Of a stretch of 30,488 nucleotides of DNA, positions 1 to 30,488 are shown in pieces. Made by a program: the position numbers and the translations under genes. How positions within the stretch are numbered: the first letter of the stretch is position 1; each line of letters starts with the position of its first letter. This stretch comes from a virus, in IMG/VR virus record IMGVR_UViG_3300008106_000020, positions 1 through 30,488 of that record, one strand, 5' to 3'. Under the pieces are notes generated by a model. That model did not search any database. It saw only the letters and a program-made list of their open reading frames with translations, and was not told where the DNA came from.

Positions 1-684
1 CCTGAGCTGCAGCCTCTTTTGATGGAAATGCTGAAATTTGGCGTAAGCGGGTTTAAGGCTGGCCGTGAGTTGGAAGCTGAATTTAAGACGGCAATGGATG
101 GAATAAAAAAGAAAGCTGAACAGCCGCCTGCACCAGTTGAAGACCCGATGGCGGCTCAAGCAGCGGCTGATTCGCAAATGAAGCAGGCGGAGATGCAGGG
201 CAAAATGCAAATTGAGGCTGCTAAGCTGCAAAGCGCAGACGCGCAAGCCCAAATGGACGCACAATTCAAGCAATCTGACTTGGCATTGCGGGAGCGTGAG
301 TTGGCATTGCGTGAAGCTGAACTGGCAATTCAGCAACAAGAGATTGCCGCCAAATTGGAACTTGAACGTGAGAAAATGCAAGCTGATTTAGCAAAGGTAA
401 GAATGCAGGCAAAGGCAGCAGTAAGTGAGGATGTAGCTATGACTGATTCTGATTTTAATGAAGGGCTAAGCCCGCTTCTTTTATTAGCGCAGCAAATGCG
501 CGAGGACAACGCCGCGACGCAACAGGCGCTTCAAATGATTGCTCAAAGCAATCAAGCTATTATGCAAGCGATTACCGCTCCGCGTGAAGTTGTGACGCCT
601 GACGGCAGGAAGTTTACATCTTCGGTAAATGATGGAAAGCACACTTTCTCTCTTTCTTACTCACCAGTAAGAGGTAACGCTTGA
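1..684 (+). CDS. Portal protein, C-terminal part (5' truncated)
   Basis: The frame is open from base 1, so the gene starts before the window. About 227 codons of the C-terminus are present. The first residues (PELQPLLMEMLKFGVSGFKA, then GRELE) resemble the last helical part of P22-type portal proteins. A long Gln/Met/Ala/Glu-rich coiled-coil barrel-like segment follows (roughly residues 45-140), then a short tail. Portal forms the dodecameric DNA channel at the capsid vertex. Position supports the call: scaffold and major capsid lie downstream in the same direction. An in-frame TTG at 19 is not a believable start. The function comes from sequence flavour and synteny; no diagnostic portal core is in the window. 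Confidence 0.7.
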   Translation, partial: PELQPLLMEMLKFGVSGFKAGRELEAEFKTAMDGIKKKAEQPPAPVEDPMAAQAAADSQMKQAEMQGKMQIEAAKLQSADAQAQMDAQFKQSDLALRERELALREAELAIQQQEIAAKLELEREKMQADLAKVRMQAKAAVSEDVAMTDSDFNEGLSPLLLLAQQMREDNAATQQALQMIAQSNQAIMQAITAPREVVTPDGRKFTSSVNDGKHTFSLSYSPVRGNA

Positions 685-709
685 AAATGCATTGTAACAA
701 GTTTATAAA
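681..709 (+). promoter_or_regulatory. Sigma70-type promoter after portal gene
   Basis: TTGAAA (681-686), a 17-base spacer and TATAAA (704-709) form a near-consensus promoter. It overlaps the portal stop codon and precedes the gene at 743, whose Shine-Dalgarno site GGAAAG follows. It would give the 743-4177 cassette transcription independent of the portal gene. Confidence 0.55.
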
Positions 710-742
710 TGGCGTAACTTAAAAGTTTGGAAAGCATAAAAA

Positions 743-1147
743 ATGGCAACCTTTAATAAGTTCAATGCTTGGGTTGAAAACATGGTGGAAGTTGCCAATC
801 TTGGCAGTGACCAATTTGTTATTGCCTTAACGAATACTGCTCCAAGCGCTTCCAACAGTGTTTTGGCAGATATTACACAAATCAGCTACACCAATCTTTC
901 TAGCCGCAATATCACCACTGCATCAAGCGCGCAAACTGGTGGCACTTACAGCCTCACGCTGAATGACCTTGTCCTGACGGCCTCTGGTGCGGTTGCGCCC
1001 TTTCGATATGTTGTGCTTTATGATGACACGCCTACTTCTCCGGCTGACCCGCTTGTTGGCTGGTGGGATTATGGTTCTAGCCTGACAATGGCTAACGCTG
1101 AAACATTTACTATCGACTTCACTGGCGCTGCAATAACCCTTTCATAG
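743..1147 (+). CDS. Small phage virion-type protein
   Basis: A 134-aa protein with no charged core and many Ser/Thr/Asn/Ala residues. It begins MATFNKFNAWVENM and continues with a segment containing LGSDQFVIALTNTAPSASN. This pattern recurs in phage structural gene clusters among unnamed proteins that usually sit near capsid or tail genes. There is no signal peptide or membrane span; the alternating hydrophobic/polar pattern predicts beta structure. GGAAAG lies ahead of the ATG, and the next gene starts 8 bases downstream, so it is the first gene of a seven-gene cassette. A role as a virion decoration or minor head protein is inferred from position only. Confidence 0.6.
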   Translation: MATFNKFNAWVENMVEVANLGSDQFVIALTNTAPSASNSVLADITQISYTNLSSRNITTASSAQTGGTYSLTLNDLVLTASGAVAPFRYVVLYDDTPTSPADPLVGWWDYGSSLTMANAETFTIDFTGAAITLS

Positions 1148-1155
1148 GATAAAAA

Positions 1156-1602
1156 ATGACGGCCTTATCCGACAAAGTGGCGACATACGCGGCTAATGTT
1201 CCTGATTGGCAAATCGCGGATGACCTTAACGCCCCAGATGTCAATTTACCTTTCGTTTATTGTGACGTTGCCACTGCGGATGCGCGCGAGATTATGTTGG
1301 CGACGGGCGGCTGGGCGGCAATTATCACAGCTTCCACAAACGCAAACATCCCAACCGAACTACGCGACGCATGTATTTTGGCAAGGGACACGCTTACGCT
1401 TACCAACAATATACGCACTTCTGATGCCGCTATCCGCATGGCAGTTAATATAGCACTGGGAGGGCTTGTGCTGGCAGGAATCATAACGCAAGGCACGCTT
1501 GATGCGGTGAGCAGCCTGATGAAGCGCCACCCGTCATGGGCTGAGGCGAATGGAATTAAGGTAGATGCGCGGGCAGTAGGCTTGGCGCGAGGGGGGATTT
1601 AA
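1156..1602 (+). CDS. Conserved phage hypothetical protein (virion cassette)
   Basis: A 148-aa, mostly helical, Ala-rich protein. An AGGA site precedes the ATG, and the stop shares one base with the next start (TAATG at 1602). The C-terminus (KRHPSWAEANGIKVDARAVG) and the central DAREIMLATGGWAAI segment look like a phage family that travels with the 743 protein. No catalytic motif or membrane segment is evident. Tight packing between two virion-type genes suggests a structural or assembly role, but no function can be assigned. Two ORFs in other frames inside it (1196-1453 and 1257-1496) are shadows. Confidence 0.6.
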   Translation: MTALSDKVATYAANVPDWQIADDLNAPDVNLPFVYCDVATADAREIMLATGGWAAIITASTNANIPTELRDACILARDTLTLTNNIRTSDAAIRMAVNIALGGLVLAGIITQGTLDAVSSLMKRHPSWAEANGIKVDARAVGLARGGI

Positions 1603-2021
1603 TGGCAATCGCAAAATGGGCAACACCTAGCACGAGGTCAAGCAACCTTGCGGGCACGACATTAAACAGCCTTGCGAATGGTAGCGCGACCACGCTTATC
1701 ACCTATGATAACAGCACGGCGCTCGACTTATACAGCATTGCGACAGTGAAACTTGGGAGCATTACGCCCGGCACTGGTGGCAGCGTTTCGCTGCGCGTGT
1801 ACGCTACGGACGGCACGGATGCGCCGGATGCGAATGGTGGGGCGTTTGATGTGTACACGGCGGCGCTCGCCACAGGTGCCAGCGCTAAGGTGGTGACGTT
1901 TCCAATGGTAAGGCTCTATCCAGTTTCATGCCGCTTGCAGGTAGTGAATAATGCCGGCGTGACGCTGGCAGCAAGCGGTAACGAGCTTTATGTAAGGCCG
2001 TTCAACGAAGATATTGTGTAG
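1602..2021 (+). CDS. Beta-rich small virion-type protein
   Basis: A 139-aa protein rich in Thr, Ser, Gly and Ala with alternating hydrophobic residues, which predicts a beta sandwich. It starts at an ATG that overlaps the previous stop by one base and is preceded by AGGGGGG. The sequence resembles unnamed phage proteins found next to capsid and fibre genes (core SIATVKLGSITPGTGGSVSL; C-terminus ELYVRPFNEDIV). From here to about 2960 the DNA is clearly GC-richer than the flanks, which suggests this gene and the next were acquired together. A decoration or fibre role is inferred. Confidence 0.58.
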   Translation: MAIAKWATPSTRSSNLAGTTLNSLANGSATTLITYDNSTALDLYSIATVKLGSITPGTGGSVSLRVYATDGTDAPDANGGAFDVYTAALATGASAKVVTFPMVRLYPVSCRLQVVNNAGVTLAASGNELYVRPFNEDIV

Positions 2022-2023
2022 TC

Positions 2024-2833
2024 ATGCCGCGCGGTACCAACGCATTAGACGAGGCGCGGCTGCAAAGGCGGCTTTGGACGCCTGCGTTGGCGCTGCCTGC
2101 TGTTTGGCTGGACGCCGCCGACCAAGGCACTATCACCATTGCCACTGGCGTAAGTGAATGGAGAGATAAGAGCGGAAACGGCGCAAACGCCACTCAGGGA
2201 ACAGCGGCAAACCAACCTGCGTATTCTATCACAGGTTTCTTCGGGTTGCCGGGAATTACCTTCGACGGGTCGAACGACCAACTGGAAATCTCCACCACGC
2301 GGATGCAGAACACGACGCACGGCGTCTATTGGGTGTTCATTCGGCGCGGGGCGGGCGCCACTGGCGATAATTATAAGCCGAGCGTTGGTATCCGCAGTGG
2401 TGGTGCTGACCTTGGCGCGCTGCACTACGTCAAGAACTCAAACAACCTCGGGGCGTCGTATCCGTATTACGCTGCTCCAATCATAAATAGTTACGACCTG
2501 AGTTCCGGCACGGCATACAACAATACCAACGCGCAAGTGATGGTGTTCCAGAGCAATACGACCGGATGGGGCGTGTGGCGAAACGGGACGCTGGAAGCAA
2601 CCACGAGTGGCATTGCTGCGCCGAACACCTCGAACACTGGCTTCATACTCGCGGGTCAAAATAACCCGAACCGGAAATCCAACATCACGATGACCGAGTT
2701 CATCCTGCTTGAGACTACGGACAATCGCCGTCGCCAGACTGTCGAAGGCTACCTCGCCCATAAGTGGGGCTTGACCGCCAACCTGCCCGCCGCGCACCCG
2801 TTCAAGAACCGCCCACCGCTAATCGGAGATTAA
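2024..2833 (+). CDS. LamG/concanavalin A-like lectin-fold virion protein
   Basis: A 269-aa protein with hallmarks of phage and bacterial LamG-like (concanavalin A-like) domains: WLDAAD at residues 28-33, WRDKSGNGANATQ at 46-58, FDGSNDQL at 80-87, and the closing EGYLAHKWGL at about 241-250 followed by AAHPF. These domains fold as a jelly roll and commonly bind glycans. Here it is probably on the virion surface, helping cell or surface adhesion. No signal peptide is present, as expected for an assembled virion part. The start lies two bases after the previous stop with a weak Shine-Dalgarno site, so translation is probably coupled. The GC-rich composition suggests recent transfer. Confidence 0.72.
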   Translation: MPRGTNALDEARLQRRLWTPALALPAVWLDAADQGTITIATGVSEWRDKSGNGANATQGTAANQPAYSITGFFGLPGITFDGSNDQLEISTTRMQNTTHGVYWVFIRRGAGATGDNYKPSVGIRSGGADLGALHYVKNSNNLGASYPYYAAPIINSYDLSSGTAYNNTNAQVMVFQSNTTGWGVWRNGTLEATTSGIAAPNTSNTGFILAGQNNPNRKSNITMTEFILLETTDNRRRQTVEGYLAHKWGLTANLPAAHPFKNRPPLIGD

Positions 2834-2836
2834 CCT

Positions 2837-3412
2837 ATGGCCTTGCGCGTAAGAGTGCCGCGCATCGCGGGGGTGACGGCGGGGGCTTATACGCTCACAG
2901 CGGCTGGCGGGACGTACTCGTATAGCGGCAACAACGCCAACCTTCTATTCAACCGTGCTATTGCTGCAGATACGGGCACTTATTCTTACACTGGAAACAA
3001 CGCTAATTTAACTTACACCCCTGCATCTGGGGCGTATACACTTATTGCCGATGGTGGTGTGTATTCTTACAGTGGCAATGGTGCAAATCTAATATACACA
3101 GGGCTGCAGCCTGAAATAGTTGGTGGCCATTTCTATGAGTTTTGGCAAAAGAAATGGGAAAAACAATGGAAAAAGAAAAAACCAACCATTAAGCAAATAG
3201 TTAAATTTGTAGAAGAAGAGCCGGAAGAGGCGTTAGAAATTGTAAAAGAAATGGATCCTGTCAAGTATCAAGAAATTGATACCAGTGCTATTTTAACCAA
3301 TGCTAAATTGGTAGAAACCATTGCAGACCAAATACTGCTTGCAATTAAAATACAACAGATTAAAATGCAACGAGAGGAAGAAGAGATTATCATCTTCTTA
3401 ATGATGCAATGA
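2837..3412 (+). CDS. Chimeric protein: YSG repeats plus Lys/Glu-rich tail
   Basis: A 191-aa protein in two unlike halves. Residues 16-90 carry three copies of a 12-residue motif (GTYSYSGNNANL at 25-36, GTYSYTGNNANL at 47-58, GVYSYSGNGANL at 74-85), likely beta hairpins of a fibre or decoration protein. Residues 100-191 are strongly charged and helical (EFWQKKWEKQWKKKKP, then acidic and Ile-rich), with no counterpart in the repeat half. The DNA shifts from GC-rich to AT-rich near 3000-3120, matching the protein boundary and suggesting a gene fusion or recombination joint. GGAG precedes the ATG; the stop overlaps the next start (ATGA). The function is unknown. Confidence 0.55.
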   Translation: MALRVRVPRIAGVTAGAYTLTAAGGTYSYSGNNANLLFNRAIAADTGTYSYTGNNANLTYTPASGAYTLIADGGVYSYSGNGANLIYTGLQPEIVGGHFYEFWQKKWEKQWKKKKPTIKQIVKFVEEEPEEALEIVKEMDPVKYQEIDTSAILTNAKLVETIADQILLAIKIQQIKMQREEEEIIIFLMMQ

Positions 3413-3732
3413 CCGCATTTAATTTTGACGCTAACAATCGAATTATGTCTAATGCGGTGAACCCTATTGCCGTTGTGGTTGATGGGCTTCCATTTGATTC
3501 AAGCGGCAATTTATGCGTTACGGATTCTAATACTGCGCCTGCCATTTACGTTAATGGCTGGCCATTTGAGGCTACGGGAAGATTAGCAATCCATCATGGC
3601 GGCCTTACTGCTGTTAAGCAGAACGGAAGGCCATTTACCGGATCTGGTCGCGTATCTAGCGACAATGCAAATGCTGTTACTGGCTATCAAAATGGCTTGC
3701 CGTTGACTATTTCACGATTAAGCATAGCATAG
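3409..3732 (+). CDS. Four-fold NGxPF repeat protein, virion type
   Basis: A 107-aa protein made of four repeats centred on DGLPF (25-29), NGWPF (49-53), NGRPF (72-76) and NGLPL (95-99), each usually followed by a Gly-Arg-hydrophobic turn. The period is 23-24 residues, which fits a small beta-solenoid or beta-prism. Similar repeats occur in unnamed phage proteins near head genes. The start codon overlaps the previous stop by four bases, so translation is coupled. There is no membrane segment or catalytic motif. A structural or surface role is inferred from the repeat architecture and location. Confidence 0.55.
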   Translation: MTAFNFDANNRIMSNAVNPIAVVVDGLPFDSSGNLCVTDSNTAPAIYVNGWPFEATGRLAIHHGGLTAVKQNGRPFTGSGRVSSDNANAVTGYQNGLPLTISRLSIA

Positions 3733-3739
3733 GGGCACT

Positions 3740-4177
3740 ATGACTTACATGGGCGTTGCGACCGATAATCTAATCGGCGCTGTTATTACACAAGAAGAAT
3801 TTGATTTTGTTAGCGGATTGCGTATTCCTGCTAATGACATTAATGGCTTGTGGTTAAAAAAGCGTATTATTGACAGAAAAATAGTCGAAGCTCTCGAATC
3901 TGGCAAGGTTGAGCGTGTTTCGTATGAACCTGTTATCAGGCAGAATGGCCCGCAAATTATTTCGGATTATGCTGGCAGTGGCATTAACGGTTTTAAGAGC
4001 ATGGCGGATGGTAAATACTACGATAGCAAGTCGGCTTATCGCAAAGATTTGAAGCGCAGAGGCCTTGTTGAGCTTGGCAATGATGCCCCAACGGTAGCAA
4101 AGGGGCCTGAAGCGGTTATAAACGAGAAAGATTTGAAACAAGATATTGCTAACGCCATTCAACAACTAGGGGGCTGA
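3740..4177 (+). CDS. Conserved phage hypothetical protein upstream of scaffold
   Basis: A 145-aa protein with an AGGGG site ahead of the ATG. The most recognisable part is DGKYYDSKSAYRKDLKRRGL near residues 91-110. That pattern recurs in small proteins encoded just before phage scaffold genes and looks like a basic helix-turn segment that could contact DNA or the capsid interior. The last 30 residues are acidic and helical. The scaffold gene starts two bases after its stop. It could be a minor head or assembly protein; no enzyme motif is visible. Confidence 0.6.
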   Translation: MTYMGVATDNLIGAVITQEEFDFVSGLRIPANDINGLWLKKRIIDRKIVEALESGKVERVSYEPVIRQNGPQIISDYAGSGINGFKSMADGKYYDSKSAYRKDLKRRGLVELGNDAPTVAKGPEAVINEKDLKQDIANAIQQLGG

Positions 4178-4179
4178 TT

Positions 4180-5160
4180 ATGAGTGAAGATAACGAAAAG
4201 ACAATTCAGCAAGAATATACCGATGACGTTTCGGCTGACCTGGCCGCTGCGATTGCAGAGGTTGAAGGCGCGAAGCGTGGCGAAGATGGTAAATTTGTTG
4301 CTAAGGATAAAGAAGAAGAAACGGCACCTGTTGAGCCAGCTGCTGCTGAGCCGGTAAAAGAAATTCCACCCCCGCCGCAATCATGGGGTGAATCGGTAAA
4401 GCAAAGCTGGGCATCGCTTCCTGATGATGTTCGGGCTTCTATCTTAAAGCGGGAAGCAGACGCGCATAAAGAATTTACGGCACCTGACGGGGCTTTGCGG
4501 CTTGGGCGCGAGGTAAAAGAGATTGTTACGCCATACATGGCTCAAATTGCGGCTGAAGGCGCAACCGCTCCACAGGCGATTGCTTCCTTGCTTAATACCG
4601 CGCATATTTTGCGTACTGGTACGCCTGAGCAGAAAAAGGCGCTTCTTTTGAATACCGCAAAACAATACGGCGTTGATATTGGTGCGGTGCAAGAGGAGCA
4701 AGAATACGTTGACCCCACCATTGCACAGCTAAAATCTCAGGTTGAAGAGCTAAAAAGATTAGCCGACCCAAATTATATCAGAAGCACCTTGACAAGAGAA
4801 ATGGAATCAACTAAGATTCAATCTGATATTGCAGCCTTCGCTTCTAATCCTGCGAATGTTCACTTTGAAACAGTTAAGCCTTTAATGGCTTCTATTTTGA
4901 ATGCTGGGCAGGCAAAGGATTTGAAAGAGGCTTACGATATGGCATGTATGGCCAATCCTACTATACGTTCCACGCTTGAAGCGGCTAAGGCTGCTGAAAC
5001 CGAAGCGAAACGCAAGCAGGAAATTATGGCCAAGAAGCGCGCCGCTTCATCGGTCACAGGCAGTTCAGCTGTACCCAGCAACGCCAAAGCCACTAATCCC
5101 AAATCATCTGTCGAGGACGACCTTCGGGCTGTTTTCGATGAACTTGAAACACGGGTCTAG
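4180..5160 (+). CDS. Putative capsid scaffolding protein
   Basis: A 326-aa, highly charged, helix-rich protein without Cys-rich or membrane regions, directly before the major capsid gene. The N-terminal 60 residues are acidic and low-complexity (Glu/Ala/Pro). PPPPQSWGESVKQSWASLPD follows, then helices, a coiled coil around KSQVEELKRL (about 183-192), and a basic C-terminus ending in DDLRAVFDELETRV. This acidic-start, helical layout is typical of phage scaffolds, which line the procapsid interior and leave on maturation. AGGGGG lies upstream of the ATG. The stop is only 11 bases before a hairpin that covers the capsid gene's ribosome site. Confidence 0.75.
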   Translation: MSEDNEKTIQQEYTDDVSADLAAAIAEVEGAKRGEDGKFVAKDKEEETAPVEPAAAEPVKEIPPPPQSWGESVKQSWASLPDDVRASILKREADAHKEFTAPDGALRLGREVKEIVTPYMAQIAAEGATAPQAIASLLNTAHILRTGTPEQKKALLLNTAKQYGVDIGAVQEEQEYVDPTIAQLKSQVEELKRLADPNYIRSTLTREMESTKIQSDIAAFASNPANVHFETVKPLMASILNAGQAKDLKEAYDMACMANPTIRSTLEAAKAAETEAKRKQEIMAKKRAASSVTGSSAVPSNAKATNPKSSVEDDLRAVFDELETRV

Positions 5161-5170
5161 TAGCATGGTG

Positions 5171-5193
5171 CTCCTAGGCTCATAACCTAGGAG
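5171..5193 (+). promoter_or_regulatory. Hairpin enclosing capsid-gene Shine-Dalgarno site
   Basis: CTCCTAGG (5171-5178), loop CTCATAA, and CCTAGGAG (5186-5193) form a perfect 8-bp stem. The 3' arm contains AGGAG, the only Shine-Dalgarno sequence for the capsid ATG at 5200. The site would be hidden unless a ribosome finishing the scaffold gene (stop 5158-5160) opens the stem. This could couple capsid to scaffold synthesis, or the hairpin could stabilise a processed mRNA end. Confidence 0.6.
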
Positions 5194-5199
5194 TAAAAA

Positions 5200-6168
5200 A
5201 TGCCTTCACCTAATTTGGATGAAATTGTCACGACGACTCTGCGGAATCGTACTGGCAAACTTGCTGACAACGTAACGGAAAACAACGCACTGCTGAAGCG
5301 CCTGAAAGCGCGCGGCAATGTGAAGCCCGTTAGCGGCGGACGCACCATTGTACAAGAACTTGAATATGCTGAAAACGGCACTTACAAGCGGTACAGTGGC
5401 TATGAAACCCTCAATATCAGCCCGTCTGACGTATTCACCGCTGCTGAGTTTAACTTTGCTCAGTCGGCTGTGGCTGTGTCAATTTCTGGCCTTGAGCAAC
5501 TGCAAAACAGTGGCAAAGAGCAAGTAATTGACCTTCTCGGCTCGCGCATTAAGAACGCAGAAAAAACCATGATGAACAACATCGCGGCTGACTGCTATTC
5601 TGATGGCACGGCTGATGGTGGTAAGCAGATTGGCGGTCTGGCGCTGATTATCGACACTACTCCGGCAACGGGTACGGTTGGTGGTATTAACGCTGCTACT
5701 TGGTCTTTCTGGCAGAACATTGCGGCTACTGGTACGGCTGCAACTGCTTTGAACATCCAAAGCCAAATGAACGGCGTTGCGCTGCAACTTGTTCGCGGCA
5801 CGGATTCTGCTGACCTGATTATTGCTGGTGGCAACAAGTACAATTTCTATCTGCAATCGCTGCAAGCGATTCAGCGCATCACTTCGGAAACCGAAGCTGG
5901 TGCCGGATTTACCTCGCTGAAGTATTTTGGCGCTGGTAACTCTGCCGATGTTGTGCTTGATGGTGGTGTTGGCGGCAACTGCCCGACTGATACCATGTTC
6001 TTCATCAACACCAATTACTTGCATTTCCGCCCGCACACCGACCGGAATTTCACCGTGTTCGGCCCTGAGCGTCATGCAGTAAATCAGGATGCTATGGTGA
6101 AACTCATCGGCTTTGCTGGCAATATGACGGTTTCCAATCGCCGCCTGCAAGGTGTACTCACTAACTAA
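5200..6168 (+). CDS. Major capsid protein
   Basis: A 322-aa protein matching a widespread phage major capsid family. Key segments are an N-terminal NALLKRLKARGNVKPVSGGR, a central YAENGTYKRYSGYETLNISP, the SISGLEQLQNSGKEQ segment and the C-terminal MVKLIGFAGNMTVSNRRLQG. The protein probably adopts an HK97-type fold and forms the icosahedral shell. The start is the ATG six bases after AGGAG, inside the downstream arm of a perfect hairpin. It follows the scaffold gene by 39 bases and precedes a small head protein. A 223-aa ORF on the opposite strand (5479-6150) is a shadow of this conserved gene. Confidence 0.9.
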   Translation: MPSPNLDEIVTTTLRNRTGKLADNVTENNALLKRLKARGNVKPVSGGRTIVQELEYAENGTYKRYSGYETLNISPSDVFTAAEFNFAQSAVAVSISGLEQLQNSGKEQVIDLLGSRIKNAEKTMMNNIAADCYSDGTADGGKQIGGLALIIDTTPATGTVGGINAATWSFWQNIAATGTAATALNIQSQMNGVALQLVRGTDSADLIIAGGNKYNFYLQSLQAIQRITSETEAGAGFTSLKYFGAGNSADVVLDGGVGGNCPTDTMFFINTNYLHFRPHTDRNFTVFGPERHAVNQDAMVKLIGFAGNMTVSNRRLQGVLTN

Positions 6169-6186
6169 TTAGAAGGAGTTTTTACA

Positions 6187-6651
6187 ATGTCTTACATTAC
6201 AGGTATTGATTTAACCGCTATCGATAGCACGCCGAAGTTTACCCCCGGCTCTATCGGGCAAACCGCTGACGGGAAAAAGTACAAATACGTTTCGTACAAT
6301 CCCGGCGCCGGTTCTGTTGCTGCTGTGGTTGGGAACGTTGCTTATTACTTCGCTCCGTCGGGTGCTTCGGCTGGTGCAACTACGGTTGTTACCTCCGACT
6401 TGTCTGATAGCGCGGGTTTAGGCGCAGGCGTGCTGCAATCTGTATTGACCAACGGAACTTTCGGTTGGATTCAAATTTCGGGTGCAGCAACCATTACTCC
6501 GGCTCTTACGGCTGGTGCTGATGGGAACGCTTTGACTGCTGTTGGTGCAACGGATGGTACGCTTGACGTATCGGCGCTTGTCACTGATGCGATTGTTGCA
6601 TACGCGGTTGATGCTTCGGCAAAAATCATTATGTGCGCATTCCCGCAATAG
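6187..6651 (+). CDS. Small head/decoration protein
   Basis: A 154-aa Gly/Ala/Thr-rich protein with an AGAAGGAG site before its ATG, 18 bases after the capsid gene. Segments such as SDSAGLGAGVLQSVLTNGTF and GWIQISGAATITPALTAGAD recur in phage proteins encoded immediately after major capsid genes and predict an all-beta fold. It is a likely head decoration or capsid-stabilising protein made in high amount with the capsid; this role is inferred. A transcription terminator begins 22 bases after the stop, so it closes the scaffold-capsid unit. Confidence 0.65.
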   Translation: MSYITGIDLTAIDSTPKFTPGSIGQTADGKKYKYVSYNPGAGSVAAVVGNVAYYFAPSGASAGATTVVTSDLSDSAGLGAGVLQSVLTNGTFGWIQISGAATITPALTAGADGNALTAVGATDGTLDVSALVTDAIVAYAVDASAKIIMCAFPQ

Positions 6652-6672
6652 TATCTAGTGCCTCCTAGATGG

Positions 6673-6709
6673 AAGGGTGGTGAGGTAAAACTTGCCACCC
6701 TTTTCTTTT
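6673..6709 (+). terminator. Rho-independent terminator after capsid genes
   Basis: AAGGGTGG (6673-6680) pairs perfectly with CCACCCTT (6695-6702), followed by a T-rich run to 6709. It lies just beyond the stop of the head protein gene. A small inverted repeat (ATCTAG/CTAGAT, 6653-6670) precedes it. Confidence 0.85.
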
Positions 6710-6721
6710 GTGCTATATTAT
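6692..6721 (+). promoter_or_regulatory. Putative promoter nested in terminator
   Basis: TTGCCA (6692-6697) is followed by TATATT at 16 bases (6714-6719), or TATTAT at 18 bases. The string TGTGCTATATT also occurs, on the other strand, in the early promoter at 28179. It would restart transcription for the connector and tail genes after the terminator. Confidence 0.45.
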
Positions 6722-6740
6722 ACCTGGAAGTGAGGCAAAA

Positions 6741-7070
6741 ATGGAAAAGCGTCGCAAGCGCATGTGCGATACGTGTATTTACCGCACAGGAGAATTAACC
6801 AGAAATCGATTACAGCACACATGCCACGAACACGCTGTTGGCAATATAATTGATAATTCGGTTGCTTGCGCCGGTTCATGTAAATCATATGGTATGGCGT
6901 TAATAGACACGCCAACCCCCAATAGAAAAAATTGGTCTGGTTCAGTTGGATTCTACGCTATGAGTAACGCAATAGAAAGACTCTTAGAGCGAGGCCGCGG
7001 CAAAAGAAAGATGTCTGACCCAGTCAGATTATATAAAGTAAGTAAAGGCGGAATTAATCTAATCATGTAA
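6741..7070 (+). CDS. Cys-rich small protein, putative metal-binding
   Basis: A 109-aa basic protein. The ATG at 6741 is chosen because GTGAGG lies 8 bases upstream; the frame is open upstream to 6708 but has no ribosome site there. A cluster of Cys and His (C9, C12, H26, C28, H29, H31, C43, C47; pattern CDTC, HTCHEH, CAGSC) looks like a zinc site. The C-terminal half is rich in Arg/Lys. It is the first gene after the terminator/promoter pair and 12 bases before the next gene. No family is recognised; nucleic-acid binding or virion assembly are both possible. Confidence 0.6.
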   Translation: MEKRRKRMCDTCIYRTGELTRNRLQHTCHEHAVGNIIDNSVACAGSCKSYGMALIDTPTPNRKNWSGSVGFYAMSNAIERLLERGRGKRKMSDPVRLYKVSKGGINLIM

Positions 7071-7082
7071 GGGGGCAAATCT

Positions 7083-7793
7083 ATGTTTAACGATGCAACT
7101 ATAGTAAAACGTGGCAATACTGTTATTGTTCAACACGGCGACGATTCGGGCTTGTTTGTGCGATTTTATAGTGATGCCATTCAGAATCACGAGAAAACCA
7201 ATCAAGAAGGGCGCCCTATCTACGACCAAGTAGAAATGTGTGAAATTCTTTTTGCTGGTGATAGCACAAAGACAAAGATAGGTCGCGCCACAGAAGGAAA
7301 CCCACCATATTATCTTAGATTCCCAAGGCAATATGAAGCCTTTAAGCAACAACAAGAAGTTGTGCAAGACGGCACTCCGATTGAGCATTGGCCGCCGATT
7401 AGCAAGGCGCAGGCACTCGAACTAAAGGCCATGAACATCCATACGGTTGAGATGCTGGCAAGCGTGCCGGATGTAAACCTTAAATGGATGGGTGCGCGTC
7501 AACTGCGCGAAAATGCAAAAGTATGGCTTTCTGAGGCAGAGGCAGGTAAAGAAGCGATCCGCCTAAATAACAAAATTGAAGAACTGCAAATGCAAATCGA
7601 GGCCATGAAAAACCAAAACTCTGGTTTTTCTGCTAGCCAAAAACAAGAGGAAGTAGTACAATCCCAATCCATAGCTCCACCTTCATTGGAAGCGCCTGAC
7701 ATTAAACCTATTGTCACCAAAATGCGTGGCAGACCAAAGAAGGTAGAAAATGGCGCAAACATTACTCCAACTGATGCAACAAGCAGCGAATGA
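7083..7793 (+). CDS. Conserved phage head-region protein with AT-hook-like motif
   Basis: A 236-aa protein preceded by GGGGG. The middle (PIEHWPPISKAQALELKAMN, then VEMLASVPDV and MGARQLRENAKVWL) matches phage proteins encoded between capsid and adaptor genes and resembles a helix-hairpin-helix-like repeat. A coiled coil follows (about residues 155-182). The Gln/Ser/Pro-rich tail carries MRGRPKKVE (RGRPKK at 215-220), an AT-hook-like minor-groove DNA-binding motif. Its last 44 bases overlap the start of the next gene. It could contact packaged DNA inside the head; that role is inferred. Confidence 0.6.
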   Translation: MFNDATIVKRGNTVIVQHGDDSGLFVRFYSDAIQNHEKTNQEGRPIYDQVEMCEILFAGDSTKTKIGRATEGNPPYYLRFPRQYEAFKQQQEVVQDGTPIEHWPPISKAQALELKAMNIHTVEMLASVPDVNLKWMGARQLRENAKVWLSEAEAGKEAIRLNNKIEELQMQIEAMKNQNSGFSASQKQEEVVQSQSIAPPSLEAPDIKPIVTKMRGRPKKVENGANITPTDATSSE

Positions 7794-8679
7794 ATTAGGC
7801 ATTCCTGAGCCAAGTCAGATTATTGGCGCGCAAGATGAGCAATCCAAGCAGCTTTTGGCTTTAGCGCAGCGCGAGGGTAAAGATTTTTCTGTCATAGCCA
7901 ACAAAAACGGTGGCTGGCAAGCACTGCACAAGGAATACGAATTTACTACAGTTGTGGAAACGCAGACTGGAACTATTGTCAGCGGTTCTGCGGTGGTAAC
8001 TGGCTTATCAAATACTTCTGTTTTGGCAGCGCAGGTTTTCGGCGCTTCTGCCAACGGGATTGCCAACAATAGCATTATTGTTTCGATTGATAGCCCAACA
8101 CAAGTAACCCTGAACCAAGTCGCTACGGCAAGCGGCACCGTAAGCATAAATTTTGGCAAAATTGCTTATCCAATGCCAAGTGATTTAGAGTATTTTGTGC
8201 AACGTACATGGTGGGATAATACCTACAAATGGGAACTTTTGGGACCAATTACGGCGCAGGAAAAGCAAATCTTAAAGTATGGAATCATTGCTAGTGGTCC
8301 ACGCGCAAAGTTTTATATCCGCAATGGTTTGATGTATCTGAATCCAATGCCGGAAACCAGCGGCCAGCTTTTTGCTTATGATTATTTTAGCAATGCTTGG
8401 TGCGAATCTGCCACTGGAACGCCACAGAAACTATGGCTTGCTGATACGGATGTGTACAGGCTGGATGAGGATTGTTTTATAACGGGCATTAAGTGGCGGT
8501 TTCTACGAGCCAAGGGGCTTGATTACTCGCAAGAGAAATCAGATTATGAAGCTGATTGCCAGCGCGTAGGCGCTCGTGATGGCGGCAATCGTGATTTGCC
8601 TATCGCTGGCGGAACTTATGGGGCAAGGTTCCTAGATTATGAAAATATCCCTGATGGCAATTACCCCGGTAGGCCATAA
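7750..8679 (+). CDS. Putative head-tail adaptor (P22 gp4/tail tube A type)
   Basis: A 309-aa protein. The N-terminus (TLLQLMQQAANELGIPEPSQ, then QLLALAQREGKDF and GGWQALHKEYEF) and the C-terminus (CFITGIKWRFLRAKGLDY, YEADCQR) match phage adaptor proteins that extend the portal. Residues 74-135 (GTIVSGSAVVTGLS to IDSPTQVTLNQVA) look like a beta module often inserted into virion proteins, making it longer than a simple gp4 adaptor. AAGG lies upstream of the ATG. It overlaps the preceding gene by 44 bases, and its last base is the first base of the next gene. The role is inferred from synteny and helical signatures. Confidence 0.72.
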   Translation: MAQTLLQLMQQAANELGIPEPSQIIGAQDEQSKQLLALAQREGKDFSVIANKNGGWQALHKEYEFTTVVETQTGTIVSGSAVVTGLSNTSVLAAQVFGASANGIANNSIIVSIDSPTQVTLNQVATASGTVSINFGKIAYPMPSDLEYFVQRTWWDNTYKWELLGPITAQEKQILKYGIIASGPRAKFYIRNGLMYLNPMPETSGQLFAYDYFSNAWCESATGTPQKLWLADTDVYRLDEDCFITGIKWRFLRAKGLDYSQEKSDYEADCQRVGARDGGNRDLPIAGGTYGARFLDYENIPDGNYPGRP

Positions 8680-10211
8680 TGATCCCTAACAACGGCAGGC
8701 GGGTATCGCGCACCACTTCAATTCAAGCCCCAACGGGCGGTTTGAACGCAAAAGACCCATTGGCTAACATGAAGGAAACCGAAGCCGTTACGTTGGAGAA
8801 TTGGTTTCCAACACCATCAAGCGTTGACATAAGAAATGGTTATGAAGCCCATGTAACCGGCATGAGCACGGTTCAAACATTAGCGCCGTATAATGATGGT
8901 GTGCAGCGCGAGATGTTTGGTGTTTCTGGCAATTCTATTTATAACGTCACCACGGCAGGGGCTGTAGGTTTGCCGGTGGTTACAGGCCTGACAAATTCCC
9001 GTTTTCAATACATCAACATGGGAACGGCGGGCGGGTTTTTCCTGCTTATGGTAAACGGCGCAGATAAAATGCGAGTTTACACTGGTTCCACGTGGTACGC
9101 AGATGGCACAACAACTACTGTAACTGGCTTTGATACAGCAAATGCTGCACATATTAATAACTTCAAAAACCGAGTATGGTTTATTGAAAAAGACAGTTTT
9201 AACGCATGGTATTTGCCAGTTTCTTCTATTGGTGGGGCAGCAAACAATCTTGATTTATCCGGCCTGTTTCGCATGGGTGGCTATCTCATGGCAATGGCCA
9301 ACTGGACGATTGATAACGCGGCTGGCGTTGATGATTACGCGGCGTTTATCACTTCGGAGGGTGAGGTTGCCTTGTATAAGGGAACTGACCCATCAAGCTC
9401 AACCACATGGGCTCTGGTTGGCACTTTCCGCATGGGCAGACCTGTGGGTCGCAGATGCTTTACCAAGGCTGGCGCGGATGTGCTGGTAATTACTACAGAC
9501 GGGGCATTCCCGCTATCAAAGGCGCTTCTTACTGACCGTTCGCAGTTAAACCTTGCCGCAACGGATAATATCAGCACGATTTTCAATTCAGATGTGCAGG
9601 CTTACGGTTCTGTATTTGGGTGGCAACCAATCATTCATCCCTTTGGTAAAAAACTGATTATTAATGTGCCGACCACTGAAGGGCAAGTGGCGCACCAGTA
9701 TGTAATGAACACCAGTCATGGCGCATGGACAAAATTTACAGGGTGGAATGCTATTTGCTGGGAAACGCTTGGGGATGAGCTTTTCTTTGGTGGTTCAAAT
9801 GGGGTATATAAGGCAGACACAGGGGAAAGCGATAACGGGTCGGCTATTGTATGCGTTGCACAGCAGGCGGCGAGCTATTTTGGAAGCAAAACCGGGATAA
9901 AAAAATGGTCAATGGCCAGACCTGTTTTTATCAGTAATGGAACAATCAATCCCGCCATTGTGCTTAACGTTGACTTTGCTCAAAACCGCACTGCTTATGC
10001 GCCGAGTTTTACGGATAATGTGGGAAGCGCATGGGATGTATCTGATTGGAACGTTGCTTCATGGACGCGCGGCGATAACATTATTAAAAATTGGCAAACG
10101 GTGACCGGCGTTGGCTATGCGGCTGGCATTCGAGTAGTTACTTCTACTGAGTTTTTAACGTGTCAATGGGTTTCGACTGATTTTGTTTATGAAATCGGGG
10201 CGGTATTGTGA
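8679..10211 (+). CDS. Tail hub/DNA stabilization protein (P22 gp10-like)
   Basis: A 510-aa protein starting with a typical segment (IQAPTGGLNAKDPLANMKET, then AVTLENWFPTPSSVDIRNGY). Internal repeating blades follow, such as FKNRVWFIEKDSFNAWYLP and DDYAAFITSEGEVALYKGTD. This layout is characteristic of the beta-propeller tail hub that caps packaged DNA in P22-type podoviruses and of related tail-tube B proteins. It sits directly after the adaptor (one-base overlap) and before a GNAT-like gene whose GTG overlaps its stop. Length is close to P22 gp10. Confidence 0.8.
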   Translation: MIPNNGRRVSRTTSIQAPTGGLNAKDPLANMKETEAVTLENWFPTPSSVDIRNGYEAHVTGMSTVQTLAPYNDGVQREMFGVSGNSIYNVTTAGAVGLPVVTGLTNSRFQYINMGTAGGFFLLMVNGADKMRVYTGSTWYADGTTTTVTGFDTANAAHINNFKNRVWFIEKDSFNAWYLPVSSIGGAANNLDLSGLFRMGGYLMAMANWTIDNAAGVDDYAAFITSEGEVALYKGTDPSSSTTWALVGTFRMGRPVGRRCFTKAGADVLVITTDGAFPLSKALLTDRSQLNLAATDNISTIFNSDVQAYGSVFGWQPIIHPFGKKLIINVPTTEGQVAHQYVMNTSHGAWTKFTGWNAICWETLGDELFFGGSNGVYKADTGESDNGSAIVCVAQQAASYFGSKTGIKKWSMARPVFISNGTINPAIVLNVDFAQNRTAYAPSFTDNVGSAWDVSDWNVASWTRGDNIIKNWQTVTGVGYAAGIRVVTSTEFLTCQWVSTDFVYEIGAVL

Positions 10212-10621
10212 ATCTTGTTTTTGGCAAGGATGAAGAAGTCGGAAAGTGGGTTGCGGCTCAGTTAGGAATGGATGACGAGGCTTTCTATCCATGCACAGCC
10301 ATAGGAATAGAAAAAGAAGGCAAGTTGATAGCCGGTGTGGTTTATAATAATTACCAGCCAGAATTATTGATAGAAATGTCAATCGCAAGCCTTGACAAGA
10401 GATGGGCAACAAGGCATAATATAAAAGCGTTCTTTAGATACCCCTTCATCCAGCTCGGACTGGAAAGAGTTCAGACGCTTTGCAAAGCAGCAGACAAGGG
10501 GGTTGTCATGTTTAACAAAAGACTTGGTTTCACGCCTGAAGGATACCACCGCAAGGCTTTCCATGGCGGTCATGACGCTATTTCTTGGTCTATGTTAAAA
10601 CCAGAATGTAAGTGGATTTAA
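10208..10621 (+). CDS. GNAT-like acetyltransferase-fold protein
   Basis: A 137-aa protein starting at GTG that overlaps the preceding stop (GTGA). The second half shows a GNAT-like end: FIQLGLERVQTLC, then ADKGVVMFNKRLGFTPEGYH (small-molecule acetyl-CoA fold, with the usual Asn, Lys and Leu-Gly-Phe turn). The beta strand GKLIAGVVYNNY fits the N-terminal sheet. Proteins of this type often lie between tail-hub and ejection genes in podoviruses. Whether it acetylates something or has become a structural chaperone cannot be told. The acceptor is unknown. Confidence 0.65.
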   Translation: MNLVFGKDEEVGKWVAAQLGMDDEAFYPCTAIGIEKEGKLIAGVVYNNYQPELLIEMSIASLDKRWATRHNIKAFFRYPFIQLGLERVQTLCKAADKGVVMFNKRLGFTPEGYHRKAFHGGHDAISWSMLKPECKWI

Positions 10622-10622
10622 T

Positions 10623-11669
10623 ATGGGCAAGAAATCACCTAAAGCTCCCGCAGCACCAGACCCTGTAGCTACCGCGCAAGCGCAAGCAGCAATGAATAAG
10701 GAAACGGCTATTGCTAATGCACAGCTTGGCAATGTTGACCAATACACCCCTTATGGAAGCCTTGTATATACTCAAACTGGGGGAAATCCTGTTTATAATG
10801 AAGAGGCTTATGCTAAAGCAATGGATGCTTATAGCAAATCATTAGAGAATTACACGATAACGCAAACTACTAATAGATTTGGCAGAACTAGAACATCAAA
10901 ACCGGAAATCCCGCAAGCACCAAAGCGCGAGGATTTTCTTATCAGCAAAGGAGATGTGCCAAAATTCACCTCAAGAATTACTTTATCACCTGAGCAGCAA
11001 CGGTTATTGGATTTAACGCAGCAAGGCGACTTGGGGACGGCGCAGCTTGGCTTAGACCAGCTTGGGCGTATTTCACAATCAGTAAGCACCCCATTCAGCT
11101 ATGCTGGCTTGCCTTCTTATGGCGAAACAGACCAAACTGCCGCCGCCGCACGCGCTGAAGAAGCCTTAATGGCGCGCATGAATCCGCAGTTTCAGCGTGA
11201 CGAAGAAGCATTACGCACTCGCTTGATTAACCAGGGCATCGGCCAAGGCTCGCAAGCGTATCAGCGTGAAATGGAATCTTTTAATCAGGCACGCAATGAC
11301 GCCCGCACACAAGCAATCATAAGCGGGCAACAATTTGGCTCCCGTGAGTTGGCTGATGCCTTAATGCGTCGCAATCAGGGCATACAAGAATACACCACGC
11401 AGCGCAATGCACCGCTGAATGAATATATTGCGCTTACTGGCGGTACGCAAATTCAGAATCCGCAATTTGCTTCTGCCGGCAGCGGAGGCATAAAACCAGT
11501 GGATTACACTGGATTGGTTGGCGATCAATATAAAGCACAACTTGGCCAATATAATTCTAGAATTGCTCAACAAAACGCAAATATGCAAACAGCCCAGCAA
11601 TTATTGGGAATGGCTGGAGGTTTTGCTGGTGGCTCCGGTTCACTTTTTGGCTATAAACTTTGGGGTTAA
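10623..11669 (+). CDS. Putative internal virion/DNA ejection protein (first)
   Basis: A 348-aa, Gln/Ala-rich, largely helical protein. It begins MGKKSPKAPAAPDPVATAQA and carries NVDQYTPYGSLVYTQTG (about residues 37-53), a signature of podovirus internal virion proteins that precede the larger ejection proteins. The middle (QFQRDEEALRTRLINQGIGQ) is coiled-coil-like. The C-terminus is Gly-rich and hydrophobic. It is the first of three consecutive genes (10623, 11675, 12769), the usual number of ejection proteins in P22/T7-type phages, which form a channel through the envelope. Assigned by synteny and composition. Confidence 0.7.
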   Translation: MGKKSPKAPAAPDPVATAQAQAAMNKETAIANAQLGNVDQYTPYGSLVYTQTGGNPVYNEEAYAKAMDAYSKSLENYTITQTTNRFGRTRTSKPEIPQAPKREDFLISKGDVPKFTSRITLSPEQQRLLDLTQQGDLGTAQLGLDQLGRISQSVSTPFSYAGLPSYGETDQTAAAARAEEALMARMNPQFQRDEEALRTRLINQGIGQGSQAYQREMESFNQARNDARTQAIISGQQFGSRELADALMRRNQGIQEYTTQRNAPLNEYIALTGGTQIQNPQFASAGSGGIKPVDYTGLVGDQYKAQLGQYNSRIAQQNANMQTAQQLLGMAGGFAGGSGSLFGYKLWG

Positions 11670-11674
11670 TAAAC

Positions 11675-12769
11675 ATGGTGCAATTTTACGACCCAACACA
11701 AGAAGCAGAAATCAAACGCCGTCGCCGCATGGCTGAAATGCTGCAAATGCAAGGGCAATCGCGTCCTACTGAAGTTGTGAGTGGCTACGCCGTGCCGCAG
11801 TCGGGCTTTGAGGGATTGGCTAGGGGTTTGGCTGGTTTCGCTGGCGGGTATGAGGGGGCAAAGGCTGATATGATGGAGCAGGAGCAAGCGAAACAGCGTC
11901 AGCAACTTGCAGATGCTTTGATGAAAGCGGGGACAAGGGAAGAAGCTGCTGCGATTATGGCGCAAGACCCGTCGATGGTTGGTGAAGCGATGAGGATGAA
12001 ATTTTCCTCAGGTGAGGCAATGCCTTCAAATGTGCAAGAATACAATTTTTACAATCAGCTTTCCCCTGCTGAAAAAGAAAATTATTTGCGCGTTAAACGT
12101 TCCACTCCGTATTTGGATATAGGGGGGCAACTGGTTCAGCCAAGTCCATTAACTGGGCAACCAATGTCAACTTTTGATAAAACAAGAACGCCAGCAGACG
12201 AAGCCAAAATGAAACAAAATATGATGGCCGAGGAGGCTAGGGCGCTTTCGGCTATTCGTGAAAACGCTCAAACATCTAAAAAGATTGCCGAAATACTGGA
12301 AAACAAAGCCGGGATTGCTGGCATTACGGGCTTGTCGTCTATTGTGCCTAATCGCCCTGGCTCTGCTTCGGCAAACGCGCAGGCAGACATTGATACTCTA
12401 AAAGCACGCTCTGCTTTTGGGGCATTGCAAGAAATGCGTACGAATTCGCCAACAGGCGGTGCGCTTGGTGGGATTGCTATACAGGAATTAGAAATGCTGA
12501 GAAACGCTGAAGCATCCCTGCAAAACGCGCAAAGCGAAGAAGAATTCACTCGTGCGCTCACTGATTACAAAATGGCTCTAGCTAATGCCGATAGGGTTAT
12601 TAAAGAGGCGTATAGAAACAAATACGGGGTTGATTTGCCATCGGAAACACCAGTAAACGACCCATTAGCCGCAGCTCGTGACGCTATGCCTCCTGAAGGA
12701 ACTATGGCCGAAAACCCAACTACAGGACAAAGAATAATTGTTAGAAACGGGAAATGGGAGCAACTATAA
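11675..12769 (+). CDS. Putative internal virion/DNA ejection protein (second)
   Basis: A 364-aa Ala/Glu/Met-rich helical protein. The ATG at 11675 is preferred over an in-frame TTG at 11660 that would overlap the previous gene. A conserved block in the C-terminal half (KARSAFGALQEMRTNSPTGG, then ALGGIAIQELEMLRNAEASL and EEFTRALTDYKMAL) is common in phage DNA-transfer proteins. The C-terminus ends with a short GQRIIVRNGKWEQL strand motif. The stop overlaps the next ATG by one base. It probably forms part of the ejected transmembrane channel with its two neighbours. Confidence 0.7.
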   Translation: MVQFYDPTQEAEIKRRRRMAEMLQMQGQSRPTEVVSGYAVPQSGFEGLARGLAGFAGGYEGAKADMMEQEQAKQRQQLADALMKAGTREEAAAIMAQDPSMVGEAMRMKFSSGEAMPSNVQEYNFYNQLSPAEKENYLRVKRSTPYLDIGGQLVQPSPLTGQPMSTFDKTRTPADEAKMKQNMMAEEARALSAIRENAQTSKKIAEILENKAGIAGITGLSSIVPNRPGSASANAQADIDTLKARSAFGALQEMRTNSPTGGALGGIAIQELEMLRNAEASLQNAQSEEEFTRALTDYKMALANADRVIKEAYRNKYGVDLPSETPVNDPLAAARDAMPPEGTMAENPTTGQRIIVRNGKWEQL

Positions 12770-14898
12770 TGCAACTTCCCGCTGGATTCGTATTATTAAA
12801 TGAACAATCCATACCACAAGAAAAGAAGCCGCTTCCGGGCGTTAAAAAAACGACCACTCCCGAGGCCATTGCTAATTTTGTTGGTTCTAGTATTGTTGGT
12901 GCTGCGGATGCGGCATCTTTTGGTTTCGGGGATGAATTAACAGCTGCCCTCGGTTCTATCGCTCCCGCATTATTGACAGATAAAACATTAGAGCAGGCAT
13001 ACGAACAAAACCTTGAAAGAAATCGTCAACAGATTGAAGCAATGCGTGAGCGCAATCCTGCGGGGTTTCTCACGGGGCAGGTCGCTGGGTCTTTGGCGAC
13101 AGGAGCAGCCGCACTTGGAACAAAAGGCGGAGCGGCGATTGCTAATAGCCTTCGCTCGGGTAAAGTGCTTGGATACAACCTCGGGCTTGCCGGTCGTGCT
13201 GGAAAAGCAAGTGCACTCGGTGCCGCTGCTTCTGGTGCCGCTGGCGCTGGGGCTGGAGAGGGTGTTGAGAATAGACTGGGATCATCCCTCGACAGTGCCT
13301 TGGCTGGTGGTGCTATTGGTGGCGCTATTCCCATTGTGGGGTCAGTTGCTGGTAGGGTAGTGCAAAAAGCTACTGGGGCAAAGCAGATTATCGGGAAAGG
13401 TATAAGCGCGCGTGACACTGAAGAATTGGATAACGCGCTAAATGCAATTAAATTAAGAAGTTCTGCTGCATATAAAGAAATGCGTAATGCTGGCGCTATT
13501 ATTAACAAACCGCGCGCCGTAAACATTACAAACAAAATTGAACAAGCATTGCGTGCTGACGGAAAATTAAATACAAATTTACATGCTAATACTTTATCAG
13601 TTTTGGATGATTTCAAAAACGCTGCAAGGCAGGGTGATTTCACTTTAGAGGATTTAGACCAATGGCGACAATTATTTGGTCAAGTTGCAGGCAATTTTAA
13701 CGACCCTATCAATGCTAGAAAAGCATCTATTGCTATTGAAACAATAGATGACGCAGTTGATTCGTTAAAAGGGATTGATATTAAGGGTGGGAGCACAAAA
13801 GCTATTGATGCTTTGAATTATGGTCGTCAAGAATGGGCTAGAGCGCGTAAGTTTGAACGTGTTGCGAATGTCATTAAAAAATCAGATGGTGATGCAAATT
13901 ATCTCAAACGTGAATTTAATAAAATGATTACAGACCCTCGCAAATCACGAGGGCTTAATGATGCTGAAAAAGCCGCGTTAAAAGAAGCCGGGACACTTAA
14001 TACTTCTGAAGCAATTATGAAAACGCTTGGAAGATTTGGATTTGATGTTGGCAATAGCAGAATCGGCTCCGGTGTTGGTGCTTTGGTTGGCGGCGGCATA
14101 ACTGGGGCTGCTGCTGGAACTGGAGCTGGAATTGCTGCACCTGTAATTGGAACTGCTGCAAAATATGGACAAAAACTTACTGCACGCGGCAAGGCAGAAA
14201 ATCTACTTAGCACGATTGAGGGCATTCAGCAAAAACAAACAAGCGGCCTCCCTGCGCTTATATCAAGCCCACGTTCAGGTCAACTTGCCGCACCTGCTGG
14301 CGCTGTAATTGGAGGGCAGTCACCCACCCGTATTGAAGTAAATCCTAACCAGCCGAATCCATACAGACAAGAACCGCCTCAATTTAATTTGCCAGAAGGA
14401 TTTATCTTAAAAAATGTCAATCCATCAAATTCAAGTCAACCCCTTGCCCCGCAATCGTCATTACAAGAACGCATCAAAAATGCCGAATCTTCTGGCAATC
14501 CTAACGCAAAAAACCCGCGTACTAGCGCATCTGGTTTATACCAATTCACTGACGATACATGGCGCTCAGTGGTGGATAAATGGGGGCGGCGCTCTGGCAT
14601 TAAGTACAGCGACAAAAACAACCCGCAAGCGCAAGAGCAAATGATGGCTGCTTTATTGCAGGACAACGCACGAATCTTGCAAAACAAGGGTATTGAAACA
14701 ACGGATGGCAATTTATATTTCGCGCATTTTATGGGAGCGCCCGCTGCAAGCAAGGCAATCCAAATGCTTGGCAAAAATGCCATTGCAGCGCGTAGTTTTC
14801 CTGAAGCGGCCAGAAAAAACCCCGAAGTGTTTTTCGAGGGGCAACGGCCGCGCACGATTGATGAAGTTTACCAAATTATAACAAGCAAGGTGGTGTAG
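12769..14898 (+). CDS. Ejection protein with C-terminal transglycosylase domain
   Basis: A 709-aa protein. The ATG at 12769 overlaps the prior stop (TAATG). Gly/Ala-rich hydrophobic stretches at about 125-190 and 432-464 could insert into membranes during DNA ejection. Residues 565-650 form a lysozyme-like lytic transglycosylase domain: LQERIKNAESSGNPNAKNP with likely catalytic Glu573 in the ES-S-G context, then SGLYQFTDDTW and YFAHFMGAPAASK. Such domains open peptidoglycan for DNA passage. Size and position match the large ejection protein (P22 gp16 / T7 gp16 analogues). A 205-aa ORF on the opposite strand (13026-13643) is a shadow of the Ala-rich part. Confidence 0.82.
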   Translation: MQLPAGFVLLNEQSIPQEKKPLPGVKKTTTPEAIANFVGSSIVGAADAASFGFGDELTAALGSIAPALLTDKTLEQAYEQNLERNRQQIEAMRERNPAGFLTGQVAGSLATGAAALGTKGGAAIANSLRSGKVLGYNLGLAGRAGKASALGAAASGAAGAGAGEGVENRLGSSLDSALAGGAIGGAIPIVGSVAGRVVQKATGAKQIIGKGISARDTEELDNALNAIKLRSSAAYKEMRNAGAIINKPRAVNITNKIEQALRADGKLNTNLHANTLSVLDDFKNAARQGDFTLEDLDQWRQLFGQVAGNFNDPINARKASIAIETIDDAVDSLKGIDIKGGSTKAIDALNYGRQEWARARKFERVANVIKKSDGDANYLKREFNKMITDPRKSRGLNDAEKAALKEAGTLNTSEAIMKTLGRFGFDVGNSRIGSGVGALVGGGITGAAAGTGAGIAAPVIGTAAKYGQKLTARGKAENLLSTIEGIQQKQTSGLPALISSPRSGQLAAPAGAVIGGQSPTRIEVNPNQPNPYRQEPPQFNLPEGFILKNVNPSNSSQPLAPQSSLQERIKNAESSGNPNAKNPRTSASGLYQFTDDTWRSVVDKWGRRSGIKYSDKNNPQAQEQMMAALLQDNARILQNKGIETTDGNLYFAHFMGAPAASKAIQMLGKNAIAARSFPEAARKNPEVFFEGQRPRTIDEVYQIITSKVV

Positions 14899-14899
14899 T

Positions 14900-16312
14900 A
14901 TGCCTTATAATGGCAGTGGAGTATTTACTCGTTTATATTCGTGGGTAAACGATGCCGCAGCAAATATCAAAATCCGTGCAGACCGCATGGATAATGAAAT
15001 GAACGGCATGGCCGTTGCTTTATCTACGGCAATCACGAAAGACGGTCAGACCACTATCACGGCAAATCTGCCTATGTCTAGCTTTCGTCATACTGGCGTA
15101 GGCAATGCTGCTTCGCGCACTGATTATGCAGCATTTGGGCAAGTACAGGATGGTAAGGCCGCATGGGTTGACGGTGGCGGCACAGCGGACGCAATTACTG
15201 CTGCTTATTCAATTCCAATTACGGCACTTGTTGACGGGCAACTTTGCTATGTGCGTGCAACGGCTGCTAACGTCACAACTACCCCGACGTTTTCCCCTAA
15301 TGGATTGACTGCTAGGACAATCGTTAAAAACGGCGGACAAGCGCTTGTTGCTGGCGATATTTCTGGTGACGGGCATGAATTGGAACTTCGCTATGATTTG
15401 GCAAATACTCGCTGGGAATTGATGAATCCGCGCCCGGTTTCAGTGACCAACCCCGTACTCAACGGCACCATCACCGGAAGCGCCTCGCCTAAAATCAACA
15501 ACTTCCGCCTGACTCTTACCACTGACGTGCCTGTCACCACAACGGACGTCACGGGCGCAAGCACGGTTTTCCTGACGCCTTACAACGGCAATCAGATTGC
15601 GCTGTATAACGGTACCGCATGGGAGCTATTGACTACGGCGCAAGTTTCACTCGCGCTTTCCGGCCTGACTTCTGGCCGCCCCTATGACGTGTTCGCCTAT
15701 AATAATGCTGGCACGGTTACGCTCGAAACGCTTGTGTGGACGAACGACACCACCCGCGCCACGGCGCTTGCCTATCAGGATGGCGTGCTTGTTCGCAGCG
15801 GCAGCACTACCCGCCGTTATCTGGGAACGTTCTACAGCACCGGCACGACGACGACGGAGGATAGCGCAAAGAATCGTTATCTTGCGAACTATTACAACAC
15901 GGTTCGTAAAAATATGTCTGCCGCCGAATCCACAGCGTCATGGACATATAGTACCGCCGCTTATCGGCAATGGAATAACGCCACTAACGCGGAAGTCAGT
16001 TTTATTCAGGGCGTTGCAGAAAATGCCGTGGAATGCCGAGTGTCGGGGAGGTTTGTCAATAGCACCGCAACAGCGCGGCAAGCATGGGTTGCAATCGGTC
16101 TCAATTCAGCAACAGCATTATGGGGGAACGCATCAATAGAAACTCAGCCTGTGATTAGTGCTGTGGCAGCATCAGGAACTTCACAGGGAAGCGCATTTCT
16201 TTTGGGAAAAAACACATTTAAGGCGCTTGAATACGGAGCCGGAGCCGATACTCAAACTTGGTATGGCACAAGTCAATGGCCGACAGGAATCTTTGGGAGC
16301 ATTAGCGTATGA
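14900..16312 (+). CDS. Tail fibre / receptor-binding protein
   Basis: A 470-aa protein. The N-terminus (FTRLYSWVNDAAANIKIRAD, then MDNEMNGMAVALS) is the typical virion-attachment segment of many tail fibres and tailspikes. From about residue 180 a second block begins (ASPKINNFRLTLTTDVPVTT, then STVFLTPYNGNQIALYNGTA and RRYLGTFYST) that recurs widely at fibre C-termini. The DNA of this block (about 15430-15900) is GC-richer, consistent with exchange of the receptor-binding part. AAGGTGG precedes the ATG; the stop overlaps a small gene (ATGA). No peptidase or depolymerase motif is obvious. Confidence 0.8.
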   Translation: MPYNGSGVFTRLYSWVNDAAANIKIRADRMDNEMNGMAVALSTAITKDGQTTITANLPMSSFRHTGVGNAASRTDYAAFGQVQDGKAAWVDGGGTADAITAAYSIPITALVDGQLCYVRATAANVTTTPTFSPNGLTARTIVKNGGQALVAGDISGDGHELELRYDLANTRWELMNPRPVSVTNPVLNGTITGSASPKINNFRLTLTTDVPVTTTDVTGASTVFLTPYNGNQIALYNGTAWELLTTAQVSLALSGLTSGRPYDVFAYNNAGTVTLETLVWTNDTTRATALAYQDGVLVRSGSTTRRYLGTFYSTGTTTTEDSAKNRYLANYYNTVRKNMSAAESTASWTYSTAAYRQWNNATNAEVSFIQGVAENAVECRVSGRFVNSTATARQAWVAIGLNSATALWGNASIETQPVISAVAASGTSQGSAFLLGKNTFKALEYGAGADTQTWYGTSQWPTGIFGSISV

Positions 16313-16467
16313 AGCTTCACGAACTCGACCAACTGATTAGAAGCATTTGCCCGATTAGTGGCATCAATACGGAAGGAGCCATCTGGTTTCCGCCAGAAGA
16401 CACGCCGGAGCAACGCGCAGCAGCGCAGGCGATTATGGACGAACATTTGGAGGAGGTGGTAGTATGA
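16309..16467 (+). CDS. 52-aa fibre-associated small protein
   Basis: A 52-aa gene overlapping both neighbours by four bases (ATGA at 16309 and at 16464). Its sequence (MKLHELDQLIRSICPISGIN, later AIWFPPEDTPEQRAAAQAIM) resembles short proteins found beside tail fibre genes (XkdW type): a helix, a Trp-Phe-Pro-Pro turn and a helix. Its 3' end supplies the GGAGGAGG ribosome site of the next gene. It could be a fibre assembly factor or small tail component; the coding status is stronger than the function. Confidence 0.7.
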   Translation: MKLHELDQLIRSICPISGINTEGAIWFPPEDTPEQRAAAQAIMDEHLEEVVV

Positions 16468-17114
16468 CGATTGTGGCCAGAGCTAAGGGGATCCGCGCCG
16501 GGTTCGACGCATTGCCTAATAACGTTTATCAGAAAGTCATTTGGGATGTGATTGATTACGATACGCACCCTTCTGCTGCACCCGGTGTCTCCGGAATGCT
16601 GGTAAAAAACGGCGGAACAGATACTCCGAGCGGTAATATCGTTCTGCGAGAAACAGGATTCTACCGCATCAAGGCACAAATCTACATCACAACTTCGTCA
16701 AGTCTCAGAAGTTTTTATGTCGGCATTCGTAGCCTCGGCACTGCCGGCACCACAATTTCAGATATAGCATACGCGAATGAGGAGATTCCCGCAGGCCAGC
16801 ATCCATCGCTTTCGATTGATACGATTGTTAAAAACGACGTAGCTAATACATATTATGACATTGTGACGCAAGCGATAAGCATCCCGGCGGCGACTTCGTT
16901 ATTGCAAAGTGGCCATGTCTATACATGGCTTGAAATCGAATATATCGGCGGACTTGATAGCAACTTCCCCAACAACGGCACCGCTGATTTGTCGCAAGTA
17001 AATGCGGCCATTGCGGAGCTTACTGCTAGGGTTAATGTGCTTGAGCAAAATCCGGCGCAACTTCCACAGACTCTTACTATTAGCGGCGGCACTCTAAATC
17101 TGGGGGCGTTATGA
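16464..17114 (+). CDS. Putative fibre/C1q-like beta-rich protein with coiled-coil tail
   Basis: A 216-aa protein behind a strong GGAGGAGG site. Residues 20-160 look like a jelly-roll head of C1q/TNF type (GNIVLRETGFYRIKAQIYIT and HVYTWLEIEYIGG are typical strands). A short heptad segment follows (AIAELTARVNVLEQNP, about 184-199) that could trimerise it, then a Gly/Leu-rich end. It sits between fibre and lysis genes, so it is probably a second receptor-binding or fibre-tip protein. The four-base overlap with the next gene (ATGA) shows co-translation. Confidence 0.6.
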   Translation: MTIVARAKGIRAGFDALPNNVYQKVIWDVIDYDTHPSAAPGVSGMLVKNGGTDTPSGNIVLRETGFYRIKAQIYITTSSSLRSFYVGIRSLGTAGTTISDIAYANEEIPAGQHPSLSIDTIVKNDVANTYYDIVTQAISIPAATSLLQSGHVYTWLEIEYIGGLDSNFPNNGTADLSQVNAAIAELTARVNVLEQNPAQLPQTLTISGGTLNLGAL

Positions 17115-17434
17115 CCATTAAGCGCATCGAATCGCTAGAAAGCACTGTCACTGAGCATAATCGTAGGCTTGACGATCATGCCAAACTTCATGCGAAACAT
17201 ATCGCTGCTGATAACGAACACACGCGCCTTCTTGCAATGAATGCCGCAAGCATTGCAGCCCTTGAGAAAAATACCGAAGTGACCACGCGCCTGACAACCG
17301 TCATGGGCAACTTGATTGAGGCACTGGCTTGGGCGAGCAAAATCAGCAAGGCTATTTTGTGGGTAGCTGGCGGTATTGCCGTTTTAATCGCAGGAACGAA
17401 AATTATTGTAGCTAAATTGTCGGGGTATATGTGA
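17111..17434 (+). CDS. XhlA-like membrane protein (lysis cassette)
   Basis: A 107-aa protein with a charged N-terminal coiled coil (residues 5-62: SLESTVTEHNRRLDDHAKLH and following) and one membrane span at about 81-100 (AILWVAGGIAVLIAGTKIIV), then a short tail. This matches haemolysin XhlA-type proteins, which cooperate with holins. It directly precedes the endolysin, whose GTG start overlaps its stop (GTGA). A GGGGG site lies ahead of the ATG. It could be the holin proper or an accessory/antiholin, since a 3TM holin-like gene follows the amidase. Confidence 0.65.
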   Translation: MTIKRIESLESTVTEHNRRLDDHAKLHAKHIAADNEHTRLLAMNAASIAALEKNTEVTTRLTTVMGNLIEALAWASKISKAILWVAGGIAVLIAGTKIIVAKLSGYM

Positions 17435-17844
17435 GGCATATTACAAAAGTTATCATTCACTGCGCCGCCACCAAGCCAAGCATGGATATAGGCGCGAGTG
17501 ACATTAAAAAATGGCACCTCGATAGGGGGTGGAAGGATATAGGCTATCATTATGTTATCCGCCGGAATGGCGACATAGAAAATGGCATAGGCGTGGCGTT
17601 GGCCGGTTCGCATACCAAAGGCCACAACGCCAGCAGCATCGGAATTTGTCTGGTGGGCGGGATTAACAATAAAGGCGAGCCGGAAAACAATTTTACAAAA
17701 CCACAATGGGCTACACTCGAAAGGCTTGTACGCATTCTAAAAGTTGATTTTCCTCACGCTACGGTGCATGGACACAGAGAATTTGCAGCTAAGGCTTGCC
17801 CGTCATTTGACGTGCAGGAATGGTTAAAAGACAAAGGAATATGA
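17431..17844 (+). CDS. Endolysin: N-acetylmuramoyl-L-alanine amidase, T7-lysozyme type
   Basis: A 137-aa Amidase_2-family enzyme very close in layout to T7 lysozyme. It hydrolyses the bond between muramic acid and L-alanine in peptidoglycan. Zinc ligands are His10 (VIIHCAATKPS), His115 (VHGHREF) and Cys123 (KACPSFD). Catalytic Tyr39 (GYHY) and Lys121 are present, so the enzyme should be active. There is no signal peptide, so it needs a holin to leave the cytoplasm, and putative holins lie on both sides. The GTG start is supported by the homologous N-terminus. Whether it also inhibits an RNA polymerase, as T7 lysozyme does, is unknown. Confidence 0.93.
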   Translation: MRHITKVIIHCAATKPSMDIGASDIKKWHLDRGWKDIGYHYVIRRNGDIENGIGVALAGSHTKGHNASSIGICLVGGINNKGEPENNFTKPQWATLERLVRILKVDFPHATVHGHREFAAKACPSFDVQEWLKDKGI

Positions 17845-17846
17845 TT

Positions 17847-18275
17847 ATGGCATTTGACCCCATCAGCGCGGCTCTTGGTATCGGGGAAAAGCTAATTGAC
17901 AGATTGTGGCCAGACCCGGCGCAACGTGATTCCGCAAAACTTGAACTTCTAAAAATGCAGCAGACGGGAGAACTGGCGCAGCTTGCCTCTGATACGCAAC
18001 TGGCTAAAGGGCAATTAGCCATTAACGCTAAGGAAGCCGCACATTCCAATATATTTGTATCGGGCTGGCGGCCTTTTATCGGCTGGGTATGCGGCGCGGC
18101 TTTTGCTTATGCTCTAGTGCTTCAGCCCATGATGGTGTTTATTTTAGCCGCTTCTGGCAAGGTTCTACCTCCATTGCCAAACATAGACACAAATTTGCTA
18201 GGCTGGGCGCTGGGTGGTATTCTCGGCCTTGGTACAATGAGAACCACAGAGAAGATTAAGGGGGTAACAAAATAA
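17847..18275 (+). CDS. Holin, 3TM family (gene-transfer-agent type)
   Basis: About 142 aa. The ATG at 17847 has AAGGA at proper distance; an alternative ATG at 17841 overlaps the amidase stop (ATGA). The N-terminal half is charged and amphipathic (FDPISAALGIGEKLIDRLWP, then an Ala/Gln/Leu helix). The C-terminal half holds membrane segments (FIGWVCGAAFAYALVLQPMM and LLGWALGGILGLG). SGWRPFIGW and the final TMRTTEKIKG are typical of the 3TM holin family found in gene transfer agents of Alphaproteobacteria. It would form the membrane lesion that releases the amidase. Confidence 0.8.
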   Translation: MAFDPISAALGIGEKLIDRLWPDPAQRDSAKLELLKMQQTGELAQLASDTQLAKGQLAINAKEAAHSNIFVSGWRPFIGWVCGAAFAYALVLQPMMVFILAASGKVLPPLPNIDTNLLGWALGGILGLGTMRTTEKIKGVTK

Positions 18276-18448
18276 TGTCCAATCTTAGACTTGTTGCCAA
18301 TAATACTGAGCGTGACCTTATGGAGAACCGCATAGGGAGAGAGTTGATTATCCTTCAATGTCTGCGCCCGTATTGCCGCTATCGTTGGAAAGCAACCATA
18401 GCAGACTGTGACGAGCCAAAATGCCCCCGCTGTCATAGCGAGTTTTAG
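18275..18448 (+). CDS. 57-aa zinc-ribbon-like protein
   Basis: A 57-codon gene whose ATG shares one base with the holin stop (TAATG), with AAGGGGG upstream. Cys29, Cys34, Cys45, Cys50 and Cys53 (CLRPYC, ADCDEPKC, PRCH) suggest one zinc ribbon, and the N-terminal helix is basic. It is the last gene of the rightward late operon, and its stop overlaps the end of the leftward operon by four bases. Similar tiny zinc proteins occur at the ends of lysis cassettes; the function is unknown. Confidence 0.65.
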   Translation: MSNLRLVANNTERDLMENRIGRELIILQCLRPYCRYRWKATIADCDEPKCPRCHSEF

Positions 18449-18588
18449 GATTTCATATCGTTCCATTTTTTGATGAAAGCGGTGATTTCACCTGCTTTAA
18501 TTCGCTTTTCTTCTTTCAATAGCAAATGGTCACGCGCACGCTCAAGCAACGATATTGCTTCATCCATCATTTCTGCTTGTGTGGTCAT
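18445..18588 (-). CDS. 47-aa helical protein, last gene of leftward operon
   Basis: A 47-aa charged helical peptide (MTTQAEMMDEAISLLERARD, ending KKWNDMKS). AGGA lies 7 bases upstream of the ATG. The ATG overlaps, as ATGA (18585-18588), the stop of the reading frame nested in the methyltransferase gene. No motif is recognised. Its stop overlaps the convergent zinc-ribbon gene. A small regulatory or host-targeting peptide is possible. Confidence 0.55.
   Translation of the reverse strand: MTTQAEMMDEAISLLERARDHLLLKEEKRIKAGEITAFIKKWNDMKS
18476..18498 (+). terminator. Possible weak terminator hairpin
   Basis: AAAGC-GGTG, loop ATTT, CACC-T-GCTTT gives a 9-bp stem with one bulged T, followed by AATTCGCTTTTC. 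It lies 28 bases past the end of the rightward operon. The T-tract is poor, so this is tentative. Confidence 0.3.
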
Positions 18589-19436
18589 GCTTCTATCCTA
18601 TCTTTCTGCTGACGTGATAAACGCCGCCGCGACTTTCGAAACGATTGCATTGCCGAAAGCATGGAGGATAGGTGCGCGGTGCTGTACCCCATGAGCCAGC
18701 AAACGAAGGCCGGATTTAACTGGCCGCCGCTTTCCGTCTGGACATTCGAGCCACTCCATACCATCCGCCCAAGGAGCCCGTTCACCGGCACGTTCGGGGT
18801 GAAGCTCCCGTCCTTGTGGTCGCGGCTGGTTGGTGTCGGCCACATCGCCATTGCCGCAAAATCGTTCAGATTGTTTGACCTGTTCGGGTCTGTCGCTCTG
18901 TGCGCTTCCCCGGAGCGAAAATCCCTCGCTTGCGGAGTCGGCCACATCGTCGCCTTCAAAGCCGCTGTCGCTAGGTCGTCCCCCGCGTGGCGGTTCCCCG
19001 TTCTGTTCTCTGACTTCGCCGTGTCCCCCTGCCCATTCAAGCGAGGGGTCGGCCACAAACCATAGTCTGTCCCGCTTGTGGGGCGCACCGACACTACAAG
19101 CTGGCCTAATTTCCGCCCGCGTGGCGTAACCTTCTCTTTCCAGATCATCGGCCACATCATCCCACCAACCGTGGCGTATAGCGGCTGACACTTGCTCTCC
19201 AAACACAACTGGCGGTCGGGATTCACGGATAAGGCGGAACCACACCGGCCACAGGTGGCGCTTGTCTGCTTTGCCTTTTCCTTTTCCCGCCGTGCTGAAC
19301 GGCTGGCAGGGGCAGCTTCCTGTCCAAACAGGTCTATCGTCTGGCCACATCGCAAGTCGCAGGGCAACTGACCACCCGCCGATTCCGGCAAAGAAGTGGC
19401 ACTGTGTGTAGGGTTTAAGGTCATCTGGTCTGACAT
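18585..19436 (-). CDS. Second protein encoded inside the methyltransferase gene, other frame
   Basis: A 283-aa reading frame on the same strand as the methyltransferase gene but in another frame; 839 bases are shared. Its ATG (19436-19434) has AAAGGAG eight bases upstream, and its TGA overlaps the next gene's ATG as ATGA (18585-18588), like most junctions here. The product has TIDLFGQEAAPASRSA near the N-terminus, a Cys cluster (CGRC to CLESKC), three WPTP motifs (LWPTPRL, MWPTPQARD, MWPTPTSRD) and LNPAFVCWLMGY near the C-terminus. I recognise these as recurring in phage and bacterial proteins of unknown function. It may be a genuine overlapping gene or a conserved shadow; the start and stop signals favour real. 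Confidence 0.6.
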   Translation of the reverse strand: MSDQMTLNPTHSATSLPESAGGQLPCDLRCGQTIDLFGQEAAPASRSARREKEKAKQTSATCGRCGSALSVNPDRQLCLESKCQPLYATVGGMMWPMIWKEKVTPRGRKLGQLVVSVRPTSGTDYGLWPTPRLNGQGDTAKSENRTGNRHAGDDLATAALKATMWPTPQARDFRSGEAHRATDPNRSNNLNDFAAMAMWPTPTSRDHKDGSFTPNVPVNGLLGRMVWSGSNVQTESGGQLNPAFVCWLMGYSTAHLSSMLSAMQSFRKSRRRLSRQQKDRIEA

Positions 19437-19545
19437 CTTCAATACTCCTTTCATCAACATCGCCTGGCGCAATCAGCCCGTCTGTTATAAGCTGACGCAG
19501 CATCGCCGCTGCCTTTGGGTCAAACTCGTTGTAATATGCTGTCAT
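18598..19545 (-). CDS. DNA cytosine-5 methyltransferase
   Basis: A 315-aa enzyme from the ATG at 19545, chosen because phage homologues start MTAYYNEFDP; a GTG at 19584 is possible. Motifs: I FFAGIGGWS (51-59, AdoMet site); IV SCPCQPFS with catalytic Cys80; VI FGEQV with Glu117; VIII HKRDRLWFV (156-164); X FGNAI near the C-terminus. Between VIII and X lies a loose segment with repeated VAD motifs, the target-recognition region. It methylates cytosine in DNA, most likely protecting phage DNA from host restriction. No partner endonuclease is seen. The gene is visibly GC-richer than its neighbours and carries a second frame over most of its length. Confidence 0.88.
   Translation of the reverse strand: MTAYYNEFDPKAAAMLRQLITDGLIAPGDVDERSIEDVRPDDLKPYTQCHFFAGIGGWSVALRLAMWPDDRPVWTGSCPCQPFSTAGKGKGKADKRHLWPVWFRLIRESRPPVVFGEQVSAAIRHGWWDDVADDLEREGYATRAEIRPACSVGAPHKRDRLWFVADPSLEWAGGHGEVREQNGEPPRGGRPSDSGFEGDDVADSASEGFSLRGSAQSDRPEQVKQSERFCGNGDVADTNQPRPQGRELHPERAGERAPWADGMEWLECPDGKRRPVKSGLRLLAHGVQHRAPILHAFGNAIVSKVAAAFITSAER
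18837..19158 (-). repeat. Dispersed CGGCCACATC repeats in methyltransferase gene
   Basis: The string CGGCCACATC occurs on the + strand at 18837, 18939 and 19149, a shorter CGGCCACA at 19050, and a variant TGGCCACATCG at 19342. On the coding strand it encodes mostly VAD in the methyltransferase frame and WP in the nested frame. Confidence 0.6.
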
Positions 19546-19559
19546 ATTGTGCGCGCCGC

Positions 19560-19877
19560 TTACCCCGATTTGACGCGCTGCCACCCGTCACCAGTAAAAA
19601 TGTAATGTGATTGTTCGTCCTTGACAAAAAGAACCAGCCCGCGATTCGGCGCGATATAACGCCAGATTTTATCGAAGTATGCTATCTGGCCAGCCTTGCC
19701 AGTCCACGGCCATGCAGGGTTATCCGGTATAATATAAACCGCGCCTGCCACAGGGTTTGCCGGCGGCGTTGCAATGTTTTTGCTGACCGCGCCAATAATG
19801 CTTTTGAATCCAGAACGCCTTGGCACATCAAACACGACGGTATCGATGCGAAACAAAACCTCATTAACGATAGTCAT
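19560..19877 (-). CDS. DUF2793-like protein
   Basis: A 105-aa protein. The ATG at 19877 follows AGGGGGGA, with an in-frame GTG directly before it. The segment PPANPVAGAVYII, then GKAGQIAYFDKIWRYIAPNR and YIFTGDGW, matches the DUF2793 pattern known from phage and gene-transfer-agent tail or fibre proteins, usually as a C-terminal module. Here it is free-standing and encoded in the leftward accessory operon, 14 bases before the methyltransferase ATG. It overlaps the preceding gene by 14 bases. It may be a virion surface or chaperone-like domain; its place among early genes is odd. Confidence 0.68.
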   Translation of the reverse strand: MTIVNEVLFRIDTVVFDVPRRSGFKSIIGAVSKNIATPPANPVAGAVYIIPDNPAWPWTGKAGQIAYFDKIWRYIAPNRGLVLFVKDEQSHYIFTGDGWQRVKSG

Positions 19878-20598
19878 CACTCCCCCCCTGATTGTTATAT
19901 GCGTCCTTTTTATGCTGCCTTATGCATTCCAGCGCCCAGTCCCATCCGCTTTTCTTCGTGATTGCTGCCGCCCCATCCCATCCGCATTCCCTTGTAATTG
20001 CTGTGTCCTGCGGGTTGCGCCTTCCTGATTCTGCATGCCAGGTCTGCGGTGCCATTGTGCGGTACTTTGCCAGCTTCTCAGAGTCGGGCTTTACAAAGCT
20101 GTCATCTTTCCAAAGAATACGGTTGTTGGGCATGGCGGCGATTTGGCCGGATCCGTCCTCGAGCAGCAGCAGGTGGTAACACTTATGCTCCGGCGGATAC
20201 TGGCTAAAGCCATTGTCCGTGTGGTCGAGCGTGAACCAGTAAGAAGCTGGCACGAGCGTTCCGTCTGGCTTTCGGTACTCGCAGCCCATCTCGCGCAGGT
20301 ATTCATATTGCACAGTTGAGAAATCCCAGCCGTGACAATCCCAGCATTGCAGGTCAGTGATGGGATGTGGTGCAATTTCAGGCTCATTCCAACGCAGCAT
20401 GTGAATCGGTATTCTTGCCCATTGTGCGCCGCTTTCGCACAGAATGGAAAAGTGCAAACAACGTGAAGGAATGCTAGTCACGCCGATAATGACGCAAGGC
20501 TCAAAACCTTGCGAGTCATCCATGCCTTGAAGTATGTCGGTTTGTACCATCCCATAAAGATGCTGCGGAACGGATGCGTTTAGTGTATGGTGCGTCAT
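19864..20598 (-). CDS. Conserved phage protein of unknown function
   Basis: A 244-aa protein with GAGG six bases before its ATG; the ATG overlaps the previous stop (ATGA). The sequence includes DLQCWDCHGWDFSTVQYEYL, then FTLDHTDNGFSQYPPEHKCY and MPNNRILWKDDSFV. I recognise this pattern from unnamed proteins in phages of Rhizobiales-like hosts. Two Cys (CWDC) and conserved His/Asp could bind metal. No membrane segment is present. The C-terminus contains a short self-similar pair (ECGWDGAAAITKK and SGWDWALECI). The function is unknown; a virion or entry role is possible since DUF2793 follows. Confidence 0.62.
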   Translation of the reverse strand: MTHHTLNASVPQHLYGMVQTDILQGMDDSQGFEPCVIIGVTSIPSRCLHFSILCESGAQWARIPIHMLRWNEPEIAPHPITDLQCWDCHGWDFSTVQYEYLREMGCEYRKPDGTLVPASYWFTLDHTDNGFSQYPPEHKCYHLLLLEDGSGQIAAMPNNRILWKDDSFVKPDSEKLAKYRTMAPQTWHAESGRRNPQDTAITRECGWDGAAAITKKSGWDWALECIRQHKKDAYNNQGGSDDYR

Positions 20599-21056
20599 GA
20601 CTTCCTCACCACTTTATAGCCGTTGTTGGATAGGGCGCGGATGGCTTTTTCAATCAACTCCCTACTTGAATATGTGTCAGAATATGTCGGCTCCATGCCC
20701 TTAGCCATAATCTCCACCACCTCATCCTCCGACACTTCCGCCGTGGGTTCGGGAGGGACACTTTCAATAACCGCGTGCAGTTTCCGCAGTGCTTTCTGCA
20801 AGTAGGCTTCTGATGCGTATTTGGCTATAAACCACAAACCTTCATCTTCGGCTTGCCTGTCAACCATTTTCCTGATTACAGCAATATGGTTATTTCCCGC
20901 CGTGGGCAGGGCGGCGCGGGCTTGCTTCCACTCATTCAGGCAATCTTCATAGCCGACTACTCGTGCCAAATCCTGCTTATCAACGGCGGTGTCTTTGAGC
21001 CATTTCAAATGGTCAACCGCCTTTTCGTATGCGTCGCGTTCATCAATGTTGGTCAT
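20595..21056 (-). CDS. Hypothetical helical phage protein
   Basis: A 153-aa acidic helical protein behind a strong AAGGAGG site. The C-terminus (SSRELIEKAIRALSNNGYKV) is a helix common to several small phage accessory proteins. The middle holds a Pro/Glu linker (ESVPPEPTAEVSEDEVVEIM). No catalytic residues stand out. It lies four bases from the stop of the next upstream gene and overlaps the following one, so it is translated within the operon. It could be a host-modulating accessory protein; nothing decides this. Confidence 0.55.
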   Translation of the reverse strand: MTNIDERDAYEKAVDHLKWLKDTAVDKQDLARVVGYEDCLNEWKQARAALPTAGNNHIAVIRKMVDRQAEDEGLWFIAKYASEAYLQKALRKLHAVIESVPPEPTAEVSEDEVVEIMAKGMEPTYSDTYSSRELIEKAIRALSNNGYKVVRKS

Positions 21057-21059
21057 GGC

Positions 21060-21446
21060 CTAGCCCTCCTTCTTGGTGGTTGCGATGGCTTTCTTTGCTG
21101 CTTCGCTCGGCCACGGAGTGCAATCTTCACCAAGTGCAGTTTCAAAAGCATCTACAATTCTATTCCAGTAATCTGGACAAACGTGTTCTGGCGAGCCATC
21201 TCTAGCTCGAATAGCATTCATCTCGTACCATGAATACCATAACAACCCCTTCAACCGCTCTATCTCCGCATCCTTCTCAGCCAGCTCCTTTGCCGATTCA
21301 GCGCGTGCGGCTTCTGTCCGCGCCCATATTGCGCCAACTGCTATGCGGGCAACTCCAGCCACATTTGCAATGCCGTCCTTGTGCCAAGTGTTGTAAATCG
21401 CGCCCCTAACCGTTTCTATTAAATCACTCCTGTCTTTATCAGTCAT
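21060..21446 (-). CDS. Hypothetical protein with coiled coil
   Basis: A 128-aa protein with AAGGAG seven bases before its ATG. Residues 45-68 form a heptad coiled coil (AARAESAKELAEKDAEIERL). The C-terminal part (YWNRIVDAFETALGEDCTPW) resembles accessory proteins such as the Ea22/Ead type carried in early regions of lambdoid and related phages. Its start overlaps the end of the preceding gene by eight bases. The role is unknown. Confidence 0.55.
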   Translation of the reverse strand: MTDKDRSDLIETVRGAIYNTWHKDGIANVAGVARIAVGAIWARTEAARAESAKELAEKDAEIERLKGLLWYSWYEMNAIRARDGSPEHVCPDYWNRIVDAFETALGEDCTPWPSEAAKKAIATTKKEG

Positions 21447-21666
21447 TGCTTTGCTCCTTCATTTCAAACGCCACTTTAACTTTTTTGTACAATTCTGCAA
21501 AATCATTAAGGCTATCTATTGCCCATCCTTCCGTAGTAAATCTAACATATTTACCAGCCCCGCCATCACACACCTCAAATGTCAATATCTGTAAGGCAGA
21601 ACTATTACTGCAATCATCCGCCTCTTGCGTGAATTGCATTGTACCTCCAAATAATTCCGTTGCCAT
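21439..21666 (-). CDS. 75-aa hypothetical protein with two possible starts
   Basis: A 75-aa acidic protein from ATG 21666, with GGAGG six bases upstream. A second in-frame ATG (21639) has its own GGAGG four bases upstream and would give 66 aa starting MQFTQEADDC. The body (LQILTFEVCDGGAGKYVRFT, then EGWAIDSLNDFAELYKKVKV) looks like a compact beta-beta-alpha domain. No family is assigned. Both products could be made. Confidence 0.55.
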   Translation of the reverse strand: MATELFGGTMQFTQEADDCSNSSALQILTFEVCDGGAGKYVRFTTEGWAIDSLNDFAELYKKVKVAFEMKEQSND

Positions 21667-21667
21667 C

Positions 21668-21976
21668 TCACACCTCCTTCACAAGCGGTGCGGCAAGCCT
21701 TCGAGCCTCGCCAATAGTTGCCTCGGCCATATCGCCAAGATGTCCTCTGAAATATCCAGCGGCTTGTGTAATGCTCAATGCATCATCAAGCTTCCTAATC
21801 ACCTCCTGCTGCCGCCGGATGATGTCGGCCATGAGTGGGGCTTCTTCCGCAAGGTCGTTATCCTCTTTTGTTTGGCCGCCCTCAGTATAAAGCCATTCAC
21901 TGCCATTCCCTGCTTTCGCAGCAAGCTCCATCACCCGCTTAATATCGGCGGCTAGTTTTTCAGTGTCTGTGGTCAT
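21668..21976 (-). CDS. Hypothetical small helical protein
   Basis: A 102-aa acidic protein behind AAGGAGGA. Features are MTTDTEKLAADIKRVMELAA and IIRRQQEVIRKLDDALSITQ, both amphipathic helices, and a central GNGSEWLYTE strand. The layout resembles accessory Ead-like proteins in early phage regions that contain a tail-to-tail helical pair. The ATG overlaps the end of the pentapeptide gene (ATGA). The function is unknown. Confidence 0.55.
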   Translation of the reverse strand: MTTDTEKLAADIKRVMELAAKAGNGSEWLYTEGGQTKEDNDLAEEAPLMADIIRRQQEVIRKLDDALSITQAAGYFRGHLGDMAEATIGEARRLAAPLVKEV

Positions 21977-22419
21977 ACTTCCTCCTTCTTTTCTCTATGC
22001 GCTTTGCACATGGCAAGAAGCGCGTCTTTATGCGCACGCCAAAAATCCAATGCGCCGTCATGCATATCGGCAATCACTTCGTCATCAAATGATTCCCAAT
22101 CCGCGTGTGTATGGCGCTTGCAACCAATAGCCATAAATCCTTCGGTGATAATAATGTGCCACCTTAATCCTGTAAGTATTACCGGAGATTTGCTTAAAAT
22201 TTCACCGCGCAGATTGGCATCGCGCAGATTGGCATCGCGCAGATTGGCATTGGCATCGCGCAGATTGGCATCGTACAGAGTGGCATAGCGCAGATTGGCA
22301 CCGCCCAGATTGGCATCGCGCAGATTGGTTTTGTTTGCTTCACACGCATGGCGCAAAGATTCATATTCACCATCTATCAATATATCTCCAGTAAATCTGT
22401 TTTTGATAACTACTCGCAT
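21973..22419 (-). CDS. Pentapeptide-repeat protein
   Basis: A 148-aa protein with AGGAGG five bases before its ATG. Residues 32-72 are pentapeptide repeats of A(N/D)L-type, mostly NLRDA, which fold into a right-handed beta-helix. The register is interrupted once by an extra Ala-Asn at 57-58. The C-terminal 70 residues (WHIIITEGFMAIGCKRHTHA, then ADMHDGALDFWRAHKDALLA) form the domain that commonly follows such repeats in phage proteins. Pentapeptide proteins can mimic DNA or act as scaffolds; with only about eight repeats, a DNA-gyrase type role is uncertain. The repeats are near-identical in DNA. Confidence 0.8.
   Translation of the reverse strand: MRVVIKNRFTGDILIDGEYESLRHACEANKTNLRDANLGGANLRYATLYDANLRDANANLRDANLRDANLRGEILSKSPVILTGLRWHIIITEGFMAIGCKRHTHADWESFDDEVIADMHDGALDFWRAHKDALLAMCKAHREKKEEV
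22206..22331 (-). repeat. Eight 15-base tandem units in pentapeptide gene
   Basis: Units of 15 bases (CGCGCAGATTGGCAT on the + strand) run from 22206 to 22331. Units 1-4 are identical and units 5-8 differ by one to three bases. A six-base insertion (TGGCAT, 22251-22256) separates units 3 and 4 and adds two residues without a frameshift. The similarity suggests recent expansion by slippage. Confidence 0.85.
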
Positions 22420-22595
22420 TGCTTCCTCCTATCCGCATGGTTAATCAACACGTCACGCAACCGCCGCTCTGCTTTCGGGCGTGGATGCGTTAATGGTGCA
22501 AGCAGCATCCTGATTTCTTCCGGCGTGATGCGGCTGGCAGCAATGTTTTGTGCCTCGATGTACCCACCAATCGCGTTATCAACTTGCTGGTTCAT
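22410..22595 (-). CDS. 61-aa hypothetical protein
   Basis: A 61-aa basic protein. The ATG at 22595 is preceded by GGAAGGGAAG and overlaps the stop of the 52-aa gene (ATGA). A longer frame to 22727 lacks a ribosome site and would overlap the neighbour. The sequence (MNQQVDNAIGGYIEAQNIAA, then TPEEIRMLLAPLTHPRPKAE) is helical with an Arg-rich end (RRLRDVLINHADRRKQ), so DNA or RNA contact is conceivable. No family is recognised. Confidence 0.55.
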   Translation of the reverse strand: MNQQVDNAIGGYIEAQNIAASRITPEEIRMLLAPLTHPRPKAERRLRDVLINHADRRKQCE

Positions 22596-22750
22596 GATTG
22601 CTTCCCTTCCATCTTTTGTGCATTTGCAATGGCCTCGCGGGTAACAAATCCACGCGCAAGCAATACTTGTTCCAGATCTTTTATGGCGCTTGCCCATTTG
22701 TCTGTTGACTCGCAAAGCTCGGCGCATAACTCAGTTATGGATTTATTCAT
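22592..22750 (-). CDS. 52-aa hypothetical protein
   Basis: A 52-aa reading frame with AAGGGGGG four bases before its ATG and ATGA overlaps at both ends (22747-22750 and 22592-22595). The peptide (MNKSITELCAELCESTDKWA, then LLARGFVTREAIANAQKMEG) is helical with two Cys near the N-terminus. It is part of the unbroken chain of translationally coupled small genes. The function is unknown. Confidence 0.6.
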   Translation of the reverse strand: MNKSITELCAELCESTDKWASAIKDLEQVLLARGFVTREAIANAQKMEGKQS

Positions 22751-23016
22751 TGCACCCCCCTTTGCGTGTTATGCTCTGCAAAGTCGCCATGATAACCGTC
22801 ATCGGTCACGACGTATTTGATGCGATTTACAACTATATCCTTCTCAACATCATAAGCGGCTATAATCACATAATCGCTGCGCTCTTTGTTATCCCTGAAC
22901 TCTTGGTGCTTTTCACCCCACCAATCATCAGCAAATGCTTTCGCGCCCTCTAATGTAGAGGACTCGTCAAGTATTTCGACTCCGTGGTGGTAAACTGTAT
23001 AAATAATGTGATTCAT
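22747..23016 (-). CDS. 89-aa hypothetical protein, first gene after promoter A
   Basis: An 89-aa acidic protein. The ATG at 23016 is chosen because GAGAGG lies upstream; the frame reads back to 23055 without a site. The sequence (MNHIIYTVYHHGVEILDESS, then EGAKAFADDWWGEKHQEFRD and DIVVNRIKYVVTDDGYHGDF) predicts an alpha/beta fold. It is the first product of the leftward operon driven by the 23063 promoter and its hairpin leader. No family is recognised; early position suggests host takeover or regulation. Confidence 0.6.
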   Translation of the reverse strand: MNHIIYTVYHHGVEILDESSTLEGAKAFADDWWGEKHQEFRDNKERSDYVIIAAYDVEKDIVVNRIKYVVTDDGYHGDFAEHNTQRGVQ

Positions 23017-23023
23017 AGTACCT

Positions 23024-23057
23024 CTCGGCTTTATGGATGCGTAATTGCATCGCATGG
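23024..23057 (-). repeat. Leader repeat copy A with hairpin
   Basis: A 34-base element, 29 of 34 identical to 24488-24521. The hairpin GATGC (23036-23040) / GCATC (23047-23051) lies between promoter and ribosome site. Relative to copy B, one stem pair is T-A instead of C-G, a compensatory change. Confidence 0.75.
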
Positions 23058-23062
23058 ATATG

Positions 23063-23090
23063 AATATATATCGTTATTCGTTAGAGTCAA
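23063..23090 (-). promoter_or_regulatory. Promoter A (leftward)
   Basis: On the - strand: TTGACT (23090-23085), 16 bases, TATATT (23068-23063). It overlaps the end of the 82-aa HTH-like gene and feeds the 89-aa gene at 23016 through the hairpin leader. Confidence 0.55.
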
Positions 23091-23322
23091 GAACATACTT
23101 AAAAATTTTATACGAGCACCGTTGATCTGGGTTTGCCTCAAAAAAAGCCTCCCAATAATCCAAGTCTGCTAAAACCTGATGCGCTTTTGATAACACAACA
23201 GCCGGTGCTTCAATTTCACCACGCAACATGCGCTCAAATCTGCTTTGTCGTTCCCAGATAGCATAAGAAAAATCTCTTACGCTCATGCCAGAATCTTCAA
23301 ACAACATGCGTATTGTGTTCAT
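23074..23322 (-). CDS. Putative small HTH-like protein
   Basis: An 82-aa protein starting at ATG 23322, which overlaps the previous stop (ATGA). Residues 10-50 (DSGMSVRDFSYAIWERQSRF, then ERMLRGEIEAPAVVLSKAHQ) have the helix spacing of Cro/XRE-type helix-turn-helix proteins, though the match is weak. The C-terminus (FFEANPDQRCSYKIFKYV) is unrelated to known dimerisation domains. Its 3' end contains the promoter of the next operon. It is a candidate repressor acting on the duplicated palindromes; no direct evidence of binding is available. Confidence 0.5.
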   Translation of the reverse strand: MNTIRMLFEDSGMSVRDFSYAIWERQSRFERMLRGEIEAPAVVLSKAHQVLADLDYWEAFFEANPDQRCSYKIFKYVLDSNE

Positions 23323-23474
23323 CGTACTAAAACCCCTACACTTGCTACAGTCCAGTTATACTTAGCGGCTAACTTGCTGGCGATTATATCAGCTTGGTAT
23401 CTATGCGCCGCGCTAATACGATACGGCTTTTCATGCTGGTGGAAACGCACCACATATGTCTGGCGGCGGATCAT
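23319..23474 (-). CDS. 51-aa basic hypothetical protein
   Basis: A 51-aa basic protein (MIRRQTYVVRFHQHEKPYRI, then SAAHRYQADIIASKLAAKYN) with GGGGGA upstream of its ATG and ATGA overlaps at both ends. A beta-beta-alpha pattern with many Arg/His/Lys residues suggests nucleic-acid contact. No family is recognised. Confidence 0.6.
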   Translation of the reverse strand: MIRRQTYVVRFHQHEKPYRISAAHRYQADIIASKLAAKYNWTVASVGVLVR

Positions 23475-23578
23475 TTTATCCCCCACATTGCTAACCAGTT
23501 AAAGTAAGTTTGCCATGTTTGCGTTTGCACGGTTTGATATTCTTTAAGCCACGCAGACAATAATAAAAGATGGTTCAT
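23471..23578 (-). CDS. 35-aa peptide gene
   Basis: A 35-aa peptide (MNHLLLLSAWLKEYQTVQTQ, ending YFNWLAMWGIK) preceded by GGGGAGG eight bases from the ATG. It starts three bases after the upstream gene's stop and overlaps the next start (ATGA). Four Trp, a Leu-rich start and amphipathic character suggest membrane or protein-surface binding. The function is unknown. Confidence 0.5.
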   Translation of the reverse strand: MNHLLLLSAWLKEYQTVQTQTWQTYFNWLAMWGIK

Positions 23579-23580
23579 GG

Positions 23581-23841
23581 CTATGCCTCCCCGCGTGCTT
23601 TAGTGATTAGATTGCCAATGCTTGCGCGCAGTTTGTCATCGGCGATGTGCGGATGTGCATCCATAAGGCCGTCAACCAATTCATCATGCAGATTCACGCA
23701 CTTGACGATGTGAGCGGCATTATCTTCTGGGCGTCCGACCGGCTGGAAATAAGTAGTGCACGTTGCAACACTATATCCGTTAGCGCACTCAATACCCCTA
23801 TTAAACGCCTTCCACGGTGTTGGTGTGTGTTTGGTAGTCAT
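23581..23841 (-). CDS. TPTPW-motif small phage protein (copy 1)
   Basis: An 86-aa protein. The ATG at 23841 has GGAG eight bases upstream. It begins MTTKHTPTPWKAFNRGIECA and contains EDNAAHIVKCVNLHDELVDG. The TPTPW start and the Asn-Ala...Asn-His...Leu helix recur in unnamed proteins common in phages of Proteobacteria. It shares this plan with the 97-aa product at 24183, so the two are probably old duplicates. The function is unknown. Confidence 0.65.
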   Translation of the reverse strand: MTTKHTPTPWKAFNRGIECANGYSVATCTTYFQPVGRPEDNAAHIVKCVNLHDELVDGLMDAHPHIADDKLRASIGNLITKARGEA

Positions 23842-23852
23842 AATCAATTCTC

Positions 23853-23990
23853 CTAACGATTAAAATTATAATCACAGATTTCAAAACTATGGCCTCTATC
23901 CATACAAGACTGAATATCGGAGGCGTTGATGTAACCAAGTATCAGCATAATTGCAGATATGGCTGCCAGCATAATAAAAGTTTCGCGCAT
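23853..23990 (-). CDS. 45-aa single-span membrane peptide
   Basis: The ATG at 23990 has a perfect AGGAGG seven bases upstream, while the longer frame to 24098 lacks one. The product (MRETFIMLAAISAIMLILGY, then INASDIQSCMDRGHSFEICD) has one N-terminal membrane span or signal anchor and a short acidic tail with two Cys, possibly disulphide-bonded in the periplasm. Its ATG overlaps the previous stop by one base. A superinfection-exclusion or lysis-modulating role is possible but unproven. Confidence 0.6.
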   Translation of the reverse strand: MRETFIMLAAISAIMLILGYINASDIQSCMDRGHSFEICDYNFNR

Positions 23991-24190
23991 TACTTGCCTC
24001 CTAATGCCTGGTGAAAGCTCATAGGTGCCTGATACTGCGCCACGCTGTCCATAAAACGCTGATGTTTGGAAGCGTCTTTCAATATCAACGCGCGACAATT
24101 CTCAGGCGTGTGAATCAATGTCAGAGCCGCAGCAGTCATGCCACTGGCGATGCCAAGAGTGATAAAGGTGCGCTTGATGTGGTTAAACAT
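23990..24190 (-). CDS. 66-aa small membrane/secreted protein
   Basis: The ATG at 24190 has GGAGG seven bases upstream. The N-terminus (MFNHIKRTFITLGIASGMTA, then AALTLIH) has a basic start and a hydrophobic stretch of about 17 residues, like a signal peptide or signal anchor. The rest (RALILKDASKHQRFMDSVAQ) is basic and helical. It is paired with the 45-aa membrane peptide that follows, so the two may act together in the envelope. Which side the tail faces cannot be told. Confidence 0.6.
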   Translation of the reverse strand: MFNHIKRTFITLGIASGMTAAALTLIHTPENCRALILKDASKHQRFMDSVAQYQAPMSFHQALGGK

Positions 24191-24476
24191 TATGCGCCTC
24201 CGCTTTGGCAACGTTAAAAACTTCCATGACTTGTTCCTGAACGTACTGCGGCAATGCTTCCCACGTTTCTGGTGAGATGTTGTCAATCAGCAGCTCAAGG
24301 GCTTCAAGTAGTGGCTTGTGATTGTTGCAGGCGTGGGTGATAAATTCGGCATTTGATTTCCCAACATAACTGGCAACATTGCATCTTGAATAGTGTGATG
24401 AAGGAGATTGTATTGTGTAACCACAACCATTATGGGTGCGGCTTTCTATAGTCCAAGGTGTAGGTGTGTGAGTCAT
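24183..24476 (-). CDS. TPTPW-motif small phage protein (copy 2)
   Basis: A 97-aa protein starting MTHTPTPWTIESRTHNGCGY and containing KSNAEFITHACNNHKPLLEA, the same plan as the 86-aa product at 23581. AAGGA lies seven bases before its ATG. It is the first gene of the operon started by promoter B, just downstream of the hairpin leader. These short proteins are frequent among early phage genes of unknown function. It has a Cys at the repeat centre (HACNNH). Confidence 0.65.
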   Translation of the reverse strand: MTHTPTPWTIESRTHNGCGYTIQSPSSHYSRCNVASYVGKSNAEFITHACNNHKPLLEALELLIDNISPETWEALPQYVQEQVMEVFNVAKAEAHNV

Positions 24477-24487
24477 AAAAAATCCTT

Positions 24488-24521
24488 CTCGGTTTTATGG
24501 ACGCATGATTGCGTCGCATGG
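24488..24521 (-). repeat. Leader repeat copy B with hairpin
   Basis: This is the second copy of the 34-base element. The hairpin GACGCA (24500-24505) / TGCGTC (24510-24515) is perfect over six pairs with a four-base loop. It lies between promoter B and the AAGGA site of the 97-aa gene. Confidence 0.75.
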
Positions 24522-24525
24522 GTGG

Positions 24526-24554
24526 TTTGTAGCATTGGATTTTGGTAGTGTCAA
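24526..24554 (-). promoter_or_regulatory. Promoter B (leftward)
   Basis: On the - strand: TTGACA (24554-24549), 17 bases, TACAAA (24531-24526) preceded by TGC (extended -10). It drives the 24476-23074 operon through the hairpin leader. Confidence 0.65.
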
Positions 24555-24558
24555 GAAA

Positions 24559-24729
24559 TTATTTCATCACAACTTTTTCGCTGCCACACTCAATGCACCG
24601 GCCATTTATTTCTACTAAAGTCGGGATCTGGCTTTCGTCATTCCACATCACAGGCCAGTCGCGGCGGCATTCCAAACAAAGCAACCATTCCCCGTCTATA
24701 ATACGCGGTATTGTCTTAGGTGCTGGCAT
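24559..24729 (-). CDS. 56-aa zinc-ribbon protein
   Basis: A 56-aa protein with two knuckles, Cys18/Cys21 (CLEC) and Cys45/Cys48 (CIEC), giving a four-Cys zinc ribbon. Its reading frame (MPAPKTIPRIIDGEWLLCLE, ending CGSEKVVMK) begins inside the end of the nuclease gene and stops five bases before promoter B. The site ahead of the ATG is weak (GGGTG). It is the last gene of the replication operon; a cofactor of the nuclease or transcription is plausible but unproven. Confidence 0.6.
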   Translation of the reverse strand: MPAPKTIPRIIDGEWLLCLECRRDWPVMWNDESQIPTLVEINGRCIECGSEKVVMK

Positions 24730-25081
24730 TTTGTTTCACCCACTCAACAATTTCCTTCTTTGCTTCGCTCAATCCCTTGGCAACTGCGTAGTGTGTGTTT
24801 TTTGCTTGCAATTTCGGCAAGTAAATTTTCTTATGCCATTCTTCTTGCGAAGGGCGCAAAATGCTATTTCTGCATTTGGTTTTCAGCTCAAGAAAAAGCA
24901 CATGCAAAATCTCATCTTTGCGTGCAAAAATCAGCAAGTCAGTTATTCCAACCATTATTCCCATTTCTATGGAATGCCTGCTATTTTCGTTCAAAGTCGC
25001 CTGCAGTGCATAGTCGGAATAGGTTTTGTAAAACCAATCTACAAGCGCACGCTGTATTGATGCTTCAACACGGGATACCAT
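24716..25081 (-). CDS. VRR-NUC domain nuclease
   Basis: A 121-aa nuclease of the PD-(D/E)XK superfamily, VRR-NUC type. Visible active-site elements are Glu6 (SRVEASIQRALVDWF), Asp48 in GITDLLIF, the Glu65-x-Lys67 pair in FLELKTK, and Gln79 in RPSQEEWHKK. These enzymes cut branched or structured DNA and can act as Holliday-junction resolvases. It overlaps the helicase gene by 17 bases, so the pair probably works together in replication or recombination. The length is typical of a stand-alone VRR-NUC. Confidence 0.85.
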   Translation of the reverse strand: MVSRVEASIQRALVDWFYKTYSDYALQATLNENSRHSIEMGIMVGITDLLIFARKDEILHVLFLELKTKCRNSILRPSQEEWHKKIYLPKLQAKNTHYAVAKGLSEAKKEIVEWVKQNAST

Positions 25082-26654
25082 CGTTCAGATACTCCTCCAA
25101 GGTGGTTTCTGGTTCAGGCCAATGATAATTGATGATGCGCGGCCATTCCTCTCTGTGGTCAACGGTGATGCGCGCTGGCTTGCGGAGTGCTTCCGCCTGC
25201 CATAGCAATTCATCTTCCGTCATATCTCTTGGATCACCAATAACCGCGCCGCGCTCGGTAAAAAATTTCTTTACTTTATCACGCAAAAACCCCTGTTCAT
25301 GATAAGGCAAAAGAAAATCCGCAATCGTGCCATACTTCCCATATCCGCAATAATAACTCACCACAATCATGCGGCTGCCCTTCTTGCTGGTTTTGAATTT
25401 ATATTGCACGTCGGTCACGTCATAGTCGCAGATGTCGCCGCTCAGTTTATACTCCCCGATGTCGGCTTCATATTCATGCGTAACTTTCGCCGTTTCGGCT
25501 GGCGGAAATACATACCCGCAGTCAGGGCATTCCTTCGCCGCTGGCTTTGTAAATTCCTCGCACTCAGGGCATATTTTGCCCTTGTTTTGTTTTGATTCCT
25601 TGCGTGCTTTTTCCCGGTATGGTTCGCCCATGCCGCCATGCTCGGCAAGGTTGCCAGCCATATCCACCAGCAAGCAATTCTTTTTTCCCTCCGCAATACG
25701 CACGCCGCGCCCCATCATTTGTTCCCAGAGCGCTTTGCTTTTGGTAGGCCGTAAACAAAAAATCGCATCCACATTCGGCGCATCAAATCCCACCAGAAAA
25801 ATCTCACAGTTAATCAAATAGCGCACATTGCCATATTCATGCTTGAATTGCGTCACCGCTTCCGCGCGTTCTGCGTCACTGCTTTTTCCGCTAACCATTA
25901 CAGAATCTATGCCATTCAGTTGCAGCGCATCGCGCAGCAACTCGCCATGCCTGACACTCACCGTGAAAATCAAGCAGCTATAACGATTCACGCCATAAGC
26001 CATAATCGCTTTGATTGCAGCCTGAATCAGCGCCGGGTCTTCCATGACTTCGGCAAGCTGGTTTTCAACGTAATCGCCTAGTTTTATCTCCACATGGTCA
26101 AGATTTGGCACGCAATCCATTAGCAGTTTGTTGCTAATAGGCGCCAGATAACCCATCGCCAGCAACGCCGGATAGTTGATTTCGTAAATTACTTCACCCC
26201 ATCCCAGCTTGCCGCCTTTTAAGCGGTAAGGCGTTGCCGTAAAACCGCATATCTTCGCGCGTGGGTGATTGTTTATCAGCTTCCAATACATCCCGTCATC
26301 GGTGTTATTGCTTAGGAACTGGCATTCATCTACAAAAATGTAATTCCAATCGCTCACCACGTCATAAACCGATTGAATCCCTGCAACCGTAATCGGCTTG
26401 CTTATATCTTTCTCGCCCAGGCTGGCAGAATAAAAACCAACCTCGCTTGTAATTTTCTTGCCAGTTTGTTGTAGCAATTCCTTGCGGTGCGCGATAATAA
26501 GCACCCGCGCAGACTTTGCATAATAATCCGCAAGGCTGGCGATAATATGCGATTTACCGCCACCCGTCGCCACGACGACAATAGCAGGAGTGTCATGATA
26601 ATTAAACCATGACACTACTGCATTACATGCGTCTTTTTGGTATTGCCTAAGCAT
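25065..26654 (-). CDS. Superfamily 2 DNA/RNA helicase with zinc finger
   Basis: A 529-aa helicase. Motif I is ATGGGKS (29-35), Ia IAHRKEL, II DECQ (109-112; Gln in place of the usual His), III TATP (139-142), V near FLVGFDAPNVD (286-296), and VI QMMGRGVRI (312-320). A four-Cys zinc module follows (C362, C365, C376, C379). This is the phage DEAD/DEAH UvsW-like or replication-restart type: ATP-driven branch migration or strand unwinding. The ATG overlaps the stop of the DUF669 gene (TAATG) with no obvious ribosome site, so translation is coupled. The C-terminal 130 residues are unassigned. Confidence 0.88.
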   Translation of the reverse strand: MLRQYQKDACNAVVSWFNYHDTPAIVVVATGGGKSHIIASLADYYAKSARVLIIAHRKELLQQTGKKITSEVGFYSASLGEKDISKPITVAGIQSVYDVVSDWNYIFVDECQFLSNNTDDGMYWKLINNHPRAKICGFTATPYRLKGGKLGWGEVIYEINYPALLAMGYLAPISNKLLMDCVPNLDHVEIKLGDYVENQLAEVMEDPALIQAAIKAIMAYGVNRYSCLIFTVSVRHGELLRDALQLNGIDSVMVSGKSSDAERAEAVTQFKHEYGNVRYLINCEIFLVGFDAPNVDAIFCLRPTKSKALWEQMMGRGVRIAEGKKNCLLVDMAGNLAEHGGMGEPYREKARKESKQNKGKICPECEEFTKPAAKECPDCGYVFPPAETAKVTHEYEADIGEYKLSGDICDYDVTDVQYKFKTSKKGSRMIVVSYYCGYGKYGTIADFLLPYHEQGFLRDKVKKFFTERGAVIGDPRDMTEDELLWQAEALRKPARITVDHREEWPRIINYHWPEPETTLEEYLNDGIPC

Positions 26655-27046
26655 TAAAACGGCAAATCCGCTTTATCTGCCGGAAGGTATTTTTTGATTT
26701 CGGTTCGGTCTGCATCATTTTTCTGCACGCCTACCAAAACCCGCAACAAACGCCCTTTAAGCGGGCTTGTTGGCGTTACCGCCCGTCCAGTTGCGTCAGC
26801 GATTCTTTTGATGTTTTGCTTGGCGATATTAGAAGTTGTGGTGTTTTCATGCTTGGTAAGATACCACACTTTGCCGCGCTTGCCTTTGTGCTCTCCTTCC
26901 ACAATTTCAAACTCAGCAACAAGCCCGCGCTCTTTCGAGTCAGGCTCTTCACCAATAATCATTACCTTGTGCTCGCCAAGCGGCAAGCCCTGAGCGTCAT
27001 ACTTCACATCGTCCGTTGAAGTAAAACCATAATAGTCATTTGTCAT
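26654..27046 (-). CDS. DUF669-like protein, putative single-strand DNA-binding
   Basis: A 130-aa protein. The pattern LPLGEHKVMIIGEEPDSKER, then LVAEFEIVEGEHKGKRGKVW and NIAKQNIKRIADATG, matches the DUF669 family, which occurs beside phage recombinases and helicases and is thought to have an OB-like fold. AAGGAGA lies upstream of the ATG. The C-terminus ends in DKADLPF, an acidic-hydrophobic tip of the kind single-strand binding proteins use to recruit partners. It lies between the Sak4-like ATPase and the helicase, so an SSB role fits. Confidence 0.75.
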   Translation of the reverse strand: MTNDYYGFTSTDDVKYDAQGLPLGEHKVMIIGEEPDSKERGLVAEFEIVEGEHKGKRGKVWYLTKHENTTTSNIAKQNIKRIADATGRAVTPTSPLKGRLLRVLVGVQKNDADRTEIKKYLPADKADLPF

Positions 27047-27774
27047 CGTGTAATCTCCTTAATTAAATGGTCATAAGATAACGGGATTTCCTTGTTTAGT
27101 AACATGCGCCCGCCTCCCGTATATGCGGCGCTGCCACCGGCCAGAAAAACCGGACGCGGTTCAGAAGTTTTGCCGTCTTTTGTGACCGCAAAACTGTAAT
27201 CAGCAAAAAGCACAAGATCTGCCCATTCCGTAGCTTTGGCAGCCGTGGCTTTACTCATCTTCAGTTCGTATTTTGAATAAGGGTCTTTCGTTGGCAGGTC
27301 GATTGTTTTAATCACGCTATGAGCAATCAAAAGTGACGGAATGCTTTTCTTTTTATAGATTGCATCCAGGCCACGAAACACGCGCATGACTGCATCGTCA
27401 ACCATCGCCTGCCCAGCGCCATACGCATACGCTTTATGCGCCCGGTCGCTAAGTGGCGCGCCGTGCTCTTTTTCAACTTTGTCCTTCGCCAGCGATTCCA
27501 CCCAATCGAGCGAATCAATTACCAGTCTGCCAGCCTTAAAAGATTCTGCGTCATGGATATGTTTCAGCCACCCCAGCACTTCATCAAACGAATGCAGCGC
27601 AGGCGTCGAACGCACTTCCTTGCCAAGATATTGCAGGCCGTCTTCTACGTTGATAAAAAACGCATCGGGAAACTGTGCAGCAAAGCGTGATTTTCCAATT
27701 TTCGGCACGCCGTAAACCACAATCTTTGATGGCAATTCTTTAGAAGTGCCGGTTTTGATTTCATTAAATTCCAC
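27043..27774 (-). CDS. Sak4-like RecA-fold ATPase
   Basis: A 243-aa ATPase starting at GTG 27774 with GGAG six bases upstream. The Walker A motif is YGVPKIGKS (21-29, Lys28), Walker B is LVIDSLD (84-90), and INVEDGLQYL follows the P-loop as in AAA_24/Sak4 proteins. These phage proteins are RecA/Rad51-core annealing or loading factors for homologous recombination, usually encoded next to an SSB. The neighbours (DUF669, helicase, VRR-NUC) support that. The stop overlaps the next ATG. Confidence 0.82.
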   Translation of the reverse strand: MEFNEIKTGTSKELPSKIVVYGVPKIGKSRFAAQFPDAFFINVEDGLQYLGKEVRSTPALHSFDEVLGWLKHIHDAESFKAGRLVIDSLDWVESLAKDKVEKEHGAPLSDRAHKAYAYGAGQAMVDDAVMRVFRGLDAIYKKKSIPSLLIAHSVIKTIDLPTKDPYSKYELKMSKATAAKATEWADLVLFADYSFAVTKDGKTSEPRPVFLAGGSAAYTGGGRMLLNKEIPLSYDHLIKEITR

Positions 27775-28144
27775 GTTTATCTCCTACCAGTTGAATGTGA
27801 GTGTTTTCTTTCATGCTGTACCAATTCGCTTTCGGCTTCTCGATTGCAATTTTGCGCTTGTCAGGCTCGCGCTTGATGCGTGCATATTCATCCGGGAATT
27901 CGCCGGACACATCCACCACTTGCGTTTTTTTAATGCGGAAGTTTTCGGTTTCAATGCAACCATTGCCAATCATGTAATCAATGGCGGCCTGTTCGCATGA
28001 CTCAAGATAAGATTTTGCACAATTCATTTTCATTTGCAAAATCATCATTTGAGCCTTCAGCTCACGCACGTTTTCCCTCGCGGATAAAACTTTATCAACC
28101 AGAAATTTTTCTTCATCGTGTTCGTTTTCGTTTGTCATAGTCAT
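27764..28144 (-). CDS. Gp157-like protein, first gene of replication operon
   Basis: A 126-aa protein with AAGGA five bases before the ATG at 28144. A long coiled coil (residues 10-60, including LKAQMMILQMKMNCAKSYLE) is followed by IDYMIGNGCIETENFRIKKT, then FPDEYARIKREPDKRKIAIE, as in the siphovirus Gp157 family found in phage replication clusters. The family's role is unclear; resistance or recombination-mediator functions have been suggested. It overlaps the Sak4-like gene and is the first gene after the divergent promoter. Confidence 0.75.
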   Translation of the reverse strand: MTMTNENEHDEEKFLVDKVLSARENVRELKAQMMILQMKMNCAKSYLESCEQAAIDYMIGNGCIETENFRIKKTQVVDVSGEFPDEYARIKREPDKRKIAIEKPKANWYSMKENTHIQLVGDKRGI

Positions 28145-28159
28145 TTGTCCTTTCGTTAT

Positions 28160-28188
28160 TTGTCAGTTGACAAGTGGCACAATATAGC
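28160..28188 (+). promoter_or_regulatory. Rightward early promoter
   Basis: TTGTCA (28160-28165), 17 bases, TATAGC (28183-28188). It drives the ribbon-helix-helix and primase genes. It overlaps the opposing promoter at 28179-28207, so both cannot be filled at once. Confidence 0.5.
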
Positions 28189-28209
28189 ACACCATGCGAA
28201 GTGTCAACT
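28165..28209. promoter_or_regulatory. Putative operator: AGTTGACA / TGTCAACT inverted repeat
   Basis: AGTTGACA (28165-28172) and TGTCAACT (28202-28209) form a perfect 8-bp inverted repeat overlapping or touching both -35 elements. TTGTCA-GT-TGACAA (28160-28173) is a second, tighter palindrome sharing one half-site. Confidence 0.5.
28179..28207 (-). promoter_or_regulatory. Leftward replication-operon promoter
   Basis: On the - strand: TTGACA (28207-28202), 17 bases, TATTGT (28184-28179), with TGCTATATT overlapping. It initiates the 28144-24559 operon. Confidence 0.65.
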
Positions 28210-28226
28210 TTTTTTTGAGAGGATTT

Positions 28227-28367
28227 ATGTCGAATGACGAGAGGCTAGTTACTTACGTTTCTGGCGAGCTGTGTAAATGGGTAAAGCGCGAGGCCAAAAA
28301 ACTGGGGATGACGGAAAGCACATTTATACGCTTTTTGATTCTTCAATTCAAGAAAAATGAGGCTTAA
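28227..28367 (+). CDS. 46-aa ribbon-helix-helix (Arc/CopG-type) regulator
   Basis: A 46-aa protein with GAGAGG before its ATG. An N-terminal strand (ERLVTYVSGEL), a helix (CKWVKREAKKLGM), then TESTFIRFLILQFKK reproduce the ribbon-helix-helix fold of small Arc/CopG repressors, whose strand pair enters the DNA major groove. It is encoded right beside a divergent promoter with inverted repeats, the usual place for an autoregulator. The last 11 bases overlap the primase frame. It is a likely switch or copy-control repressor; DNA targets are inferred. Confidence 0.72.
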   Translation: MSNDERLVTYVSGELCKWVKREAKKLGMTESTFIRFLILQFKKNEA

Positions 28368-30360
28368 TGTGTCATCCCTTGAAAGCGCATTGCGTTCAGC
28401 AGGCTTGAATTTCACCTCCCTTGTCATGGATGGCGAACTGCATCGTTGCCCCACCATTGCAAAACCGCGCAAGGAAAACGGTTGGTATATAATATATGAA
28501 GGCGGAGCGGCTGCGTGCTATGGCAACTGGGAAGAAGGTGACGCATCGCATACATGGCGCGGTGAGAATGTAAGCGACGAAGTATATTCGCGGATTCGTT
28601 CAAGTGTTGCGCGCTTGAAAGAACAGCGCGAAGCCGAACAAGCAATTCTTGCGGATACTGCGTTAGAATTTTATGAGTCATGCGCTCGCACGGGTTACAG
28701 CGACTATCTCAACCGTAAAGGCGTGCAATCTCACGGCCTTCGCTATGACGGAAACGCGCTTATCATGCCGCTACAGGACTCCACCGGCAAAGTTTGGAGC
28801 TACCAGAAAATTTATGGCAATGGTGACAAGTATTTTCTGCAAGGTGGCCGCGTGCGCGGCTGCTATTACATTATAGGCGCACCCACTTCAAAAGTAATTG
28901 TCTGCGAAGGTTTCGCCACCGGCGCGACGATTCATGAAGAAACCGGAATCCCTGTTATTGTCGCGCTTAACGCTGGCAATCTTAAAACCGTATGCGATTC
29001 ACTTCCTTTCCGCGATATTACTATTGCTGCAGATAATGACGCAAATGGCGTAGGTGAAAAAGCCGCAAAGGAATCAGGTTATAACTATGTAATGCCTTCC
29101 ACCACAGGCGATTTTAACGACATCCCCCGCGAGTCAGTGCGCGGTTATTTCGTGCAAGAAAAAAAGGCAGATGAAAACAGCATTGTGGTTCACGGCCTGG
29201 TCGGGGAGATTGCCGATTGGATAACCTCCACCGCAATAAGGCCACAGCCGCTTTTATCGCTTGCGGCCGCTCTTTCCTTTGTTGGTATGATAAAAGGCCA
29301 CCGGGTGCGCGGTAAAACCGACCTTAGAACGAATCTCATGATTCTTGCTATGGCACCTACCGGCGGTGGCAAAGAACACCCCCAGAACGCTATAAAACGG
29401 CTTGTCAAGGCGTGCGGCCTGCAAAAGCACCTTATGGGAGAGCCTGTGAGCGGCGCTGGGTTTTTGCACGCTTTGCAAAAATCTGGTAACGTTGGCTATT
29501 TGGTCATGGATGAAGTCGGGCGCTATATTGGAAACCTTAGCAGCGCAGGCGCAGGCGTTCACCAGCGCGAGATTTTGGATTATATGATCAAAACATTCAG
29601 CTCTGCTAATTCCATTCTAATGGGCAGGGAAAAGGCAGCAGGCGCTAAAGAGCCGCGAATTGACATCGAAAACCCGCATTTTTGTTGTTATGGTTCCACG
29701 GTGCAAGAAAAGTTCCGCGATGCTTGCGGCAGTGGTGAGATTGTCGATGGGTTTCTCAACCGCTGGATTGTGCTAGAATCAAAGGAGAGGCCAGACCGTC
29801 AGAAAAAGGTGAAATTCACCCCGCCGCCTCAGTCGATTATTGATAAAGTTTTGGCAATAACTTCGCATAGCCCATATGATTCTTACGGCGCACCCCACCC
29901 GGAGGAAATAGAGTTCACCCCGGAAGCGTGGGAAATTTATGACGCATACCGGGACAACGTGGATAAATTGGTTAAAACAACTCCCTACCCTCAAAATCAG
30001 CTTATAAGTCGCGCGCCGGAGCATATCGAGAAAATAGCTCATACAATTTCTGAAGACGGCTGCACCGGCATCTACGACCTGCGCGCCGCGATTAAAATTG
30101 TGGAATTCTCAAATAAATGCATTCTGCGCTTTGCTGGCATGATTAGCGACAACGTCCAGGAGCGTGATTTTGTGAAAGTGCGCGAGATTGTAAAAGAGAT
30201 GGGAACGGTGCAACGATCCACACTGCTTCGTCGGTGTCAGTTCGTCCAAGGTGGCGCAAAACGCTTTTCTGAAATCATGGCGGTTTTAATTGATGAAAAT
30301 ATAGTGGCAGAATCAGAAAATGGCAGAAAAGCCACATATCGCTGGATTGCTTCAAAATAG
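28357..30360 (+). CDS. Toprim primase fused to DUF3987-like helicase
   Basis: About 667 aa. ATG 28357 is used, but GTG 28369 has the better site (GAGG six bases upstream); they differ by four residues. Residues 20-70 resemble a primase N-terminal zinc-like region. The Toprim core has Glu184 (VCEGFATG), Asp226/Asp228 (AADNDANG) and Asp252/Asp255 (GDFND). A RecA-like helicase half follows: Walker A APTGGGKEHP (Lys339, with Glu instead of Ser/Thr), Walker B YLVMDEVGRY (Asp385/Glu386) and an arginine-finger-like GFLNRW. It primes and unwinds DNA at the fork. It is encoded opposite to the recombination operon and behind the RHH regulator. Confidence 0.87.
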   Translation: MRLNVSSLESALRSAGLNFTSLVMDGELHRCPTIAKPRKENGWYIIYEGGAAACYGNWEEGDASHTWRGENVSDEVYSRIRSSVARLKEQREAEQAILADTALEFYESCARTGYSDYLNRKGVQSHGLRYDGNALIMPLQDSTGKVWSYQKIYGNGDKYFLQGGRVRGCYYIIGAPTSKVIVCEGFATGATIHEETGIPVIVALNAGNLKTVCDSLPFRDITIAADNDANGVGEKAAKESGYNYVMPSTTGDFNDIPRESVRGYFVQEKKADENSIVVHGLVGEIADWITSTAIRPQPLLSLAAALSFVGMIKGHRVRGKTDLRTNLMILAMAPTGGGKEHPQNAIKRLVKACGLQKHLMGEPVSGAGFLHALQKSGNVGYLVMDEVGRYIGNLSSAGAGVHQREILDYMIKTFSSANSILMGREKAAGAKEPRIDIENPHFCCYGSTVQEKFRDACGSGEIVDGFLNRWIVLESKERPDRQKKVKFTPPPQSIIDKVLAITSHSPYDSYGAPHPEEIEFTPEAWEIYDAYRDNVDKLVKTTPYPQNQLISRAPEHIEKIAHTISEDGCTGIYDLRAAIKIVEFSNKCILRFAGMISDNVQERDFVKVREIVKEMGTVQRSTLLRRCQFVQGGAKRFSEIMAVLIDENIVAESENGRKATYRWIASK

Positions 30361-30459
30361 ATTTTGAATGCTATTTTGAAACGTAAGTGCCATATAAATA
30401 AGAATAAAGTGCAAAATTCACGAAATTCAAGAGGGATGTAATATATACCCCTAAATTCA
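30351..30459 (+). repeat. AT-rich repeats past the primase gene
   Basis: TTCAAAAT (30351-30358) and ATTTTGAA (30361-30368) form a perfect inverted repeat, and ATTTTGAA recurs at 30373-30380. AAATTCA occurs at 30414, 30423 and 30453. No gene is seen from 30361 to the window end. This could be an iteron, operator or origin region; nothing decides this. Confidence 0.35.
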
Positions 30460-30488
30460 TGCATCCTTACGCGCGTGTGTATTATTAT

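Follow-up and report, generated by a model that had tools for sequence, protein, structure and literature searches.

The small gene of the methyltransferase M.EcoHK31I is reportedly nested within its large gene in another reading frame, and the smaller polypeptide of this enzyme is said to be about 23 kDa in size. PMC3404938, which cites Lee, Kam and Shaw (1995), presents M.EcoHK31I as a C5-cytosine methyltransferase of E. coli (YGGCCR) made up of two polypeptides, in which motifs I–VIII and X are located in the larger subunit and motif IX in the smaller polypeptide, and the predicted target-recognition domain is assigned to the larger subunit. The cyanobacterial enzyme M.AquI (CYCGRG) is a C5 methyltransferase that is likewise split in nature and has motif IX on its smaller subunit (PMC3404938), and the natural circular permutations of C5 methyltransferases reported in PMC5944983 are all split in the variable region. 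In the present work, we describe a phage locus in which a gene for a C5-cytosine methyltransferase (alpha) contains a second gene (beta) nested in another frame of the same strand. Judging from the distribution of the sequence motifs, this locus very probably encodes a M.EcoHK31I-type two-polypeptide C5-cytosine DNA methyltransferase, with beta as the second subunit bearing motif IX.

The locus and its two products

The window (the whole stretch of DNA that was analysed, 30,488 nucleotides from an IMG/VR virus record) is a fragment of a phage genome, which also encodes a major head protein, amidases, a holin, a helicase and a primase. Two genes upstream of the methyltransferase (19864-20598, minus strand) there is a 244-aa protein that matches phrog_3704 (auxiliary metabolic, 'ferredoxin', 2.5e-32). 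The features of the locus are summarized in Table 1.

Table 1. Features of the methyltransferase locus (positions in the window)
Feature	Position	Strand	Remarks
Alpha, C5-cytosine DNA methyltransferase ORF	18598..19584	minus	328 codons from GTG
Alpha, large subunit, probable extent	18598..19545	minus	Start most likely ATG 19545
Alpha motif II (YYNEFD)	19519..19536	minus	Before motif I
Alpha motif III (GDVDERSI)	19441..19464	minus	Before motif I
Alpha motif I (FFAGIGG)	19375..19395	minus	AdoMet
Alpha motif IV (GSCPCQPFS)	19294..19320	minus	Catalytic Cys93, invariant in 40 relatives
Alpha motif VI (FGEQV)	19189..19203	minus	Catalytic Glu130, invariant
Alpha motif VIII (HKRDRLWFVAD)	19048..19080	minus	R171 and R173 invariant
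Alpha motif X (FGNAIV)	18640..18657	minus	
Beta, nested second gene; proposed second subunit with motif IX	18585..19436	minus	283 codons/aa, ATG start
Shine-Dalgarno sequence of beta (AAAGGAG)	19445..19451	minus	8 nt before beta ATG
Beta central segment WPMIWKEKVTPRGRKLGQLVVSVRPTSG	19071..19154	minus	Family consensus LTWKxWxTPxG...LRASVRRTS
Beta WPTP 1 / alpha motif VIII VAD	19044..19055	minus	Beta residue 128
Beta WPTP 2 / alpha VAD repeat	18933..18944	minus	Beta residue 165
Beta WPTP 3 / alpha VAD repeat	18831..18842	minus	Beta residue 199
Beta motif-IX-like segment LNPAFVCWLMGY	18684..18719	minus	Beta residues 240-251
47-aa ORF	18445..18588	minus	ATGA at 18585-18588 joins its ATG to the beta TGA stop

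An earlier sequence-only reading had described a 283-codon frame overlapping the methyltransferase gene on the same strand by 839 bases, an AAAGGAG eight bases ahead of the nested ATG, and an ATGA that joins the nested stop to the next gene, with the methyltransferase ending 13 bases earlier and lacking such a junction; all of these features and their positions are confirmed in the sequence. Beta is in the +1 frame relative to alpha, and no family match was found for the 47-aa ORF that follows it. Because the relatives of alpha begin at MxYYNE, which forms their N-terminal start, alpha itself probably begins at the second of the two starts in Table 1. The Shine-Dalgarno sequence of beta sits inside the alpha codons for DERSI, where the Arg is encoded by AGG. 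This codon is used at the same position in 10 of 45 genes (8% elsewhere), which is a weak signal, since in many relatives the beta start lies four codons further on and has a different Shine-Dalgarno sequence.

The assignment of alpha is supported by matches to Pfam DNA_methylase (2.6e-17) and phrog_363 (4.8e-74) and by its predicted structure, which aligns to M.HhaI with a Z of 14.8 over 205 residues. The marks of C5-cytosine methyltransferases (viz. motif I, the PCQ of motif IV, and motifs VI, VIII and X) are invariant or nearly so in 40 relatives, and a pattern search for a motif-IX-like segment in the alpha chain of the same relatives found it in none (0/40). Residues 196-266 of alpha, where a target-recognition domain would lie, are predicted without structure (pLDDT under 50).

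In alpha of the window, motifs II-III (YYNEFD...GDVDERSI) precede motif I (FFAGIGG; 19375-19536, minus strand). When motif I is moved to the front, the score against single-chain methyltransferases rises by about 7-18 bits in all 40 alpha proteins. With both TIGR00675 and hhalign the N-terminus of alpha is aligned with motif II, and the structural alignment begins at residue 14 of the alpha model versus residue 34 of M.HhaI. This order is common to the window's own group, and further alpha proteins with a beta partner (Redbud, Dash and GordDuk1) keep the usual one. The former represents a different rearrangement from the natural permutations reported in PMC5944983, since those are all split in the variable region.

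Beta matches phrog_1008 (5.4e-33) along almost its entire length (residues 4-277 aligned to profile positions 9-296 out of 329), a family that is catalogued as 'DNA methyltransferase'. Its central segment is predicted to form two strands (model residues 97-103 and 109-115), and the motif-IX-like segment is present in 46 of 47 beta proteins. The repeated WPTP and the LNPAFVCWLMGY segment to which the sequence-only reading had drawn attention are indeed found in the nested product, the former three times. The Cys cluster that it also pointed out is present in beta of this phage; it is not a family feature, because only 1-3 of 45-47 relatives have a Cys at the positions of C30, C65, C78 and C83. 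The possibility that beta is a zinc-finger protein was rejected on the same grounds, the Pfam zf-C4pol match having an E of only 0.7, and a Pfam match to the cytochrome-like NorB (E 0.0089, below the cut-off) was judged to be due to chance over the WPTP stretch. The predicted structure of beta has a mean pLDDT of 59.8 and gave no significant structural match; so poor a model for the lone chain is as might be expected for one that folds on a partner.

Occurrence of the pair in other phages

Relatives of beta are widespread. Beta matches 244 phage records, a scan of IMG/VR with the beta alignment found at least 555 loci that encode relatives, and a match was present in 25 of 398 genomes in a draw from the phylum of Pseudomonas (the centre genome included). 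The pair is conserved across phages of Proteobacteria, Paenibacillus and others. At 88 loci (nine found earlier plus the new loci kept among the matches listed, selected for their closeness to the query), the beta gene lies over alpha in the +1 frame; the strict rule holds at 86 of them, and the other two have an overlap of 779-791 nt. No beta gene apart from alpha was found among these 88 loci, which thus yielded none of the free-standing nested-type proteins that it had been suggested to search for. Both frames are annotated in Redbud (g50 and 'g50 internal gene'), K1H (ORF29 and ORF28, 'Mte8-like') and PhiXhv-28, the records of which resemble the window locus in arrangement and state no subunit function for the nested protein; in most other records, a single frame carries an annotation. 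In the literature searched, no description of a nested methyltransferase arrangement in phages was found.

These observations bear on the possibility that beta, as a real protein, serves a separate function (e.g. as a regulator, anti-restriction factor or DNA-binding protein), which is nested within alpha by happenstance. The N-terminal half of beta is without known relatives and its complex with alpha is one that we infer, both of which would accord with a separate role. However, the consistent overlap with alpha at the 88 loci examined, and the fact that the very motif missing from alpha is the one present in beta, render this explanation unlikely. The suggestion made from the sequence alone that beta is a partner or target-site module of the methyltransferase gains support from this complementary distribution of motif IX and from the resemblance of the layout to that described for M.EcoHK31I (PMC3404938).

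Constraint on the nested frame

A nested frame of this length could in principle arise without being a gene, if a G+C-rich methyltransferase gene left its +1 frame open and similar among relatives as a shadow of alpha. Relatives of alpha were fetched with alpha as the query, a choice blind to beta, and were pooled with the relatives fetched with beta. In the alpha-query set, all intact alpha relatives have a +1 frame that is open for the greater part of its length, and the remaining frames are mostly interrupted. L018 and L020, the two exceptions, are themselves disrupted in alpha by a frame break or an insertion. Hence, no relative in this set combines a broken second frame with an intact methyltransferase. 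In L020 (2501-3724), the alpha/beta pair carries an insertion of about 600 bases inside the overlap, relative to the window. In the window, the longest +1 frame is 291 codons, a length reached by none of 500 shuffles in which the alpha protein was kept fixed and its synonymous codons were shuffled (mean 127, maximum 277). Across the 45 genes, the observed +1 length is reached by at most 5 of 500 shuffles in 33, and by more than 5 in the other 12. Raw openness was dropped as the main proof for this reason and serves as supporting evidence only, since on its own it is weak in G+C-rich genes.

Codon choice at synonymous sites provides stronger evidence. The identity of alpha relatives at fourfold sites is 0.37 before the overlap (0.28 is expected from codon usage), 0.40 and 0.47 within the first 80 codons of the overlap, and 0.63-0.65 in its remainder, which is a strong synonymous suppression in the second half of the overlap. 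Over roughly its first 40 codons, beta shows little such suppression above the baseline, and this stretch may be scarcely more than a shadow of alpha that is tolerated. The alpha sequence VAD occurs four times in the window, and at 26 of 33 VAD sites of the relatives it is encoded by GTG GCC GAC, which reads as WPT in the beta frame (5% expected). A beta profile trained on half of the genes scored a median of 274 bits against the +1 frame of the held-out half. Synonymous shuffles of the same alpha genes scored 107 bits, and the real frame exceeded all 50 shuffles in 43 of 43 genes. As the shuffles alone retain about 107 bits, only the excess over them is counted, and the tblastn similarity of the nested frame was dropped as proof.

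When changes in 99 related pairs were sorted by their effect in both frames, dNN/dNS for beta was 0.71 (bootstrap 0.67-0.75), dNN/dSN for alpha was 0.68 (0.65-0.71), and dSN/dSS was 0.44, the bootstrap intervals being too narrow because the pairs share members. Purifying selection thus acts on the second frame, and both frames are under a similar degree of constraint. The nearest contig, L035 (IMGVR_UViG_3300008105_000042), is 99.8-100% identical to positions 15993-22084 of the window and lacks about 107 bases at window positions 16689-16795; its proteins are identical in both frames, so that it is uninformative for an intraspecies comparison.

The nested frame is a real gene, and the earlier proposal that the locus encodes two conserved proteins is upheld by frame openness, synonymous suppression, codon choice, held-out scores and two-frame substitution ratios. 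It is very improbable that the frame is a mere by-product of alpha: shuffled alpha genes do still reach about 107 bits against the beta profile, the single-chain genes of actinophages give weak matches in their +1 frame, indicating that the similarity is partly a shadow of alpha, and extra conservation is slight in the N-terminal part of beta; but such a shadow does not account for real scores above all shuffles, the suppression at fourfold sites, VAD codons fixed as WPT needs, the dNN/dNS ratio, a Shine-Dalgarno sequence and ATG of its own, or a motif-IX segment that also stands in frame in other proteins.

Single-chain relatives and known split enzymes

These other proteins are single-chain methyltransferases of Mycobacterium and Gordonia phages, in which a segment of the form LxPxFxEWMMGxPxGW is present in frame between motifs VIII and X. 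In-frame equivalents of the beta segment are found in ShiLan gp70, SchottB gp4, KyMonks1A gp92 and Trax gp78, and in ShiLan LPTP repeats also lie in frame between motifs VIII and X. The beta profile matches ShiLan gp70 in the methyltransferase frame (E 1.1e-9, in a small set), and an hhalign comparison of beta with the single-chain actinophage methyltransferases aligned the segment with an E of 4.8e-6, over 24 columns only. On the basis of these in-frame matches, the motif-IX segment of beta is no mere shadow of alpha. The single-chain actinophage enzymes (ShiLan gp70 etc.) thus have LPTP repeats and LxPxFxEWMMGxPxGW where the C-terminal part of beta stands, but they differ from the present locus in having one frame, one polypeptide and the motif order I-II-III. 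That ribosomal frameshifting yields one alpha-beta fusion (in alpha up to motif VIII, in beta for IX and back in alpha for X) would agree with the order VIII - LPTP repeats - IX - X of these relatives but is scarcely credible, for ribosomes would have to shift twice, beta possesses a start signal of its own, and the N-terminal half of beta over alpha motifs VI-VIII is itself conserved.

Zerg gp69, Dash gp67, a Microbacterium phage gp29 and BcepC6B gp33 are short enzymes resembling alpha whose own frame lacks motif IX, and their +1 frame holds an LMG segment or matches beta strongly. A further split, M.AquI-like and in overlapping frames, is seen in the Gordonia phage GordDuk1 (L087, 1279-2152), where alpha goes no further than motif VIII and the LPTP, motif-IX-like and motif-X-like segments are encoded in the +1 frame. 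In the Paenibacillus polymyxa plasmid pAP1 (L089, 1057-2130), LNPxWVECLMGFP occurs twice in the beta frame, the second copy lying after a stop, and the methyltransferase frame spans both copies, indicating an internal duplication.

We favour the two-polypeptide enzyme, in which alpha would supply the catalytic domain (viz. the AdoMet site, Cys93, Glu130 and motifs VIII and X) and beta the motif IX helix and probably also part of the target-recognition region, with the WPTP stretches as putative linkers. Both would be translated from one mRNA, beta from its own internal ribosome-binding site in the +1 frame, and would assemble into an active enzyme for which both are presumably needed. Such an enzyme would methylate the phage DNA, probably as a protection against host restriction. 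Target recognition may perhaps come partly from beta; in M.EcoHK31I, the predicted domain lay in the larger subunit. It is also possible, and is put forward here tentatively, that a large and so far unrecognised clade of phage methyltransferases is naturally split in this manner over two frames that overlap almost completely, the nested chain holding motif IX and target recognition and alpha having motifs II-III before motif I, an order unlike the natural circular permutations reported for C5 methyltransferases.

It has rarely been established for a long overlap on one strand that both proteins function. For the present overlap of about 840 bases, a clear reason for both frames would be that they encode two halves of the same enzyme. 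This reading would also turn an isolated biochemical oddity into a widespread architecture and account for a family that has no catalytic motifs and is catalogued as 'DNA methyltransferase'. Expression of one annotated frame alone, in methylome or cloning work, may yield an inactive enzyme.

Among the known systems, the locus can be likened to M.EcoHK31I, which is described as similarly lacking motif IX in its larger subunit and carrying it in the smaller polypeptide. The window locus and the 88 loci examined all have the layout of that type, with a small gene nested in a large one in another frame. However, beta has 283 aa, as against about 23 kDa for the small chain of M.EcoHK31I, and the present locus differs in being phage-borne and without an obvious restriction enzyme. 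The smaller subunit of M.AquI also holds motif X, whereas in the window locus motif X stays in alpha, and GordDuk1 appears closer to the M.AquI split than the window locus does.

What the first reader, a model, noticed from the sequence alone, without database searches (positions are those of the whole stretch)
23024..24554. Duplicated promoter-leader with covarying hairpin
Seen: copies at 23024-23057 and 24488-24521 are 29/34 identical. Each sits between a TTGAC-type promoter and the Shine-Dalgarno site of the first gene of a leftward operon. The hairpin stem changes T-A to C-G with both partners mutated, which implies selection on structure or on a two-fold operator. Inference: a shared regulator or RNA element coordinates two operons of small early genes.
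Basis: partly seen in the sequence, partly recalled or inferred. Interest (0 to 1): 0.7.

Follow-up and report, generated by a model that had tools for sequence, protein, structure and literature searches.

The report
Shared hairpin leader in phage mRNAs
A group of uncultured phages starts many of its messenger RNAs with the same kind of small RNA hairpin, whose letters change between copies while its folded shape is kept, so the fold itself appears to be under selection, probably to protect or regulate those messages.

Summary
The copies at 23024-23057 and 24488-24521 are 29/34 identical (about 2e-4 such pairs expected by chance), each between a sigma70-like promoter and the start of a leftward gene. 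The finding is larger than reported: I found 12 distinct leaders in six phage genomes (uncultured IMG/VR contigs), heading different small genes. All share one layout: promoter, about 6 nt, a 22-23 nt hairpin at the predicted +1, a purine-rich Shine-Dalgarno tail, ATG 39-43 nt from the hairpin start. In a hand-made structural alignment 94 of 96 stem cells pair, and six of eight positions change on both sides. A covariance model built from nine copies found three unseen ones at 30-34 bits; best background 18. Eight copies carry a 5' bulged base: outer pairs form 24/24 in the RNA register, 0/24 as a DNA dyad. This favours an RNA element over a two-fold DNA operator. The apex GC-RAUYAN-GY is conserved while the lower stem drifts. 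No Rfam family matches. Most likely it is a standard 5'-terminal leader protecting these mRNAs and supporting translation; its apex may also be a protein site. Function is inferred: start sites, decay and binding are unmeasured.

The parts
23063..23090 (-). Predicted promoter A: -35 TTGACT (23090-23085), 16 nt, -10 TATATT (23068-23063); the -35 overlaps the 3' end of the HTH-like gene
   Evidence: consensus scan; start site not mapped
23033..23055 (-). Leader hairpin A: AUG-C(bulge)-GAUGC-AAUUAC-GCAUC-CAU, at the predicted +1
   Evidence: R2 46.8 bits; compensated pairs
23021..23026 (-). Shine-Dalgarno-like GAGAGG inside the conserved tail (consensus AACCGAGAGGG in most copies)
   Evidence: sequence; tail alignment
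22747..23016 (-). First gene behind leader A, 89 aa, unknown function
   Evidence: ORF; 63% identical homologue in L059 without a leader
24526..24554 (-). Predicted promoter B: -35 TTGACA (24554-24549), 17 nt with TG extended -10, -10 TACAAA (24531-24526)
   Evidence: consensus scan; start site not mapped
24497..24519 (-). Leader hairpin B: AUG-C(bulge)-GACGC-AAUCAU-GCGUC-CAU, at the predicted +1
   Evidence: R2 52.4 bits; compensated pairs
24484..24490 (-). Shine-Dalgarno-like GAGAAGG inside the conserved tail
   Evidence: sequence; tail alignment
24183..24476 (-). First gene behind leader B, 97 aa, phrog_1273 family
23074..23322 (-). Small HTH-like (XRE-like) protein just upstream of leader A; homologues at the same place in G001 and G002. 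Associated, not shown to act on the leader

Best explanation
It is a reusable promoter-leader cassette of one group of phages. The RNA that begins at the promoter folds at once into a hairpin at its extreme 5' end, followed by a purine-rich Shine-Dalgarno tail. Shown here: the RNA fold is conserved and its base pairs are replaced in compensated fashion across 12 leaders in six phage genomes; the leader is tied to (predicted) promoters and to start codons at fixed spacing. Inferred: because the stem begins at the predicted first nucleotide, the message has almost no unpaired 5' end, so host 5'-end-dependent decay (RppH, RNase E) is hindered and these short mRNAs live longer and are well translated, in the manner of the E. 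coli ompA 5' stem-loop or the stabilising leader of T4 gene 32. The conserved apex (GC-RAUYAN-GY) suggests that a protein may also recognise the hairpin, which would let the phage tune the whole set together.
For: 12 leaders, stem start 5-7 nt after the predicted -10 and 39-43 nt before ATG in all (taking the 17-nt spacing where two readings compete); 94/96 stem cells paired, six of eight positions with two-sided changes, 0 of 200,000 arm shuffles reach it, confirmed on a MAFFT alignment; three held-out hits by a model that had not seen them against 17-18 bits in background; bulged register 24/24 against 0/24 and seven G-U cells; ribosome site largely free in the folds; genes behind the leaders are mostly unrelated.
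Against: No transcript start is mapped and no half-life measured. A pure end-protector would not need a conserved loop and closing pairs. The host and its decay enzymes are unknown. In the window the large leftward operon with the replication genes (promoter near 28207) lacks this leader.
Confidence: 0.5

Rival explanations
1. RNA operator: a phage or host protein binds the conserved apex and represses, activates or antiterminates the set of messages together, with the lower stem serving only as a holder.
For: Apex GC-RAUYAN-GY conserved (four columns invariant in 12) while the middle of the stem drifts with pairing kept. Parallel: in the T4/RB69 gene 43 operator the top 10 bases of a hairpin about 40 nt before the start codon are identical (PMC3014915).
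Against: No binding protein identified. Exact placement at the predicted +1 is not required for an operator. No gene common to all leaders stands out as an autoregulator, though contigs are partial. The hairpin does not cover the ribosome site.
Confidence: 0.35
2. Two-fold DNA operator: a dimeric DNA-binding protein (for instance the HTH-like protein) binds the palindrome just downstream of the promoter and represses both operons.
For: Position next to the promoter suits repression; an HTH-like gene is conserved just upstream of one leader in three genomes.
Against: Outer pairs form only with a bulged base (24/24 against 0/24 without it); seven G-U cells; the arms differ in sequence from site to site while pairing is kept. 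A DNA-binding protein needs conserved half-site letters, not pairing.
Confidence: 0.08
3. Not functional: a recently duplicated promoter region whose palindrome is a coincidence.
For: Leaders of one genome share tail sequence, so copies have spread within genomes. Hairpins of this shape are common by chance.
Against: Pairing is kept in 94/96 cells through many substitutions across six genomes, and a structure model found unseen leaders.
Confidence: 0.03

Closest known systems
5'-terminal mRNA-stabilising stem-loops (E. coli ompA, papA) and the stabilising 5' leader of T4 gene 32 mRNA
   Same: A stem-loop at or near the extreme 5' end of the message, upstream of a free ribosome site
   Different: One structure reused on many unrelated small phage genes, with a conserved apex and drifting lower stem; stabilisation not measured here
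T4/RB69 gene 43 (DNA polymerase) translational operator
   Same: Hairpin about 40 nt before the start codon; top 10 bases conserved and lower stem variable
   Different: There a single gene is autoregulated by its own product and the operator reaches into the ribosome site; here many different genes carry the hairpin and no binding protein is known
MS2-type coat-protein operator
   Same: Stem with a 5' bulged base and a loop that contains AUUA or AUCA in many copies (from memory of the MS2 operator)
   Different: The bulge lies five pairs below the loop, is C or A, and is absent in four copies; no coat protein of that kind in a dsDNA phage. Resemblance only
lambdoid nut/boxB and HK022 put sites
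   Same: Short RNA hairpins near the start of phage early transcripts
   Different: No boxA and no room for one; a single hairpin directly at +1 followed by the ribosome site

Membership tests
5'-terminal mRNA stabilisers (ompA type) | Stem-loop at the extreme 5' end with few unpaired nucleotides before it | tested here: inconclusive
   Stem starts 5-7 nt after the predicted -10 in all 12, so at the predicted +1; start sites are not mapped
5'-terminal mRNA stabilisers (ompA type) | Stem prolongs mRNA life in the host | not testable with these tools
   Needs an experiment
T4 gene 43-type translational operator | Hairpin upstream of the ribosome site with conserved apical bases | tested here: met
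   Apex GC-RAUYAN-GY, lower stem variable; hairpin start to ATG 39-43 nt
T4 gene 43-type translational operator | Operator of one gene, bound by that gene's own product | tested here: not met
   Leaders precede different, mostly unrelated small genes, so it is not an autoregulatory site of one gene; binding itself not testable
MS2-type coat-protein operator | Bulged purine two base pairs below an ANYA tetraloop (from memory) | tested here: not met
   Bulge is five pairs below the loop, C in four copies, absent in four
lambdoid nut site | boxA upstream of boxB in the transcript | tested here: not met
   The hairpin starts at the predicted +1, leaving no room for a boxA before it
Two-fold DNA operator | Symmetry of double-stranded half-sites, conserved between sites | tested here: not met
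   Outer half-sites 0/24 symmetric without the bulge; arms differ between sites
Intrinsic terminator/attenuator | Hairpin followed directly by a run of U | tested here: not met
   Hairpin is followed by AUANAACCGAGAGGG or similar, no U run
Any Rfam 15 family | Covariance-model match | tested here: not met
   No match up to E = 5 over 22000-28600

The most novel reading that the evidence does not exclude
The hairpin is the shared RNA operator of a phage-wide post-transcriptional regulon: an unidentified protein reads the apex GC-RAUYAN-GY at +1 of many accessory-gene messages and controls their translation or decay together.
Probability: 0.3. Interest if true: 0.7.

Novelty: new variant of a known kind. 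Interest (0 to 1): 0.5.

Why it matters
Structured 5' leaders of dsDNA phages are mostly known one gene at a time in model phages. Here one leader type is kept on many unrelated small genes, in both operon directions, in a group of uncultured phages, and base-pair replacement shows that the RNA fold is what is kept. That gives a sequence tag for these phages' transcription units and a list of candidate host-takeover genes, and makes it directly testable whether phages use a common 5' structure to shield or steer their messages.

Tried and rejected
The strict DNA pattern of the hairpin in 84,980 bacterial and archaeal genomes gave 34 hits; by flanking sequence none looks like a promoter leader, and 30 of the loci served as a control. 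The promoter-plus-tail pattern in viral contigs recovered the leaders of the L074 contig and gave four chance contigs without the hairpin. L014 (TTGACA-17-TACAAT followed by a weak hairpin, 12.8 bits) could be a remote member; not counted. Phage records with related terminase or capsid genes gave no hit above 12.5 bits. Contigs with distant homologues of the leader-B gene have no leader. blastn of the region against 50,697 phage records found nothing. The helicase found no close relative in 399 genomes of one bacterial order, so no prophage or host clue. N4-like hairpin promoters set aside (own knowledge): the -35 and -10 elements lie upstream of the hairpin here. Shine-Dalgarno occlusion: the ribosome site stays largely free in the folds. 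The structure search for the HTH-like protein gave only weak XRE-like matches (best E 0.05).

Full report
What was claimed and what is there. This is exact: copy A at 23024-23057, copy B at 24488-24521, no third copy in the window (next best 20-21/34), and about 2e-4 such pairs expected by chance. On the minus strand each follows a sigma70-like promoter (A: TTGACT-16-TATATT; B: TTGACA-17-TACAAA with a TG extended -10) and precedes GAGAGG or GAGAAGG and an ATG. A hairpin of this shape alone is not rare in 30 kb (about 12 per strand by chance), so two copies would not prove structural selection.

Relatives. The helicase gene next door led to related contigs. Near-identical contigs carry the same two leaders. 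L006 (88% identical helicase) has copy B with the outer core pair G-C changed to A-U on both sides. L009 (89% helicase, 38 kb contig G001) has promoter-hairpin leaders before a homologue of a small membrane-like protein and between the HTH-like homologue and the next gene, plus a third before its replication genes. L074 (37 kb contig G002) has two and L008/L088 one after its primase gene. A model R1 built from these nine then found three leaders it had not seen, at 34.0, 29.8 and 29.7 bits: two after the primase gene of L007 and one in G002. The next hit in that search scored 18.4. In 240 kb of bacterial loci chosen because they match the hairpin pattern, the best score was 17. With R2, built from all 12, the leaders score 34-52 bits. 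The best hit in six phages with related structural genes was 12.5, and in 399 genomes of one bacterial order 27.7, not at a leader (stricter filters were used there).

Structure. In a hand-made structural alignment of the 12 distinct leaders, 94 of 96 stem cells are standard pairs, against 71 on average when whole 3' arms are shuffled between sequences (0 of 200,000 reach it); six of eight positions have changes on both sides. The count on the MAFFT alignment gives 95.7% paired, six of eight pairs with two-sided changes, and 0/500 shuffles reaching the percentage paired or the covariation score; sliding the partner drops pairing to 18-46%. These shuffles do not remove relatedness. Two of the leaders (L009_3, L088_1) were accepted partly because they fold, which biases the count a little; the three held-out hits were found by sequence and structure together, and the tail contributes to their scores.

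RNA rather than DNA. Eight leaders have one extra base (C or A) on the 5' side. With it bulged, their three outer pairs form 24/24; without it, as a DNA dyad would require, 0/24. Seven cells are G-U pairs. The lower stem differs between sites in sequence while pairing is kept. A dimeric DNA-binding protein explains none of this.

Anatomy. The stem begins 5-7 nt after the predicted -10 in all 12 (taking the 17-nt spacing where two readings compete), that is, at the predicted first nucleotide, and 39-43 nt before ATG. The apex is 5'-GC R A U Y A N G Y-3' as a consensus: the G and C of the 5' arm, one U of the loop and the first G of the 3' arm are invariant, while the middle of the stem carries as little as 0.4-0.5 bits per column. 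The genes behind the leaders are small and mostly unrelated: a phrog_1273 protein, a pentapeptide-repeat protein, a small membrane-like protein and several orphans. In three genomes an HTH-like gene precedes the A-type leader while the gene behind it differs. Leaders occur in both transcription directions around the replication genes.

Mechanism. Shown: a conserved, compensated RNA hairpin tied to predicted promoters and to start codons. Inferred: because it starts at +1 it leaves almost no unpaired 5' end, the geometry that hinders 5'-end-dependent decay; 5' stem-loops of ompA and papA (cited in PMC3997798) and the stabilising leader of T4 gene 32 (cited in PMC8948821) are the known parallels. 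I put this at about 0.5. The conserved apex is not needed for that and argues for a protein contact, as in the T4/RB69 gene 43 operator, where the top 10 bases of a hairpin about 40 nt before the start codon are conserved (PMC3014915); I put a dedicated RNA operator at about 0.35. Both may be true together. No Rfam family matches, and I found no description in the papers searched.

Limits. All genomes are metagenomic contigs with unknown host. Promoters are consensus matches. No transcript data exist here. Covariance-model E-values are rough.

Noticed in passing
window 18585-19584 (-): Two long ORFs (18585-19472, 295 aa, and 18598-19584, 328 aa) overlap for about 875 nt in different frames of the same strand, and each matches its own PHROG family of DNA methyltransferase-annotated proteins (phrog_1008 E 1.6e-33; phrog_363 E 4.8e-74); both frames also have homologues in contig G001 at one overlapping place. 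A candidate dual-coding gene pair.
   Followed up: partly
window 24183-24476 and 23581-23847 (-): Two proteins starting with HTPTPW, both phrog_1273, look like paralogues; only the first has the leader.
   Followed up: no
window 21973-22419 (-): Pentapeptide-repeat gene with in-frame 15-nt DNA repeats; its homologue in G002 has its own hairpin leader, while here it lies further down the operon of leader A.
   Followed up: partly
window 28140-28210; L006 about 1599; L008 about 3208: Divergent promoter region with TTGTC/GACAA dyads between the leftward replication operon and a ribbon-helix-helix-like gene (28194-28367); looks like a true DNA operator, unlike the leaders.
   Followed up: no
L007:261-299 (-), L085:15122-15160 (-), L088:7559-7595 (+): Three leaders of other phages share a different promoter look, TTGCAATC then about TG(C)NATAA, which may mark a second promoter class.
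   Followed up: no
L005/L006 after the helicase gene; L007:4234-4734 (+): HNH-homing-endonuclease-like ORFs inserted between replication genes that are adjacent in the window (by eye from the translations).
   Followed up: no
L014:6841-6873 (-): TTGACA-17-TACAAT followed by ATGCTAAGCAATAACGCAGGCAT before a small gene in another phage contig: same layout, weak score (12.8 bits), possibly a remote member.
   Followed up: partly
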